A DNA stretch of 64,000 nt, from assembly GCF_000515415.1 (NCBI RefSeq), contig NZ_KI911783.1, positions 1,788,392-1,852,391 on the forward strand, in the 5' to 3' direction. This document shows, in pieces, positions 1 to 64,000 of the stretch (the stretch's first letter is position 1; every line of letters begins with the position of its first letter). The stretch comes from Bradyrhizobium sp. WSM1417 (GTDB taxonomy: Bacteria > Pseudomonadota > Alphaproteobacteria > Rhizobiales > Xanthobacteraceae). The translations under genes and the position numbers were made by a program. The notes under the pieces are model-generated. The model worked only from the letters and a program-made list of their open reading frames with translations, was not told the DNA's origin and made no database searches.

Positions 1-1163
1 AGCACCTGGTCGCCGGCCTGATGGCCGAACGTGTCGTTGTAGGCCTTGAAGTGATCGGCATCGATCATCAAGAGGGCGATCGGTGTCTTCTGCCGCATCG
101 CGCGGCGCCATTCGACGTCGATCACCTGGTCGAACTTGCGGCGGTTCTTCAGGCCGGTGAGCGCGTCGGTCGTCGCCATCTCCTCGAGCTTGCGCTCGGC
201 CTCGGCGCGCCGGCCGATCTCGCGCGCGAGCACCAGCGTTGAGGCCAGCATGAACAGGTTCAGCGCGAGGACCACGGCACCGATGCGATAGGCTTCCCTC
301 TGCCAGAGTTCGAACACGGCGCTCAGTGGCTTGCCCGCCACCACGAATAGCGGGCTGGTCCCACTGCTGCGGACATAGAGCCGCGGCGTGCCGTCGATCG
401 GCCCCTGACCGGCGAATGCGCCGCCGACCTTCAGATTTTCGGCCTTCCAGACCGGCCGGGCGGCCAGATTCGTGCCGATCACGTCGAGATCAAACGGCCG
501 CCGCATCATGACCGTACGGTCGCGCCTGAGCACGGTGATGGTGTCGTCGGGATCGAGGCTCAGCCGCTCGAACAATTCGTGGAAATAGCTGAAGCGGATG
601 GATCCGGCGACGACGCCGAGGAAGCCGCCGTCGGTATCGCTGATGCGCCGGCTCAGCACGATCGAATAGGCGCCGCGGAACAGCATGGGACGGCTGATGA
701 AGAGGCCTGCGTCGGGATTGTCCCGATGGACCTTGAAGTAGTCTTCCTCGCTCCGGTTTACCGGCGAGGGATCGAGCGTGGAAGCGTCGATGGTCAGCCG
801 GCCGTCGGCGTCGAACACCTGGATCGCGCCGAAATGCCTCGCCGTGGTCGAATGGTCGAACAGGATGAGGTGACGGATCGGCTTCGAGACCGTGGCGATC
901 TCCGGCAGCAGCATGTTGCTGGCGACCGCCTTGAGGGCCAGGTCGTAGATCTCGATGTTGCGGCTGATGTCGGATTCGATGGTCGTCGCCAGGTTTTCCA
1001 GCGTCTGACGGGCGAGCGCCTCCTCGCCGTGGCGCATGTCCAGCATGACGTTGACGCAAATGGCGGAAAAGCCGATCACCGTCACCACGGACGAGATGAT
1101 CAGCAGCTTCGCCGAAAGCCGCCATGGCCGGCGGGCCGTGACGTCGCGCCATCGAGACAACAT
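1..1163 (-). CDS. Membrane-anchored sensory diguanylate cyclase (GGDEF), 3' end cut by window edge
   Basis: About 387 residues are visible. An N-terminal membrane segment (about residues 15-37) leads into a roughly 240-residue extracytoplasmic region of Cache/sensor type, a second membrane segment (about 295-315), and the start of a GGDEF domain with the typical TDALTGLKNRRKFD and IDADHFKAYND stretches. The window edge falls in GHQAGDQVL, just before the signature GGEEF would appear, so activity cannot be judged. GGDEF domains make cyclic di-GMP from GTP, and the outer domain presumably senses a ligand. The ATG at 1163 has GGAGC about 6 bases upstream. Upstream in-frame sequence to 1179 adds nothing recognisable. 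Confidence 0.88.
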   Translation of the reverse strand, partial: MLSRWRDVTARRPWRLSAKLLIISSVVTVIGFSAICVNVMLDMRHGEEALARQTLENLATTIESDISRNIEIYDLALKAVASNMLLPEIATVSKPIRHLILFDHSTTARHFGAIQVFDADGRLTIDASTLDPSPVNRSEEDYFKVHRDNPDAGLFISRPMLFRGAYSIVLSRRISDTDGGFLGVVAGSIRFSYFHELFERLSLDPDDTITVLRRDRTVMMRRPFDLDVIGTNLAARPVWKAENLKVGGAFAGQGPIDGTPRLYVRSSGTSPLFVVAGKPLSAVFELWQREAYRIGAVVLALNLFMLASTLVLAREIGRRAEAERKLEEMATTDALTGLKNRRKFDQVIDVEWRRAMRQKTPIALLMIDADHFKAYNDTFGHQAGDQV

Positions 1164-1307
1164 CGTTTGCTCCCGACATTAGTGAATGCGCCCGAAAGCT
1201 TGAGCAGTGTTTAAGCCGGGACGGCGCTGCCGGAATGAGTTAAAAATTGGTTTCCGCGGCTCACGTTTTTGGGCAAAGCGGGGCTTCGACCAGCGAAGAG
1301 GACAGCG

Positions 1308-1571
1308 GTGAACGACTACGACGCGTTGCGCGATTATCTGATGCGGCAGAAGCAGGCGGAATTCGTGCTGACCTATGAACAGATCGAAGAGATCATCGGC
1401 GCGGCCCTGCCGCGCGCGGCCAATCGTGCCTCATGGTGGGACAGCCTGCGCAGCCCGGACATCCAGATGCCGCAACGCGAAGCCTGCCTCGCCGCGGGTT
1501 TCAAGGCGATGCGGATGCCGGACGGTGCGAGCGTGCGGTTCACGAAGCTGAAGAGTGACCGGCGGCGCTAG
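1308..1571 (+). CDS. Small DUF7662-type protein
   Basis: This 87-residue cytoplasmic protein has the pattern YDALRDYLM, then LTYEQIEEIIGAALP, then ASWWDS, which matches the small DUF7662 domain as I recall it. The function is unknown. I chose GTG at 1308 because AGAGGA lies about 7 bases upstream. An in-frame TTG at 1269 would add 13 unconvincing residues. It stands alone and is divergent from the cyclase gene at 1163. Confidence 0.7.
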   Translation: MNDYDALRDYLMRQKQAEFVLTYEQIEEIIGAALPRAANRASWWDSLRSPDIQMPQREACLAAGFKAMRMPDGASVRFTKLKSDRRR

Positions 1572-1587
1572 CGGTGTGCGCTCTCTT

Positions 1588-1733
1588 CCCTTCTCCCCTT
1601 GCGGGAGAAGGTGGCGCGAAGCGCCGGATGAGGGGTTGCATCCGCGATTGAGAGAGTAGCATTCGGGGGGGAGATACCCCTCACCCCCGCTCGCTTTGCG
1701 AGCGGACCCTCTCCCGCAAGGGGAGAGGGAAAG
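1588..1733. repeat. REP-like palindromic element (ctctcccgcaaggggagag family)
   Basis: Two oppositely oriented copies of a CTCCCCTTGCGGGAGA-like palindrome flank GGCGCGAAGCGCCGG and GCTCGCTTTGCGAGC stems. Related copies recur at about 20862, 32985, 34964 and 35352 in this window, so it is a dispersed intergenic element. Confidence 0.8.
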
Positions 1734-1738
1734 AAGAG

Positions 1739-4615
1739 CTAGCTCGCCGCTTCCAGGCGCACTTCCGTGAGCAGGCGCATCGCGGCGTCGGCGTCCATGG
1801 GTTCGCCGAAGGCAAACCCTTGCGCGTATTCGCAGCCCATCTGGTAGAGCTCGACCGCGTCGGAATCGGTCTCGGCACCTTCGGCGACCACGTCCATGCC
1901 GAGATCGTGCGCGAGCGCGATGATGGACTTCAGGATCACCGGGCGGGTGCCGCGGTTGGTGGTGCGCACGAAGGATTGGTCGATCTTGATGGTGTCGAAC
2001 GGGAAGCGCTGCAGATAGGCCAGCGACGAATGGCCGGTGCCGAAATCGTCGAGCGACAGCCCGGTGCCGAGCTCGCGGATCCGCGTCAGCATCTGCGCCG
2101 CGTGCTCCGGATTCTCCATCACCAGCGATTCCGTCAGTTCCAGCTTCAACGTGCCGCGCGCGACCGAGGAGCGCGACAGCACGGTGCGGATGTCGTGGAT
2201 CAGATCGTGGCGCAGCAATTGCCGCGAGGAGACGTTGACCGATGCAAAGATCGGCTCGCGCGAGCGCATCGCGCGCTGCCAGATCGAGAGCTGCTTGGCG
2301 GTCTGGTCGAGCACGAACATGCCGAGGTCGATGATCAGGCCGGTCTCTTCCGCGATGGTGATGAATTCCGACGGCGCCATGCGTCCGAGCTTGGGATGAT
2401 CCCAGCGCACCAGCGCCTCGAAGCCGGCCACTGAACGGTCTTCAAGCCGCACGATCGGCTGGTACAGGATCGTGAGCTCCTGCCGCTCGATGGCACGGCG
2501 CAGTTCGCTCTCCAGCGTCAGCCGGTCGGTCTTTCGCGCGCGCATCGCGGACTTGTAAACGTCGATGCGGTCGCCGCCGATGCGCTTGGAGTGATACATC
2601 GCAAGCTCGGCGTCCTTGATGATCTCGTCCGTGAGCTGAACTTGCGGATCGGACAAGGCAAGGCCGATCGATGCCGTGAGAAAGATCTCGCGTTCGTTGA
2701 AGGCGATCGGCGCGCGGATGGTCTTGCGGATGGTCTCGGCGAAGGCGGTGATGCGGGCGGGGTCCTGCTCCGAGAGCAGGATCAAGCCGAACTGGTCGCC
2801 GGCGAGCCGCGCCAGCGTATCCTGCGGCTTCAGGATGCGGGTGAGGCGGCGGGCCAGCGTCAGCAGGATGGAATCGCCGACCGCGATGCCGACGGAATCG
2901 TTGACCTGCTTGAAGCGGTCGAGGTCGATCACCATCAGCGTCGGCCGCAGCGTCGGCATGGTCTTGGCAAAATGCGCGACGGCGCCGAGCCGGTCCATGA
3001 ACAGCTTGCGGTTGGGCAGGCCGGTAAGATTGTCATGCACGGAATCGTGCAGCAGGCGCTCCTCGGCGTTGCGCAGCTCGGTGACGTCGGTGAGGGTGCC
3101 GACCACGCGCGAGACCTCGCCGTCGGAGCCGACCACCGGGCGCGCCTTCAGCGCGAACCACATGAAGTGACCGTCCGGCGTGCGCAGGCGGAAATCCTGC
3201 ACCAGGCGGCCGCGGCGCTGGTCGAGCACGCTGTCGAGCGCGGCGCGGAAACGGTCCTGATCGAGCGGGTGCAGCACTTCCAGCCAGGAGGCGGCCGGGC
3301 CTTCCAGCGTGCCGCGCTTGAGGCCGAGCAGGGCCTCGGTCTCAGGACTGGTGAAGACCTTGTCGGCGGAAACGTCCCAGTCCCAGATCAGATCGCCGGA
3401 ACCGGCCAGCGCCAACGCGCGGCGCTCGATGTCGGAGACGACGCCGGTGGTGGCGCCGCCGCCGGCGAACGCATGTTGCATCACCGTGAAGCCGATCAGC
3501 ATCACGATCAGCACGAGGCCGCCGAGCAGCGCAGGGCCGACGATGTCGTTGGTGACGGAGCCCGCGACCGTCATGCCGGCCGCGACCACCCAGACCACCA
3601 GCAGGAACCAGGTCGGGATCAGCAGCACCGCGCGGTCGAAGCCGTGGGTGGAGAGATAGACGATCAGCGCGAAGCCGGCGAAGGCAATCAACACCAGCGA
3701 TATGCGCGCGATGCCGGACGCCACCGCAGGGTCGAACAGGGCCAGCGCAACCAGAGAGCCCAGGAACGCGAGCCAGCCCACCGTGATGTGGGAATAGCGC
3801 ACGTGCCATCGACTGAGATTGAGATAGGCGAACAGGAACACCAGCAGCGTCGCCGCCAGGATCGCCTCGCCCGCCGCGCGCCAGATGCGCTCGGCGTTGT
3901 TCGACATGTCGAGCACCTTGCCCCAGAAGCCGAAATCGACGCCGATATAGACCAGCACCGCCCAGGCCAGCGCCGCGGCGGCCGGGAACATGATGCTGCC
4001 CTTGACCACGAACAGGATGGTCAGCACCAGCGCCAGCAAGCCGGAGATGCCGATCACGATGCCCTGGTACAGCGTGAACGAGTTGACCTTGTCCTTGTAG
4101 GATTCCGGCTCCCACAAATAGAGCTGCGGCAGCTTGTCGGTGCGCAGCTCCGCGACGAAGGTGACGACGGCGCCGGGATCGAGGGTAACGCGGAAGACGT
4201 CGGCGGTCGGGCTCTCCTGCCGCTCCGGCCGGTCGCCGGTCGAGGGCGTGATGGTCGCGATGCGCGACAGCCCGAGATCGGGCCACAGCAGCCCCGAGGA
4301 GACGATGCGGTAATGCGGGGCGACGATCAGGCGGTCGAGTTGGTCGTCGGTGTTGTTGGCGAGCGCGAACACCACCCAGTTCTGGCCGCCTTCGCGGGCG
4401 CGCACCTCGATGCGGCGGACGATGCCGTCGGTGCCGGGCGCGGTCGAGACCTGGATGCGGTCGGCGTCGCTGCGCTGATGCTCGAGCACGCCGGTGAGGT
4501 CGATCGCGGGCGCGTCACCGCGGACGCTGACAGCGTCCAGCGCGCGCGCCGGGAACGCGCAGACGAGAATCATGAGGCCCAGCGCTATGGGCGCGAGGCA
4601 CCTGATCAGACGCAA
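1739..4615 (-). CDS. Membrane PAS-GGDEF-EAL protein, probable c-di-GMP phosphodiesterase
   Basis: The 958-residue protein has a signal peptide ending near ARA, an extracytoplasmic domain (about 25-175), a multi-helix membrane region (about 180-400), PAS (about 410-530), GGDEF (about 540-700) and EAL (about 710-955). The cyclase signature is degenerate (LAGDQFG in place of GGDEF), while the EAL side keeps FEALVRW, ELTES, DDFGTG and KIDQSF. It therefore probably hydrolyses cyclic di-GMP, with the GGDEF domain perhaps binding GTP. TTG at 4615 is chosen because GGAGAA lies 6 bases upstream and the product then begins with a clean signal peptide. Extending to 4828 would add 71 poor residues. The gene lies downstream of the quinone oxidoreductase gene on the same strand. 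Confidence 0.88.
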   Translation of the reverse strand: MRLIRCLAPIALGLMILVCAFPARALDAVSVRGDAPAIDLTGVLEHQRSDADRIQVSTAPGTDGIVRRIEVRAREGGQNWVVFALANNTDDQLDRLIVAPHYRIVSSGLLWPDLGLSRIATITPSTGDRPERQESPTADVFRVTLDPGAVVTFVAELRTDKLPQLYLWEPESYKDKVNSFTLYQGIVIGISGLLALVLTILFVVKGSIMFPAAAALAWAVLVYIGVDFGFWGKVLDMSNNAERIWRAAGEAILAATLLVFLFAYLNLSRWHVRYSHITVGWLAFLGSLVALALFDPAVASGIARISLVLIAFAGFALIVYLSTHGFDRAVLLIPTWFLLVVWVVAAGMTVAGSVTNDIVGPALLGGLVLIVMLIGFTVMQHAFAGGGATTGVVSDIERRALALAGSGDLIWDWDVSADKVFTSPETEALLGLKRGTLEGPAASWLEVLHPLDQDRFRAALDSVLDQRRGRLVQDFRLRTPDGHFMWFALKARPVVGSDGEVSRVVGTLTDVTELRNAEERLLHDSVHDNLTGLPNRKLFMDRLGAVAHFAKTMPTLRPTLMVIDLDRFKQVNDSVGIAVGDSILLTLARRLTRILKPQDTLARLAGDQFGLILLSEQDPARITAFAETIRKTIRAPIAFNEREIFLTASIGLALSDPQVQLTDEIIKDAELAMYHSKRIGGDRIDVYKSAMRARKTDRLTLESELRRAIERQELTILYQPIVRLEDRSVAGFEALVRWDHPKLGRMAPSEFITIAEETGLIIDLGMFVLDQTAKQLSIWQRAMRSREPIFASVNVSSRQLLRHDLIHDIRTVLSRSSVARGTLKLELTESLVMENPEHAAQMLTRIRELGTGLSLDDFGTGHSSLAYLQRFPFDTIKIDQSFVRTTNRGTRPVILKSIIALAHDLGMDVVAEGAETDSDAVELYQMGCEYAQGFAFGEPMDADAAMRLLTEVRLEAAS

Positions 4616-4769
4616 GGTCAGTTCTCCGCGTTCGACGCAAACTGTTCGGTGCAGGCTCTTCGGTGCACGGCGTTTTCCGAACGGAACAAGGTGGTTCGGT
4701 GCGTCGCGATAGATGCCACGAAAGCAAGGAAAATCAAAGGGTTTCCGGCTTGGCCTGTGGGCCGCTGGC

Positions 4770-5768
4770 CTAGACCTCCAACACAATTTTGCCAATATGT
4801 GCCGAGGTTTCCATCCGCCGGTGCGCATCGGATGCCTTTTCCAGCGGGAAAGTGCTGTCCATCAGCGGCTTGACCCGGCCTTCGCGTAAAAGCGGCATCA
4901 CTTTCGCCTCGATCGCGGCCACCATCGCCGCCTTGTCCGCATTACTACGGGGGCGCAGCGTCGAGCCGGTATGGGTCAGGCGCTTCACCATCACCTTGGC
5001 GATGTTGACGGTGACCTTGGGCCCGTTGAGGGTCGCGATCTGCACGATGCGGCCGTCGAGCGCGGCGGCGTCATAGTTGCGATCGACATAGTCGCCGGCG
5101 ACCATGTCGAGGATCAGATTGGCGCCGGCATTGTTCGTCTCCGCCTTGACCACGGCGACGAAGTCTTCGTCCTTGTAGTTGATGGCACGATCCGCGCCGA
5201 GCTTGAGGCAGGCATCGATCTTGTCCTGCGATCCCACGGTGACGATCACCTTGGCGCCGAACGCTTTTGCGAGTTGGATCGCCATGGTGCCGATGCCGGA
5301 CGAGCCGCCATGGATCAGCAGCGTCTCGCCGGCCTTCAGCCCGCCGCGCTCGAACACGTTGTGCCAGACCGTCATCAGCGTTTCCGGCAGCGCGCCGGCT
5401 TCCTTGATCGACAGCGACGGCGGCACGCTCATCGCCTGGCCGTCCTGCGCGATGCAGTACTGCGCATAACCGCCACCGGCGACGAGCGACATCACCTTGT
5501 CGCCGATCTTGTGCCGCTTGGCGTTGCTGCCGACGGCCACCACTTCGCCCGCGATCTCGAGGCCGGGCAGGTCGCTGGCGCCGGGCGGCGGCGGATAGGC
5601 GCCGGAGCGCTGCGCCACGTCGGGCCGGTTGACGCCGGCGGCCTGCACCTTGACCAGGATCTCGTCGGGCCCGGGCTGCGGCAGCGCCCGCTCTTCCGGC
5701 ACCAGCACTTCCGGTCCGCCGGGTTTCGAGATGGCGACCACGGTCATTTGCGCGGGCAGCTTGTCCAT
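4770..5768 (-). CDS. NAD(P)H quinone oxidoreductase (zeta-crystallin/PIG3-like MDR family)
   Basis: This is a 332-residue zinc-independent medium-chain dehydrogenase/reductase. The N-terminal catalytic half has the QAAGVNRPDVAQRSG segment typical of quinone reductases. The Rossmann half has LLIHGGSSGIGTMAIQLAK (about residues 149-167), including the glycine-rich NADPH loop. No structural-zinc cysteine cluster is seen. It probably reduces quinones or small enones using NADPH. The start ATG at 5768 sits about 110 bases from the divergent DUF1192 gene, so the two may share a promoter region. Confidence 0.88.
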   Translation of the reverse strand: MDKLPAQMTVVAISKPGGPEVLVPEERALPQPGPDEILVKVQAAGVNRPDVAQRSGAYPPPPGASDLPGLEIAGEVVAVGSNAKRHKIGDKVMSLVAGGGYAQYCIAQDGQAMSVPPSLSIKEAGALPETLMTVWHNVFERGGLKAGETLLIHGGSSGIGTMAIQLAKAFGAKVIVTVGSQDKIDACLKLGADRAINYKDEDFVAVVKAETNNAGANLILDMVAGDYVDRNYDAAALDGRIVQIATLNGPKVTVNIAKVMVKRLTHTGSTLRPRSNADKAAMVAAIEAKVMPLLREGRVKPLMDSTFPLEKASDAHRRMETSAHIGKIVLEV

Positions 5769-5879
5769 GATGTGTCCTTGAGCAAAGGTGCGGGATGGAA
5801 CGAGGCCATTGCTTAGCCAGCGCGGTGCAGGCTGGCAACCGCCTCAGCCGCTTGTGAAGCGAACGCAGGAGGAACCAGG

Positions 5880-6071
5880 ATGGCGATGGAAGACGACGAC
5901 CGCCCGCGCAAGAAGATCAGCCATGACATCGGACAGGATCTCTCACTCTTGTCGGTGGAGGAACTGACCGAGCGCATCGCGCTGCTCAAGGGCGAGATCA
6001 CAAGGCTGGAAGAAGCCACAACAAAGAAGCGCGCCTCGCGCGATGCGGCCAACAGTGTTTTCAAGAAGTAG
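5880..6071 (+). CDS. DUF1192 family small coiled-coil protein
   Basis: The 63-residue protein consists of a charged N-terminus followed by a heptad-like helix (about residues 26-50, LSVEELTERIALLKGEITRL). This matches the DUF1192 family found across Rhizobiales. The function is unknown. A strong AGGAGG lies about 8 bases before the ATG at 5880. A second in-frame ATG at 5886 is possible but less well spaced. Confidence 0.82.
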   Translation: MAMEDDDRPRKKISHDIGQDLSLLSVEELTERIALLKGEITRLEEATTKKRASRDAANSVFKK

Positions 6072-6083
6072 GCTCGAAACAAT

Positions 6084-6240
6084 AGCTGTCGTCCCGGCGG
6101 AGGCCGGGACCCATACGCCGTGCGAGCAGTTTTCCGAAGACTCGGAGTTGCCGGCTCGCGCGACGACTTCTCCCTGTGGCTATGGGCCCCGGCCCCCGTG
6201 CGCAATTGCGCACTAGGCCGGGGCGACGGGGAGAGTTCGT
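6084..6240. repeat. Imperfect palindromic intergenic repeat
   Basis: The stretch carries GTCCCGGCGGAGGCCGGGAC, GCGCAATTGCGC and GGCCCCGGCCC/GGCCGGGGCGAC arms with opposite orientations at its ends, like the other dispersed REP-type elements here. No convincing coding potential. Confidence 0.55.
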
Positions 6241-6314
6241 TCCGCGCACCCACTCGGCCACTGACCGACATGGCTAACGAATCCTCAAAATAATCGCTCG
6301 TTTACTCCACATTA

Positions 6315-6437
6315 AGCTTTCGAGTTTATGACTTGGAACTGTCCTTGTTTGGACACCGAGTGGCTCCTGTCCACTCTGTTTGACGCCTCCCTGTTATCAA
6401 CTTTCAAAGCCGCCGGTTTTCCGGCGGCTCTTTTTTT
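6315..6437 (+). ncRNA. Candidate structured small RNA with its own terminator
   Basis: Between DUF1192 and DUF1465 there are three successive stems: GTCC/GGAC (6341-6354), GAGTGG/CCACTC (6358-6376) and a perfect 8-bp GC stem closed by a TTTT loop and followed by T7 (6409-6437). A pyrimidine stretch GCCTCCC lies unpaired between stems 2 and 3 and is complementary to ribosome binding sites. This layout is typical of Hfq-type trans-acting alphaproteobacterial sRNAs. I cannot assign it to a named family, and the 5' end is a guess. Confidence 0.5.
6409..6437 (+). terminator. Strong rho-independent terminator
   Basis: GCCGCCGG (6409-6416), TTTT loop, CCGGCGGC (6421-6428), then CTTTTTTT. It is on the plus strand and could end the candidate sRNA or the DUF1192 transcript. 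Confidence 0.88.
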
Positions 6438-6608
6438 GTGCCCGGCTCCGGCTTTTGCGTCTCGCCGCGGTTGAATTCCGGGCAAAGACCCGCGGAAACC
6501 ATATCCGCGCTTGTCACTGGACTCGGCGTCCCGCCCGCGCAATGATTTGTTCATCATAAGCCGGCGCCAAAGCCGGGCAGTCAGACAGTTGCGTAAGGGG
6601 CGTTAACC

Positions 6609-7118
6609 ATGGAACGTTTGCAAGCCGAAGGCGCTCTCGTTCAACTCAGCGAGCGGTTCACCAATTCTGCGGCGTTCGGCATCCTGTTCCGCGAGGGCAT
6701 GGACCTGGTGGAAGAGACCGCCGCCTATCTCGATGGCGCCGGCCGCACCGAGGCCAAGGCGCTCGATCGTGCCGTCAGCCTCACCTATGCGACCGAGAGC
6801 ATGCGTCTGACCACCCGCCTGATGCAGCTTGCCTCGTGGCTGCTGCTGCACCGCGCAGTCAAGGAAGGCGAGATGACGCTGGGCCAGGCCAATCGCGAAA
6901 AGACCAAGGTCAAGCTCTCCGCCGCCGATCCCGGCTCAACCGACAGCATCGAGAAGCTGCCGTCGCAGCTCCAGGACCTGATCCATCGCTCGATGAGCCT
7001 TCAGACCCGCGTGCGCCGGCTGGACACCACCATCCACACCCCGCCGGTCGATCATTCCTCGATCGGCAACCCGCTGGTGCCGCATCTCAACGCGCTGAAG
7101 GCGGCGTTCGAGCGGTAA
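6609..7118 (+). CDS. DUF1465 family protein
   Basis: A 169-residue cytoplasmic helical protein beginning with ERLQAEGALVQLSERFTNS. It is conserved in Rhizobiales, where it is annotated as DUF1465. The region around TTRLMQLASWLLLHRAVKEG is characteristic. The role is not established. ATG at 6609 follows AAGGGG. It sits between the DUF1192 gene and rpmE. Confidence 0.82.
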   Translation: MERLQAEGALVQLSERFTNSAAFGILFREGMDLVEETAAYLDGAGRTEAKALDRAVSLTYATESMRLTTRLMQLASWLLLHRAVKEGEMTLGQANREKTKVKLSAADPGSTDSIEKLPSQLQDLIHRSMSLQTRVRRLDTTIHTPPVDHSSIGNPLVPHLNALKAAFER

Positions 7119-7123
7119 GCCCC

Positions 7124-7206
7124 GTCATTGCGAGCGTAGCGAAGCAATCCAGAAATCCCTCCGCGGAGACAGTCTGGATTGCTTCGTCGCAAGAGCTTCT
7201 CGCAAT
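7124..7206. repeat. Short palindromic repeat (gtcattgcgagc family)
   Basis: CGTCATTGCGAGCGTAGCG and GAAGCAATCCAGA on the left are mirrored by TCTGGATTGCTTC and CTCGCAATGACG on the right, giving a long imperfect hairpin. Confidence 0.75.
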
Positions 7207-7221
7207 GACGAGCGTCCCCCA

Positions 7222-7258
7222 AAACAAAAAAACGCCCCCGGCTCTCCGGGGGCGTTTT
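7222..7258 (-). terminator. Terminator of rpmE, possibly bidirectional
   Basis: An 11-bp stem AACGCCCCCGG/CCGGGGGCGTT with a CTCT loop (7231-7256). The minus strand reads into a T-rich run after the stem, directly downstream of rpmE. The plus strand also ends in TTTT. Confidence 0.85.
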
Positions 7259-7282
7259 CGTCTCCAGCCGCGAGGGGCCGGA

Positions 7283-7510
7283 TCAATCCTTTTTGAGGAA
7301 GCCCGAAAACTTCTTCTGGAAGCGCGAAACGCGACCGCCGCGATCCATCAGCTGGGCGTTGCCGCCGGTCCAGGCCGGGTGCGACTTGGGGTCGATGTCG
7401 AGGTTCAGCGTGTCGCCTTCCTTGCCCCAGGTGGAGCGGGTCAGGTACTCGGTTCCGTCGGTCATCACGACCTTAATCGTATGATAGTTCGGGTGAATTT
7501 CGGCTTTCAT
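7283..7510 (-). CDS. rpmE: 50S ribosomal protein L31 (zinc-independent form)
   Basis: The 75-residue sequence opens with [20 protein letters not shown] and contains SHPAWTGG, both hallmarks of L31. It has no cysteines, so it is the form lacking the zinc-binding CxxC set. It is a component of the large ribosomal subunit at the inter-subunit bridge. It is followed by a strong terminator. Confidence 0.97.
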
Positions 7511-7754
7511 GGCAATTCCTCGGCGCCCCGGCGCCTCACTTGAGTGGCTATCGAATGACGGATTTGGCGCGGTCTATACCCCACAGGCCCCTGTAAAACA
7601 AGCCATTCCAGGGTCTTGGCAAGGTCTTGGCTAGCCCTTTGGGGTTTTGGGTAGGGGACCGGGCGGCCCCCTAAGGGACATCCCGGATTTGCCACTCCCG
7701 CTCGCCCGGCCTATCTGGAGCGGAGCACCTCTCTTTGTCTTTTGGTCGGATCTC

Positions 7755-9581
7755 ATGAGCGCAGTAGAACGGCTTGAAACCGGGCCCGCGGAAGCCCCGT
7801 CGATCGAGGCCGACCTGATCGAGGCGCCGGCGAAGAGCCGCGCGAAGCTGCGGCCGCTGCTGGCGCTTGCGCCCTATGTGGCGCGCTATCGCGGCCGGGC
7901 GGCGCTGGCCTTTGTCGCGCTGACGATCGCGGCGCTGACCACCTTGCTGGTGCCGGTGGCGGTGCGCAGGATGATCGATTTCGGCCTGACGCCTGAGGGC
8001 ATCGAGCTGATCAACAGCTACTTCTCGGTGATGATCGCCGTCGTTGCCGTGCTCGCGCTGGCGAGCGCTGCGCGCTACTACCTCGTGATGACGATCGGCG
8101 AGCGCATCGTCGCCGATCTCAGGCGCGACGTCTTCGCCCATCTGCTGTCGCTGTCGCCGGCCTTCTTCGATTCCGCGCGCAGCGGCGAGCTGGTGTCGCG
8201 CCTGACCGCCGACACCACCCAGATCAAATCCTCCGTCGGCGCCTCGGTCTCGATCGCGCTGCGCAATCTGATGATGTTCTTCGGTGCCGCCGCGATGATG
8301 GTGATCACCAGCCCGCGGCTATCGGGCTTCGTGCTGCTGGCCATTCCCCTGATCGTGCTGCCGCTGGTCGCCTTCGGGCGCTGGGTGCGGCGGCTGTCGC
8401 GCAATGCGCAGGACACGCTGGCCGAGGCCTCCGCCTATGCGAGCGAGCTCGTCGGTGCGATCCGCACCGTGCAGGCCTATACCAGCGAGAGCCTTGCCGA
8501 AAAGCGTTTCGGCGGCGAGGTCGAACAGGCCTATGAAGCCGCGCGCACGTCCACGCAGGCGCGTGCCGTGCTCACCGCCATCATCATCTTCATCGTGTTC
8601 GCAAGCGTGGTCGCGATCCTCTGGATCGGCTCGCACGACGTGCTGACCGGCACCATCACGCCGGGCCGGCTCGGCCAGTTCGTGCTCTATGCGGCTTTCG
8701 CCGCGGCCGGCCTCGGCCAGCTCAGCGAGGTCTGGGGCGAGATCTCGGCGGCATCAGGCGCTGCCGAGCGCCTGTTCGAGATCCTGCATGTGCAGCCCGA
8801 CATCACCGCGCCCGCGTCGCCGCGCGCGCTGCCGGTGCCGGCGCGCGGCGAAGTCGGCTTCGATCATGTCAGCTTCGCCTATCCGGCGCGGCGTGACGTC
8901 AATGTGCTGGATGCCGTCTCGTTCACCGTGCGCCCCGGCGAGAAGGTTGCGATCGTCGGTCCGTCCGGCGCCGGCAAGAGCACGATCTTCCATCTGCTGT
9001 TGCGCTTCTACGATCCGCGCAGCGGCGCGATCTTGCTCGACGGCGTGCCGGTCAAATCCGCCGATCCGCGTGACTTCCGTTCGCGCATCGCGCTGGTGCC
9101 GCAGGAATCCAACGTGTTCGCGGCCAGCGCCCGCGACAACATCCGCTTCGGCCGGCCCGATGCCACCGATGCCGAGGTCGAGCGCGCGGCCGAGCTCGCG
9201 CACGCCGCCGAGTTCATCCGGCGCCTGCCCGAAGGTTTCGACACACCGCTCGGCGAGCGCGGCGTGACGCTGTCCGGCGGCCAGCGCCAGCGCATCGCCA
9301 TTGCGCGCGCGATCCTGCGCGATGCGCCGCTGCTGCTGCTCGATGAAGCCACCTCCGCGCTCGATGCCGAAAGCGAGACGCTGGTGCAGACCGCGCTGGA
9401 AGAGCTGATGCGCCACCGCACCACCCTCGTCATCGCGCACCGCCTCGCCACCGTCTTGTCCTGCGACCGCATCCTGGTGATGGACCAGGGTCGGATCGTC
9501 GAGCAGGGCACGCATGCGGAGCTGGTGGCCGCGAACGGACTCTATGCCAGGCTGGCGAGGTTGCAGTTCGAGGGGGCGTGA
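7755..9581 (+). CDS. ABC exporter half-transporter (fused permease-ATPase, MsbA/LmrA type)
   Basis: The 608-residue protein has six predicted transmembrane helices (about residues 45-330) followed by an ATPase domain (about 370-600). The ATPase motifs are complete: Walker [11 protein letters not shown]-loop VPQES, signature LSGGQRQR, Walker [13 protein letters not shown] and switch histidine VIAHR. It would work as a homodimer exporting lipid or a hydrophobic compound across the inner membrane. The substrate is not evident. ATG at 7755 is chosen, since in-frame sequence upstream to 7647 is low quality. Confidence 0.92.
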
Positions 9582-9616
9582 GGCGGAGTAGTTCGGACTG
9601 CTGCCCCACTCACAGT

Positions 9617-9719
9617 GTCATCGCCCGCGCAGGCGGGCGATCCAGTACTCCGAGACGGAAGTGATCAACCGATAAGCCGCGGCGTACTGGATTCCCCGCC
9701 TGTCGCGGGGAACGACAGC
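9617..9719. repeat. Palindromic intergenic repeat (gatccagtactc/gtactggattc family)
   Basis: GCCCGCGCAGGCGGGCGATCCAGTA at the left is mirrored by TACTGGATTCCCCGCCTGTCGCGGGG at the right. The same family recurs at about 33403. Confidence 0.75.
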
Positions 9720-9990
9720 GGAGATATTGACGCTTCGCGCCCCATCGTCTTCCTTCATGCGGGCGGATGAAGAATGCTTGTCAACTCGCGAAGAGCACGA
9801 TCCGGATCGGCCGTATCGCGAAGTTGGTCGGGCTGCTTTCCAACCGCGCGCAGCGTGAGCGCGGAACGATTTTTACCGAAGGTTGTTGAGGCTCAAGTCA
9901 TCCGATGTCGTTTCCTGGCATGAGGCCAGCAAGGGAGGCACTTCGTCCGGTCGGCCTTTCGTTCGGTCGAACTCTAAAAGGAAAAATGAC
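9720..9990. other. Intergenic stretch, no gene seen
   Basis: About 270 bases between a repeat and an NTF2-like gene. In-frame sequence from 9883 continues into that gene but has no good start or family match before the ATG at 9991. Confidence 0.5.
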
Positions 9991-10362
9991 ATGACGAAAA
10001 GCACGCTCGATCTGGCACGTGCCAGGCTAAAGGCATACGCCGACAAGGATCTGACAGCGATCGAAGCGCTTCTTGCGGACGATTATCACTTCTCAAGTCC
10101 GATCGACAATGAGTTGGATCGTGCGACGTATCTGCGCCGCTGCTGGCCCAACAGCGAAAAGACCAGTTCGTTCGATGAGGTCATCGCGACCGAGGATGGA
10201 AACCGAGCAGTCATCGTCTATGAGGCGGCAGCTGCAGGAGGTCACCGGTTTCGTAATTGTGAGGTAACCACCGCTCGCGGAGACAAAATCGTTCGGGTGG
10301 AAGTCTATTTTGGATGGGACATACCTCACAAAGCTCCGAAGGGCGGCTTCATCGAAAAATGA
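9991..10362 (+). CDS. NTF2-like (SnoaL-type) protein
   Basis: This 123-residue protein has the cone-shaped alpha/beta fold pattern of the NTF2-like superfamily: an N-terminal helix LARARLKAYADKDLTAIEALL, then DDYHFSSPIDNELDRATYLRR, ending with strands around VRVEVYFGWDIPH. Such proteins bind small ligands or act as isomerases, and no substrate can be inferred. AAGGA lies about 9 bases before the ATG at 9991. It faces a second NTF2-like gene at 10481-10900 on the other strand. Confidence 0.75.
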   Translation: MTKSTLDLARARLKAYADKDLTAIEALLADDYHFSSPIDNELDRATYLRRCWPNSEKTSSFDEVIATEDGNRAVIVYEAAAAGGHRFRNCEVTTARGDKIVRVEVYFGWDIPHKAPKGGFIEK

Positions 10363-10480
10363 TGCGAGGGTCACGCTTAGCAGGATCGGGGGGCGAGGAC
10401 GCGCTTTTTGCAAGGGCCCGACTGCGATAACCGCCATTGGCTTCCCCCGATAGACATCGGCTTCCGACCCAAAGCAGTTT

Positions 10481-10900
10481 TCAAAGCGGCTCGAAGATCA
10501 TCTGCCAGCCCTTTCGGGTGTCCATATATTCGCGAACCAGCTTGATGCGGTCGTCCGAAAGGACGAAGACGAAGCAATAATCATTCTCGTAGGGCTTGCC
10601 TCCAGGAAGTGTGGCCCGCATCCGCTCCTCGACCACCACAGTGTCACCATCGGCATGAAGGCCCAGAAAAGAGATCTCGACGTTCGAGAACAGATGATGC
10701 ATTTCCGTGGCAATGAAGCGTGCGATTTGGTCCGGTCCAATCATGTGGTCGGTGTGCTTGAGAGCGACTGCAGTGGCATTTCCGGCCGGCGCGATCCATT
10801 CGGCATCGGGAGTAAACAGCTCCGCGATCAAGCCGGCATCACGGGTTTTGAAAGTCTTCCAGGCATTGATGACGATCTCTTTAGGATTCGTGCTGTTCAT
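10481..10900 (-). CDS. NTF2-like (SnoaL/ketosteroid isomerase-type) protein
   Basis: This 139-residue protein shows the family pattern of an N-terminal helix (VINAWKTFKTRDAGLIAELF), a TPDAEWIAPAG strand, a central MIGPDQIARFI helix and C-terminal strands VVVEERMRATLPGGKPYENDY and IKLVREYMD. It probably binds a small hydrophobic ligand. GGAGA precedes the ATG at 10900. It is convergent with the NTF2-like gene at 9991. Confidence 0.8.
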   Translation of the reverse strand: MNSTNPKEIVINAWKTFKTRDAGLIAELFTPDAEWIAPAGNATAVALKHTDHMIGPDQIARFIATEMHHLFSNVEISFLGLHADGDTVVVEERMRATLPGGKPYENDYCFVFVLSDDRIKLVREYMDTRKGWQMIFEPL

Positions 10901-11029
10901 TTTTGCTTCTCCAAGTGCTTAGCGGATCTGGGCTCTCTTATAGGAAGAGCGCATCGACATCGCTGGCCGGAATCGGACCTGATCATCCCAAGGCTGTTCT
11001 TTTGGCGGCGGTCTACGGTAAAATGAGTC

Positions 11030-11599
11030 ATGCTCAGTTTTGAGGTATGCAACACCGCGCGCTTGCAGCGTGATCCGCGCTATGACGGCCGCTTCTACAC
11101 GGCAGTGAGGACCACGCGAATCTACTGCCGTCCGGTTTGTCCGGTGAAGCAGCCGTTGACCCGTAACGTGGCGTATTATCAAACTGCGGCGGCCGCCGAG
11201 GCTGCGGGATACCGGCCTTGCCTGCGTTGCCGTCCGGAGACCGCGCCCTTCTGTGCTGCCTGGAATGGCACGCGCTCGACAGTCGCGCGTGCCTTGAAAT
11301 TGATCGATGGTGGCGCGTTGGACGACGGTTCGGTTGCTGCACTCGCCGATCGGCTCGGGGTAAGCTCGCGCCACCTTGCGCGTCTGTTCGAGCGGTATGT
11401 CGGGGCCAACCCCCAGCAGGTAGCAAAGACCAGGCGTGTACAGCGGGCGAAGCGCCTAATTGATGAGACAGATGATCAATTGGCCCAGATCGCCTATCGG
11501 GCTGGCTTTGGCAGCGTGCGCCGGTTCAACGCCGCCTTTCGCGAGCTCTATGGACGCTCTCCGTCCAGCATTCGCCACCGCCGCAAAGTATCCGCGTGA
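11030..11599 (+). CDS. Ada-type methylphosphotriester-sensing AraC-family regulator (AdaA-like)
   Basis: The 189-residue protein joins an Ada N-terminal zinc domain (residues about 5-75, with RIYCRPVC and RPCLRCRPE giving four cysteines, the first the expected methyl acceptor) to an AraC-type helix-turn-helix domain (about 85-185, SSRHLARLFERYVGANP and IAYRAGFGSVRRFNAAF). It would repair methylphosphotriesters in DNA and, once methylated, activate alkylation-response genes. There is no O6-methylguanine transferase or AlkA glycosylase domain, so it matches the short AdaA type. Confidence 0.9.
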   Translation: MLSFEVCNTARLQRDPRYDGRFYTAVRTTRIYCRPVCPVKQPLTRNVAYYQTAAAAEAAGYRPCLRCRPETAPFCAAWNGTRSTVARALKLIDGGALDDGSVAALADRLGVSSRHLARLFERYVGANPQQVAKTRRVQRAKRLIDETDDQLAQIAYRAGFGSVRRFNAAFRELYGRSPSSIRHRRKVSA

Positions 11600-11818
11600 G
11601 ACAGGCATCGCCAACGTTGGTCAGCTCGTGGCCTTAGCCGACTGCTCATCAGCTTTTTCTTAAGTCCGATAGGGCAGCCCGCGCCCTGAGCCGCGTGGAT
11701 GGACCTTGCAGTTCCCCCGGATGTAGCGCCTAATCATGTATCGCCGGCCAAAGGCTCGTCCGTAGGCGTCGGTGCCTGAGAGATGATTTGCGCTCCCGCC
11801 TCAACGGGAGTGCGCCTC

Positions 11819-12121
11819 ATGGCCCAGTTATTCAGCAAGGAAACCCGCGAACTCCTGGAGCGGGCGCAGCGCGCGATCGATGAGTCGATCCGCCTTCGCG
11901 AAGACAGCCACCGCGCGATCCGCAAAGCCGAAAGCTGGCAGTTCGATCTTGAACTCCGCTTGAAGCGAGAGCGCGTAGGGGCGAGTTACGCGACAGCGCC
12001 GCTCATCGACACTTCGGCGACAGCGCCGGCACGTTCGGCCACGGCCAGTTCTTCCAGCTCCCGTCCTCATCAACGCAGGCCGATGGCCCAAGGCCGTTTG
12101 TCGGAGCACTCGTCGTCTTGA
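11819..12121 (+). CDS. Possible small charged helical protein
   Basis: The first half (about residues 1-50, QLFSKETRELLERAQRAIDE and similar) looks like a genuine amphipathic helix, but the second half is a serine/alanine-rich stretch overlapping the better supported minus-strand gene at 12003-12224. The real gene may be shorter or disrupted. No family was recognised. Confidence 0.38.
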   Translation: MAQLFSKETRELLERAQRAIDESIRLREDSHRAIRKAESWQFDLELRLKRERVGASYATAPLIDTSATAPARSATASSSSSRPHQRRPMAQGRLSEHSSS

Positions 12122-12224
12122 CCGGCGTGGCGAGGCGCTGGTCGACATAGCTCGTCGAGATATATCCGGCGACGATGACGCCGAGCAGGACCGAAGACCC
12201 CTTGGCCAGATCGCTCAGTTTCAT
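12003..12224 (-). CDS. Small membrane-anchored hypothetical protein
   Basis: The 73-residue protein has an N-terminal hydrophobic helix (SVLLGVIVAGYISTSYV) and a tail ending in WKNWPWPNVPALSPKC, a wording I recognise from Bradyrhizobium small hypothetical proteins. GGAGA lies about 6 bases upstream of the ATG at 12224. Function unknown. Confidence 0.6.
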   Translation of the reverse strand: MKLSDLAKGSSVLLGVIVAGYISTSYVDQRLATPVKTTSAPTNGLGPSACVDEDGSWKNWPWPNVPALSPKCR

Positions 12225-12335
12225 CGGTCATCTCCATCCGCTTGCCGGCGCAACTCCCCGGCACAACGACTAGCCGACGTCCCGGGATCCCGACGTGACG
12301 GGCGTCACGCCCGCCAGAATCAAGGTCGCCAGAAT

Positions 12336-12785
12336 CTAAGGTTGCCACATCATCTTCAGCACCGGCCGGCCCGAGGTCGGGTTCACCTCGTCGCCGGCAT
12401 GCGCAAAGCCGTTGCGCTCGTAGAACCGGATGGCGCGGCTGTTGTCCTTGTTGACGAGCAGCATCACGCCCGCCGGTGACAGGCGCTTGGCATCATCCAC
12501 CAGCAGCCGCGCCGCGTCCGAGCCCCAATGCGCGGGATCGACCACGAGCTGGTCGAGATAGCCGTCGCCGTCGATGGTGACGAAGCCGGTCAGTGCGCCG
12601 TCCTGCTCCGCCACGACGATCGACGCCTTCGGCACCAGATCCTTGCGCCAGCGCTCGCGCCACCAGTCCAGGCGTGCCGCGAAGTCGATCTGCGGATAGG
12701 CCTGCTGCCAGGTGCGATGCCAGAGGTCGATTGCGGCGGCCTCGTCCTCGGGTCGGTAGAGACGGAGGTGGAGAGCGGCGCTCAC
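12336..12785 (-). CDS. GNAT family N-acetyltransferase
   Basis: The 149-residue protein shows the GNAT layout: N-terminal LRLYRPEDEAAAIDLWH, the core strand VAEQDGALTGFVTIDGDGYLDQLVV, a short acetyl-CoA loop region HWGSDAARLLVDDAK, and the C-terminal NSRAIRFYERNGF motif. It transfers an acetyl group from acetyl-CoA to an unknown amine. The GTG start overlaps the stop of the upstream OmpA-like gene by one base (TAGTG), implying translational coupling. Confidence 0.87.
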   Translation of the reverse strand: MSAALHLRLYRPEDEAAAIDLWHRTWQQAYPQIDFAARLDWWRERWRKDLVPKASIVVAEQDGALTGFVTIDGDGYLDQLVVDPAHWGSDAARLLVDDAKRLSPAGVMLLVNKDNSRAIRFYERNGFAHAGDEVNPTSGRPVLKMMWQP

Positions 12786-13813
12786 TACCGCTCCGTCAGC
12801 TTCAGCTCGATGCGGCGGTTGCGCTTGTAGGCTTCCTCGGTGTTGGCGGTGTCGAGCGGCTGGAATTCGCCGAAGCCGGCGGCGACGAGGCGCTGGGCGG
12901 GCACGCCGAGCGAGATCAGATATTGCACCACCGAGATCGAGCGGGCGGCCGAGAGATCCCAGTTCGACTTGAAGTTCGGACCGTTCACCGGGCGCACGTC
13001 GGTGTGGCCGTCGACGCGCAGCACCCAGGGGATCTCGTTCGGGATCTTCTTGTCGAGGTCGATCAGCGCGTTCGCGAGCGTGTCGAGCTCGGCGCGGCCT
13101 TCGGGCAGCAGCACCGCCTGTCCGGTGTCAAAGAACACTTCGGACTGGAACACGAAGCGGTCGCCGACGATGCGGATGTCGGGCCGGTTGCCGAGGATCG
13201 CGCGCAGGCGGCCGAAGAATTCCGAGCGGTAGCGCGACAATTCCTGCACGCGCTGCGCCAGGGCGACATTCAGGCGAGATCCCAGATCGGCGATTCGATT
13301 TTGCGATTCCTTGTCGCGCTTCTCGGAGACGTCGAGCGCTTCTTCCAGTGCCGCCAATTGCCGCCTGAGCGCGCTGATCTGCTGGTTCAGCACCTCGATC
13401 TGCGCCAGCGCACGCGCCGAAACCGCCTTCTCGGAGTCCAACGCCTTGCCGAGCTCGGAGGATTTGCCTTGCGCGTCGTTGCCAGCCGCGGCGAGCCCCT
13501 CATAGAGGCCCTTGATGCGGTCGCGCTCGCTCTCGGCCGAAGCGAGGCCGGCTTTCAGCGACGAGACCTGGTCGTCGAGCGTGAGCTTGCCGAGCTTCTC
13601 CAGCGACAGCAGTTCGTTGAGCTGCGCGATCTTGGCGTTGAGCAGCTCCAGTGCCTTGTCCTTGCCGGTGACCTCCTGCGACAGGAAGAACTGCACCACC
13701 AGGAACACCGACAGCAGGAACACGATCGACAGCACCAGCGTCGACAGCGCGTCGACGAAGCCGGGCCAGTAGTTGAAGGAGGTATCGCCGCGGCGGCCGC
13801 GCGCCAGTGCCAT
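12785..13813 (-). CDS. MotB/OmpA-like inner-membrane protein with peptidoglycan-binding domain
   Basis: The 342-residue protein has one N-terminal transmembrane helix (about residues 22-44), a long coiled coil (about 50-190) and an OmpA-like domain (about 210-340) with the peptidoglycan-binding signature around LRVDGHTDVRPV and NWDLSAARSISVVQYL. It pairs with the MotA-like gene immediately upstream (4-base gap), so the two probably form a proton-driven stator-like complex spanning the inner membrane to the cell wall. This pair is a chromosomal feature in Rhizobiales. No extra defence genes of Zorya type are present. Confidence 0.86.
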   Translation of the reverse strand: MALARGRRGDTSFNYWPGFVDALSTLVLSIVFLLSVFLVVQFFLSQEVTGKDKALELLNAKIAQLNELLSLEKLGKLTLDDQVSSLKAGLASAESERDRIKGLYEGLAAAGNDAQGKSSELGKALDSEKAVSARALAQIEVLNQQISALRRQLAALEEALDVSEKRDKESQNRIADLGSRLNVALAQRVQELSRYRSEFFGRLRAILGNRPDIRIVGDRFVFQSEVFFDTGQAVLLPEGRAELDTLANALIDLDKKIPNEIPWVLRVDGHTDVRPVNGPNFKSNWDLSAARSISVVQYLISLGVPAQRLVAAGFGEFQPLDTANTEEAYKRNRRIELKLTER

Positions 13814-13817
13814 GTCG

Positions 13818-14855
13818 CTAACCCTTCTCGGGCTGACGCGCGATGCGCTCCAGCAGGCGCCGGATCTCGCGGTTCTGCTCGCCCTGGCCGTCGGCCCATT
13901 CGCGGATCATCTGCTGCTCGGTCCGCATATGCGAGACCAGCGCCTGGATGGCTTCGGCGAGGCTCGCCATCGCCGCGGTGGTGCCGCGGCTGCCGCTGCC
14001 TTCCTCGAGCACCGTGCGCAAGCGCTCGACGACGGCCTGAAGCTCGCCGCTGGCAATGCCGCCGCCACCGCCGCTGGCGGCGACAGCCACTTCGCCACTG
14101 CCATATTCGCGCACGGTGGTGGCGAGCCAGTCTTCGAGATCGGTGTAGAAACGGTTCTGCGCCTGGCTCGATTGCAGGTCGAGAAAGCCCAGGATCAGCG
14201 AGCCGGCGAGGCCGAACAGCGAGCTCGAGAACGAGATGCCCATGCCGCCGAGCGGGGCGGCCAGCCCCTCCTTCAGCGTGTCGAACAGGGCGCCGGAATC
14301 ACCCCCGACCTTGAGCCCGTCGATCACCTTGCCGACCGAGCCGACCGTCTCGATCAGGCCCCAGAAGGTGCCGAGCAGGCCGAGGAAGACCAGAAGCCCG
14401 GTCATGTAGCGGGAGATGTCGCGGGCCTCGTCGAGGCGGGTCGCGATCGAATCGAGCAGGTGCCGCATGGTGGTCTGGGTGATCGACATCCGCCCGGTGC
14501 GCTCGCCGCCGAGGATCATCGCCATCGGCGCCAGCAGCTTGGGGTGGCGGGCGGGCGCAAGGCCGGGATCGGCGATGCGGAAATTGTTGACCCAGGAGAC
14601 TTCGGGGTAGAGCCGGATCACCTGGCGGAAGGCCAGGATGATGCCGATGAACAGCACGCCGCCGATCAGGGCATTGAGCCCGGGATTGGCGAAGAAGGCC
14701 TGGATGATCTGCTTGTAGAGCACCACCCCCACCAGGGCGCAGAGCACCAGGAAGACCAGCATCCGCACCAGGAAGACGCTGGGCGAGGAAAGCTTGGTGT
14801 ATTCGATGTCGATGGAAGAGCGGGGCGAGGCGCCTGGCGGCATGGCCGGTATCAT
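13818..14855 (-). CDS. MotA/TolQ/ExbB-like proton channel protein
   Basis: The 345-residue protein has two N-terminal helices (about residues 28-75), then the conserved channel region (about 150-240) with GLLVFLGLLGTFWGLIETVG and APLGGMGISFSSSLFGLAGS, and a C-terminal coiled region. These are the hallmarks of MotA/TolQ/ExbB channels. It is the likely partner of the OmpA-domain protein just downstream. The role may be in envelope mechanics rather than flagella, as no flagellar gene is nearby. Confidence 0.86.
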   Translation of the reverse strand: MIPAMPPGASPRSSIDIEYTKLSSPSVFLVRMLVFLVLCALVGVVLYKQIIQAFFANPGLNALIGGVLFIGIILAFRQVIRLYPEVSWVNNFRIADPGLAPARHPKLLAPMAMILGGERTGRMSITQTTMRHLLDSIATRLDEARDISRYMTGLLVFLGLLGTFWGLIETVGSVGKVIDGLKVGGDSGALFDTLKEGLAAPLGGMGISFSSSLFGLAGSLILGFLDLQSSQAQNRFYTDLEDWLATTVREYGSGEVAVAASGGGGGIASGELQAVVERLRTVLEEGSGSRGTTAAMASLAEAIQALVSHMRTEQQMIREWADGQGEQNREIRRLLERIARQPEKG

Positions 14856-15062
14856 CCGTTAACTTGCTTGCGGGGCGCACTATGGCACAGCGCCGGCCCA
14901 AAAAAAGCGCCGGATGCGCCGATTTCGGGGAGAGCTGGGGAACCCAAAGCGGAAACCGGGCTTTGGTAAGGACGTACTTTCCAAATCGTCCGCATTCCAC
15001 AGGTTCAAGTCGCACTTTCCCCCTGCCGCCCAAGATCTGGCGCCCAAAGACGGAGTCGTCGC

Positions 15063-16082
15063 ATGAGCGTCGTGTCCGCGATCATCGGGACTGCCGAACG
15101 GGTGCCGCTGCCTGATGTCGTGATCCGCGCGGCGATCCAGCGTCTGTGCTCGCGTACGGTGACCCGCCTGTCCGCGCTGGGCGGGGCGGACGATGCCACT
15201 TTCGCCGGGCGGATGATGCTGCGGCCGATCGCCGAGGACGCGGATGCCGGCCATGACAAGGTGCCCGCTTCGTTCTTTGCGAAGGTGCTCGGTCCCAACC
15301 GCAAATACTCCTGCTGCTTCTACAAGACCGACGCGACCACCTTGCAGGAGGCCGAGGAGGAAGCGTTGCGCCAGACCGCCGAGCATGCCGCTCTCGCCGA
15401 CGGCCAGACCATCCTCGAGCTCGGCTGCGGCTGGGGCTCGCTGTCGCTGTGGATGGCGCGGCAGTTTCCGCACGCCAAGGTGACGGCGGTGTCGAGCTCG
15501 CAGGCGCAGCGCGCCCATATCGAAGAAGAGGCGCGGCTGCGCGGTCTCCTCAACCTGCGCGTGGTCACGGCGGACATCAACGTGTTCGCGCCCGACGGGC
15601 AATTCGACCGCATCGTGTCGGTCGAGATGTTCGAGCACGTGATGAACTGGCACAAGCTGATGACGCGCCTACGGTCATGGCTCGCGCCGGAGGGGCGCTT
15701 CTTCATGCACATCGTCGCCCATCGCTCCGGCTCTCACCTGTTCGACCGGGCCGATCGCGACGACTGGATCGCGCAGCGCGTCTCAACGGGCGGGCTGATG
15801 CCGAGCCATCACCTCGTCAGGCAATTCGACGATATCTTCACGGTCGAGAAGGAATGGTGCTGGAGCGGCACGCATTATCAGCGCACCGCCAACGACTGGC
15901 TCGCCAATTTCGACACGCATCGCTGTTTCATCGAAGCGGCCTTGCGCAACATCCATGGCGAGGAGACCGGCCTGCGGATGCGACGCTGGCGCTGGTTCTT
16001 TCTCGCGACCTCGGGCCTGTTCGGCTACGCCGACGGAACCGAGTGGGGCGTCAGCCACTACCGGATGAAGGCGGCGGGGTAA
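15063..16082 (+). CDS. SAM-dependent methyltransferase, cyclopropane-fatty-acyl-phospholipid synthase family
   Basis: The 339-residue protein has the SAM-binding motif ILELGCGWGSLSLWMA (about residues 117-132), the Y-S-C-C-F-Y segment before it and the VSVEMFEHVMNW active-site region after it, all typical of the CFA synthase family. It would modify unsaturated acyl chains of membrane phospholipids. Some relatives have other substrates, so the exact reaction is open. It is divergent from the MotA-like gene, with about 200 bases between. Confidence 0.85.
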   Translation: MSVVSAIIGTAERVPLPDVVIRAAIQRLCSRTVTRLSALGGADDATFAGRMMLRPIAEDADAGHDKVPASFFAKVLGPNRKYSCCFYKTDATTLQEAEEEALRQTAEHAALADGQTILELGCGWGSLSLWMARQFPHAKVTAVSSSQAQRAHIEEEARLRGLLNLRVVTADINVFAPDGQFDRIVSVEMFEHVMNWHKLMTRLRSWLAPEGRFFMHIVAHRSGSHLFDRADRDDWIAQRVSTGGLMPSHHLVRQFDDIFTVEKEWCWSGTHYQRTANDWLANFDTHRCFIEAALRNIHGEETGLRMRRWRWFFLATSGLFGYADGTEWGVSHYRMKAAG

Positions 16083-16310
16083 TTGCGATGTTCCGTCGCA
16101 GCACGCGGCGGTGGAACCAGACTCACAATCGGGTGAGGCGCAAAAAGCACCCTGAACTCAGTACCATAGACCGTGTGACATTGAGCCGCCCGCAGCGCGC
16201 GTTGCGTCGCAGCAACTCCCGTCTATTTTGACCGCGTCGGCCGCGCGGAAATCGCCCAGAACGGGCGCCGCGGCGTGATTGGTTTCAACAATATCGGGGC
16301 ACCCCACATC

Positions 16311-17504
16311 ATGTCAGGACTTCGCGCGCGATCGGCATGCGTTGCAATGATGCTCGCGGCCTTTACGCCGCTGTTGGCAGGCTGCGACGAATCCAGCTCC
16401 GCCATTTCAGCCGCCCAGCCCAACGACCCCGACGTCAGCATCGTCATCGTCAAGCCGCAGCCGCGCGCCGTGGTGCGCGAGCTGCCGGGCCGCATTGCGC
16501 CGACGCGGGTCTCCGACGTGCGGCCGCGCGTCTCCGGCATCGTGGTCGAGCGCCTGTTCCGACAGGGCAGCGAGGTGAAGGCCGGCGATCCGCTGTACCG
16601 TATCGATCCGCGGCCGTTCGAGGTCGAGGTGATGGCCAACGAGGCCGCGGTCGCCAAGGCCGAGGCCGCGCTGATGCAGTCCCAGCAGCAGGCCCGCCGC
16701 ATCGCCACGCTCACGGCCCAGCGCGCCGCACCCGAAGCCGAGAACGAGAAGGCGATCGCGGCCGAGCGCCAGGCCCATGCCGAGGTCGAGGGCCGCAAGG
16801 CCGACCTCGCGCGCGCCAAGCTCAATCTCGATTACGCCACCGTGCGGGCGCCGATCGACGGCGTCGTCGGCGCCGCGCTGGTCAGCGAGGGGGCGCTCGC
16901 GGTCCAGAATGAGACCAATCTGGCCACCATTCAGCAGCTCGACCCGATCTATGCGGACTTCACCCAGTCGGTGAACGAGCTCAACCAGCTCCGCCGCGCC
17001 TTCGAGAGCGGCGACCTCGAGCGCATCGCGCCCGATGCCGCCAAGGTGCATCTCGTGCTCGACGACAACACCCTCTACTCGCTCGACGGCAAGTTGCTGT
17101 TTTCGGATGCCAAGGTCGACGCCAATACCGGTCAGGTGACCTTGCGCGGTGAGTTCCGCAATCCCAAGCGCGAGTTGCTGCCGGGCATGTATGTCCGCGT
17201 CCGCATCGACCAGGGCCTCGACAGCGACGCGATCGCGGTGCCCCAGCAGGCGATCCAGCGCAATGGCGGCGGCGGCAGCGAGGTGTTCGTCGTCAAGGAC
17301 GACAATCGCATCTCGGTGCAGCCGGTGCGCACCGGTTCGGTCCAGGACGGAATCTGGTTCGTCACCGACGGCCTGAAGGCCGGCGACAAGGTCGTGGTCG
17401 AAGGCTTCCAGAAGTTCGCCGCCGGCGACAAGGTCAAGCCGCAATCCTGGTCGGAAGCGGATGCGACCGCCGATAACCGGCACGCCCAGAAGCTGATGCG
17501 GTAA
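16311..17504 (+). CDS. RND efflux periplasmic adaptor lipoprotein (MexE/AcrA type)
   Basis: The 397-residue protein begins with a lipoprotein signal peptide ending in LLAGC. It has biotinyl-lipoyl-like strands (VSDVRPRVSGIVVERLF), a helical hairpin (about residues 95-165), and the barrel and membrane-proximal domains (LLPGMYVRVRIDQGL and later). It links the inner-membrane pump encoded next (17667) to an outer-membrane channel, which is not in this window. ATG at 16311 gives the clean signal peptide. A GTG at 16275 would add 12 residues. Confidence 0.92.
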   Translation: MSGLRARSACVAMMLAAFTPLLAGCDESSSAISAAQPNDPDVSIVIVKPQPRAVVRELPGRIAPTRVSDVRPRVSGIVVERLFRQGSEVKAGDPLYRIDPRPFEVEVMANEAAVAKAEAALMQSQQQARRIATLTAQRAAPEAENEKAIAAERQAHAEVEGRKADLARAKLNLDYATVRAPIDGVVGAALVSEGALAVQNETNLATIQQLDPIYADFTQSVNELNQLRRAFESGDLERIAPDAAKVHLVLDDNTLYSLDGKLLFSDAKVDANTGQVTLRGEFRNPKRELLPGMYVRVRIDQGLDSDAIAVPQQAIQRNGGGGSEVFVVKDDNRISVQPVRTGSVQDGIWFVTDGLKAGDKVVVEGFQKFAAGDKVKPQSWSEADATADNRHAQKLMR

Positions 17505-17526
17505 CGTTCGGGCGTCGCGACTGTCT

Positions 17527-17640
17527 TGATCCCTCATCCTGAGGAGCCCGCAAAGCGGGCGTCTCGAAGGATGGCCGCGGGCGAGAGCCGGGCCTCTATG
17601 GTTCGAGACGGCGCTTCGCGCCTCCTCACCATGAGGGACT
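17527..17640. repeat. Palindromic repeat inside the RND operon (cctcatcctgagg family)
   Basis: CCCTCATCCTGAGGAG and CGTCTCGAAGGATGG on the left are mirrored by GGTTCGAGACGGCGC and CCTCACCATGAGGG on the right. It occupies the gap between adaptor and pump and may stabilise or uncouple their messages. Confidence 0.8.
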
Positions 17641-17666
17641 AGTGAAACAACGAGGTTAAAGCGGTA

Positions 17667-20600
17667 ATGGCGAGCTTCTTCATCGACAGGCCGATCTTCG
17701 CCTGGGTTGTCGCGCTGTTCATCTGTCTGGTCGGCGCAATTTCGATTCCGCTGTTGCCGATCGCGCAATATCCGATCATCGCGCCGCCGTCGATCTCGAT
17801 CTCGACCAGCTATCCCGGCGCCTCGCCGGAAAACCTCTACAACAGCGTCACGCGGCTGATCGAGGAGGAGCTCAACGGCGCCTCCGGCATCCTCAATTTC
17901 GAATCGACCAGCGACTCGCTCGGCCAGGTCGAGATCATCGCCAATTTCGTGCCGGGCACCGACACCAGCGCCGCCTCGGTCGAGGTGCAGAACCGCATCA
18001 AGCGCGTCGAGGCGCGGCTGCCGCGCGCCGTGATCCAGCAGGGCATCCTGATCGAGGAAGCCTCCAGCGCGGTGCTCCAGATCATCACGCTGAACTCGAC
18101 CGACGGCAGCCTCGACGAGGTCGGGCTCGGCGACTTCATGATCCGTAACGTGCTCGGCGAAATCCGCCGCATCCCCGGCGTCGGCCGCGCCACGCTGTAT
18201 TCGACCGAGCGCAGCTTGCGCGTCTGGGTCGATCCGGCCAAGCTGGTCGGCTATGGCCTGACCGCCGACGACGTCAACAAGGCCATTGCCGCGCAGAACG
18301 CGCAGGTCGCCTCGGGCAGCATCGGCGCCGAGCCGTCGACCTCGACCCAGCGCACCTCCGCGCTGGTGCTGGTCAAGGGCCAGCTCTCGTCCCCAGATGA
18401 ATTCGGCACCATCATCCTGCGCGCCAATGCCGACGGCTCGACCGTGCGGCTGCGCGACGTTGCGCGCATCGAGGTCGGCGGCCTCAGCTACCAGTTCAAC
18501 ACCCGTCTCGACGGCAAGCCGACCGCCGGTCTTTCCGTGCTGATGTCGCCGACCGGCAACGCGCTGGCGACCGCGAGCGCCGTCGAAGAGAAGATGAAGG
18601 AGCTGTCCCGCTTCTTCCCGGCCAATATCGGCTACGAAATTCCCTACAACATCACGCCCGTGGTCGAGGCCTCGATCAAGAAGGTGCTGTCGACGCTGGT
18701 CGAAGCCATCGTGCTGGTGTTCGTGGTGATGTTCCTGTTCCTGCAGAACATCCGCTACACCATCATTCCAACCATCGTGGTGCCGGTGGCGCTGCTGGGC
18801 GCCTGTACCACGCTGCTGCTCGCCGGCTACTCCATCAACATGCTCTCGATGTTCGGCATGGTGCTCGCGGTCGGCATCCTCGTCGACGATGCCATCGTCG
18901 TGGTCGAGAATGTCGAGCGCATCATGGCGGAGGAGGGGCTGCCGCCGAAGGAAGCCACGCGGAAAGCGATGTCGCAGATCACCGGCGCCATCATCGGGAT
19001 CACGCTGGTGCTGATGGCCGTGTTCGTGCCGATGGCGTTCTTCCCGGGCTCGGTCGGCATCATCTATCGCCAGTTCTCCGTGACCATGGTCGCCGCGATC
19101 GGCTTCTCCGCCTTCCTCGCACTGTCGCTGACGCCGGCGCTGTGTGCGACCTTGCTCAAGCCCGTCGCTGCCGGTCATGGCCATGCCAAGAAGGGCGTGT
19201 TCGGCTGGTTCAACCGCATGCTCGACGGCAGCAAGGAGGGTTATTCCCGCACCGTCGGCTTCTCGCTGAAGCGCACCGGCCGCTTGATGCTGGTCTATGT
19301 CGCGCTGCTCGCCGGCCTGTCCTGGGCCTTCGTCAATCTGCCCGGCGGCTTCCTGCCCGTCGACGATCAGGGCTTCGTCACCACCGACGTGCAGACGCCG
19401 TCGGATTCGTCCTATGGCCGGACCGAGGCGGTGATCGAGAAAGTGGAAAAATATTTGGCGCAGCGCCCGGGCGTCGACAACGTCACCTTCCTCACCGGCT
19501 TCAGCTTCTCCGGCCAGGGCATGAACACCGCGCAGGCCTTCATCACCCTGAAGGACTGGTCGGGGCGCGGGCCGAAGGATTCGGCAGCGGCGATCGTTAC
19601 CGACATCAACCGCGATCTGTCGTCGTCGATCCGCGACGCAAAAATCTCCGCGCTGCAGCCGCCGCCGATCGACAATCTCGGCAACTCCTCGGGCTTCTCG
19701 TTCCGCCTCCAGGATCGCGGCCAGAAGGGTTATCCGGCCTTGATGCGCGCCGCCGATCAGTTGATCGCGGAGGCCAATGCGAGCGCGGTGCTTCAGAAGG
19801 TCTATGTCGAAGGCCTGCCTGAGGCCGGCGTGGTCAATCTCGTGATCGACCGCGAAAAGGCCGGCGCTTTCGGAGTCACCTTCGAGGACATCAACAACAC
19901 GATCTCGACCAATCTCGGCTCGAACTACATCAACGACTTCCCGAACCGCGGCCGCATGCAGCGCGTCGTGGTGCAGGCCGATGCCCGCGACCGCATGCGG
20001 ACCGAGGACATCCTCAACTACAACGTCAAGAACAGCCGCGGCCAGCTGGTGCCGTTCTCGTCCTTCGCGACCGTGGAATGGGCGCGCGGACCGACGCAGA
20101 TTACCGGCTTCAACTATTATCCGGCGGTGCGCATCTCGGGCGAGGCGAAACCCGGCTTCACCTCGGGCGATGCCATCGCCGAGATGGAGCGGCTTGCCGG
20201 CAAGCTGCCGCGCGGCTTCGGCTATGAATGGACCGGGCAGTCGCTCCAGGAGAAGCTGTCGGGCTCGCAGGCACCGTTCCTGCTCGGGCTCTCGGTGTTC
20301 GTGGTGTTCCTGTGCCTGGCCGCGCTGTACGAGAGCTGGACCATTCCGCTCGCGGTGCTGCTCACCGTGCCGCTCGGCATCGTCGGCGCGGTGGTCGCAG
20401 CGATGCTGCGCGGCCTGCCCAACGACGTCTATTTCACCGTCGGCCTCATCACCATCATCGGCCTCGCGGCCAAGGACGCGATTTTGATCATCGAGTTCGC
20501 CAAGGATCTGCGGAAAGAAGGCAAGCCGCTGGTGGACGCCACCATCGAGGCCTGCCGCCTGCGCTTCCGCCCGATCCTGATGACCGGCCTCGCCTTCATC

Positions 20601-20825
20601 TGCGGCGTGCTGCCGATGGCCATTGCACACGGCGCCGGCGGCGCCAGCCAGCAGGCGCTCGGCAGCATCGTGATGGGCGGCATGATCGCGGTGGTGATTT
20701 TGGCGCTGCTGATGGTGCCGGTGTTCTTCGTCTCGGTGCAGCGCGTGCTGGGCGGGGATCGGGAGAAGGTGGCGGAGGGGCCAGAGATGTATGGGCCGCC
20801 CGCGCCGGTAAGAGCCGGCCACTGA
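17667..20825 (+). CDS. RND multidrug efflux permease (HAE1 family, AcrB/MexF type)
   Basis: The 1052-residue length and architecture are those of a trimeric proton-driven AcrB-type pump: N-terminal FFIDRPIFAWVVALFICLVG, two large periplasmic loops, and twelve helices including GILVDDAIVVVENVER with the paired aspartates of the proton relay, and FPGSVGIIYRQFSVTMVAAI. It exports hydrophobic compounds from the periplasm and inner membrane via the upstream adaptor. Substrates cannot be read from sequence. Confidence 0.94.
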   Translation: MASFFIDRPIFAWVVALFICLVGAISIPLLPIAQYPIIAPPSISISTSYPGASPENLYNSVTRLIEEELNGASGILNFESTSDSLGQVEIIANFVPGTDTSAASVEVQNRIKRVEARLPRAVIQQGILIEEASSAVLQIITLNSTDGSLDEVGLGDFMIRNVLGEIRRIPGVGRATLYSTERSLRVWVDPAKLVGYGLTADDVNKAIAAQNAQVASGSIGAEPSTSTQRTSALVLVKGQLSSPDEFGTIILRANADGSTVRLRDVARIEVGGLSYQFNTRLDGKPTAGLSVLMSPTGNALATASAVEEKMKELSRFFPANIGYEIPYNITPVVEASIKKVLSTLVEAIVLVFVVMFLFLQNIRYTIIPTIVVPVALLGACTTLLLAGYSINMLSMFGMVLAVGILVDDAIVVVENVERIMAEEGLPPKEATRKAMSQITGAIIGITLVLMAVFVPMAFFPGSVGIIYRQFSVTMVAAIGFSAFLALSLTPALCATLLKPVAAGHGHAKKGVFGWFNRMLDGSKEGYSRTVGFSLKRTGRLMLVYVALLAGLSWAFVNLPGGFLPVDDQGFVTTDVQTPSDSSYGRTEAVIEKVEKYLAQRPGVDNVTFLTGFSFSGQGMNTAQAFITLKDWSGRGPKDSAAAIVTDINRDLSSSIRDAKISALQPPPIDNLGNSSGFSFRLQDRGQKGYPALMRAADQLIAEANASAVLQKVYVEGLPEAGVVNLVIDREKAGAFGVTFEDINNTISTNLGSNYINDFPNRGRMQRVVVQADARDRMRTEDILNYNVKNSRGQLVPFSSFATVEWARGPTQITGFNYYPAVRISGEAKPGFTSGDAIAEMERLAGKLPRGFGYEWTGQSLQEKLSGSQAPFLLGLSVFVVFLCLAALYESWTIPLAVLLTVPLGIVGAVVAAMLRGLPNDVYFTVGLITIIGLAAKDAILIIEFAKDLRKEGKPLVDATIEACRLRFRPILMTGLAFICGVLPMAIAHGAGGASQQALGSIVMGGMIAVVILALLMVPVFFVSVQRVLGGDREKVAEGPEMYGPPAPVRAGH

Positions 20826-20861
20826 ACCTATGGTTTGCAGATGGGGTGGCATCGGCAGTGG

Positions 20862-21034
20862 GCTCCCTCTCCCGCTTGCGGGGGAGGGCTGGGGTGGGGG
20901 TGTCTCCGCGTCGGGATTGTTGAGCATTGCGGAGGTTGTCCCTTTGTGGTGAGAGCCCTCACCCGCCGCGCGCGGGACGATGCTGCGCATCGCCCGGGGC
21001 GCGTCGGCCTCTCCCGCAAGCGGGAGAGGCGGAG
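20862..21034. repeat. REP-like palindromic element (ctctcccgcttgcgggggag family)
   Basis: CTCTCCCGCTTGCGGGGGAGGG on the left is mirrored by CCTCTCCCGCAAGCGGGAGAGG on the right, with CCGCGCGCGGGACGATGC between. It is nearly identical in plan to the copy at 32985-33132. Confidence 0.82.
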
Positions 21035-21202
21035 CAAGCCGCGCGCGGTCTTCGTGCAATTCATATGCGATTGCCCTGACCGAACGCCCGATCGATCGGC
21101 TTGATTTCCCGGCGGCCTCAATCCAGACTGCATCCCTGGATTGAAACAACGTATTCGCACCCCGCCCGCGAATGCCAGGCACCCGCCGATTGAGAGCATG
21201 TG

Positions 21203-22336
21203 ATGCGTCCGTCCGACATTGCGATCTCGAATTATCGCTCCATTCGGCGGCTCTCCATACCCATCCATCCCTTGTCCGTGTTCGTTGGCGAGAATGGAGT
21301 CGGCAAATCCAATCTCTACAAGTCCTTGTCGCTGTTGCGCGACGCGGCGACCGGTCAGATCACCCGCACGATCGCCGATGAAGGCGGGTTGAATTCGGTC
21401 TGCTGGTCCGGCATTCGCAAGCGAGGCGAAGATGGCCGGCTGCGGCTGTCGGCCACATTCGACAGCATGAGCTATTCCATCGAGCTCGGGTTTCCCAGCC
21501 CGCTTCAGGCCGCGTTTTCCGGCGAGCCGATGATCAAGACCGAAATTATCGAGGCGACGCACGGCAAACGAACGGTCAAGCTGATGGAGCGCATCAATTC
21601 GCTCATCAGCGTCCGCGGCGAGAGCGGCGCCTGGAACGCGCACAAGGACGCGGTGCTGCCGTCAGAGACCGCGCTTGCGGCTTTTTCCGATGGCAAGCAA
21701 TGCCCGGAAATCGACCTGATCAGAAATGCAATGCTGGGCTGGCGATTCTATCATGACTTTCGCACCGATCCGGCGTCGCCGATCCGAAAGCCTTGTCTCG
21801 CGATCGCAACGCCCTCGCTCAGCGCCGATGGAATCGATTTGGCTGCCACCCTGGCGACGCTCTATGTCATTCGGGAAGACGCCAACGATTTGCAGGACGC
21901 GATCCAGGATGCATTCCCAGGTGCCGAACTCCGCGCATGGGAAGAAAATGGCAGGTGCGAATTCGCTCTGCAATTGCCGGATATGCCGCGGCCGTTCAGG
22001 GCGCACGAACTATCCGACGGGACGCTGAAATACATCTGCCTGCTCGCGGTGTTCATGGGCTACCGGCTGCCGCCGTTCATTGCGCTGAACGAACCCGAGA
22101 CCAGCCTGCATCCGTCGCTGCTGGCGCCGCTGGCCCGGCTCATCGCCAAGGCATCGCGCCGCGCCGACATCTGGATCGTCACCCATTCGGAACAGCTGAT
22201 GGACGCACTGCGAAGCGAGAGCTCGATCCCGCTCCGCCGGGTCATCAAGTCGAAAGGCGCCACGGCCATCGAAGGCCTGACCATCGGCGGTGAATATCGC
22301 GAGGAGGACGACGAGGACGAGGACGACGATTCCTGA
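21203..22336 (+). CDS. AAA family ATPase of the RecF/SMC-like (AAA_21) type
   Basis: The 377-residue protein has Walker A GENGVGKSN near residues 32-40, an ABC-like signature region HELSDGTLKYICLLAVF, Walker B FIALNEPETSLHPSLL and the H-loop WIVTHSEQLMDAL, followed by an acidic C-terminal tail (EEDDEDEDDDS). It resembles stand-alone ATPases related to OLD and RecF proteins but carries no visible nuclease (TOPRIM) domain. The function is unknown. REP elements lie on its 5' side and suhB-like is convergent. ATG at 21203 is preferred over GTG at 21200. Confidence 0.83.
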   Translation: MRPSDIAISNYRSIRRLSIPIHPLSVFVGENGVGKSNLYKSLSLLRDAATGQITRTIADEGGLNSVCWSGIRKRGEDGRLRLSATFDSMSYSIELGFPSPLQAAFSGEPMIKTEIIEATHGKRTVKLMERINSLISVRGESGAWNAHKDAVLPSETALAAFSDGKQCPEIDLIRNAMLGWRFYHDFRTDPASPIRKPCLAIATPSLSADGIDLAATLATLYVIREDANDLQDAIQDAFPGAELRAWEENGRCEFALQLPDMPRPFRAHELSDGTLKYICLLAVFMGYRLPPFIALNEPETSLHPSLLAPLARLIAKASRRADIWIVTHSEQLMDALRSESSIPLRRVIKSKGATAIEGLTIGGEYREEDDEDEDDDS

Positions 22337-22369
22337 ACGTCGTAGATCGAGCCGTCGTGCTACTGCGGC

Positions 22370-23155
22370 CTACTTCCTTAGAATCTTCACCAATTCCCCG
22401 TGCACGAACTCATTCCCGCACACCACATTCCCGGTCACCAGGGCATCGCCCGGCGTGTCGATGTCGGTGATCGTGCCGCCGGCCTCGCGCAGCATGATCA
22501 TGCCCGCCGCGATGTCCCAGGATTGCAAATTGCGCTCCCAGTAGCCGTCGAGGCGGCCGGCGGCGACGAAGGCGAGGTCGAGCGAGGCGGCGCCGAAGCG
22601 GCGCAGGCCGGCGACGCGTTCCTGCATCGCGGTCATCTCGCGGCGGAATTCCTCGTGGTCGCCGCGGCCGATATGCGGCAGGCCGCAGGCCACCACGCAT
22701 TCGTTGAGCTGGCGGCGGCCGGCCACGCGCAGGCGCTGGTCGTTGAGGAAGGCGCCCTTGCCGCGCTCGGCGATGTAGAGCTCGTCATTGGCGGGGTTGT
22801 AGATCACGCCGGCGATGATCGTGCCCTCGCGCGACAGCCCGATCGAGATCGCAAATTGCGGGATGCCGTGCAGGAAGTTGGTGGTGCCGTCGAGCGGATC
22901 GACGATCCAGGTGTGGCTCTTGTCGGAGCCCTCGCGCGTGCCGCCTTCCTCGCCGATGAAGCCGTAGCCGGGCCGCGCCTTGGCGAGGTCCTGGTAGAGG
23001 ATCTCCTCGGCGCGCTTGTCGGCCAGCGAGACGAAATTCGCCGGCCCCTTCAGCGAGACCTGGAGATGCTCGATCTCGCCGAGATCGCGCTTGAGGCTGC
23101 GGCCGGCGCGGCGCGCGGCCTTGACCATGACATTGATAGTTGCGGAATACAGCAT
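22370..23155 (-). CDS. suhB: Inositol monophosphatase family protein
   Basis: The 261-residue protein has both family signatures: metal-binding IVDPLDGTTNFLHGIPQFA (about residues 84-102) and WDIAAGMIMLREAGG near the C-terminus, plus FIGEEGG for the third metal ligand. It hydrolyses myo-inositol 1-phosphate or related sugar phosphates with magnesium, and bacterial members also act with ribosomal antitermination. I name it suhB by family only. ATG at 23155 gives the standard N-terminus, and longer in-frame sequence to 23239 is poor. Confidence 0.88.
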   Translation of the reverse strand: MLYSATINVMVKAARRAGRSLKRDLGEIEHLQVSLKGPANFVSLADKRAEEILYQDLAKARPGYGFIGEEGGTREGSDKSHTWIVDPLDGTTNFLHGIPQFAISIGLSREGTIIAGVIYNPANDELYIAERGKGAFLNDQRLRVAGRRQLNECVVACGLPHIGRGDHEEFRREMTAMQERVAGLRRFGAASLDLAFVAAGRLDGYWERNLQSWDIAAGMIMLREAGGTITDIDTPGDALVTGNVVCGNEFVHGELVKILRK

Positions 23156-23240
23156 GAGCTTCCGGTCTTGATCGGGGGAAATGGCGTGAAATCGCGCCTG
23201 TTTGAGGGATGGGGTGCCCTGCGGGCGCCTCAACGTCAAG

Positions 23241-24335
23241 TCATTTGGCCCCGAGCCATTTCCTGGCAGCGGCCTCGGCCTTGGCCCGGTCCTCGGCCGG
23301 CAAATCCGACAATTGCTTGTCCAGCTCCGGATCGCCCTTGCCGGCGGTCTTGGCCACCAGATGCCATTTGAAGCCCTCGACCTTGTCCACGGCCGTGCCC
23401 ATGCCGTTGATCAGCACCCAGGCCAGCCGGTTCTGCGCGATCGCGCTGCCTTGGCGGGACGCCTTGCGGAGCAGGGCTACGGCCGCCGGCTGGTTCTTCG
23501 GCGTGCCGGTGCCGTTGAACAGCGCGATGGCGTATTCGACCTCGGCATCGACATTGTCGGTCAGCGTGGCGACCTGGAGCAGACGCACCGCTCGTTCCAG
23601 GTCCTTCGGCACGCCGGTGCCTTCCTTGTAGAAGGTCGCGAGCGCGTATTGCGCCTCGGGCAGGCCGGCATCAGCCGCCTGACGCAGCAGCTCGGCGGAG
23701 CGCTTGACGTCCTGCGGCAGGGTCTGGCCGTCGAGATAGAGCAGCGCGAGGTTATAGGCCGCCTTGGGCTCGCCGAGCTTGGCGGCGGACGCCATCAGCT
23801 TGACCGCCTCGTTCTTGTCGACCGGGCCGCCGCGGCCGGACATCCTGAGCATGGCGAGCGCGAACATCGCCTCGCGGTCGCCGGCGTCGGAGGCGCGCTT
23901 GTACCATTGCTGCGCCTTGGCGTAGTCGCGCCGAATGCCCATGGCGTTGGAATAGAGCTCACCCAGCATGGTCATCGCCTTGGCGTCGCCGGTCTCGGCA
24001 CGGGCCGTGGCGAGTTCGAAGGCGGTCTTGTACTGGCCGCGCTGATAGGCGCCGTACACCAGATCGACGTTGGGATTGTCGGCCGGAGGCGCCGGAATCA
24101 CGGTCGCGGCCGGAGCAGGCTTTGGGGAAGCTGAGGGCTTGGGCGACGCTGAGGGTTTGGGTGCCGGCGCCGCTTCCTTCTTCTTGGTGATGGTGTGCGG
24201 CGTGGCCTTCGGCTTGTCCTTGGTTTTCTCGGCCGGCGCGCTCGGCGTTGCCACCGGCGGCGTGATCTGGAGCTGCGCGGCCGCGGGCACTGTGAGCAGC
24301 AGCGTGGCCAGGATGGTGATGCGCGGGAGCTTCAT
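23241..24335 (-). CDS. Secreted Sel1-repeat (TPR-like) protein
   Basis: The 364-residue protein has a signal peptide ending near AAAQ, a lysine/proline/alanine-rich linker with a repeated KPSASP motif (about residues 50-80) and about six Sel1-like repeats, each with the AxxxLGxLYxxGxGVxxDxxxAxxWYxxAAxxG rhythm (for example AQYALATFYKEGTGVPKDLE). It is probably periplasmic and mediates protein contacts. It lies between thiE and the inositol phosphatase gene, with 8 bases to thiE, so the three may be co-transcribed. Confidence 0.85.
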   Translation of the reverse strand: MKLPRITILATLLLTVPAAAQLQITPPVATPSAPAEKTKDKPKATPHTITKKKEAAPAPKPSASPKPSASPKPAPAATVIPAPPADNPNVDLVYGAYQRGQYKTAFELATARAETGDAKAMTMLGELYSNAMGIRRDYAKAQQWYKRASDAGDREAMFALAMLRMSGRGGPVDKNEAVKLMASAAKLGEPKAAYNLALLYLDGQTLPQDVKRSAELLRQAADAGLPEAQYALATFYKEGTGVPKDLERAVRLLQVATLTDNVDAEVEYAIALFNGTGTPKNQPAAVALLRKASRQGSAIAQNRLAWVLINGMGTAVDKVEGFKWHLVAKTAGKGDPELDKQLSDLPAEDRAKAEAAARKWLGAK

Positions 24336-24343
24336 GACGGGCG

Positions 24344-25006
24344 CTAGCCGTGCTCCTGTTCTGCAAGCGCAGTCGCATGAGCCTTCTTGATCGCAGCGTC
24401 GGCCTCGATCAGCGCCGCCTTGGGTCCGCGCGGATCGGTCCAGATGAAGTCGCCGACCAGCACGAAATCGGCGCCGCTGGCGGCGAATTCGTGGGCCTCC
24501 TCCAGCGAGATGGCAAAGCCGACGCAGGGCGGCTCGAACAGCTCGGCCCACCAGTCCAGCCGCTCGGCAATCGCTTGCGACGACGGCCGCTGGCCCTTTG
24601 CGTCGGGCTCGCCGAACAGAACGTAATCCGCGCCGATCTCGCCCGCATCCATGGAATGGTGCCGCGTCGTCAGCCCGCCGACTCCGGCGATGCGATCGGG
24701 CTTCAGCGATGGCAGCGCCTCTTTCAGCGCGGCGATGCCGGGCAGGTGCGCACCGTCGGCGCCGCCGCGCGCGACGAGCTCAGGATGGCCGTCGACGAGC
24801 AGGGCTGCCCCCGCTTTCTGAACCGGCGGCGCGAAGGCCTTGATCCGCGAGATCATGGTGCGCTGATCGGTCACCTTCAGCCGCAACAGCACCGCCGCGA
24901 CGTCGGCGGCGTCGAGCAGGCCGGGCAGCTCGGCCAGAAGCGAAGCGGGATCGTCGACGACGGGCGTCGCGAGATAAAGGCGCGGCGGAGGAGATTTGTT
25001 CGACAA
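24344..25006 (-). CDS. thiE: Thiamine phosphate synthase-like protein
   Basis: The 220-residue TIM-barrel protein has AALLVDGHPELVARGGADGAHL matching the family pyrophosphate/HMP region and GADFVLVGDFIWTD near the C-terminus. Canonical ThiE joins the pyrimidine and thiazole units of thiamine. The motifs here are weaker than in core ThiE proteins, so it could be a divergent paralogue. It starts only 3 bases after the class I aldolase stop and is probably co-transcribed with it. Confidence 0.75.
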   Translation of the reverse strand: MSNKSPPPRLYLATPVVDDPASLLAELPGLLDAADVAAVLLRLKVTDQRTMISRIKAFAPPVQKAGAALLVDGHPELVARGGADGAHLPGIAALKEALPSLKPDRIAGVGGLTTRHHSMDAGEIGADYVLFGEPDAKGQRPSSQAIAERLDWWAELFEPPCVGFAISLEEAHEFAASGADFVLVGDFIWTDPRGPKAALIEADAAIKKAHATALAEQEHG

Positions 25007-25009
25007 GAT

Positions 25010-26050
25010 CTAGGCCGCTTTCTTTTCCAGGCTGCTTTGCCATTCGCCTTTGGAGGCGAGGCCATTCATGCGCGCGCGGTGACTGAATGCGCTTTGTCCG
25101 GCCGCGACGTTCTCGGCCTTGCCGGACCAGGCCTTCTGCGGCGCGGCCTGGAGGGCGCGGCCGTAGGAGAAGGTCAGGCCCCAGGGCAGCGGGCCGAGCT
25201 TGTGCATGGCGTTGAGGTGCGCCGTTGCCTCTTCGTCCGACTGGCCGCCGGAGAGGAAGGCGATGCCGGGCACCGCGGCGGGCACGCACGCCCTGAGTAG
25301 CCGGATCGTCTTCTCCGCGACCTCCTCGAGCGAAGCCTGCTTCGGGCATTTCTTGCCGGAGATGGCCATGTTCGGCTTCAGCACCATGCCCTCGAGCGCG
25401 ACGCGCTGCACACGTAATTCCTGGAACGTCTTGTTGAGCACACGGCTCGTCACCTCATAGCAGCGATCGATATCGTGATCGCCGTCCATCAGCACTTCGG
25501 GCTCGACGATCGGCACGATCTGCGCGGCCTGGCACAGCGCCGCATAACGCGCCAGCGCGTGGGCGTTGACGCTGATCGCGGTCATCGAGGGGATGCCCCG
25601 GCCGTCAGTGCCACTGCCGATGTCGATCACCGCGCGCCATTTGGCGAAGCGTGCGCCGCGCTCGTAATATTTCTTCAAGCGTTCGGCGAGCTTGTCGAGC
25701 CCGACGGTGACGAGCTCTCCCGGGCACATCGGCAGGGGTTGCGTGCCTTCGTCGACCTTGATGCCGGGAATGGCGCCGCTCTGTTCGATCAGCTTGACCA
25801 GCGGCGTGCCGTCCTTCGCGTTCTGCCAGATCGTCTCGTCATAGAGGATGACGCCGGAGATGTACCGGCTCATGGCTTCGTTCGAGCGGAACAGCATCTC
25901 GCGATAGTCGCGGCGGTTCTCCTCGGTCGATTCCACGCCGATCGCGTCGAAACGCTTCTTGATGGTGCCGGAGGATTCGTCGGCGGCAAGGATGCCCTTG
26001 CCGGGCGCGACCATGGCGGTCGCGATCCTGTTGAGCTCAGTCAGATTCAT
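25010..26050 (-). CDS. Class I fructose-bisphosphate aldolase
   Basis: The 346-residue protein follows the Schiff-base aldolase family throughout: APGKGILAADESSGTIKKRF near the N-terminus, FAKWRAVIDIG, VPIVEPEVLMDGDHDI, and EGMVLKPNM with the Schiff-base lysine, then GIAFLSGGQSDEEAT. It cleaves fructose 1,6-bisphosphate to two triose phosphates without metal. ATG at 26050 follows GGGAGGA at a good distance. A class II aldolase is encoded directly upstream on the same strand, so the organism carries both types side by side. Confidence 0.95.
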   Translation of the reverse strand: MNLTELNRIATAMVAPGKGILAADESSGTIKKRFDAIGVESTEENRRDYREMLFRSNEAMSRYISGVILYDETIWQNAKDGTPLVKLIEQSGAIPGIKVDEGTQPLPMCPGELVTVGLDKLAERLKKYYERGARFAKWRAVIDIGSGTDGRGIPSMTAISVNAHALARYAALCQAAQIVPIVEPEVLMDGDHDIDRCYEVTSRVLNKTFQELRVQRVALEGMVLKPNMAISGKKCPKQASLEEVAEKTIRLLRACVPAAVPGIAFLSGGQSDEEATAHLNAMHKLGPLPWGLTFSYGRALQAAPQKAWSGKAENVAAGQSAFSHRARMNGLASKGEWQSSLEKKAA

Positions 26051-26142
26051 CGAGATGTCCTCCCAAAACGATTCTGCCCTTGCCGGTGAAAATAGACCGT
26101 TCTCGGGCAAATGCCGAGTTAACGTTCGTCGCAGGGGCGCCG

Positions 26143-26243
26143 CTGTCATTCCGGGATGCGCCGAAAGGCGCAGGCCCGGAATCCATAACCCCAGGCTGTG
26201 GTTATGGATTCCGGGCTCACGCTCCGCGTGCCCCGGAATGACG
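26143..26243. repeat. Palindromic repeat (gtcattccggg family)
   Basis: GTCATTCCGGGATGCGCC and GGAATCCATAACC on the left are mirrored by GGTTATGGATTCCGGG and GCCCCGGAATGAC on the right. It separates the two aldolase genes. Confidence 0.8.
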
Positions 26244-26263
26244 GAAGGATGTGGTTGAGGGCC

Positions 26264-27331
26264 TTACGCCACCTTCGGGGCGAGCTCGCCCTTGGCGTAG
26301 CGCTTGGCCATCTCGGCCGTCGTCAGCACCTTCTTGATCTTGGAGGCTTGGCCTGCGGTATTGAATTCCTGGAGCCGCTGCTTGCACAGCTTGGTCATCG
26401 CTTCCATTGCGGGCTTCAGGTACTTGCGCGGATCGAACTCTTCCGGATTGTCCTTGAGCACTTTCCGGATCTGGCCGGTCATCGCCATGCGGTTGTCGGT
26501 GTCGATGTTGATCTTGCGCACGCCGTTCTTGATGCCGCGCTGGATCTCGGCCACCGGCACGCCCCAGGTCGGCTTCATCTTGCCGCCATAGGCGTTGATG
26601 ATGTCCTGGAGGTCCTGCGGCACCGACGAGGAGCCGTGCATGACGAGATGCATGTTCGGCAGCTTGCGGTGGATCTCCTCGATCACGTTCATGGCGAGGA
26701 TGTCACCATCGGGCTTGCGGGTGAATTTGTAGGCGCCGTGGGACGTCCCCATCGCGATCGCGAGCGCGTCGACCTGGGTCTCCTGGACGAACTTCACGGC
26801 TTCATCCGGATTGGTCAGGAGCTGGTCGTGGTTGAGCTTGCCCTCGGCGCCGTGGCCGTCTTCCTTGTCGCCCATGCCGGTCTCGAGCGAGCCGAGCACG
26901 CCGAGCTCGCCCTCGACCGAGATGCCGCCGAGATGGGCCATCTCGGTCACGGTCTTGGTGACGCCGACATTGTAGCCCCAGTCGCCGGGGGTCTTGCCGT
27001 CGGCCTTGAGCGAGCCGTCCATCATGACGGAGGTGAAGCCGGCCTGGATCGCGGTCATGCAGGTTGCCGGCTCGTTGCCGTGGTCGAGATGCACGCAGAC
27101 CGGAATGTGCGGGTAGATCTCGGTCACCGCGTCCATCATGTGCTTGAGCATGACGTCGTTGGCGTAGGAGCGCGCACCGCGCGAGGCCTGGATGATGACG
27201 GGCGCGTCGACCTGGTTGGCCGCGTCCATGATCGCCAGTGCCTGCTCCATGTTGTTGATGTTGAAGGCCGGGACGCCGTAATCGTTCTCCGCCGCATGGT
27301 CGAGCAATTGACGCAACGTGATCCGAGCCAT
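26264..27331 (-). CDS. fba: Class II (zinc-dependent) fructose-bisphosphate aldolase, CbbA type
   Basis: The 355-residue protein has the metal-binding motif CVHLDHGNE, the [15 protein letters not shown] segment and the second-site [11 protein letters not shown], and it fits the class IIB subgroup often linked to Calvin-cycle genes. It catalyses the same reaction as the neighbouring class I enzyme, and in cbb operons it also acts on sedoheptulose bisphosphate. It is followed by the pgk gene upstream in the same transcription direction. Confidence 0.95.
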
Positions 27332-27397
27332 CTGTGTTTTTCTCCCGTTTGGGCCTGCAAGGCCACTGCTGAAGGCGGCTGACGACTTGCCGACCGA

Positions 27398-28594
27398 TTA
27401 CTTGGTGCGCAGAACTTCGACGCCGGGCAGGGGCTTGCCTTCCATCCATTCAAGAAATGCGCCACCGGCGGTCGAGACATAGGTGAACTGAGCGGCCACA
27501 TGGGCCTGGTTGAGGGCCGCCACGGTGTCGCCGCCGCCCGCGATCGAGACCAGCTTCTTGGCCTTGGTGCGCTCGGCGGCATGCTTGGCGGCGGACATCG
27601 TGCCGCGGTCGAACGGCTGCATCTCGAAGGCACCGAGCGGTCCGTTCCAGACCAGCGTCGCCGCATCGTCGATCGCGGCATGAACACGCGCGATCGACTG
27701 CGGACCGACGTCGAGGATCATGCCGTCGGCCGGGATCGCGTCGAGGCCATAGGCATGCGACGGCGCGTTGGCCGCGAAATGATAGGCGACGGTGGCATCG
27801 ACCGGCAGGATGATGGCGCAGTTGGCGGCTTCCGCCTTTTCCATGATGCGCAGCGCGGTCGCGGCGAGATCCTTCTCGGCCAGCGACTTGCCGATGCCGA
27901 CGCCCTGGGCGTGCAGGAAGGTGTTGGCCATGCCGCCGCCGATCACCAGCGCGTCGACCTTGGTCACGAGGTTTTCGAGCAGGTCGATCTTGGTCGAGAC
28001 CTTGGCGCCGCCGATGATCGCGATGACGGGCTTGGTCGGTGAGCCCAGCGCCTTCTCCAGCGCGACCAGCTCGGCCTGCATGGTGCGGCCGGCATAGGCG
28101 GGTAGTTTGTGGCCGAGGCCTTCGGTCGAAGCGTGGGCGCGGTGCGCGGCCGAGAACGCGTCGTTGACCCAGATGTCGCCTAGTTTTGCGAGCTCCGCGA
28201 CAAAGGCCGGATCGTTCTTCTCTTCCTCTTTGTGGAAGCGGGTGTTTTCCAGACAGAGGATGTCGCCGTCGTTCAGCGCCGCCACGGCCTTGGCCGCAGG
28301 CTCGCCGATGCAGTCGTCGGCAAACGCAACGGGCTTCTTCACGACCTTGGCGAGCGCCTCGGCCACGGGCTTGAGCGAGTCCTTGCCATCGCGCCCTTTC
28401 GGCCGGCCGAAATGCGCGAGCAGGATGACCTTGCCGCCCTTGTCCGAGATTTCGGTGATGGTCGGCGCGACGCGCTCGAGCCGGGTCGCGTCGCTGACGC
28501 GGCCGTTCTCCATGGGCACGTTGAGATCGACGCGCAGCAGCACGCGCTTGCCCTTCACGTCGACGTCGTCGAGGGTGCGGAATTTGTTGGTCAT
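27398..28594 (-). CDS. pgk: Phosphoglycerate kinase
   Basis: The 398-residue protein has the expected [19 protein letters not shown] opening, [37 protein letters not shown] and the C-terminal nucleotide loop [12 protein letters not shown]. It interconverts 1,3-bisphosphoglycerate and 3-phosphoglycerate with ATP. ATG at 28594 is the family start. It lies between gap and fba on one strand, probably as tkt-gap-pgk-fba with internal repeats. Confidence 0.97.
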
Positions 28595-28612
28595 CTCTGG
28601 GCTCTCTTGTCC

Positions 28613-28705
28613 CGGGCCTCTAGGAGGTCGTTCCGGGGCGCGCGCAGCGCGAACCCGGAATCCCGTCATTCCGGGTCTGGTCCTTCGGACCATCTCGGAA
28701 TGACG
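28613..28705. repeat. Palindromic repeat between gap and pgk
   Basis: CGTTCCGGGGCGCGCGCAGCGCG and GTCATTCCGGG on the left and CATCTCGGAATGACG on the right form imperfect stems. It belongs to the same gtcattccggg family as 26143-26243. Confidence 0.7.
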
Positions 28706-28719
28706 AAAGCGCTGCGGAG

Positions 28720-29727
<1,008 letters not shown>

Positions 29728-29798
29728 GTTTCGTCTCCTTCAATGACCGTTGTCATCCCGCACAACGCGCTAACGCGCCTGCGAGGGTTTTTTTAGGG

Positions 29799-29825
29799 CG
29801 GACGCCCGGTTCGGCCGGGCGGGGC
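29799..29825. other. GC-rich hairpin between tkt and gap
   Basis: A 6-bp stem GCCCGG/CCGGGC (29804-29820) beside a T7 run at 29787-29793. For minus-strand transcription the poly-U would be on the wrong side, so I do not call it a terminator. Confidence 0.4.
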
Positions 29826-29873
29826 TTGATCATATGAGAGTTAGGTAGTCCTTTTTTTCGGCAATCTCAACTC

Positions 29874-31859
29874 TCAGGAAACGCGTTTCAGAACGGCGTT
29901 AACCGCGGCCTCGGCGGTAATGCCAAAGTGCTGGAATACCTTGTTGAGAGGGGCGCTGGCGCCGAAGGAGTGCATGCCGATAAACTCGCCATCCTGGCCG
30001 ATCACGGCGTCCCAGCCCCAGCGCACGGCGGCCTCGATCGCGACCTTGACCGGGGCCTTGCCGATGATCTCGTCGCGGCGCTCCTTTGGTTGCGCTAACA
30101 GGAGCTCGAGCGAGGGAACCGAAACCACCCGGGTCGGAATGCCGCGCTCGGCGAGCTGCTTCTGGGCGGCCACGGCCATCTCCACTTCGGAGCCCGAGGC
30201 GAACAGCGTTGCCTTGGCTTCGCCCTCGGCGGCCACCAGCTCGTAGGCACCGAACCGGCACGGGCTCTCGTTCGGTGCGGTGGTGCGCAGCTGCGGCAGG
30301 TTCTGCCGGGTCAGCGCCAGCACTGTCGGACCGTCGATGCGGTTGAGCGCGAGCTCCCAGCACTCGGCAACCTCGATGGAATCGCACGGGCGGAACACGC
30401 GCATGTTGGGAATGGCGCGAAGTGCGGCGAGATGCTCGACCGGCTGGTGGGTCGGGCCGTCTTCGCCGAGACCGATGGAATCATGGGTCATGACATAAAC
30501 GACCCCGGTCCCCATCAACGCGGCGAGCCGCATCGCGGGTCGCGCATAATCCGTGAACACCAGGAAGGTCGCACCGTTCGGCGCGAAACCGCCGTGCAGG
30601 AAGATGCCGTTCATCGCCGCGCACATGCCGTGCTCGCGGATGCCGTAATGGATGAAGCGGCCCTTCGGCGTCTTGGCCGAGAACGCGGTTGCCGACTTCG
30701 CCTTGTTGTTGTTGGAGCCGGTGAGATCGGCCGAGCCCGCCAGAAACTCCATCGGCATCGCGCCGGCAATCACTTCGATCACGGCTTCGGAGGATTTGCG
30801 GGTCGCCGCATTCATCGGCTTTTCCAGCAGCTCCTTCTTGTAGCCCTTGAACGCCTTTGCCAGCGCGGCTGGGCGCTCGTGGCGCAGGCGACGCTCGAAC
30901 TCGGCGCGCTTGCGGCTGCCGAGTTCACCGAGCCTTGCTTCCCATTCCTGGCGTGCAGCCGCGCCACGGCTGCCAGCCGCGCGCCAGGCTTTCAGCACGT
31001 CGTCGGGCACCGAGAACGGCTCCAGCGAAATGCCGAGATTTTCCTTGGCAGCCTTGAGTTCGTCGGCACCGAGCGCTTCGCCGTGGACCTTGTTGGTGCC
31101 GGCTTTGTGCGGCGCGCCGAAGCCGATGGTGGTGCGGCACGCAATCAGCGTGGGCTTGTTTGATTTCTGCGCGCGCGTGATCGCGGCCGATATCGCGGCC
31201 TGGTCGTGGCCGTCGATCTTCTCGGCTGCCCAACCCGCCGACTTGAACCGCTTCACCTGATCGACGGAGTCGGAGATCGAGGTCGGACCGTCGATCGAGA
31301 TGCCGTTGTCGTCGTAGAGCACGATCAGCTTGTTGAGCTTCCAGTGCCCGGCCATCGCGATCGCTTCCTGCGATACGCCTTCCATCAAATCGCCGTCGGA
31401 AGCGATCACATAGGTATGGTGATCGACGATCTTTTTGCCGAACTCGGCGGCGAGCATCTTCTCGGCGAGCGCCATGCCGACGGCGGTGGAAATGCCCTGG
31501 CCGAGCGGACCCGTGGTGGTCTCGATGCCCTTGGTGTGGCCGTGCTCGGGATGTCCCGGGGTCAGCGACCCCAACTGGCGAAAGTCCTTGAGCTGGTCGA
31601 TCGTCATCTCGGGGCTGCCGATCAGATACAGCAGCGAATAGATCAGCATCGAGCCGTGCCCGGCCGAGAGCACGAAGCGGTCCCGGTCCGGCCAGTCCAG
31701 CGCGGTGACGTCGAATTTCAGGAATTGCGTGAACAGCACGGTCGCCATGTCGGCGGCGCCCATCGGCAGGCCGGGATGACCCGATTTCGCTTTCTCGACG
31801 CCGTCCATGGCAAGGCCGCGGATCGCATTGGCCATACGGTTGTGATCGACCTGCGTCAT
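29874..31859 (-). CDS. tkt: Transketolase
   Basis: The 661-residue protein has the thiamine-diphosphate motif [20 protein letters not shown] with the partner asparagine region [10 protein letters not shown], the [17 protein letters not shown] start region, and the transketolase motif [14 protein letters not shown]. It transfers two-carbon units in the pentose phosphate and Calvin pathways. It heads the run tkt, gap, pgk, fba on the minus strand. Confidence 0.96.
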
Positions 31860-32261
31860 GTCTGAAAATCCGTCTGAAATGAGGCGCTTGTGGCTGGATT
31901 TGGCCGCGCCGGAAGGAGCCTTTCGGCCGCTGGGGTCGCGGCTGGGATAGCATCTCGGTTCCGGCAGGCCAAGGCAATCAAACGCCGGTTTGGCCGTAAA
32001 AGTTGCTTACGGCATGATCCGGAAAAGTGGAGGCCGGTTTTCCGGCCAGATCATGCCCGGCAGGAACTGATAGATCGGGATGAAGTCCATCCGATCTATC
32101 GGTGCATAGTTTCGTGGCGGCGTTGCGCTCCGCTAGCTTGCCACGTAAATTTCTGCTTCTAACCGCTTGCCGAACCGAGTCTTTTGCCGGACGGCAAGCT
32201 CCAAGGTAAATGCCCAAAGGAAAAGCCCAAGGGCAAGGCCACAGGTTCCGCCGCTGACTGC
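31860..32261. repeat. Intergenic region with two strong inverted repeats
   Basis: Between the divergent tkt and DUF4164 genes lie two hairpins. At 32012-32056, GCATGATC and GGAAAA arms are mirrored by TTTTCC and GATCATGC. At 32069-32100, GATAGATCGG pairs with CCGATCTATC and the stem extends inward with one bulge around an AAGTC loop. The first matches a dispersed catgatccggaaaa repeat I know from Bradyrhizobium genomes. No gene is visible here. Confidence 0.6.
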
Positions 32262-32582
32262 ATGAACGATCGCGTATCCAACAGCTCTGCCATGACCGAG
32301 TCCTCGGCCGTCGAGATCGAGATCGCAACCCGCAGGCTCATGGCGGCGCTCGACTCGCTCGAAAGCGCCGTGGAGCGGCGGCGCGATGCCGATCGCGACG
32401 AGAACGAGCTCGCGGCGCGGATTCAGGCGCTGGGCGCGGACCGCTCGCGGCTTGCCGACGAGCTCGACGGTGCGCTGGTGAAGGCGCGCAAGCTCGAGCG
32501 CTCCAGCCGCGAGATCTCCGATCGGCTGGATTCCGCGATCGTCACGATTCGCTCGGTGCTCGATACCGGAGAGGATGGATGA
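32262..32582 (+). CDS. DUF4164 family coiled-coil protein
   Basis: The protein is about 106 residues and almost wholly helical, with IEIATRRLMAALDSLESAVE followed by a long coiled coil and VTIRSVLDTGEDG at the end. This matches the DUF4164 family that precedes zapA in many Rhizobiales. The stop overlaps the zapA start by four bases (ATGA), so the two are translationally coupled and a cell-division link is likely. ATG at 32292 is an equally plausible start, as neither has a clear ribosome site. Confidence 0.8.
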   Translation: MNDRVSNSSAMTESSAVEIEIATRRLMAALDSLESAVERRRDADRDENELAARIQALGADRSRLADELDGALVKARKLERSSREISDRLDSAIVTIRSVLDTGEDG

Positions 32583-32962
32583 GCCACATCAACGTCACCA
32601 TCAACGGCCGGCAATACCGCATGGCCTGCGAGGAAGGCCAGGAGGTGCGGCTGCTCAAGCTCGCCGAAAGCCTGGAGACGCGGATTCAGTCGCTGCGCGG
32701 AAAGTTCGGCGAGATCGGTGATGCCAGGCTCACCGTGATGGCGGCGCTGACCGTCTGCGACGAATTGGTCGATGCCGGCAATCGCATCCGGACCATGGAG
32801 CAGGAGCTGACGGAATTGCGGGATTTCCGCAACGCCGCCGTCGAGCGCGCCCGGCTGACCCAGACCGCGGTCGTGAACGCACTGAACTCTGCGGCCGAGC
32901 GCATCGAGAAGTCGACCCAGGTCCTGAACCGCACCGTCGGCAACGGGATCGCCATCGGCTAG
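32579..32962 (+). CDS. zapA: Cell division protein ZapA
   Basis: The 127-residue protein has VTINGRQYRMACEEGQEVRL followed by LAESLETRIQSLRG and a C-terminal coiled coil, the ZapA pattern. ZapA promotes FtsZ filament bundling at the division ring. It overlaps the DUF4164 gene and precedes ssrS and the 5-formyltetrahydrofolate cyclo-ligase gene, a conserved order. Confidence 0.92.
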   Translation: MSHINVTINGRQYRMACEEGQEVRLLKLAESLETRIQSLRGKFGEIGDARLTVMAALTVCDELVDAGNRIRTMEQELTELRDFRNAAVERARLTQTAVVNALNSAAERIEKSTQVLNRTVGNGIAIG

Positions 32963-32984
32963 GGCTGCGGCCACCCGCCTGGTG

Positions 32985-33132
32985 CGCTCCCTCCCCCGCT
33001 TGCGGGGGAGGGTTGGGGAGAGGGTGTCTCCAAAGAGAGATTCTCAACGAGGAGAGAGCCCTCACCCGCCGCGCGCGGGACGATGCTCCGCATCGCCCGG
33101 CGCGCGTCGACCTCTCCCGCAAGCGGGAGAGG
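32985..33132. repeat. REP-like palindromic element
   Basis: CTCCCCCGCTTGCGGGGGAGGG is mirrored by CCTCTCCCGCAAGCGGGAGAGG, with CCGCGCGCGGGACGATGC between. It lies between zapA and ssrS. Confidence 0.82.
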
Positions 33133-33189
33133 TGCAGCAACTGCAAGCGGGGCTGGCGATTCGTCAGCATCGTTGTTACATTGCCCGAG

Positions 33190-33346
33190 CGGGGCTGCGA
33201 CGCGCGTCAGGAGCCATTATCCCCGGGGCCTTATCGATCCTTTAGGGAACTGTCCCTGGCCGGGCCCGTGGGCTCGGACATATGGTGCCCACCTACTTTC
33301 GTAGGGAACTCCGGGATCGAGTGCTTCAACGGCGTTCGCGGCTTCG
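33190..33346 (+). ncRNA. ssrS: 6S RNA
   Basis: Position is diagnostic: between zapA and the 5-formyltetrahydrofolate cyclo-ligase gene, where ssrS lies in many proteobacteria. The sequence supports it: an outer stem GCTGCGA (33194-33200) with TCGCGGC (33336-33342), and an inner stem TCGATCC (33234-33240) with GGATCGA (33314-33320), enclosing a 70-base region with GGGAACTGTCCC and CCGGGCCCGTGGGCTCGG. 6S RNA mimics an open promoter and sequesters sigma-70 RNA polymerase in stationary phase. The ends are approximate. Confidence 0.85.
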
Positions 33347-33402
33347 CACTTTTGTTTGCTTGGCAATGCGTTCTTGTCGAATGGTCCACGACAAACCGGC
33401 AG

Positions 33403-33512
33403 TGTCATGCCCCGGCTTGACCGAGGCATCCAGTACGCCGCGGCGTCGATGTTTGATGACTGGCGTCTCTGGAATACTGGATCGCCCGCCTCCGCGGGTG
33501 ATGACGGCGGAG
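33403..33512. repeat. Palindromic repeat (ggcatccagtacgc/tactggatcgcc family)
   Basis: GTCATGCCCCGGCTTGACC and GCATCCAGTA on the left, TACTGGATCGCCCGCCTCCGCGGG and TGATGACG on the right. Same family as 9617-9719. Confidence 0.7.
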
Positions 33513-33540
33513 CAAGGCTCAGCCTTCGGAGCAAGCGCGC

Positions 33541-34137
33541 ATGACCAACACCAAAGCCGAACTCCGCGCCAAAGCCCTCGCGGCGCGCGATGCGCTGAGC
33601 GACAAGAAACGCACCGCCGCCGCCGCCAAGCTCGCCAAGCGCGGGCTGCCGTTCCAGCTTCTACCCGGCAGCATCGTGTCAGGCTATTCGCCGATCCGCA
33701 GCGAGATCGATCCGATGCCGCTGCTGAAGGAGCTGGCCGAGCAGGGCGCCAGGCTGGCGCTGCCTTGCGTCACCGCGCGCGGCCAGTCGCTGATCTTCCG
33801 CATCTTCCATCCGAACGATCGCCTGATGCTCGGCCCGCTCGGCATTCCCGAGCCGTCGCCTGGGGCCGCTGAAGTCATTCCCGACATCATGCTGACGCCG
33901 CTCGCTGCCTTCGATCGTCTCGGCCATCGCATCGGCTATGGCGCGGGGCATTACGACCACACCTTCGCGCATCTGCGAAAAGCCAAGAATATCGTCGGCA
34001 TCGGGCTCGCTTTTGCAGCGCAGGAGATCAAGGCGGTTCCGGCACTAGCCCACGACGTGGCGCTGGATTATGTGCTAACGGAATCCGACGTATTCGATTT
34101 CCGGAGTTCTGAAGTTGCGCATTCTGTTCGTGGGTGA
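33541..34137 (+). CDS. 5-formyltetrahydrofolate cyclo-ligase
   Basis: The 198-residue protein has the N-terminal KAELRAKALAARDALSDKKR, the substrate region SGYSPIRSEIDPMPLL, and the ATP-binding C-terminal signature FDRLGHRIGYGAGHYDHTF. It converts 5-formyl-THF to 5,10-methenyl-THF with ATP. Its 3' end overlaps the next gene by 23 bases, implying coupling. Confidence 0.94.
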   Translation: MTNTKAELRAKALAARDALSDKKRTAAAAKLAKRGLPFQLLPGSIVSGYSPIRSEIDPMPLLKELAEQGARLALPCVTARGQSLIFRIFHPNDRLMLGPLGIPEPSPGAAEVIPDIMLTPLAAFDRLGHRIGYGAGHYDHTFAHLRKAKNIVGIGLAFAAQEIKAVPALAHDVALDYVLTESDVFDFRSSEVAHSVRG

Positions 34138-34939
34138 TGTCGTCGGCCGTGCCGGGCGCAATGCCATCGCCGAATATCTGCCCGGCATGGTCAAGGACTG
34201 GTCGCTCGATTTCGTCGTCGTCAACGGCGAGAATTCCGCCGGCGGCTTCGGCATCACGGAAGCGATCTATCAGGAGTTTCTCGACGCCGGCGCCGACGCG
34301 GTGACGCTCGGCAATCACTCCTGGGACCAGCGCGAAGCTCTCGTGTTCATCGAGCGCGCGGAGCGCCTGGTGCGTCCCGCGAACTATCCGCGCGGCACGC
34401 CCGGCCGCGGCGCCGCGTTGGTCGAGACCAAGAACGGCAAGCACGCGCTCGTCGTCAACGCTTTGGGCCGCGTCTTCATGACCCCGTTCGACGATCCCTT
34501 CGCAGCCCTTGAGCGCGAGCTCGGCGCCTGTCCGCTCGGCGTTGCCGCGGACGCCATCGTCGTCGATTTCCATTGCGAGGCGAGCAGCGAGAAGCAGGGC
34601 ATCGGCTTCTTCTGCGACGGCCGCGCCAGCCTCGTCGTCGGCACCCACACCCATGTGCCGACGGCCGACCACCAGATCCTGTCGGGCGGCACCGCCTACA
34701 TGACCGATGCCGGCATGACCGGCGACTACGATTCCATCATCGGCATGCAGAAGGAGGAGCCGCTGCGCAGGTTCACCTCCGGGATACCCTCGGGCCGCTT
34801 CGAGCCGGCCGCAGGCGCGGCGACGCTCAGCGGCGTGGCCGTGGAGACGGATGATGCGACGGGCTTGGCACTGCGTATCGCGCCAGTGCGCGCAGGCGGC
34901 AGGCTGGAGCCGACGACGCCGAAGTTCTGGTTGAGCTGA
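34115..34939 (+). CDS. YmdB/TIGR00282-type metallophosphoesterase
   Basis: The 274-residue protein opens with RILFVGDVVGRAGRNAI and continues with VVVNGENSAGGFGIT, VTLGNHSWDQRE and VGTHTHVPTADHQIL, giving the complete dinuclear metal-site set of this calcineurin-like family. Family members hydrolyse cyclic nucleotides or RNA-related substrates. The start is TTG at 34115, preceded by CGGAG and inside the end of the folate enzyme gene. Confidence 0.9.
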   Translation: MRILFVGDVVGRAGRNAIAEYLPGMVKDWSLDFVVVNGENSAGGFGITEAIYQEFLDAGADAVTLGNHSWDQREALVFIERAERLVRPANYPRGTPGRGAALVETKNGKHALVVNALGRVFMTPFDDPFAALERELGACPLGVAADAIVVDFHCEASSEKQGIGFFCDGRASLVVGTHTHVPTADHQILSGGTAYMTDAGMTGDYDSIIGMQKEEPLRRFTSGIPSGRFEPAAGAATLSGVAVETDDATGLALRIAPVRAGGRLEPTTPKFWLS

Positions 34940-34963
34940 AGCGCAGCGCCGGATCCCGCTGCA

Positions 34964-35108
34964 CCTTCTCCCCTTGCGGGAAAAGGTGGCGCGAAGCGCC
35001 GGATGAGCGGTTGCTTCCGCGAATTCAAATGCGAGTTGGACGCGCGGAGAGAACCCCTCACCCGGCTTCGCTTCGCGAAGCCACCCTCTCCCGCAAGGGG
35101 AGAGGGTG
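34964..35108. repeat. REP-like palindromic element
   Basis: CTTCTCCCCTTGCGGGAAAAGG with GGCGCGAAGCGCCGG on the left, and CTTCGCTTCGCGAAG with CCTCTCCCGCAAGGGGAGAGG on the right. Same family as 1588-1733. Confidence 0.8.
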
Positions 35109-35110
35109 CA

Positions 35111-35290
35111 GCGTCAGTCGGCGCGAGACCTACTCCGCCGTCTGCTCCCCAACTCCGCAACGTCCTTCGCCGTCAGCTTTGAACCCTTCGCGCCGAACCG
35201 CGCTGTCACGTAGTTCGCCACCGCTGCGATCTCGTCGTCGCTATACGCATTGCCGAACGCCGGCATCGAGAGCGCGTCGCGTCAGGCCAT
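35111..35290 (-). pseudogene. Remnant: C-terminal end of a cytochrome c
   Basis: The minus strand encodes an open stretch with LSMPAFGNAYSDDEIAAVAN, then YVTARFGAKGS and LTAKDVAEL, the usual C-terminal part of small cytochromes c with the methionine ligand (MPAF). The haem CxxCH part is absent, and a stop precedes the fragment, so it is a relic. REP elements flank it on both sides, which may mark the deletion. Confidence 0.65.
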
Positions 35291-35351
35291 GACGTTCACG
35301 AATTTGTGCGACGAGCACTTCTGAAGCGATCAATTGCAGCGGCCCATTTTT

Positions 35352-35425
35352 GTGCCCTCTCCCCTTGTGGGAGAGGGCAGCGACGGTGGTAGACGCAGGC
35401 TCACTCGGGTGAGGGGTCTGTCTCC
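35352..35425. repeat. Partial REP-like element
   Basis: CCCTCTCCCCTTGTGGGAGAGGG palindrome followed by CTCACTCGGGTGAGGGG. Related to 1588-1733 but shortened. Confidence 0.65.
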
Positions 35426-35448
35426 GCGTACGGGCGCGCCGTTTTGGA

Positions 35449-37338
35449 TCAACCGACAACGGGAAGCCTGATCGTGAACGAGGCACCGCCGTGCTCCCGA
35501 TTGCTCGCTGATATGAACCCGTTGTGCGCTTCGATAATGGTGCGCGCAATGGACAAGCCCATGCCCATGCCTTCCGCCTTGCTGGTGTAAAACGGCTCGA
35601 AAACCTGTTTCAATTTGTCCTCTGGAATGCCGGGTCCGCGATCTGACACGGATAGCTCGGCAAACTGATCGGCGCGCGCAGTCCGGATGCTGATAGAGCG
35701 GCTTTCGTCAGACGTGTCCTTCATAGCCTCGACCCCGTTCAGCACAAGGTTCAAAATGACTTGTTGAAGCTGAATGCGGTCGCCGAGGATCGCTAGCGCG
35801 TCGGACGTGATCACGTTGACCATTTCGAATTTTCGGCTGACGGTTAGCGCGGAAAGAAATCTGACCGTCTCTTGCGCAACCTCATTGAGGTCCAATTGCT
35901 TCAATTCGAACGGCGCCTTTTTTAGGAGGCTGCGCATCCTGCGAATGACCTCGGTGGCACGCCGGTCATCCTTTAAAATATCGTTCACAATTTCCCTGAG
36001 TTCAACGACATCGGAAAGTGCGGCGATATCGGGACGCTGCGATTGCAGGATCGCGGCTGCGGTTTCGGCGTTCGTCAGAATAGACCCAAGCGGCTGGTTG
36101 ATCTCGTGAGCAATCGAGGCGGTCAGTTCGCCAGCGGTCGCGAAGCGATTGACGTGGGCCAGTTCAGTCATGCGCTGCCGCGACTGCACTTCGGCGAATT
36201 GACGTCGGCGATGCTCAAATAGCAAAAGCGCGATCAGTCCTGCTTGCGCGAGGACAAGCGCGATAGTGAACGTGATTTGCCACCAATATCGCTCCCACAA
36301 ATTGGGCTCGCGGAAGTAAACCGTGCTGTCAGGCGGCAGTCTGTTTTGGGGAATTCCCCAGCGCTGCAGTTGTCGCCAGTCAAACATAGGCGCGGCCAGC
36401 TGGACAAAGGTCGGCTTGATGTCGGCAACATTTTCGCCATTAAGGATGCGAAGCGCGACTTCCGCCGCCTGCTTGCTTTGTCTGGCGACAACCTGCATTG
36501 GTCCACCGACGATGCCCTCTCCAAAAAAACTTTCGTCGTGAAAAAAGATGGGTGCATTGGCTACACTGTAAAATCGGGCAAACGCAGTGTTGCCCTCATG
36601 CGCCACTCCCGCCGCATCGACATTCAAGCCAATCCAGAAAATAGCACTGTGCGGCGGAAGGTTGCCCGCATCCTTGAGCATGTCTTCGAACGAGAGCTCG
36701 TTGTACCATCGAAAATGGACACGATCCGCGAACCGCGCGGTGGACTTGGCGACCTCGTTACGCCACCAGGTTTCGCTCGGCGAAGCACCGACTACGATGG
36801 CAATCGTCGTTGTTTGAGGTAGGACCTGCAGGATATTTTCAAAGAAAACAGCGTCGTCGTTCGTGATTGCCACGACGGCGTCGTACTTGGTCAATTTATC
36901 GAAGTCGACGCGGCGTCGCTCTACCAGAGTGTACAGCATCGGCGTGGTTGGAAAGAGGTCTTTGCGATGAGCCTGCACGAAATTGGCAGCAGGCGCACCG
37001 ATCGCGACGATCAGGTCGGGCGGCTGGTCTAGATTGAGGGAACGAAGATACTCGACAAAGGGGGCGTCTGACTTGTCGCTGCTTCGCCGGGCATTCAGCA
37101 GCGATTGGTCTTGAAATTCAATGGATGCCCGTCGGCTCAGCTCGGCGCGAAGGGCTTCCGAATAATCGGTCCAAGGTCTGAACCTGAGACCGAATGAATG
37201 CAGCATCAGTACTCGTTTTGCCTCTGGATCAGCTGCCGGACTTTGGCCTGTCGTCGCTATCAACAATGCGATGGTCAACGCAGCGGTGAGGCTCCGCACG
37301 CGACAGGTTCGCCATGAGCGAGACAGCCAGAAAAGCAT
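35449..37338 (-). CDS. Sensor histidine kinase with ABC-type substrate-binding sensor domain
   Basis: The 629-residue protein has an N-terminal signal/anchor (about residues 17-33), an extracytoplasmic domain of the ABC_sub_bind type (about 40-350, RVLMLHSFGLRFRPW and DLIVAIGAPAANF), a second membrane helix (about 358-378) and a kinase core with H-box TASIAHEINQPLGSILTNAE, N-box LQQVILNLVLNGVEAM, and G-boxes SDRGPGIPED and GMGMGLSIARTII. It should autophosphorylate on the H-box histidine in response to an external ligand. No response regulator is adjacent, so it is an orphan here. ATG at 37338 has GGAG close upstream. An alternative start lies at 37452. Confidence 0.88.
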   Translation of the reverse strand: MLFWLSRSWRTCRVRSLTAALTIALLIATTGQSPAADPEAKRVLMLHSFGLRFRPWTDYSEALRAELSRRASIEFQDQSLLNARRSSDKSDAPFVEYLRSLNLDQPPDLIVAIGAPAANFVQAHRKDLFPTTPMLYTLVERRRVDFDKLTKYDAVVAITNDDAVFFENILQVLPQTTTIAIVVGASPSETWWRNEVAKSTARFADRVHFRWYNELSFEDMLKDAGNLPPHSAIFWIGLNVDAAGVAHEGNTAFARFYSVANAPIFFHDESFFGEGIVGGPMQVVARQSKQAAEVALRILNGENVADIKPTFVQLAAPMFDWRQLQRWGIPQNRLPPDSTVYFREPNLWERYWWQITFTIALVLAQAGLIALLLFEHRRRQFAEVQSRQRMTELAHVNRFATAGELTASIAHEINQPLGSILTNAETAAAILQSQRPDIAALSDVVELREIVNDILKDDRRATEVIRRMRSLLKKAPFELKQLDLNEVAQETVRFLSALTVSRKFEMVNVITSDALAILGDRIQLQQVILNLVLNGVEAMKDTSDESRSISIRTARADQFAELSVSDRGPGIPEDKLKQVFEPFYTSKAEGMGMGLSIARTIIEAHNGFISASNREHGGASFTIRLPVVG

Positions 37339-37470
37339 CGCACTCCGAGCCCCGATCCAAGTGGAGTACCGTATCCGCTCGATTAGATTATCAACAAGCG
37401 GAGACAAGGGGAACTGCGGGGCAATTCTGATGATGAGTTCTGAGGTCGCCACATTGGGAGCGACCTACCT

Positions 37471-37725
37471 TCAGCCGCCATAGCTCGGACATACGATGGG
37501 CAACGGTGCTGCCCCCGGCTTGCGCTTGGGGCGGCCATAGCAGTACCAGCTAACGCAATTCTGCACCCGGCCGCTGGCCATGTCGCACTTGTTGCACCTA
37601 TCGACGCAATCGTCGTAGGTCACCCCCGGTCGGATTTGCTCCATCAGCGTTGGCTCTTTGGTCTTTTGCGCCAAGGCTGGGCCGGTCACTAAGACGAGAA
37701 GCAGCAATCCAATTGCGCAACGCAT
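37471..37725 (-). CDS. Small secreted cysteine-rich hypothetical protein
   Basis: The 84-residue protein has a signal peptide ending in ALAQ, then a cluster of six cysteines (DDCVDRCNKCDMA, NCVSWYC and a final IVCPSYGG). It is probably periplasmic and disulfide-bonded or metal-binding. No family was recognised. It starts just upstream of the kinase gene on the same strand. Confidence 0.7.
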   Translation of the reverse strand: MRCAIGLLLLVLVTGPALAQKTKEPTLMEQIRPGVTYDDCVDRCNKCDMASGRVQNCVSWYCYGRPKRKPGAAPLPIVCPSYGG

Positions 37726-38016
37726 TGCCTGTGTCTTCCCCTGTGTCCGCGGAGCATCCTCCGCGCGCGGCCTGCTTCCTTGATGTGGATCAAGCCGGAC
37801 CGAACGAGGGGCAGCCTCTTTGTCGTTTCCGTCCGCAAATGCTTCCGCTCTTAGGGCCGAAAACGTCCATTCACGCGACGCGGTCGCGCGGTCCCTGCGA
37901 TAGGCCGCGTCGCCCAGTTCCTGCAGACCGATGACGCAGGATCGCCATCATCGGACGGTCACCGTCAGCGCTTGCGCGCACAGAGGACAACCCGCGCTAT
38001 CGCGCGTCGCCACGGA
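37726..38016. other. Intergenic region, no gene seen
   Basis: About 290 bases with no supported coding sequence. Two GATGTGGATCAAG/TTGATGTAGATCAAT-like stretches (37781 and 38412) resemble the half sites used by FNR/FixK regulators, but the match is loose. Confidence 0.4.
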
Positions 38017-38352
38017 TTAATAGGCGCAAATATAGTTCCCGTAAGCATCGTAGCAGCTGCGGCGGTACGCAGCAGTGCCAAGGGCAGCCGCGCCTACCGC
38101 TGCCGCTCCCACACCGTAACCGCGATAGCCGTAGCCGCGATAGCCGCCCCGATAGCCGTAGCCACGGTAACCTGCGCCGCGCACTGCAACAGCGCCGCCG
38201 CCCCGCGGTCCTCGAACTGCGACCGCACCGCCGCGGTAACCGCCGCCACCCCGATAGGCACCCCCGCCGCGCCGAGCCTCGGCATCATCGGGGATCAAGC
38301 AGGCGGTGAGCAAAACGAAAGCGGCAAGAGAAGCGAGAATATAGCGGAGCAT
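38017..38352 (-). CDS. Glycine/tyrosine-repeat secreted protein
   Basis: The 111-residue protein has a hydrophobic leader with LTAC (possible lipobox), then RRGGGAYRGGGGYRGG and a run of GYRGYGYRGG repeats, and ends CYDAYGNYICAY. Such low-complexity surface or periplasmic proteins are frequent in Bradyrhizobium. The function is unknown. ATG at 38352 is chosen over the upstream in-frame codon because it gives the cleaner leader. Confidence 0.68.
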   Translation of the reverse strand: MLRYILASLAAFVLLTACLIPDDAEARRGGGAYRGGGGYRGGAVAVRGPRGGGAVAVRGAGYRGYGYRGGYRGYGYRGYGVGAAAVGAAALGTAAYRRSCYDAYGNYICAY

Positions 38353-38530
38353 GACGGAACCCTTCCATGAATTCACTAGGCCCCGCTCGCGAGATTGCGG
38401 CTCACTCCGCGCGTGAGCTTGATGTAGATCAATCGAACCCGCGCACTGCGACGCCTACGCTATGCTCGGCCGCATCTGAGGCGGCTTCCGTCACCGTTCG
38501 GTGACGCAAGTGCGAAGAGGGAGGTCCGCC

Positions 38531-38794
38531 ATGCATCCGAGGAAGCTTCTTTCGATCAAGTCAGCGACGGTCGCGGGCATTGCCGCCAGCGGCCTGCTTG
38601 GACTTGCAGCCCTGTCGCTTAGTCCAACCCCGGCCAAGGCGGTGATCTACTGCCAGTACGTAGAATATCCGGCGGGCTGCGTTGCCCGGGCAGGCGTCGT
38701 GCTCAGGCCGCGCCCGGTGGCACGGGCTGCAGTTCGCCATAACGCCGGTGGCAATGCGAATGGTGGCGTCAATCGCGTTGGAGCCAGGCGATAA
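38531..38794 (+). CDS. Small secreted hypothetical protein
   Basis: The 87-residue protein has a signal peptide ending PAKA, followed by VIYCQYVEYPAGCVARAGVV and a GNANGGVNRVGARR tail, a layout I recognise from rhizobial exported proteins of unknown function. GGGAGG lies about 8 bases before the ATG at 38531. A terminator follows at 38821. Confidence 0.72.
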   Translation: MHPRKLLSIKSATVAGIAASGLLGLAALSLSPTPAKAVIYCQYVEYPAGCVARAGVVLRPRPVARAAVRHNAGGNANGGVNRVGARR

Positions 38795-38820
38795 AGGCCG
38801 GTTTCGCAAGCCAGGAAGAA

Positions 38821-38858
38821 GCCGCCATCGTTTCATCCCGCTGGCGGCTTTTCTTTCT
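38821..38858 (+). terminator. Rho-independent terminator
   Basis: GCCGCCA and TGGCGGC arms (38821-38847) with a 13-base loop followed by TTTTCTTTCT, downstream of the secreted protein gene. Confidence 0.7.
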
Positions 38859-38901
38859 CTGGCGGGATAGGCGACCGGTACCGCCGGGGCAGCATTAGGG
38901 C

Positions 38902-39150
38902 ATGAAACACACTTGGTACGTCACTTTTGAAGTGCCGCCGGACGGCACACTGTCAAGACGGCGACATCCTCGCCTAACCAACACGTTTGAAAGCGAAGCG
39001 GCAGCCAAGGATTTTGCGCGAACCAAATTCAACGACGGACTGATAGTCACTGCAGGGACTATCATCCCTCACTTTCCGAGAGTGTCGATCCCATCGACGG
39101 AAATCCCAAAATGGCTTGAAGCACCGACCCAACTTGATCCAGATCAATAA
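38902..39150 (+). CDS. Hypothetical protein
   Basis: An 82-residue soluble protein beginning KHTWYVTFEVPPDGTLSRRR and containing FESEAAAKDFARTKF. The wording resembles small rhizobial proteins of unknown function. It has no membrane segment and no recognised motif. Confidence 0.6.
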   Translation: MKHTWYVTFEVPPDGTLSRRRHPRLTNTFESEAAAKDFARTKFNDGLIVTAGTIIPHFPRVSIPSTEIPKWLEAPTQLDPDQ

Positions 39151-39206
39151 CTCGGCCACCGACACTGGTGACATGCTCTGAGGGGGCAGCAACCGGGAGC
39201 CTGAAC

Positions 39207-39554
39207 ATGAATGAACGTTCGGAGCCGAAACAGGTCTGTCGTCGCAACGCGCTAACCTTCCTTGGATACGCAGGGGTGTTTGGGCTTTTGGCTTCGTCCG
39301 CAATTTTTGCGGCCTCAGAGGCTGTTGCTCAAACCACCGCGCCAGCCGCCGCGCCTACCACGCCGCCAGCGGACGCGCCGAAGTCAGGTACAGAACGCCG
39401 ACAGGAGCGGCGCAGCGGGCGAACCGAGCGGCGACAGGAACGCCGCACCGGCCGCACAGAGCGGCGCCAAGCGCGGCGTACAGGACGCGACGAGCGACGG
39501 GACGCTCGCGGCGGCACCCCGGCCGCTGCGACGACCACAGAGCAAAAGAAGTAG
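39207..39554 (+). CDS. Exported protein with arginine/glutamate-rich tandem repeats
   Basis: The 115-residue protein has a probable Tat-type leader (CRRNALTFLGYAGVFGLLAS, mature start after AVAQ), then a TTAPAAAPTTPPADAP linker and four imperfect 11-residue repeats of the form GRTERRQERRT. The repeat region is highly charged, may bind nucleic acid or polyanions, or be structural, and is not assigned to a family. ATG at 39207 is chosen because the leader then starts NERSEPKQVCRR. Confidence 0.62.
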   Translation: MNERSEPKQVCRRNALTFLGYAGVFGLLASSAIFAASEAVAQTTAPAAAPTTPPADAPKSGTERRQERRSGRTERRQERRTGRTERRQARRTGRDERRDARGGTPAAATTTEQKK

Positions 39555-39898
39555 TCCGTTCATCGGGCAAAGCACAGCGACCGGGCCGCCTCAACGGAGG
39601 CCCGGAAGGCCCTACAGCGCGCGGCCAGCGCCGGCTACAGAAAGCGGGCGGGGCTATCGAAATTGGCTTCTCTCGCGAGGGGAGAAGAGGGAGGGGATAG
39701 AAATTTCGGAATAATAGCACTCTACGCCTGTTTTGCCCGACGGCGCAACGGCCTCAACAGGCGCCTACTAGACCGACGGATTCATCAGGCGCTTAAGCCA
39801 TTGATTCTGCTCGCCCCTGCTACTGTGCATGGGGTTGTTTTCGAGGTTTTTGATTCAGGCGGCCATGCGTCGCCGCTGCAAGCGCGTTGCGACGGCCG
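39555..39898. other. Intergenic region, no gene seen
   Basis: About 340 bases. A CTTCTCTCGCGAGGGGAGAAG palindrome at about 39664 looks like a shortened REP element. Otherwise nothing is supported. Confidence 0.45.
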
Positions 39899-41323
39899 TC
39901 AGCTCTGACGAAAGCCCATCCGGAAGGCGCCCCAATGCTTGCCGCGGATCATGATCGGCGAGGACAGGTCCTTCATCAGCACGAACTGCCCGCCGCCCAT
40001 GTCGCGGCGATAGGTCTGCAGCAGGAACGGCTTGGTGTTGGCCGCGACCTTCTGCACCGCGCGATCGGTGAACAGGCGGCGGTTGCGGCAATTGGCGTTG
40101 TTCCAGACCGGGTCCTTGCCCTGCGGCAGGCGGTAGTTCGGGTTGTGGGTCGGCAGATAGCCGCCCTTGGCCCAGGCGACGCAGAACACGATGCGGGGAT
40201 CGGACTTCTGGATCGGATCCTGGATCGCGGGTAGCACGCGGTCGGTGAAGTCGACATAGTTAGTGTTGTACTGCTTGGGATCGGTGCCGGGGATTTCCCG
40301 ATAGTTCTCGTCCATGAACTGGTCGAGCGTGATCTCGCCGCGGCCGATGGCGGCTTCGAACTCGTCGGAGATCCGCTTTGCGGTCTCGACGACGGTGCGG
40401 ATCAGCGGCGCATCCGATGTCTCCACGCCGCTGTCGGCGATCAGTGCGATCAGGCCTTCGGACGTATCGAGCAGTTTGGTCACGCGCTGATCGGCGTTCT
40501 TGAGATCGCGCGAGGAGAGGTCGACGCCCTTGGCGAGCTCGTTGAGCTCGCTGATGACGGTGTCGCAATGTCCGAGATTGGAAGTCGCCGCGCGCGTGAC
40601 GCTGCCGATCTCCGCTTCCACGGAAGCGAAGCCCTGCTGGACCCGCGAGATGATGCCGGAGATGCGCTGGGCGCCTTCGCCGGCCGTCTTCGCGCGCTGC
40701 GAGGCATCGCTGCTCTCCCCGATCAGGCCTTCGATCTGGCCGTCGAGATCGCGCACGGTGTCGGAGATTTGGTGTGTGGCCTGGCGGGTGGCTTCCGCGA
40801 GGTTCTTGACCTCGCTTGCGACCACCGCGAAGCCGCGGCCGGCATTGCCGGCGCGTGCCGCCTCGATGGTGGCGTTGAGCGCGAGCAGGTTGGTCTGCTT
40901 CGCGATCGCCTCGATCGAGCCGGACACTTTTGCGACTTGTGCCAGCGCGGAGCCGACGGCGCTCAAGCGCGCCTCGATCCGCTCCACGGCTGCAACGAGT
41001 TCGGAGATGTGGCTCACCGCGGCGTCGACTGCGCCGCGCGACTGCGCGATCTCGCCGACGGCCGCTGACGTGGTGGTTTGCACCGCCTGCGACGCATTGG
41101 CGATGTCGTGATTGGCCGACACCATCGTCTCGGCGGTTTCCTGGAGGTGATGAAACCGTTCCGATTGGTTCGCGACGCGGCTGGCGACTTCCTGGACGTT
41201 GCCGGCGATGTCAGCGAGTTCCACACCGAGGCCGCCGATGCGATCGGCGAGCTGATCGATCAGCCGTTCGGCAAGCGTTCGGTTGGAGCCGGTGTCCAGT
41301 ACTGCAAGTTGTACGACGGACAT
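39899..41323 (-). CDS. Soluble methyl-accepting chemotaxis protein
   Basis: The 474-residue protein lacks membrane segments. The methyl-accepting signalling domain (about residues 40-290) has the hairpin-tip motif [20 protein letters not shown] followed by [20 protein letters not shown]. The C-terminal domain (about 320-474, [20 protein letters not shown] and [12 protein letters not shown]) is shared with the neighbouring receptor. It probably signals to CheA from the cytoplasm, with the C-terminal domain as the sensor. Confidence 0.88.
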
Positions 41324-41432
41324 GTCTTGAGAGTCCTCCAGTCAGAGCCGTTCGCCGGCTCTCCGCGGCATTCCCATTCCAATTCCGGTCTTAAGAGGTG
41401 ATTCGCGCGTTGGCGTCTTGCCTGAGCGCGCA

Positions 41433-43181
41433 CTAGAGCTTGTAGGCCGTCCTGAATCCGCCCCAGTGCCGGCCCTGCACGCGGATCGGAACGTCGATCT
41501 CGCGCATCATCACCGTATTTCCGTTGCCCATGTCGCGCGCATAGCTCTGCACCAGATACGAGCGCAGGTTGCGCGCGGCGGCCAACCCCGCCGGATCGTT
41601 GAACATCCGCCGGTTGCGGCTGTTGGCCGTGTTCCAGGCCGGATCACCCGGCCGCTGCGGATGCGAGTAGATCCTGTTGTGCACCGGCAGGAAGCCGTTG
41701 CGATCGACCATGGCGCAGAACGCCAAGCGCGGGTCCTTTGCCAGAAAGGCTTCTTGGAACGCCGGCAGCGTGCGGTCGGCCCAGTCCAGATATTTGGTGC
41801 GGTACTGCTGCGGATCGGTTCCGGCGATTTCGGCGTAGTCAGTGTCGAAGAGGTCGTCGATCTTCACCTCGCCGCGGGCAACCGCCTGCTCGAAGATCGC
41901 GGTCAGCGCGTTGCCCGCCTCCATGGCGCGGGTGACGGACTCGGTGTTTTCCTCGTGGATCGACCAGAGCCTGTCCTCGATCTTCTCGCGGAGCGCGGCA
42001 TCGGGATTGACGAAGTGCGCGCGGGCGCCGGCCTTGGATTGCTCGATCACGCGCAGGCGGCAAGCGCCGACGCCTTCGAGAGCGCCTTCGATCATGGCTT
42101 GCGATGCAAGGCGGCCCGCCTCCGCGCCGCCGATCAGCACGCCGTCCATCGATATCTCGTAGACCGGCAGCACGCCGCGGGCGGTTTCGAGCTTCAGATA
42201 GCAGGGCAGCCGCTCGGTCTTGCGGCGGTCGTCGTGCTCGCTCTGGCGCAGCAGCACGGCACAGCGCGATTTCAGTTTCTGTGCGAAGGCGGTCACGGCC
42301 TTGCCTGCGCTGGCGACGTTCTCGCCGTGGCTCTCGGCCGCCTTGGTCGCAGCATCGATCTCGGCTGCGCTTTCGCCAACCGAGATGATGAACTCCGACG
42401 CGCTTGTCGCGTTGCCGGAGACTTCGCTGGTGGTCGCGTTCTGTTCGGCGACCGCGCCGTTGACGGTCTCGAACACCGGGCGGATGGCCTCGATCGCCTG
42501 CGAGATGCGGTGCACCGCGTCCGCGGAGCCGGCGGCGTCGCGCTGCAGCGCGTCGATCTTTTTGGTGATCTCCTCCGTCGCGCCCTGGGTCTGCACCGCG
42601 AGTGCCTTGACCTCGGTGGCGACGACCGCAAAGCCTCTTCCCGCCGCGCCCGCACGCGCGGCCTCGATGGTCGAGTTGAGCGCGAGCAGCGTCGTCTGCC
42701 GCGCGATCTGCGCGATCAGGTTGACGACGTTGCCGATGGCGGCCGAGGATTCGCGCAAGCGATCGACGTTGGCGCGGGCTTCCTGTGCCGCGGCGCTGGC
42801 CTCGTCGGCGAGCTTGCCGGCCTCGCGAACCTGCGCCCCGATGCCCAGCGCCGACTGGGTGAATTTGTCGGCGGCATGGGCGAAGGTGGAGGCATTCGAT
42901 TGCGCGGCGTTGGTCCGGCCGGTGAGGGCGTCAGTACGGTCGCGGATGGCGGCAAGCGTCGTGGCGGTTGCCTCGGCGCCGCCGGCCACCGAATTGGCGG
43001 CGCGCTCGAGCTGGCGAATCATGGCGCCCAGCTCGAGTTCCAACAGTTCCAGGATTTCCTTGGCCGAATCGCTTTCGACGGCCGCGGCAGGCTCGGAATG
43101 GGCCGCCGGCTGTGCAGTCTGCGGGGCAGCCGCGGTTGCAGCCATGTCCGGCAGACGCTTCCGAAATAGTGCGAACGCCAT
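41433..43181 (-). CDS. Soluble methyl-accepting chemotaxis protein with PilZ-like insert
   Basis: The 582-residue protein has a signalling domain (about residues 50-290, tip motif IAQIARQTTLLALNSTIEA), a PilZ-like segment (about 320-420, RRKTERLPCYLK then YEISMDGVLIGG) and a C-terminal sensor domain like the one in the receptor downstream (FCAMVDRNGFLPVHNRIY and NSRNRRMFNDPA). PilZ domains bind cyclic di-GMP. The usual D/N before xSxxxG is E here, so binding is uncertain. ATG at 43181 with GAGAGA upstream is chosen over an in-frame codon at 43259. Confidence 0.86.
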   Translation of the reverse strand: MAFALFRKRLPDMAATAAAPQTAQPAAHSEPAAAVESDSAKEILELLELELGAMIRQLERAANSVAGGAEATATTLAAIRDRTDALTGRTNAAQSNASTFAHAADKFTQSALGIGAQVREAGKLADEASAAAQEARANVDRLRESSAAIGNVVNLIAQIARQTTLLALNSTIEAARAGAAGRGFAVVATEVKALAVQTQGATEEITKKIDALQRDAAGSADAVHRISQAIEAIRPVFETVNGAVAEQNATTSEVSGNATSASEFIISVGESAAEIDAATKAAESHGENVASAGKAVTAFAQKLKSRCAVLLRQSEHDDRRKTERLPCYLKLETARGVLPVYEISMDGVLIGGAEAGRLASQAMIEGALEGVGACRLRVIEQSKAGARAHFVNPDAALREKIEDRLWSIHEENTESVTRAMEAGNALTAIFEQAVARGEVKIDDLFDTDYAEIAGTDPQQYRTKYLDWADRTLPAFQEAFLAKDPRLAFCAMVDRNGFLPVHNRIYSHPQRPGDPAWNTANSRNRRMFNDPAGLAAARNLRSYLVQSYARDMGNGNTVMMREIDVPIRVQGRHWGGFRTAYKL

Positions 43182-43387
43182 CAGGTCTCTCTTGTAGGGG
43201 GACGGTCGGAGGCTATTTTCGCAGGCTGGAATGAAATCAGGGTTAACGATGCCTGACATCTAGGCAGGGGCCCATACGGTGTTACCTTAAAGTCGTAGAG
43301 CCTCTTTCTTTCCAGGGGGGGGGCGGCCTATAAGGCCGCGCTTCCCACGCTCACCTTGGCGCACGATTCCCCTAGAGAAGATCACGC

Positions 43388-44134
43388 ATGGCCGGACATT
43401 CCCAATTCAAGAACATCATGCACCGCAAGGGGCGGCAGGATGCCCAGAAGTCGAAACTGTTCGGCAAGCTGGCGCGGGAAATCACCGTCGCGGCCAAGCT
43501 GGGGACGCCCGACCCCAACATGAACCCGCGCCTGCGTGCGGCCATCACCGCGGCGCGCCAGGAGAACATGCCGAAGGACAATATCGAGCGCGCGGTCAAG
43601 AAGGCGCTCGGCAATGATGGCGAGAACTATGACGAGATCCGCTACGAGGGTTACGGGCCTGGCGGCGTTGCCGTCATCGTCGAGGCGCTGACCGACAACC
43701 GCAACCGCGCGGCTTCCGACATCCGCTCCTTCTTCACCAAGTCCGGCGGCAATCTCGGCGAAACCGGCTCGGTGTCCTTCATGTTCGACCGCACCGGCAT
43801 CGTCGAATACGACCGCAGCGTCGCCTCCGACGATGCGGTGCTGGATGCCGCGATCGAGGCCGGCGCCGACGACGTGATCTCGAGCGAAGGCGGCCACGAG
43901 ATCTACGCCTCGACGGAAGGCTATCGCGACGTCGCCAAGGCGCTGGAAGCCAAGTTCGGCGAGCCGCGCAAGGCCGCGCTGATCTGGAAGCCGCAGAACA
44001 CGGTCGCGGTCGACGACGAGACCGGCGAGAAGCTGTTGAAGCTGATGGACCTGCTCAACGAGCACGACGACGTCCAGCACGTCTACGCCAATTTCGAGGT
44101 GTCGGACGCGCTGCTGGCGAAGATGGGCGGGTAG
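43388..44134 (+). CDS. yebC: YebC/PmpR family protein (TACO1-like)
   Basis: The 248-residue protein begins [20 protein letters not shown], contains [19 protein letters not shown] and [19 protein letters not shown], the classic YebC sequence. Family members act as DNA-binding regulators or help ribosomes through polyproline stretches. It precedes ruvC, as in many proteobacteria. Confidence 0.96.
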
Positions 44135-44205
44135 GGGGCCACTTCCCCTGTTACTTCCGTTCTGTTTCTGTTTCCCCCACGGCGGCCAGCCGCTATCACT
44201 GGCCC

Positions 44206-44733
44206 ATGACGACGCTCCCGATTCGTGGCCCCGTTCGCATCATCGGCATCGACCCTGGCCTGCGCCGTACCGGCTGGGGCGTGATCGAGGCCGAGGGCAA
44301 CCGCCTGATCTACGTCGCCTGCGGCTCGGTGGAGCCGCCGGACGATTTGCCGCTGGCGAGCCGGCTGCTGGCGATCCATGAGGGGCTGGCCGCTGTCCTG
44401 TCCGGTCACAAGCCGATGGAAGCCGCGGTCGAACAGACTTTCGTCAACAAGGACGGCGTCGCGACGCTGAAGCTCGGGCAGGCCCGTGGCGTCGCCATGC
44501 TCGCGCCCGCGATGTTCGGCATCAGCGTTGCCGAATACGCGCCGAACCAGGTGAAAAAGACGGTGGTCGGCGCCGGCCACGCCGACAAGCAGCAGATCGC
44601 GATGATGCTCAAGATCTTGCTGCCCAAGGCCGATCCGCCGTCCGCAGACGCCGCCGACGCGCTCGCCATCGCCATCACCCACGCCCATCATCGCCAGAGC
44701 ACCGCGCTGCGGCTGAAGGTGGCCGGCTTATGA
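44206..44733 (+). CDS. ruvC: Crossover junction endodeoxyribonuclease RuvC
   Basis: The 175-residue protein has the catalytic acidic residues in [28 protein letters not shown] and [16 protein letters not shown]. It resolves Holliday junctions with RuvAB. The stop overlaps the ruvA start by four bases (ATGA). Confidence 0.96.
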
Positions 44734-45347
44734 TCGGTAAGCTCAAGGGCCTGATCGATTCCTACGGCGAGGATTTCGTCATCCTCGACGTCGGCGGTGT
44801 CGGTTATCAGGTGCATTGCTCGACGCGCACGCTGCAGCATCTGCCCTCGCCGGGCGAGGCCGCCGTGCTGTCGATCGAGACCTATGTTCGCGAGGACCAG
44901 ATCAAACTGTTCGGCTTCCGCAGCGACCAGGAGCGCGAATGGTTTCGCCTGCTCCAGACCGTGCAAGGCGTCGGCGCCAAGGTCGCGCTCGCCGTGCTCG
45001 GCACGCTACAGCCGTCCGACCTCGCCAACGCGATCGCCTTGCGCGACAAGGCCGCGGTGGCGCGCACGCCCGGCGTCGGCCCCAAGGTCGCCGAGCGCAT
45101 CGTCACCGAACTGAAGGACAAGGCGCCGGCCTTCGCCAATGTCGATCCGGCGGTCGTGCACCTCGCCGGCGCCGTCGACGACCAGCGCGCGCCGAGGCCC
45201 GTGGCGGACGCGATCTCAGCGCTGGTCAATCTCGGCTACGGCCAGCCGCAGGCGGCGGCCGCGATCGCATCGGCCTCGCGCAGCGCGGGCGAGAGCGCCG
45301 AGACTGCGCAGCTCATCCGGCTGGGCCTGAAGGAGCTGTCGAAGTGA
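44730..45347 (+). CDS. ruvA: Holliday junction branch migration protein RuvA
   Basis: The 205-residue protein opens [20 protein letters not shown], has the helix-hairpin-helix segments [14 protein letters not shown] and [13 protein letters not shown], and the C-terminal RuvB-binding domain. It binds four-way junctions as a tetramer. It overlaps ruvC upstream and the membrane protein gene downstream (GTGA). Confidence 0.96.
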
Positions 45348-45874
45348 GTGCGGCCCGCGCCAATCCCGTCGCCGTTGTTTTTCGTCGCCTTTCGCGCGTG
45401 GCCGGTATCGTCGTGATCTTCTCCATTGTGGGGCCGCTGACGGTCGCCGCGCTGGTTTCGGTGATGGTGACGATGCTCGGTGCCGCGGTGCTGCAGATGT
45501 TTCTTGCGCTCCTCGAGCTGGAGGCACTGCGCACCCTGGTTTCGGTCGCGATCGTGCTGCTGGCCATCGCCACGATTCTCGCCTCGTTCCTTCCTGCAGT
45601 CGCCGCCGGCTTGCTATTCGCGCTGGCCGCGGTCTACGCCGACCTCAACATGATCTGGATGGCGTGGCTCGCCGCAGCCGTGGCCGCCGCCGGCTTCGTC
45701 GGGTTGGGCATGTTCGTTGTGCCCGCCGAAACCTCGGCGGTGATCTTGCCGAGCGTCCGTTCCGCGCCTAAGGCGCTGAAGCTTTCCGCCATGCTCGCCA
45801 TCGTCGCTGTCATCCCGGCCAGCCTGTGCTGGTGGCTCGCGAAACCGCTGCACCGTGTTATCCTGCCCGCATGA
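45344..45874 (+). CDS. Hydrophobic membrane protein within the ruv operon
   Basis: The 176-residue protein has five or so predicted transmembrane helices (about residues 20-40, 45-65, 70-95, 95-130 and 150-168) and no recognised domain. It starts with GTG overlapping the ruvA stop and ends overlapping the ruvB start (ATGA), so it is clearly translated as part of ruvC-ruvA-orf-ruvB. The function is unknown. Confidence 0.8.
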
Positions 45875-46923
45875 GCACTCCCCCCCGCATGGTCACGCCC
45901 GAGCGCCGCAGCGATGATGTCGGCGACACTGCGCTGCGCCCGCAATCGCTGTCCGACTTCGTCGGCCAGCAGCAAGCGCGCAAGAACCTCTCGATCTTCA
46001 TCGAGGCGGCGCGCAAGCGCGGTGAGGCGCTGGATCACGTGTTGTTCGTCGGTCCCCCCGGCCTCGGCAAGACCACGCTGGCGCAGATCGTGGCCAAGGA
46101 GCTCGGCGTCGGCTTTCGCGCAACGTCAGGCCCGGTGATCGCCAAGGCCGGCGATCTCGCAGCACTCCTCACCAATCTCGAAGAGCGCGACGTGCTGTTC
46201 ATCGACGAGATCCATCGCCTCAGCCCTGCGGTGGAAGAGGTGCTCTATCCCGCCATGGAGGACTTCCAGCTCGACCTCATCATCGGCGAAGGCCCGGCGG
46301 CGCGCTCGGTGAAGATCGAGCTGTCGAAATTCACCCTCGTCGGCGCCACCACGCGCGCCGGCCTGCTCACCAATCCCTTGCGCGACCGCTTCGGCATTCC
46401 GATCCGGTTGAATTTCTACACGATCGAAGAGCTTGAGAGCATCGTCACCCGGGGCGCACGCGTGCTCAGCGTCGGCATGAGCGCGGATGGCGCCAACGAG
46501 ATCGCGCGACGCGCGCGCGGCACGCCACGTATCGCCGGCCGGCTGTTGCGCCGCGTGCGCGATTTTGCCTCGGCGGCCGATGCCGACAGGATCGATCGCA
46601 AGATTGCCGACCACGCGCTGAGCGCGCTCGAGGTCGATGCCGCCGGCCTCGACGCGATGGACCGCCGTTACCTCACGACCATCGCGCAGAACTATGGCGG
46701 CGGCCCGGTCGGCGTCGAGACGATGGCCGCCGCACTGTCCGAGCCACGCGACGCGATCGAAGACATCATCGAGCCCTATCTGATCCAGTGTGGCTATCTG
46801 CAGCGGACCCCGCGCGGCCGCCTGCTCACCTCGCACGCCTTCCGCCACCTCGGCATCAGCGAGCCCTCGCGCGATGCGGCGGCACAGTTCGGCCTGTTCG
46901 GCACCGACGAGAGCGACGACTGA
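45871..46923 (+). CDS. ruvB: Holliday junction branch migration ATPase RuvB
   Basis: The 350-residue protein has Walker [11 protein letters not shown], Walker [10 protein letters not shown], sensor 1 LVGATTRAG, the arginine finger region LRDRFG and the C-terminal winged helix ([12 protein letters not shown]). It drives branch migration as a hexamer on RuvA-bound junctions. ATG at 45871 is the family start. Confidence 0.97.
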
Positions 46924-47052
46924 TCTGCGCAAGTGCAGCCTGCTCGGGCCGTCATGAATTTCCGGTCATCTCGTGCAGAGGGTCTGCACAAACGCACCCC
47001 ATTTCCGCTCCAATAGGGTCGCATCAACAAACTGCATCACGATCGGGCTGCC

Positions 47053-47970
47053 ATGATCACGCGCCGTCATTTCTTCCGTTCCATCGGCGGCCTCTCCGCC
47101 CTCGGCGTCTCGACCGCGGCCTATGGCGTCGGCGTCGAGCCGATGCTGCGGCTTCGGGTCACCCGCTATCATCCAACCCCGCGGCAATGGCCGGCGGATT
47201 TCCCGCTGAAGATCGCCGTAATCGCCGACATCCACGCCTGCGATCCCTGGATGTCGCTGGAGCGGATCGAGGCCATCGTCGATCGCACCAATGCGCTCAA
47301 CGCGGATATCATCGTGCTGCTCGGCGACTATGTCGCCGGCCTGCACCAGGTCACGCGCATCATTCCGGCCAGCGAATGGGCCAAGGTGCTGGCCGGCCTG
47401 AAAGCGCCGCTCGGCGTCCATGCCGTCATGGGCAATCATGATTATTGGGCGGACAGGACCGTGCAGCAGGCCGGGCACGGGCCGACGGTCGCGCATCGCG
47501 CGCTGGAGGCGGCCGGCATTCCCGTCTACGAGAACGACGTCGTGCGGCTTGCCAAGGACGGCCGCGCGTTCTGGCTCGCCGGCCTTGGCGATCAGCTCGC
47601 CTTTCTGCCGGCGCGACGCTTCCGGAGCACGGGACGCTTCGGCGCCGACGATCTCGACGCGACGCTTGCCAAGGTCACCGATGATTCGCCGATCATCCTG
47701 CTCGCGCATGAGCCCAATATCGCGCCGCGCGTGCCCGCCCGCGTCGCATTGCAACTGTCCGGCCACACCCATGGCGGCCAGGTCCGCCTGCTCGGCTGGT
47801 CGCCGGCGGTTCCGCCGCAGCACGGCCTCCGGCTCGCTTATGGTCATGTCAGGTTGAAGTGCGACGTCATCATCTCCGGCGGCCTCGGTTGCAGCATCAT
47901 GCCGCTCCGCGTCGGCGTGCCGCCTGAGATCGTCGAGGTCAGGCTGGGACGGGGGCCTTTGATCGTCTAG
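47053..47970 (+). CDS. Tat-exported calcineurin-like metallophosphoesterase
   Basis: The 305-residue protein begins with a twin-arginine leader (TRRHFFRSIGGLSALGVS) and carries the full metal-site set: IADIHACDPW, LLGDYVAG, MGNHDYW, LLAHEPN and LSGHTHGGQ. Relatives hydrolyse phosphoesters such as UDP-diacylglucosamine or lipid-linked substrates at the envelope (YkuE-like). It is followed by the interrupted ybgC. Confidence 0.9.
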   Translation: MITRRHFFRSIGGLSALGVSTAAYGVGVEPMLRLRVTRYHPTPRQWPADFPLKIAVIADIHACDPWMSLERIEAIVDRTNALNADIIVLLGDYVAGLHQVTRIIPASEWAKVLAGLKAPLGVHAVMGNHDYWADRTVQQAGHGPTVAHRALEAAGIPVYENDVVRLAKDGRAFWLAGLGDQLAFLPARRFRSTGRFGADDLDATLAKVTDDSPIILLAHEPNIAPRVPARVALQLSGHTHGGQVRLLGWSPAVPPQHGLRLAYGHVRLKCDVIISGGLGCSIMPLRVGVPPEIVEVRLGRGPLIV

Positions 47971-48038
47971 CCGCGCTTGCGCAGCCGGCCGTTTTTGCGC
48001 AAAACGGGCTGGTTACCGAAAGCGAAGAGGGTCGTGAC

Positions 48039-48140
48039 GTGACAGCTCATCTCGACGGCGAGATCCGCGACGGCCGCCACCACATGCAGGTTCGCGTCTA
48101 CTACGAGGACACGGATTTCTCAGACTGGACGTTGTCGTAA
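48039..48140 (+). pseudogene. ybgC: Chromosomal ybgC, 5' fragment cut by an integrative element
   Basis: The GTG at 48039 opens 27 or so codons that match the N-terminus of YbgC-type acyl-CoA thioesterases (DGEIRDGRHHMQVRVYYEDTD), then the reading frame runs into foreign sequence and stops at 48138. The full-length copy at 50835 shares 24 of the first 28 residues but differs at many third codon positions. In related genomes ybgC leads the tolQRAB-pal genes. The rest of the native gene should lie at the far end of the element, outside the window. Confidence 0.9.
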
Positions 48141-49804
48141 CAGCTCAACGTGCTGATGTTCCCTGTTTTGGGACAGTTTTCTGGGAAAAGCTGCGGGCTG
48201 AAAAGGGCTGCGGCGTTCAAGTACGGGGTGTACTCGTAGGGCATCCGCTTGCGCGCCGGATGCACTATAATGCAGTTGAGCAGGTTGCGGAAAGCGACAC
48301 GAGTCTCGATCGCCTTCGGATTTGTCTTGAGCGCGGTGACCAGTCTCTTTGCCTCCGAACAATATCGGTCACCAAACCTCGGATGATCGAACGGGATCAC
48401 GTTTTCGCCACCGTTGCCGAGCAACCGCAGGCGCTCCTCGAGAGTTTCCCGCTCCGCGTCACATTCATCTATCCGCTTGACTAACTCATCCGGCTTGCGA
48501 CGGCTGTTCGCGATCGCATATGACAAGCGTTCGATCTCAGTGTTCAGCACATGGCACCGACGCTCTAGGTTAGAGCGTTCGCTGGTCTTTTGCGGATTTC
48601 TCTTCTGCTCCTCCTTCCAGGCACGCATCGCCTCTTCAATGGCTTTCGGAGAAAGCAATCTTACTTCCATTTTTTCCGCAACGTCCTTCAGTAGAACGTC
48701 CATATCAAAGCTGCGGGTATGCTCGCAGGTGCTTCGCTGATGCGCGTTGGCGCATGCGGCGCGTGGTCCACCATTCCGGGAGGACTGAGCGATTCGCATA
48801 TGGCCATAGCAAACGCCGCACCGAAGGACTCCTGCAAGCGGATGCTCGTTGTTGCGCGGGACCACGGGTCGGCGCCGCGGCTTGCCGGTAGGTCCGAACA
48901 GGTGGATAGCGCGCTCACTGCGAACCTTCTGCGCTCTCTCCCAGAGCGCTTGGGGAACGATCCGCAGCTCGGCGTTTTTGACGATGATGTGGCGTTCTTC
49001 AGGATTGCGGCGCTTCTGCTTCTTCTGCGTTTCCGGATTGAGAATTGTTGAGCGAACATTCCAATGTATTTCGCCGATATACAGTTCGTTGCCGACAATG
49101 CCGCGACCATGGCGGCCGCCAGTGATGCACTGATGATTCCAGGTGGTACGACCAGCCTTGTTCTTATGACGAGTGGCCCCAGGCGTGGGCACGCCTTCGC
49201 GGGTAAGATCGGCGGCGATATCTCGCGTTGAACGGCCCGACGTATACTCGATGAAGATACGGCGCACGATCTTCGCTTCGCTCTCATCGATCATCCGCTC
49301 GCCAGGCGCGCCCGGCCTTGGCCGATAACCATAGGCGTATGAGCCGGGAATTCTTCCGTTGCTGACAGCGTTATCGTGCCCGCGCCGAACCTTGTCGGCG
49401 AGCTGTGGCTTGTAGATCGTATTGTAGAGACTTGCGATGCTGATGTCAGTCGCCGTCGCATAAACGCCCTTCTGATCCATCAGCTCAACGCGGTTGAACT
49501 CAAACACCTGCTTGAGCCGCTGGATTGTGGCGGGATCGCGCGACAAGCGGTCGAAATGCTCGACGATGATCACGTCGAAGTCTTGCTTTCGCACACCTTC
49601 GAGCAAACGCTGATAGCCATCGCGCTTGTCTTCGGTAAGGCCAGATTTTGCAGCGTCGACAAATTCACCAACGACATCGAGGCTATTGCGTGCGGCGACC
49701 TTCCGGCAGAGTAATAGCTGACCGTCAATCGAGGTCACTTTTTGCATGTCGCTCGAGTAGCGAGCGTATATCGCGGCCCTCTTTTGTTGTGATCGTGTCG
49801 CCAT
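48101..49804 (-). CDS. Large serine recombinase (site-specific integrase)
   Basis: The 567-residue protein has the resolvase catalytic domain (about residues 8-150; serine 17 in AIYARYSSDMQ, DVIIVEHFDRLSRD), a recombinase domain (about 165-290), a zinc ribbon (CGVCYGHM ... CANAH ... C, about 345-390) and a coiled coil (about 410-460). These define the large serine integrases that insert elements at one attachment site. The last eight codons (SEKSVSS and the stop) are read in antisense through the ybgC fragment, so the C-terminus changes on excision. The start is ATG at 49804, which overlaps the small upstream gene. Confidence 0.93.
   Translation of the reverse strand: MATRSQQKRAAIYARYSSDMQKVTSIDGQLLLCRKVAARNSLDVVGEFVDAAKSGLTEDKRDGYQRLLEGVRKQDFDVIIVEHFDRLSRDPATIQRLKQVFEFNRVELMDQKGVYATATDISIASLYNTIYKPQLADKVRRGHDNAVSNGRIPGSYAYGYRPRPGAPGERMIDESEAKIVRRIFIEYTSGRSTRDIAADLTREGVPTPGATRHKNKAGRTTWNHQCITGGRHGRGIVGNELYIGEIHWNVRSTILNPETQKKQKRRNPEERHIIVKNAELRIVPQALWERAQKVRSERAIHLFGPTGKPRRRPVVPRNNEHPLAGVLRCGVCYGHMRIAQSSRNGGPRAACANAHQRSTCEHTRSFDMDVLLKDVAEKMEVRLLSPKAIEEAMRAWKEEQKRNPQKTSERSNLERRCHVLNTEIERLSYAIANSRRKPDELVKRIDECDAERETLEERLRLLGNGGENVIPFDHPRFGDRYCSEAKRLVTALKTNPKAIETRVAFRNLLNCIIVHPARKRMPYEYTPYLNAAALFSPQLFPENCPKTGNISTLSCYDNVQSEKSVSS
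48110..48125. other. Probable left attachment junction (attL) inside ybgC
   Basis: Similarity to ybgC ends in ACGGATTTCTC, just where a YbgC protein would continue with (S)GIVYHAN. The crossover therefore lies within a few bases of 48114-48122. The exact overlap dinucleotide cannot be read without the attR side. Confidence 0.7.
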
Positions 49805-49988
49805 CCCGTTCCCCTATCGACTGCCCCGAAACGCCTTGTTCATCCCGCGCAAGCTGCCGTCCAATGGCACGCGCCAGCTCAAGCCAAATTTCCTCATTGT
49901 TGGGATTGTCCCAACTTTGCAGGTGAGAAGGATCAAGCGGTCGCATGATCGCCTTTTGGCCCCGAGGCGAGTGGATTCGGATAGGCAT
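49725..49988 (-). CDS. Small protein preceding the serine recombinase
   Basis: The 87-residue protein contains AIMRPLDPSHLQSWDNPNNE and LELARAIGRQLARDE, a wording I recall from small genes that sit just upstream of recombinases in rhizobial islands. It overlaps the recombinase start by 80 bases in another frame, implying coupling. It may be a recombination accessory factor. ATG at 49988 is chosen, with ATG at 49946 as an alternative. Confidence 0.65.
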   Translation of the reverse strand: MPIRIHSPRGQKAIMRPLDPSHLQSWDNPNNEEIWLELARAIGRQLARDEQGVSGQSIGERDGDTITTKEGRDIRSLLERHAKSDLD

Positions 49989-50834
49989 TGCAGCCAAGCC
50001 TTCACAAGCTACCGTAAATTTCTACCGCGCGCTATGAATAGGCGGCTGGGATCACGTGCGGCGTTCGCATGCTCCGTTCGGAGGCTCGATCGAAGCCCCT
50101 GCATTCGGCTTTCGCCTGATGCGGATCGCCATCCGGCAGCAGCCTCAGTCGGCAAGCGCCATGACCTGACAAGAGTCACGACAGGGCGACGGATGACTTT
50201 TGCTCCCGCAGCTCTCATGGAAGTCTCAATTGGCAATGGCGAGTCTATTCATGTTGACTGTTGCAGTCGTGAATGAAAATGAGATTCTTCGAATGTAGGG
50301 CGCGAGCGCGTCGCTAGCGAAGCTAATCGTAAGCCGGAGGGAATTTGCTAAGCAAAGCGGAGTAGAAATACTTGTGTCTGAGGGTGCGAGACATCCGATT
50401 GATCCGGTTCATAGGCATGACGATCCGTTTTCGCAGTCATTACACGACGAACGTCATTGAATGGGACGCAAGGCATGTCGGAGTCGCACCGACCCACTGG
50501 CCTGCGACTCTGGGACCGGATGGATCTAACTGCTCGCGCGCCTGCGACTGCGAATCCTCTGCCAACTCCTGGCAACCATCGGAGCGGTCATCTGCACCGC
50601 TGCGGGAGACGACGCCAAAGCAGCTGACTGCTATTGGACCTGCCCTAACATTCCAAATATCATATCGAACAACGTACCAGCACTGCGGGCGAGAACCCCT
50701 TCGGCGCTTGCCCGCCCGATGCGCACAGCGCGAACGAGAGGGCGCTGCAATGCCCAAGATTTTGATGATTGCTTGGAAAAGAGCGTCCGTGCCGGAGAAC
50801 GAGTTCTCAAAAACCCAACAAGGGGAATCGCACT
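49989..50834. other. Leader region before the spare ybgC, no gene supported
   Basis: About 850 bases. Open frames of 75-165 codons exist on both strands but overlap each other and match no family. The region must contain the recombinase promoter and a promoter for the spare ybgC. Confidence 0.5.
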
Positions 50835-51278
50835 GTGACAGCCTCTCTTGACGGCGAAATTCGCGATGGACGCCATCACATGCAGGTCCGCGTCTATTTC
50901 GAAGATACGGATTCCGGCCAAATTGTGTATCACGCAAATTTTTTACGCTTCATGGAACGCGGCAGGACGAATTACTTGCGCCTGCTCGGAACCAGTCAGC
51001 ACGCGCTGCTGCAAGAGGCGCGGAACGATGCGCCCGGCTTTGCCTTTGTCGTCCGGTCGATGACAATCGATTTTCTAAGGCCGGCAGTCTTGGACGACGT
51101 GCTTGACGTCGTTACTCTCCCGCAAGAGGTGAGAGGCGCGTCAATTACCTTACTGCAGGAATGCAGGCGCGCAGAGGATCTCTTGGTCACGGCGCGTGTA
51201 CGTGTGGCGTTTATCTCATGCGGAAAAGCGCAGCGTATCCCGAACGCGCTGCGGCTTGCTATAGAAGGGCATAAATGA
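50835..51278 (+). CDS. ybgC: YbgC-type acyl-CoA thioesterase carried by the element
   Basis: The 147-residue hot-dog-fold protein has the family motif YFEDTDSGQIVYHANFLRFMERGR with the catalytic aspartate in DTDSG. It is full length and intact. Family members hydrolyse acyl-CoA and are linked to the Tol-Pal envelope system. It begins at the same GTG codon as the broken chromosomal copy, with AAGGGG about 9 bases upstream. Codon choice is less GC-rich than in the chromosomal fragment, so it was acquired from a diverged source. It could restore the function lost by insertion. Confidence 0.9.
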   Translation: MTASLDGEIRDGRHHMQVRVYFEDTDSGQIVYHANFLRFMERGRTNYLRLLGTSQHALLQEARNDAPGFAFVVRSMTIDFLRPAVLDDVLDVVTLPQEVRGASITLLQECRRAEDLLVTARVRVAFISCGKAQRIPNALRLAIEGHK

Positions 51279-51432
51279 AATCTGCTCGTAATTCAAGCCT
51301 TGGCCGTCCGGCGACAAACGAAGAGGTGCGTCGCGCCGCGGATCGGAGGCGCATAACTCCTCTGCGCTGTAGCGTGCAAATCGGACAGACCGGATGCGCT
51401 GTGGGCAAGCTCGCAGCACGCCGTGCCCGTGC

Positions 51433-51555
51433 TCACTTGGCCCCGTGTGCAAAGAAAAGACGAAGGTCGGCGTGAAGGCGCGCCAGCGCCCGGGCCTTTC
51501 CAAACGTCTGGATGCCGCGCTCGCCGTGGATGAATTTGGCAGCACCGGTGGTCAT
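51433..51555 (-). CDS. Possible 40-residue protein or fragment
   Basis: The minus strand reads TTGAAKFIHGERGIQTFGKA followed by RALARLHADLRLFFAHGAK and a stop. The composition is protein-like, unlike the overlapping frames, but there is no clear ribosome site and no family match. It may be the tail of a lost gene. Confidence 0.35.
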   Translation of the reverse strand: MTTGAAKFIHGERGIQTFGKARALARLHADLRLFFAHGAK

Positions 51556-51747
51556 ACCCGCGCCAGCACCGCATTAATGCGTGCTTGAACTTCGGGCACA
51601 TAACGAATCTCTCCGGCATCAAATCGCCGGCAAAACTTACATCTGAGCGAGTTCACGCATCGGACCAGCGGATAGGGTCAACTGATGGAGAGTTGCGCCT
51701 TAATGTAGCTGTGCTAGTACGCCCACTTTCGAATCGAGGAGCTAAGA

Positions 51748-51948
51748 GTGGCGAAGAAGGCAAAGAAGACGGCTACGAAGAAGAAACCTGTGCGTCGTGA
51801 ATACACGAAGGCTGACGAGAAGGAGCTGCGCGCTCATTCGAAAGCGAAGACTCCGGTTGCGAAAATCGCGAAGCTCACAAAGCGCTCCGAAGGCTCACTC
51901 CGTCAAAAGGCGGTCAAGCTTGGAATCCGACTCGGTCACCAGCGCTAG
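51748..51948 (+). CDS. Small lysine-rich DNA-binding-like protein
   Basis: The 66-residue protein has a basic N-terminus (KKAKKTATKKKPVRREYTKA) and a helical domain with VAKIAKLTKRSEGSLRQKAV, which resembles a SANT/homeodomain-like fold. Very similar small proteins are common in Bradyrhizobium. The start is GTG at 51748, with GAGGAG about 7 bases upstream. Confidence 0.75.
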   Translation: MAKKAKKTATKKKPVRREYTKADEKELRAHSKAKTPVAKIAKLTKRSEGSLRQKAVKLGIRLGHQR

Positions 51949-51952
51949 AAGG

Positions 51953-52399
51953 CGGCATCATGATCGTGCTGCACGCCAGGTCGCTGCCTGATAATCCCTA
52001 CGACGGTCATACCCTGCGTGACGTCATCGACCGCACCGAGGCACTCACCGGCTGTCCGATCGAGCGGGCCTATGTCGATAAGGGATATCGCGGCCACGAC
52101 ACGCAAAATCCCCGTCGTGTCTTCATTTCGGGCCAGAAGCGCGGCGTGTTCGGCGCCATCAAGCGCGAGCTCCGGCGCCGCTCCGCCATCGAGCCCATCA
52201 TCGGACATCTGAAGGCCGAAGGTCACCTTGGCCGCTGCTATCTCAAAGGCCGCGCCGGCGACGCCGCCAACGTCGTGCTCTCAGCAGTCGGCCACAACTT
52301 CCGCCGGTCCTCGCCTGGCTCAGAGAACTCTTGTGCCTCTTCCTGATCCAGCTATCGCATACGCTTGACCGTCCACTCCCGCTCGATACGGCTTCTTAA
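51953..52399 (+). pseudogene. IS5-family transposase remnant (C-terminal part, frameshifted)
   Basis: Open reading gives LPDNPYDGHTLRDVIDRTEA, AYVDKGYRGHD, RRSAIEPIIGHLKAEGHLGR and the family tail. At about 52305 the frame shifts by one, after which LAWLRELLCLFLIQLSH continues to a stop at 52397. The 5' half of the transposase is missing. The insertion abuts the subtilase-like fragment that follows. Confidence 0.85.
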
Positions 52400-52400
52400 C

Positions 52401-52722
52401 GGACGACTACCTACGACCGCGACGAGGACTACGACGAGGACCACGCAGGAGAGACAGGATTTTGGGAGCTGGGCACCGGAAAGCCGACAAACGGCTCTAT
52501 CCATTCGAACACTCGGCACGGAAGTGCGGCTGAACTGGCGCGTCGCGGACACATCGCCATCCATCCGACTGTGGGTTGGTGCGCACGCGAAAAAAGGAAG
52601 GGCGCTATGGCAAATCGGTCCGCTATTCCTTGATTGTCTCGATTTACACGCCTCAGCAGGAAATAGACATCTATACGCCTGTTGCCGTGCAGGTGGGTAT
52701 TGAAGTTCCAATTGAGATCTAG
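52401..52722 (+). pseudogene. Frameshifted C-terminal remnant, possibly of an S8 (subtilisin-like) peptidase
   Basis: One frame reads TYDRDEDYDEDHAGETGFWE then GTGKPTNGSIHSNTRHG and AAELARRGHIAIHPTVGWC. After about 52590 the next frame reads GRYGKSVRYSLIVSIYTPQQ and ends VGIEVPIEI. Together these resemble the C-terminal part of S8 peptidases paired with AAA ATPases in some genomic islands, as far as I recall. The catalytic part is missing, truncated where the IS5 relic begins. Confidence 0.45.
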
Positions 52723-53451
52723 CCTATCGGCGCGGTATGCCCCAACGCGACGGCATGTTTACGCTGGCTTGGAGTAAGAGCGCGCCAGAAATAATGTACC
52801 TTGTTTGTCTCCATGGCAGCCAGATCGTCCATGTACCGCTTCTTTGTTAGCGTGACGTTGAAGAACGAAGGGGCGTGGTCGATACGGTTCCTGCGCAATC
52901 GCCAAAACACGACAAAGGCTTGCTTCCCGGGGTCAGTTTCTTGTTGGTTCGATAATACTCCAGCGCACCGGTAAGGATTTGCGAGTTCTCCGCCCGAGCC
53001 AGTCTCTCCAGCGCTCGGATGCAGGAATCCAACCGCATCTTCTGAACAAGCCTGTCGAGTTGCCGTTTGGCGTCCGCCGGCGTTAACCGACGGCCATTCT
53101 CGTAGACGGCAACGTTAAACTGAAGAATGCAGTGCGAGCCGACATCAAGGCTATGGTTGGTGAAGCCGTTTTGAATCTCGAAATGATATCTCAGGCCTTC
53201 CTGCCCGCAGAGGCCGCAAGTTTCGCAATCTCGTCATGGTCATGAGTCAGACCCGTGAAGCGCCATTCAGCGAAAGCTTTCGGCAATGTGTCCGCGATGG
53301 AGAGCGGAAGCATACTCTCCCTGACCCTTCTGGTGTATGTCTCCATTTTCGCAAGACCCCCATATCGAATTGCTGCGCTTACAAATTGTTCTTTCCACTG
53401 AGAATTTCTTACGGTCGCAATACGAGCGGGGCCACCTGGCAGCATACCCAA
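52719..53451 (-). pseudogene. CxxC-type hypothetical protein broken by two frameshifts
   Basis: Joining three frames restores a protein of about 200 residues: KAFAEWRFTGLTHDHDEIA, then ETCGLCGQEGLRYHFEIQNG with a zinc-type CxxC, VGSHCILQFNVAVYENGRRL, MRLDSCIRALERLARAENSQ, and after the second shift FVVFWRLRRNRIDHAPSFFN to a stop at 52719. The shifts lie near 53218 and in the CCCCGGG run near 52930. It resembles a rhizobial hypothetical protein family. The likely original start is ATG at 53313 or 53346. Confidence 0.65.
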
Positions 53452-53505
53452 AATGTCACTCTAGCGATAGCATCTGCGGCTCCCAACGCTATTTCATGGG
53501 TGACA

Positions 53506-53523
53506 ATCAGCTAATTAGCTGAT
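53506..53523. promoter_or_regulatory. Perfect 18-bp palindrome, likely operator
   Basis: ATCAGCTAATTAGCTGAT is a perfect inverted repeat 33 bases before the HTH regulator gene. Position and symmetry suit autoregulation by the XRE-type protein encoded next. Confidence 0.7.
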
Positions 53524-53555
53524 AAGCTTCCAAAAAATCGAAGAGGTTCTATAGT

Positions 53556-53885
53556 ATGGGTCTAGATATGTCGTCCTTTGGACGTGCCATTGCCTCCGCG
53601 CGCAAGGGGAAGGGCATGAGCCAAAAGGAACTCGCCACTAAGATCGTGAAGGAGGATGGCGAGGCGATAACGCCGCAGTACTTGAACGACATCGAACACG
53701 ATCGCAGAAGCCCGTCCTCGGACCATTTGGTGGGCGAGTTTGCAAAGGTTCTAAAAATGGATCCGCTTGCCTTGTACGGCGTGATCGGGATGCTGCCGGA
53801 GCAGGACAGAAAACTGGTAAGAAAATCGACACCGGACCAGATCAATCAGGCGTTTGTCGCCTTTCGAAAGAAACTGAAGGAATAG
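53556..53885 (+). CDS. XRE-family helix-turn-helix regulator
   Basis: The 109-residue protein has a Cro/C1-type HTH (about residues 9-70, IASARKGKGMSQKELATKI and ITPQYLNDIEHDRRSPSSDH) and a short C-terminal tail. It is followed after 5 bases by an ImmA/IrrE-type metallopeptidase gene, the usual repressor-antirepressor pairing of mobile elements. AGAGG lies upstream of the ATG at 53556, and ATG at 53568 is an alternative start. It probably represses itself and perhaps the ubiquitin-like operon downstream. Confidence 0.88.
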   Translation: MGLDMSSFGRAIASARKGKGMSQKELATKIVKEDGEAITPQYLNDIEHDRRSPSSDHLVGEFAKVLKMDPLALYGVIGMLPEQDRKLVRKSTPDQINQAFVAFRKKLKE

Positions 53886-53890
53886 GCAGC

Positions 53891-54595
53891 TTGAGGTACG
53901 TCCGCGACACGATGCATGGTTTTCGGGAGAGGCCTCATTACGAGCCCGCCGAACTTGATACCATGTTTGAAAAGCTCGTGGCGGACCACCTGCGGAGCAA
54001 GCACGGCAAGGTCGAGTTTCCTATTTCGACTGACGATATCACGACCTTGATTGAGCGGGACGTTACGGATCTGGACCAATATGCGGACCTGACCATGTAT
54101 GGCGCCGGCGTTGAAGGCGTCACCGAGTTTGCCCGCGCTGGAAAGCCAAGGGTCTCGATTTCCAATGACGTCCACAGGTTCGAGAACCGGCTGCGGACCA
54201 CCCTCACCCACGAATATGGGCATGTGATCCTGCACGCCTACCTGTTTGGGCTGGAGCAGCGCCAGCTACCGGTGGATGGCAAGCGGAAGCCCAACGCTAT
54301 CTATTGCAAGCGGGACACAATGATTTCCGCGAGCAAGACTGACTGGATGGAATGGCAGGCAGGATACGTTTCCGGGGCAGCGCTGATGCCGAAATCCTAC
54401 CTCCAGAAGATTGTTGCTGGCGTTCAGCACGCACGCAACATCTACGGCGCGTGCGAGCCTGGCGGTGCCAATGGTGAAGCGCTGATTCAGGCTGTCGTGA
54501 GTGAGTTCGCCGTCTCTCGGGAGGCGGCAACGGTTCGTCTGAAGATCCTTGGCCACCTCGGTCGGGAGCAGGCAATCGGCAATCTGTTCACCTGA
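53891..54595 (+). CDS. ImmA/IrrE family metallopeptidase
   Basis: The 234-residue protein has the zinc motif THEYGHVILH (histidines 107 and 111, glutamate 108) and the downstream EWQAGYVSGAALMPKSYL, which supplies the third ligand (about residue 154). Such proteases cut XRE-type repressors in response to DNA damage or phage signals. The start is TTG at 53891 after AAGGA, and ATG at 53912 is possible. It lies 118 bases before the ubiquitin-like gene and is presumably the switch for it. Confidence 0.88.
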   Translation: MRYVRDTMHGFRERPHYEPAELDTMFEKLVADHLRSKHGKVEFPISTDDITTLIERDVTDLDQYADLTMYGAGVEGVTEFARAGKPRVSISNDVHRFENRLRTTLTHEYGHVILHAYLFGLEQRQLPVDGKRKPNAIYCKRDTMISASKTDWMEWQAGYVSGAALMPKSYLQKIVAGVQHARNIYGACEPGGANGEALIQAVVSEFAVSREAATVRLKILGHLGREQAIGNLFT

Positions 54596-54638
54596 TCAAT
54601 GCGTTAGCTACCATTGACTCTCCTGCAGGCCGGCTTAT

Positions 54639-54658
54639 GATACGTCAATAAGCGTATC
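54639..54658. promoter_or_regulatory. Inverted repeat upstream of the Ubl operon
   Basis: GATACG (54639-54644) and CGTATC (54653-54658) with an 8-base spacer, just before the predicted -35. It is a candidate binding site for the upstream regulator, though it does not match the 18-bp palindrome. Confidence 0.45.
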
Positions 54659-54664
54659 CGCTGA

Positions 54665-54695
54665 TTGACGCGCGAGACAACGCGGGACGTATAAA
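54665..54695 (+). promoter_or_regulatory. Predicted sigma-70 promoter of the Ubl operon
   Basis: TTGACG (54665-54670) and TATAAA (54690-54695) with a 19-base spacer, slightly long. GGAGA at 54701-54705 precedes the ATG at 54714. Confidence 0.5.
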
Positions 54696-54713
54696 CTGGA
54701 TGGAGAATCAGTC

Positions 54714-55040
54714 ATGAGCGGCAACGAGGACAACACTTCCGGCCATGGGGGCGGGAATTCCGGTGGCGGAAACGCCGGAGGCGGAGGCAATCCCGGCGGC
54801 TCCGGAAACCCGGGTCACGGCGGTCCCAACGTCCACATCGAGGTTGATGGGCACAACAAGTCGGTACGGGAGGGCGACTGGCTCGTTAGCGACCTCAAGG
54901 ATAAAGTTGGTGTCGACCCCGCCAAGGTGCTGGCGGAGATTACTCCGACAGGGCTCGTCGATCTTGATGACCAGGCTCGCATCGACGTGAAGGAAGGCAT
55001 GCGCTTCATGAGTCATGCGCGTAAGGGCGGTTCATCATGA
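54714..55040 (+). CDS. Ubiquitin-like modifier with glycine-rich N-terminus
   Basis: The 108-residue protein has a flexible N-terminal half (about residues 8-38, nearly all Gly/Asn/Ser/Pro), then a beta-grasp-like domain (about 39-103, VHIEVDGHNKSVREGDWLV, SDLKDKVGVDPA, LVDLDDQARIDVKEGMRFM) and a C-terminal KGGSS. The di-glycine followed by two residues resembles an immature ubiquitin precursor, to be trimmed by the JAMM protease encoded two genes on. It is the first gene of a four-gene operon with E2, JAMM and E1 genes, which is the main evidence for its role. It overlaps the E2 gene by four bases. Confidence 0.82.
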   Translation: MSGNEDNTSGHGGGNSGGGNAGGGGNPGGSGNPGHGGPNVHIEVDGHNKSVREGDWLVSDLKDKVGVDPAKVLAEITPTGLVDLDDQARIDVKEGMRFMSHARKGGSS

Positions 55041-55411
55041 GCACCGGGTCGACCAATGACGGCCTCGATGAAAGTCTCCGGCCCATCGCGCAGCTGTGCG
55101 ATGGGGTGGTGTCTTTCCAAACCGAGGGATGGCGAAAGTTGATCTATATGGAGAAGCTTCGCTTCAGGGTCGGTTCAAGCAGTCACGTCATGGATGCGAT
55201 CCTCTGCCTCAACCACGACAACCCCGCATATCCCACGAAGCTTTATCTGGCCGCGAACGTGGGCGGCGAAGGCCTGAACTGGAACGAGCAGGCGTACCTG
55301 CTCGGCCGCAACTGGCCGACCTTTTCCTGGAAGGACGTGCCGGCAGACCAGCCATATGTCGATATTCTTGCCGCGCATCTCTCAGCGCTGAGCAAGGGAA
55401 AGGCAGCCTAG
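55037..55411 (+). CDS. E2-like conjugating protein lacking the canonical cysteine
   Basis: The 124-residue protein follows an E2-fold order: a beta meander with YMEKLRFRVGSSSH, the YP in NPAYPTKLYLAANV (residues about 62-75), then GGEGLNWNEQAYLLGRNWPT and the C-terminal helix. In a standard E2 the catalytic cysteine lies about eight residues before the tryptophan at 93. Here that span (80-92) has none, and the only cysteines are at 21 and 57. It is assigned mainly by operon position between a Ubl and a JAMM gene. It may use another residue or act as a scaffold. Confidence 0.7.
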   Translation: MSTGSTNDGLDESLRPIAQLCDGVVSFQTEGWRKLIYMEKLRFRVGSSSHVMDAILCLNHDNPAYPTKLYLAANVGGEGLNWNEQAYLLGRNWPTFSWKDVPADQPYVDILAAHLSALSKGKAA

Positions 55412-55412
55412 C

Positions 55413-56015
55413 ATGTGGCGGCTTCTCTCCGGCCTATTCGGTCGTTCATCCCCGTCGCCTGCAGACCAAAGGCAGGTTGAACGTCGCGCATACGCGACAT
55501 TTCGGTCCACGAGCTCGTTTATTCAGGAGGTAAGGCGCGATCTATCCCGGCCCCATGCATTCGCGCATGAGCGGGTCGGCTTCATTACCGTGCGCGCGGC
55601 GTCCGGTGCGGATGGCCTGGTTTTGCTCGCGGAGAACTATTATCCGGTCGCTGATGACGAGTATGTGCGCGACAATACTGTCGGCGCGATGATCGGCCAG
55701 GAAGCACTCCGCAAGGCGCTAGAGCTGGCGCTCTTGCAAGGCATCGGCGTCTTCCATGTGCATATGCACTTCCCTTCGGCGCGGTTGTGGTTCAGCGCCA
55801 CCGATCTGCGCGAACAAGCCAAGTTCGTGCCTGACTTCTTTAAAGTTTGCCCGCAGATGCCGCATGGCGCAGTCGTTCTCAACGACAAGACTGTCGCCGG
55901 ACGCATATGGACTGCCCCCACCCAAGTGAAGAACATCGATGAGTTCAACATTGTTGGCACGCGCTCAACTGTGGGGCGCGCCGCGGCCGATGGCAGCACA
56001 GATTTGTTCGCATGA
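55413..56015 (+). CDS. JAMM (JAB/MPN) metalloprotease, predicted deubiquitinase-like
   Basis: The 200-residue protein has the JAMM metal set: glutamate 53 in AHERVGFITV, HVHMH at 115-119, and SATD (serine 128, aspartate 131) slightly further away than in the textbook motif. It would remove the two residues after the GlyGly of the Ubl, remove Ubl from targets, or both. It starts 1 base after the E2 stop and overlaps the E1 gene by four bases (ATGA). Confidence 0.82.
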   Translation: MWRLLSGLFGRSSPSPADQRQVERRAYATFRSTSSFIQEVRRDLSRPHAFAHERVGFITVRAASGADGLVLLAENYYPVADDEYVRDNTVGAMIGQEALRKALELALLQGIGVFHVHMHFPSARLWFSATDLREQAKFVPDFFKVCPQMPHGAVVLNDKTVAGRIWTAPTQVKNIDEFNIVGTRSTVGRAAADGSTDLFA

Positions 56016-56836
56016 CAAACGACCGCGATTTTAGCCGCCAGAGCTTCCTCGGTGCACATTCCGAAGCGCTGTTCGCGAATTTGCGAGTGGCTATCGTCGG
56101 ACTTGGCGGAGGTGGCTCCCACATCGCGCAGCAGCTCGCCCATCTTGGCGTCGGGCATTTCCGGCTAATTGACCCTGATGAGATCGAAGCAAGTAACCTA
56201 AACCGCCTGATTGGCGGCACTCAGGACGATGTCGATCACGAGCGCCCTAAAGTAGAGATCGCCACCCGTATGATCCTTGGCATCCGGCCATGGGCGAAAG
56301 TAACCTCCAGGCAAGCGAAGTGGCAGGAGGCGGACGACCTGATCCGTGATGCGCACGTCCTGTTCGGGTGCGTCGACGGCTATCAGCAGCGCGACTATTT
56401 GGAGACCGCCGCGCGACGTTTTGGTCTGCCATACATCGATATCGGAATGGACGTGACCAGACTGCATGATGCCAGTTTTGCGGTGGCAGGGCAGATGATC
56501 ATGACCTTACCGGGCAATCCGTGCATGCGCTGCCTGGGCTTCCTGACTCCCGACAAGTTGGCGCAAGAGGAGAATCGCTATGGCGACGTGGGCATCAACC
56601 CGCAAGTGGTTTGGACGAACGGCATGCTAGCCTCGTTTGCTGTCGGTGCATTCGCAAAGCTCTTTACGCCGTGGTTTTCCGCAGAAGAAAACTATACGTG
56701 GCTGGAGTTCGACGGTAATGCTCAAACCGTCTCGCGAAGCCAACAGCCAGATTACTTCCCGCTGTTACCAGTATGCCCACATCATGGGGGGACTAACGGT
56801 CTCGGCGAATTCGGCTTCGACATTCGTCGAGCGTAG
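56012..56836 (+). CDS. E1-like ThiF/MoeB-family Ubl-activating enzyme
   Basis: The 274-residue protein has the adenylation fold: VAIVGLGGGGSHIAQQLAHL (residues 27-46), LIDPDEIEASNLNRL with the catalytic aspartate and arginine, K80, and VDGYQQRDYLE (121-131). Zinc ligands are likely in CMRC (171-174) and CPHH (255-258). Between 175 and 254 there is no cysteine, so the usual E1 thioester cysteine is absent. It would activate the C-terminus of the Ubl as an AMP ester. It ends the four-gene operon. Confidence 0.88.
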   Translation: MTNDRDFSRQSFLGAHSEALFANLRVAIVGLGGGGSHIAQQLAHLGVGHFRLIDPDEIEASNLNRLIGGTQDDVDHERPKVEIATRMILGIRPWAKVTSRQAKWQEADDLIRDAHVLFGCVDGYQQRDYLETAARRFGLPYIDIGMDVTRLHDASFAVAGQMIMTLPGNPCMRCLGFLTPDKLAQEENRYGDVGINPQVVWTNGMLASFAVGAFAKLFTPWFSAEENYTWLEFDGNAQTVSRSQQPDYFPLLPVCPHHGGTNGLGEFGFDIRRA

Positions 56837-56882
56837 CGGGCGGCTCAGCGACCACGCTATAGAGCCCTGAGTCCGGCGACAC

Positions 56883-57214
56883 GCTCCGCGCTCCGGGGCT
56901 ACCTTGCGGCCATCGAGCAAGGCGTTCCTCTTCTGGTGGAAGCTCGAGAGATCATAGCTGCTTTCCATGCGATGATCCGCAAGAAGGCTCACGTAGAGCT
57001 TGAACCATGGTTGGAACGAGCGCGCGCAAGCCTCGTCATGTCTTTTGCCAATGGCGTCATCAAGGACAAGGCCGCTGTCAGCGCAGCGATCACGACGTCA
57101 TAGTCCAATGGACAGACCGAGGGCCAGATCACCAAGCTCAAACTGGTCAAACGCCAAATGTACGGACGCGCCAAGCTCGACTTGCTACAGGCTCGGCTAA
57201 TCGGCGCCACATGA
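56883..57214 (+). pseudogene. ISL3-family transposase remnant (C-terminal part, with stop)
   Basis: The frame reads IEQGVPLLVEAREIIAAFHA, WLERARASLVMSFANGVI, then a TAG near 57101 followed by SNGQTEGQITKLKLVKRQMY and GRAKLDLLQARLIGAT before the true stop at 57212. This is the C-terminal domain of ISL3 transposases. The N-terminal two thirds are absent. Confidence 0.85.
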
Positions 57215-57542
57215 CCAGTGCTGCACCAAATTTGCGTCAGAGCCAATTTTGCAAGCCGAATGACACATCCAGGAGATGCGGAGCGGCTGCCCGCCAGTTA
57301 CTCACGATCGCACAATGGGTGCGTTACACCGCTATCGGGGCTGTTTTGCCAACCGCGTATCGGGTCGAGTGCGCTCAAAAAGCCCACATCGTCACGCGTG
57401 GCTGCAGCAATATCTGATTGGACGTAGCTTCGGCATGGCGTCCCTGCAGACGCGGCAGTGAAACTTCGTCCAGGGATGCGGACCGTCATGAGCCGCTTGG
57501 CCGACAAGCGGGCGCTGATTGGCGGCCGCGAGCCCATCCCGG
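57215..57542. other. Intergenic stretch, no gene supported
   Basis: About 330 bases between the ISL3 relic and the GTPase-nuclease gene. It probably includes the right terminal part of the old IS. Confidence 0.45.
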
Positions 57543-58625
57543 TCAACCCAATGTTTCCTCAAACAAGAGATCCGGAAGTGGGCGCTCCGAGTGCCATATA
57601 CCTTTCTGCTTTACATAGTAACGACATAACGAGCTGATTTTTGGGCTGTCGCCAAGTCTCACTCGCTGACGTGAGATCTCTCCCAACTGAGCGAAGACCT
57701 CTTGCGTGTAGCCTGAGGACGACAGGAATAATCCCCCATCGGTGGCATCACGCGCATTGACCTCAACGAACGAGGTCACGTCATCCATTCCAGAACGGTT
57801 GCGTAGCCAATGCTTGATCTCAATGTAGAATACCTTGTAGATGCCTCCAGCGACGCAACGTACAATGACATCCTTGCCGCCATCCTTAGCAGGCCGCGTT
57901 AGCTCCACCGAAAACCCGATTCCGCTTACAGCGGTGGCAATCACCCTTTCTAGATCGCGCCACTCAATTTGCTCCAGAATGCGAGGATTTCGTGCAACAA
58001 GTTCGCATAGACAAGCAGCCATCGCGCGAACTACTTGCGCGACGGGAGAAGCGATCTCGGCGTCCGGGTGTTTGGCTATTTGGGCAACGACCTCTGCGAG
58101 AGCGCTCCGGAGTTCGTTGACGCCCTCTCCCGTCTTGGCGCTAGTACGGAACACAAAATCGAACCCCAGTTCTTTCGCCAGCTTTTCAAGCCGGTCGACG
58201 TTGTGTTTGCTCGTACCCATATCCTCCCGCGTCGAGACGAGGAGTCTGCGAGCAACCGATACCGATGTGTGTTCTGAAGCTGCCGAAAAGGCCTCGAGCC
58301 AACCACGTGTTGAATCACCCAACGATCCATCTTGGTGATGCGCCAGATCCACGGCGACCACGACTGCGATGGCTTCTTTCCCGTTTAGGCTGGATTTCAG
58401 CCGCGACGCCGCATAGTCGCCGGGAATGTCGTGGATTGAAACGCTGCCCTCTAGGGCAGGCAATCCTATGTCAGCTGTTATCATACTCCGCGTGCTGTAT
58501 TCCTGGAATGGGTCTTCCGCGTTGCGAAGCCTCCTAAACAGGGCCGTCTTCCCTGCACCTGAGTCCCCGATGACTACGATTTCGCGATCCCTGCGTAGTT
58601 CCTCCGCTCGGAACTGAGACTTCAT
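57543..58625 (-). CDS. Small GTPase fused to an Mrr-like restriction nuclease domain
   Basis: The 360-residue protein joins two domains. The first (about residues 14-190) is a Ras-like GTPase: G1 GDSGAGKT at 20-27, G3 DIPG at 66-69, a degenerate G4 (STRED at 131-135 instead of NKxD) and G5 TSAK at 161-164. The second (about 215-340) matches Mrr-type PD-(D/E)xK nucleases: WRDLERVIA, GFSVELTRPAKDGGKDVIV with D252, YIEIKHW with E269 and K271, and GGLFLSSSGYTQEV. It may cut DNA under nucleotide control. ATG at 58625 follows GGAGG by about six bases. It is a stand-alone gene. Confidence 0.82.
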   Translation of the reverse strand: MKSQFRAEELRRDREIVVIGDSGAGKTALFRRLRNAEDPFQEYSTRSMITADIGLPALEGSVSIHDIPGDYAASRLKSSLNGKEAIAVVVAVDLAHHQDGSLGDSTRGWLEAFSAASEHTSVSVARRLLVSTREDMGTSKHNVDRLEKLAKELGFDFVFRTSAKTGEGVNELRSALAEVVAQIAKHPDAEIASPVAQVVRAMAACLCELVARNPRILEQIEWRDLERVIATAVSGIGFSVELTRPAKDGGKDVIVRCVAGGIYKVFYIEIKHWLRNRSGMDDVTSFVEVNARDATDGGLFLSSSGYTQEVFAQLGEISRQRVRLGDSPKISSLCRYYVKQKGIWHSERPLPDLLFEETLG

Positions 58626-58768
58626 CCTGGCCTCCAATGTGCTGTCATCAGCATTGCGATTGAACTAAGCCGGCGGCGACGGCCGTATAACGCCGAGAAC
58701 TCGAGCGGACGGTTTGAACACTTTCAAAGTCTTTCGATCAGATGAACCTCAACCGGAAATCCCATCAA

Positions 58769-59143
58769 TTACACCCGATCAGCAACTGCCCGAGGACTGA
58801 CTTTGCTGAAGAATGGGATGCTGAGAGTTCCGGATTTCTTGTACCTGTCCCGCATGATCCCAAACACCACAGTGAATTCGCTTGGAATTGGCTTCGAACG
58901 TCCGTCGGGCAAGATTGCGACCCCAAACTTCTGATCACGCACGAAGGACTCAGCCGAGACGACGCCCTGAACCCATAAGAGATTGATCGGCGCTGAGGAG
59001 TGCCTATCCTTCAACTGAATGAACTGCTTGGTCGCGGAGAGAAAATCACAGGGGTCACCCTCCAGAAATAGCAGCGCAGCACTGCTCTGGTTGACCAGCG
59101 GCTGAGCCCACCCGTTGCAAACCCTCGAACAAAACCGAACCAT
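58769..59143 (-). pseudogene. C-terminal remnant of a DUF6119/TIGR04141-like protein
   Basis: About 125 residues on the minus strand: GDPCDFLSATKQFIQLKDRH, INLLWVQGVVSAESFVRDQK, FGIMRDRYKKSGTLSIPFFS then KVSPRAVADRV and a stop. The FFSKVS ending and DFLSATKQFIQLKDR wording match the sporadically distributed DUF6119 family as I know it. No matching N-terminal half is present in the same frame upstream, so it is a fragment. Confidence 0.5.
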
Positions 59144-59924
59144 GTCGGCGGCACTGCGGGCGCCTGGCCAACAAGAGCCTTCCGGCTTTGGCAGGCCCTT
59201 TTAGCGCAATTCCAAACAAGGCCGCGGCCATCAATGCATGGTCGATCTGATCGAGGTCGGTCGTACGCCTCGAAAACACTACTTACTTCAAATGAGCCGC
59301 TCTTCAATACCCTAAATAGGGTTGCAACCTGAGAGCTATTCGTTATCAACGATGCCGGCTCGATACAGGTGCTTCACCGATTGGGGGCGGAGGGGCTCGT
59401 CGTCTCAATTGCAATCAGTCGCCGCTTTCGGCTGCTGGACCGGTGAGCCGCGCAATGCGCCGCACTCCGTCCCATTCTACGTCGGATACGCGTCGAGAAA
59501 CTTCTCCGCTCGGTGCCTTGCTCCATCATCGCCCGCATGTTCCAGTTCGTAGATGCCGACTGCCACTCCGGACAAATCTACGGCGTACGCCACGTAGCGC
59601 ATCAACGATACTCAAACCCGCTGAATGCTAGGATGAAAGGACGCAATTCTGACTGGGAGCGGTTGGCGCTCAGATGGTTCTCCTGGAGAACGGCGCCCTG
59701 ATCTATTCGTGTACCAACAGCTGTCGTCGCCGTTGCGGCAGGGCTCGCACGAGCATCAACGATGCGGACCAGCTCCTGCAAGCATTCGTCTTACTCGCGG
59801 GGATGGAGACGCAAGCCTTGCTCCCAAAGGATGTTAGCTTTCATGATGGCTCGCAATCCGCATATCGACTTTACGCGTGCGAGCCCAACCAGCCCAATGT
59901 TCGGGTTGCGACCTAGCGTCGTCT
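59144..59924. other. Degenerate region, no intact gene supported
   Basis: Overlapping short frames on both strands. A minus-strand stretch near 59150-59279 (RTTDLDQIDHALMAAALFGI and onwards) looks protein-like and may be another frame of the same broken gene as the neighbouring fragment. Confidence 0.4.
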
Positions 59925-60098
59925 TCAAACCGCTCTTGATCTGCCGCTCAGTTTGGCACGCCGTCTCCTGACGAGTGATCTCGCTTGTACATCTCGGACT
60001 CTGTTTCGAAGCTTCTCGACTTCTCTAAGCTCCGCCAGTATCGTTTGCAGACGTTCACGCAGAACCGCACAATTATAAACCTGACGAGTACCTGACAT
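59925..60098 (-). CDS. Small basic helical protein
   Basis: The 57-residue protein reads SGTRQVYNCAVLRERLQTIL then AELREVEKLRNRVRDVQARS and RRRRAKLSGRSRAV. The central part is a heptad-like coiled coil and the tail is strongly basic. GGGGCAGG precedes the ATG at 60098. Composition suggests a real small gene, but no function is known. Confidence 0.5.
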   Translation of the reverse strand: MSGTRQVYNCAVLRERLQTILAELREVEKLRNRVRDVQARSLVRRRRAKLSGRSRAV

Positions 60099-60147
60099 TA
60101 CCTGCCCCTAGTTTGTTAAGTAGTCGGCCAATTCGCTACGCCGAAGC

Positions 60148-60285
60148 TCAGTGAGCTAGAGCCGAAGCCGCCAGATGCTCCCAGTACTCTGCCTCTGCGA
60201 GCAGCTTCCAGCTTCTCTCGGGATCACGCACGGCGGCCTGTCGGCATAGCAACGCCATCGCACGAAAGCGGCGCCTAGCTTCCAT
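60148..60285 (-). CDS. Small rhizobial hypothetical protein (RAMALLCRQQ type)
   Basis: The 45-residue protein reads EARRRFRAMALLCRQAAVRD then WKLLAEAEYWEHLAASALAH. This matches a small, widely repeated protein family in Bradyrhizobium, in my recollection of such sequences. GGGAG lies about 8 bases upstream of the ATG at 60285. It lies 50 bases upstream of the 57-residue gene on the same strand, so they may be one transcript. Confidence 0.55.
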   Translation of the reverse strand: MEARRRFRAMALLCRQAAVRDPERSWKLLAEAEYWEHLAASALAH

Positions 60286-61310
60286 CGAAAACTCCCTGCT
60301 TCTGGTTTTCCCCAACCCTAGTTTTTAATATTGCGGTGGAGTCATCATGATTACTGCGCATAACTAAATTTGTCGTTCAGCGGCAGCGAGTTAAGTTCCG
60401 GGTCAAAGCGGACTATTTTCGCTTTAGGCTTCACGTCAGTTTCGAATGCTACTCTGTGCGGCGTGTCGCGCGCGCAATTGCGCAGTTCCGCGTGAGCGAG
60501 TGCAGCGCCATGAGCCGTGCTGGGCCCAGCAACATGCATGCGAAGGGCCCTGAGTAGGCATGCCTGTCAGAAACCGAAGCGACGACCGCTCAGGATCCTC
60601 CCTAGTTGGTCCTTTGCCCAGCACCTGAACTTTACTGGCGATCAGCCCGGCGCAAATGCCGGGCTCATTCATCAAGCTCATTTTGCGGCACGCAGCTTGA
60701 ACGAACGACCAAGTGCGCTGGCTACCAAGTCTTAGCAATTTCTGAATTGCCGCAGCAGTCTCGCTCAGGATTAGTCCTCAGGAACGCTTTCCCTTCCTTC
60801 GGCCCCGCGATGCTCTGACGCTCGGGGATCTGCTGCGGGCGATGGCGCGACTCGCGCTCACGGGGAACCGAGCGTTCAGAGGGATTGCGGCCGATACTAG
60901 CTTGGAGCTCGACAAGACCGGTGAACACGTCGGCCTGGCGGCGCAGCTCGTCGGCGATGATCGAGGGCTGGCTCGTGATCGTGGAAACAAAGTGACTCGC
61001 ACGCGACGGCGCTGCAAGCATACTGTTGATCGGACGATCGTGTGTATTAACATCCTCCGAAGATTTGTTGTCGAGAGTCGCAAGGCGAACGGACAGCTCT
61101 CCTGTCGTTGGACATAGTGGTATCGGGACTGGATTGAAGCTCATCAAAATTGACCGGTCTTGAGGCGGAAAAACTTCCACTACGAATTACTGTGGCGCAA
61201 CCAGCCTTTCGGGAAATCACTTCGAGTTGAGAATTGGAGACAGCAGCTGTGAGTGAAAGCTGAAGTGAACGGAACAAACGGCTTCGCGATGCCACCGTTC
61301 GGATCTTGCG
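60286..61310. other. Region of uncertain coding content
   Basis: A minus-strand frame ends at 60351 with VKPKAKIVRFDPELNSLPLN, which reads like a genuine protein tail. Another minus-strand frame at 60722-61180 (152 codons, with ELRRQADVFTGLVELQASIG) is open but unrecognised. Neither has a convincing ribosome site. Confidence 0.35.
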
Positions 61311-61688
61311 TTGCTCGGTGTGCTCCGTGATTGTTCCGAGCAGGGCGTCGCCCACGCGCGAGAGGGCTGCGAGAAGATCAAAGCCGCGTCAGAGGATATG
61401 GCTGAAGCGCTGCGCGAGACCTATTCGGGAAATGCCAGGAGCGCGACACACTACGGGCTCAAGGTCATCCAGATCTCGAACCTTAATACCGCCTCTGCGA
61501 TCGATTTCTTCGTCCAAGGCAAGTCGGCAGCGGATGTCGTCACTTCGTCTGCGGTGCAAACGTGCAAGACTTTCGATAGCGCATCCGTCCAAAGCAAGGA
61601 CTTGTGGGACCTTACCCAGAAGCTTGCAACCGCAACCGGCGAACCGCTCAAGAAGCGCGTCGCCAAGGTCCTTCACCGAGGCAACTAA
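61311..61688 (+). CDS. Phasin family protein, N-terminus possibly truncated
   Basis: The 125-residue frame matches phasins: AREGCEKIKAASEDMAEALR, YGLKVIQISNLNTASAIDFF, KTFDSASVQSKDLWDLTQK and EPLKKRVAKVLHRGN. Phasins coat polyhydroxyalkanoate granules. Only a TTG at 61311 is available as a start, and the region before it breaks with a stop at 61266, so the gene may have lost its 5' end. Confidence 0.6.
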   Translation: MLGVLRDCSEQGVAHAREGCEKIKAASEDMAEALRETYSGNARSATHYGLKVIQISNLNTASAIDFFVQGKSAADVVTSSAVQTCKTFDSASVQSKDLWDLTQKLATATGEPLKKRVAKVLHRGN

Positions 61689-61943
61689 GCGGCACTCAAT
61701 TCACATCCAGGTTCGTTCAAGAGGGAGATCCGGCCGGTTCTTTCAGGGCGATCTCCACGTGTTTTCCTGAAACTCCGTTTCGCAGCGCGGCAACACTTGA
61801 GTAGCGCTGGCCGCCAACTAGGTCAGGTTCGCGCTCCTATCGCTAGCCAATGCGACCCGATATCTTGTCGGGTGATTAAGTCTTGATGTGGATTTTTGAG
61901 AACTCTGCAAATGTGATTGCGCTTCCGGTGGGGAGCTTTGTTC

Positions 61944-62123
61944 ATGCAAATCGATTTGAGGTGGGCCGCGCGCAGCCTGGCGAGTGACGCTGAGGTGGCT
62001 GAGGTGGAGGACTGCTCCTCCGATCTTACACCTTCGAGCGAACCCGCCGCCGCGAACGACAGTGCCGAAAACACGCACTGGCCCTTCATTCCATTTCCTG
62101 ACGGCTGGTACGCGACGTCTTGA
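61944..62123 (+). CDS. Small hypothetical protein
   Basis: The 59-residue frame reads QIDLRWAARSLASDAEVAEV and ends ENTHWPFIPFPDGWYATS. GGGGAG lies about 8 bases before the ATG at 61944. The acidic middle and aromatic tail look non-random, but there is no family match. Confidence 0.4.
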   Translation: MQIDLRWAARSLASDAEVAEVEDCSSDLTPSSEPAAANDSAENTHWPFIPFPDGWYATS

Positions 62124-62409
62124 AACGATCCAGATCAGAGCCTTGGCCGCGGGTCGCTCCGCAGCAGATCGACCGTTCAGCGGTCCCGTTTTGGCGGCGG
62201 TATCGCCGCGGCCCCTTCCGGTTCGCGCCTACCACTCCCGCGGCCTTCGCCCATCCGTGCCGGCTTAGGTGGCGGCGGATCAGGTATTTATGGATTTCAA
62301 GCGTCGCCAGAAGAACTGCCAAGGCGCGCCGAAGTTAGGAGCGATCGTGTCCCCTGGCGTGGTGTAGCTGGCGGTGGATCACCGCGTTCGCCGGCAAGGG
62401 CCGGGCCGG

Positions 62410-62628
62410 TCAGTTGGCGATGGCCGGAAGGCTGACGGTTGGATCATCGCTCAATGGGGCGATGGTTTCCAGCGTCATGTAGCGGGCGCGCTGGACGGCC
62501 CATTCATCATTTTGTTCGAGCAGGATGGCTCCGATGAGGCGGACGATCGCATCCTCATTGGGGAAGATGCCGACCACCTCGGTCCGCCGCTTGATCTCGC
62601 CGTTGAGGCGCTCCATCCATAACGTGTG
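62410..62628 (-). pseudogene. IS256-family transposase remnant (C-terminal end)
   Basis: The minus strand reads [40 protein letters not shown] and [20 protein letters not shown] before the stop at 62410. This is the last part of a Mutator/IS256 transposase. The frame continues to 62820 but loses similarity. Confidence 0.88.
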
Positions 62629-63548
62629 TCGCGACATTTTATGCGACCAAGGTTCGGGATTTAGCCTCTGATCGCGGGTAGCTCCGCTGCATCGCGTGTC
62701 TTTGCAAGAGAAAATGGATATTAGGGACAGTTGTTCGCAAACGACCTTCCCCGCGAAGACGCGCCTGCGCCGAACGAAGAGTTCGAGGCGATGACGGTCA
62801 TTCAAATCGGGATCAATCATAGATGAAGCGGGAGACCGATGCCAAACAGTGACGGACGTTCCCCTTAGGAAGAACGCCTCTCAACAGATCCTAAGCGCAA
62901 ATTCCATCTCACCAGTGCCGATGGTGCGTGCGGCCGCTTGAAAGCTCCTCGTCGGCCGTCGACCTGTTAACCGTGTCAACTCAGATCTGGGATCTGCCGC
63001 TGGTGGCATTTCGGGGCGCGTTTGTGCCGCGTGCGCCAAGGATCGTAGCAAGCGGCGAGAAAGAAGATCCGGCGTCCGCCGCGTAGGTTCCACAAGGGGC
63101 ACCGGATCACATGGACAAGGGGCGGACGTGTCAGTTCGAAACCGCCTGCTGCGTGCTAATCGGCAGGAATGCACGAGCGGTCGAAAGAATTCGTCTCGGC
63201 AAAAACCAGCTCGTTGCTGATGATGAAAGAACGACCGGAGCTCCGCAGGATGCGCAGTTGAACTATGTCGGTCCTAAATGTAGCGGTCGCGACTCGCGAG
63301 CGAGGAGCGCGGAACTGCGCTGATCGACATGCATGCCCTCGCGCGGGTCCTCAATGTAGCGCGTTGGCACCACCTTTTGGATTTCTGCCGCGATTCTCAA
63401 ACGGCTGCCTGGAGGTGCTTGAGGGCATGGCCACGCCTGTACGGGTGTCCATCGGGCCGCGCCTTCAACGGCCGAGACGGGCTCCCCACCTTGTGTCCCC
63501 ATTAGTGGTGCAGTAACTCTTGTATTTCAGCTTAAGTCCGCCATATGG
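62629..63548. other. Degenerate region, no gene supported
   Basis: About 900 bases with short overlapping frames. Nothing beyond likely relics of former insertions is recognisable. Confidence 0.45.
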
Positions 63549-63580
63549 ACTATCTCAAATGCCAATTGAACTATCTCAAA
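63549..63580. promoter_or_regulatory. Direct repeat upstream of the GH88-like gene
   Basis: ACTATCTCAAA occurs at 63549-63559 and 63570-63580, 21 bases apart or two helical turns, about 75 bases before the hydrolase start. This spacing suits a regulator bound to one face of the DNA. Confidence 0.4.
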
Positions 63581-63653
63581 ATTCATGCAAGCTTAGGATT
63601 GCCATGCGCCGCTCCAGTGGGAACAGCGCCAATGCGATCTATGAGGACGAGAA

Positions 63654-64000
63654 ATGCTTAGAAGCTGGGATGAGGCGATCAACCTCATCAAAGAGCGCAT
63701 CGATGGGACGGCCCGACAGGTAGGCGAGGGATTTCCTCATTGGGCCGATCCGAATACCGGCATATGGCGGACGACCGAAAATGGGGATTGGACGGGTGGT
63801 TACTGGCTCGGAATGCTGTGGCTGATTTCCCGAGATGGGTGCGGTGAGCGATATCGTCGCCTGGCCGAGACCGTTTGTGCGCGCCTCGCGCCACGGGTGA
63901 CCGCCGACACGGCCTTCAAAGCCGCTACCTTCTACTATGGCGCCGGACTGGGTTCGCTGCTTGCGGGGAGCGAGTCCGCTCGCGCAATGGGTCTCGCTGC
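63654..64000 (+). CDS. GH88-like unsaturated glucuronyl hydrolase, 3' end outside window
   Basis: About 115 residues are visible: LRSWDEAINLIKERIDGTAR, then FPHWADPNTGIWRTTENGDW, TGGYWLGMLWLISRDGCGER and FKAATFYYGAGLGSLLAGSE. The W-T-x-G-Y-W-x-G-M-L-W stretch is typical of the (alpha/alpha)6 barrel of unsaturated glucuronyl hydrolases (GH88), which cleave disaccharides left by polysaccharide lyases. The protein has no leader peptide, so it is cytoplasmic. The catalytic aspartates lie partly beyond the window, so the call is tentative. Confidence 0.62.
   Translation, partial: MLRSWDEAINLIKERIDGTARQVGEGFPHWADPNTGIWRTTENGDWTGGYWLGMLWLISRDGCGERYRRLAETVCARLAPRVTADTAFKAATFYYGAGLGSLLAGSESARAMGLA

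Follow-up and report, generated by a model that had tools for sequence, protein, structure and literature searches.

A probable Bub-like protein-tagging cassette, inducible by DNA damage, on a mobile island in a Bradyrhizobium chromosome

The window, i.e., the whole 64,000-nucleotide stretch of Bradyrhizobium DNA analyzed here, contains six adjacent genes that an earlier note described as an inducible ubiquitin-like (Ubl) conjugation operon on an integrative element. The question raised by this locus is which kind of conjugation system the genes encode, how they are controlled, and what purpose they serve. Judging by sequence, the operon appears close to the known, little-understood Bub kind, in a version without the usual conserved cysteines in the tagging enzymes. 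On balance we favor, with some confidence, a Bub-like cassette for protein tagging that is switched on by DNA damage and is carried by a mobile island in the chromosome. The relevant features are as follows.

48101..49804, minus strand: large serine recombinase and island left end; Pfam Resolvase/Recombinase; adjoins the 5' part of the interrupted native ybgC
53502..53527, plus strand: putative operator O1, ahead of the HTH gene; GACAATCAGC-TAATTA-GCTGATAAGC
53556-53885, plus strand: HTH gene, 109 aa
53891-54595, plus strand: M78 protease gene, TTG start, 234 aa
54614..54641, plus strand: sigma-70-like promoter, TTGACT-16-TATGAT
54644..54669, plus strand: putative operator O2, serving the Ubl operon; GTCAATAAGC-GTATCC-GCTGATTGAC
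54714-55040, plus strand: Ubl gene (BubA-like), 108 aa, C-terminal end KGGSS
55037-55411, plus strand: E2-like gene (BubB-like), 124 aa, E2/RWD-like
55413-56015, plus strand: JAMM gene (BubC-like), 200 aa, metallopeptidase
56012-56836, plus strand: E1 gene (BubD-like), 274 aa, adenylating enzyme

The coordinates confirm the six reading frames in the order given previously, with the last four overlapping or nearly touching (Ubl/E2-like, 4-nt overlap; E2-like/JAMM, 1-nt gap; JAMM/E1, 4-nt overlap). A 5-nt gap separates the HTH and M78 genes and a 118-nt promoter gap follows before the Ubl gene; the previously assigned start, 53506, lies inside O1, 50 nt upstream of the HTH gene. The reading frames are real genes rather than chance occurrences because protein databases yield matches to the E2-like protein (132) and the Ubl (53), and the order E2-like, JAB, E1 is kept in all 22 different related loci read. 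These loci were chosen by their E2-like match and include some close kin, one broken JAB (L024) and one E1 cut by a contig end (L006); L002 (equal to L021), L003 (equal to L022) and L007 were dropped before counting. Outside the 22, a Spirosoma linguale plasmid is an exception, its E2-like and E1 matches lying about 47 kb apart at the nearest if the plasmid is circular.

The integrative-element setting is supported by the recombinase beside an interrupted native gene and by a drop in GC content from 0.67 to 0.57 at the island. The left break lies at about 48118-48121, the remainder of the native ybgC locus is found at G000:C1:7471015-7474079 (minus strand), and ybgC is uninterrupted in 4 of 7 relatives fetched, whereas in the other three a related recombinase region occupies this position. 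Searches with the E2-like protein matched 14 of 265 genomes of the genus, own genome included (a TGA noted inside some matches is the normal stop at the match end), the own genome only of 397 in the order, and 2 of 385 in the class, namely the own genome and the weak L007 (E 0.007), which was dropped as spurious. Matches also occur on 10 plasmid records, of which six were read (the others are H28, H30, H32 and H34; the Spirosoma record was read for the place of its E1), while none of 13 pattern stretches on viral contigs encodes an E2-like relative.

At E up to 1, Pfam recognizes the HTH protein (HTH_3, 4e-8), the M78 protein (Peptidase_M78, 4.1e-5) and the E1 (ThiF, 3.2e-33, a single match in 274 aa), and leaves the Ubl, the E2-like protein and the JAMM protein of the window without a match. 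The structure model and fold matches predict that the Ubl is a single beta-grasp domain (about residues 38-104) following a Gly-rich arm (about residues 1-37), with multi-ubiquitin proteins as the closest matches, and an E2-like fold is likewise predicted for the 124-residue protein; the earlier note had staked its reading on both folds. Its view of the arm as unusual does not hold, such arms being frequent, if not general, in the 33 Ubls aligned. A single domain is not unusual either: type 6e Ubls have one to three repeats according to the portion of PMC1779556 consulted, and the Ubl of a Bub-kind operon in Rhizobium phaseoli likewise consists of one domain. The tail reads G[GA]SS in 31 of the 33. 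The predicted JAMM residues Glu53, His117, His119, Ser128 and Asp131 are invariant in all 16 proteins aligned (23 being available), 4 of which match Prok-JAB weakly (best 0.006). The E1 carries a Gly-rich nucleotide loop and likely zinc ligands (C171/C174/C255), and matches BubCD at 6.6e-18. Neither the JAMM nor the E2-like protein matches PDB sequences at E 10, and searching them with A3 as a profile gave no match either.

The gene set of a Ubl-conjugation-type operon is supported, with all four component types present, but the earlier description of a complete set does not extend to canonical transfer, which is unsupported because neither the window-type E1 nor the E2-like protein retains a conserved catalytic cysteine. 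Where ThiF/MoeB proteins have the crossover Cys (3/3), the window-type E1s have Tyr (Tyr190, codon 56579-56581) in 21 of 21 sequences (L006 is cut and L024 left out), and no Cys aligns there in 7 Bub/DUF6791 E1s (3 gaps; alignment uncertain). It is unlikely that the Ubl is nevertheless carried as thioesters on cysteines special to the clade (in the E2-like protein C21 or C57, in the E1 C120): both E2-like positions are Cys throughout an alignment of 40 close rows (the window plus 39 of the 132 found), but across the window and the 22 related loci Cys is found at C21 in 10 of 23, at C57 in 12 of 23 and at E1 C120 in 9 of 23, and the replacement of the crossover Cys also argues against such a relay. 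A W-x-x-x-S motif of the E2-like protein contains Ser97, which is invariant (codon 55325-55327). Serine may play a part in the chemistry of Bub systems.

Bub/type 6e operons (Iyer 2006; Citrobacter BubA-BubB, BubC-BubD) share with the window a multi-ubiquitin-like Ubl, an E2/RWD-like protein without catalytic Cys (BubB), a JAMM protein, here encoded by a gene adjacent to that of the E1, the A-B-C-D order, and CapH/CapP or CapW regulators. Profile comparison by hhalign links the E1 set (99.4%) and the JAB set (92.9%) to Citrobacter Bub, whereas the E2-like set does not match Citrobacter BubB (probability 0.3%, E 0.24); the Citrobacter and R. phaseoli E2-like proteins match Prok-E2_E (PF14462), and none of the 40 E2-like members does so at E 10. 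The window differs further in having four separate genes where an operon on a Citrobacter plasmid fuses A with B and C with D, and in being missed by the Pfam models Multi_ubiq, Prok-E2_E and Prok-JAB. DUF6527, found in some Bub operons although its universality is not established, is absent at E 1 from the reading frames of 24 locus records (L004, L006 and L024 stopping soon after the E1) and of the window's 48-64 kb. In the E1 tree the window-type group (80/86) stands apart from 4 Bub rows, but with long branches, and the tree, which leaves out L006, L024, L072 and L074, is uninformative on Bub versus MoeB.

Bil operons (BilABCD) also have a Ubl, E2, JAMM and E1 in four genes. However, the portion of PMC11354881 consulted describes BilA with two Ubl domains, BilB with a CEHH active site including Cys, and BilD with two adenylation halves plus a Cys domain; given the single Ubl, the lack of an E2 Cys and the short 274-aa E1, Bil membership is unsupported and we reject it. 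A sulfur-carrier pathway, in which the Ubl would be a ThiS/MoaD-like carrier and the JAB and E1 would act in cofactor or siderophore synthesis, is very improbable. The E1 is of the ThiF family and JAB, E1 and ThiS/MoaD sets occur in metabolic operons (PMC1779556, in part), but the E2/RWD-like partner, the multi-ubiquitin-like Ubl, the damage-type regulators and the lack of a rhodanese domain among the proteins scanned with Pfam disfavor it.

The upstream pair resembles the CapH+CapP pairs of CBASS and other immune operons in having an HTH gene (capH 5e-4, PADLOC) followed by an ImmA/IrrE metalloprotease gene (capP 1.7e-10, PADLOC; HEYGH, an HExxH motif, read in the sequence), with an operator over the promoter. 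It differs in that the M78 protein is far in sequence from solved CapP (E 0.84) and in that both genes point the same way as the operon, while 4 of the 6 plasmid relatives read have an annotated HTH+ImmA/IrrE pair that is transcribed divergently. We expected such a repressor to have an operator common to the regulator and operon promoters, and O1 and O2 fit that expectation, so that the proposed regulation of the Ubl operon by a repressor is well supported; the repressor would bind both. O2 begins 2 nt downstream of the promoter, the sole sigma-70-like match in 53300-57000, which is weak evidence alone because shuffles give a mean of 1.7. L076 has a 4-mismatch operator site in its gap, found with a second pattern built after the module sites had been seen. 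Related cassettes carry different regulators: a divergent WYL protein, unrelated to the window's regulators and recalling the CapW/BrxR repressors, takes the place of the HTH-M78 pair in all six close relatives read, and the one compared with CapW, that of L021, matches it (9c5g, 1.4e-83).

Under our preferred reading, the HTH repressor would at rest occupy two operator copies, one ahead of its own gene and one covering the start of the Ubl promoter, and would keep the two off. The M78 protease would be activated by a signal, the likeliest being single-stranded DNA that arises through damage or replicating phage, and would then cut the repressor and allow expression of the Ubl operon. The JAMM protein would trim the G[GA]SS tail and also remove conjugates, the E1 would adenylate the trimmed tail, and E1 and E2-like protein would pass the Ubl to targets without a Cys-Cys thioester relay, perhaps via Ser97 or directly from the adenylate. 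As to benefit, phage defence, to which the earlier note linked operons of this kind, is at most a candidate role; the authors of the Bub work state, in the portion of PMC13373217 consulted, that protection from phage by these operons is yet to be demonstrated. A quite serious possibility, somewhat short of even chances, is that the same cassette serves a broad response to DNA damage or stress, or island upkeep, instead. Each of the three families of regulators described next to Bub operons responds to DNA damage and a global stress role is left open there (PMC13373217, same portion), and only 5.4 kb separate the cassette from the island left end; related regulators, however, control known anti-phage operons (PMC13373217, same portion), and the occurrence of relatives on plasmids is like that of mobile defence genes.

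More tentatively, and a little less probably than not, the locus may represent a distinct four-gene branch of bacterial Ubl conjugation that needs no catalytic Cys in the E1 or the E2-like protein, with transfer through a Ser97 oxyester or by attack straight on the Ubl adenylate, and that is served by an HTH-M78 module and operator largely dedicated to, and moving between, Ubl-operon types. The different control modules (CapW-type and HTH-M78) on one cassette, together with an operator readable in sequence, would offer a direct test of damage versus phage switching, the open question for Bub, and the unfused form makes each step assayable alone. If conjugation does run without cysteines, this would bear on which ubiquitin-type tagging chemistry came first.

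The window occupies positions 1,788,392-1,852,391 of an 8.05-Mb chromosome, and the six-gene set that the earlier note had proposed is borne out there, with the last four genes joined through junctions of 4 nt, 1 nt and 4 nt. Pfam matches among the six proteins are confined to the HTH protein, the M78 protease and the ThiF-type E1, and among the matches listed, none of the six reached the cut-off of an NCBIfam model. PADLOC detected capP (1.7e-10) and capH (5e-4) and matched the E1 protein to its E1-E2 models, with no matches for the Ubl, E2-like and JAMM proteins.

The nearest described systems are the Bub and type 6e operons. According to Iyer et al. 2006 (PMC1779556), type 6e operons encode a Ubl of one to three repeats and, in some cases, an RWD-like, Cys-free E2 that stands alone between the Ubl and a JAB plus an E1. 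PMC13373217 counts 544 Bub operons, of which 219 carry either the WYL repressor CapW or CapH with CapP, and states that protection against phage by Bub operons is not demonstrated. The window operon fits this kind in gene set, gene order, predicted folds and regulators, but it differs in its Pfam profiles, gene fusion and DUF6527, and a long-branched E1 tree does not join its E1 to the Bub E1s. We call it a Bub-like, four-gene variant.

The gene order E2-like, JAB, E1 is common to all 22 related loci examined, and a Spirosoma linguale plasmid has its E1 match far from its E2-like match. A Ubl gene was matched in 6/6 close loci and, by BLAST or record annotation, in at least 11 of 16 more distant ones; the five outside this count are L024, L025, L026, L028 and L029. 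In two plasmid relatives, genes for an ATP-binding (AAA) protein and an S8 peptidase directly follow the cassette (L035, 10837-14204; L036, 10815-14194).

JAMM residues Glu53, His117, His119, Ser128 and Asp131 are unchanged across the 16 proteins aligned, out of 23 available; in L024, one of the related loci, the JAB gene is broken. The corresponding motif of L043, a Bub-kind operon on a Citrobacter plasmid, ends in Asp104, which is the residue substituted in the solved BubCD(D104A) complexes. Of 33 aligned Ubls, 31 have the tail G[GA]SS, a plausible JAMM substrate. The Gly/Asn-rich arm of the Ubl (54714-54824) differs strongly in length between relatives, and in protein P0173 such an arm stands ahead of a Multi_ubiq domain.

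Over 26 aligned rows the E2-like protein has nine unchanged columns (L56, Y65, L69, N81, W93, S97, L111, H114 and L115), none of which is Cys. Its W-x-x-x-S motif (23/23) resembles, by eye, WQRWS in an R. phaseoli Prok-E2_E protein. C21 and C57 are kept in 40/40 aligned close relatives and are Cys in 10/23 and 12/23, respectively, of a wider set; the invariance of both is, in these alignments, limited to close relatives.

The E1 nucleotide loop is intact. C171, C174 and C255 are Cys in all 22 rows reaching those positions and, together with a His two residues beyond C255, are likely zinc ligands; no further conserved Cys was found in the aligned window-type rows. The ThiF/MoeB cysteine position holds Tyr in 21/21 window-type E1s, compared with Cys in 3/3 ThiF/MoeB proteins. 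Among seven Bub or DUF6791-type E1s, where the alignment is uncertain, it is never Cys (1 Tyr, 2 Gly, 1 His, 3 gaps); each of these seven carries a Cys in the following helix, which window-type E1s lack.

The island interrupts ybgC. Four of the seven relatives fetched have a chromosome uninterrupted through this gene, and the other three carry a related recombinase region at that same point. The break in the window (48,118-48,121) adjoins a serine recombinase, and GC falls there from 0.67 to 0.57. A right end of the island was not located. The start of native ybgC lies at the island's left end and its remainder 5.6 Mb later in the record, on the other strand (L055, G000:C1:7471015-7474079), a split suggestive of either a large inversion or an integrative element made of several parts. 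A second ybgC-like gene (50769-51278), ~75% identical to the relatives' native ybgC, lies just within the island, and a third such stretch is at G000:C1:7594260-7594561. Adjoining the operon, 57543-58637 (-) encodes a fusion of two domains, a small GTPase and an Mrr-type nuclease, and is possibly another defence gene. Elsewhere in this genome (L070, G000:C1:2040000-2052000) there is another Ubl-type operon (Multi_ubiq, DUF6791-ThiF, DUF6527); upstream of it, by eye, are a divergent HTH-like gene and one for a protein containing an M78-like EEYWH stretch.

Homologues of the M78 protease at E < 1e-20 occur in 7/257 genomes of the genus, its own included, and in eight plasmid records, six of them from Rhizobium phaseoli. 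We examined nine module loci, namely all six from other genomes of the genus and three of the eight plasmid records.

Genes downstream of the HTH-M78 module
L073, L075: Prok-E2_E and ThiF proteins
L072, L074: similar in appearance to L073 and L075, judged from gene starts
L076, L077: DUF6791-ThiF and DUF6527
L080: Multi_ubiq, Prok-E2_E, JAB-ThiF and DUF6527
L078: DUF7665 and Prok-JAB, plus two genes without a Pfam match
L079: DUF3892 alone up to the record end

By this gene content, the operons that the module serves are mostly Ubl-type and fall into several kinds.

A 26-bp site of shape 10-N6-10 occurs at 53502-53527 and 54644-54669, and at up to 2 mismatches operator-type sites are found genome-wide at those two places only. 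The best pair score is 31, for a site shape chosen after the sites had been seen; 993 random window pairs scored at most 30, and none of 1000 shuffles reached 31. The second copy starts 2 nt past the -10 element of TTGACT-16-TATGAT, a position that would fit a blocking repressor. In 8/9 module loci the operator recurs in the gap after the M78 gene at 2-4 mismatches, the exception being L076, where it was not found in that gap even at 5; L072-L074 have a further copy ahead of the HTH gene (0-2 mismatches). The background, 57 loci and 635,947 bases excluding module loci, yielded 0 sites at up to 3 mismatches, 4 at 4 and 46 at 5.

The cassette is also found with other regulators. All six close relatives examined (L004, L005, L006, L021, L022, L023) have a divergent WYL regulator, and the one compared with PDB matched CapW (1.4e-83). 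By annotation, six farther plasmid relatives have a divergent HTH and ImmA/IrrE pair (four) or an Xre/RES pair (two); PADLOC assigned capH/capP to both HTH and ImmA/IrrE pairs tested. The nearest relative of the window E1 is in L021 (75%), whereas the nearest M78 relatives (83-86%) belong to modules ahead of another operon type, for which the E1 compared, that of L073, matches the window E1 at 31% over 173 residues. Because the closest kin of E1 and M78 thus lie in different operon types, the cassette and the switch seem to differ in history.
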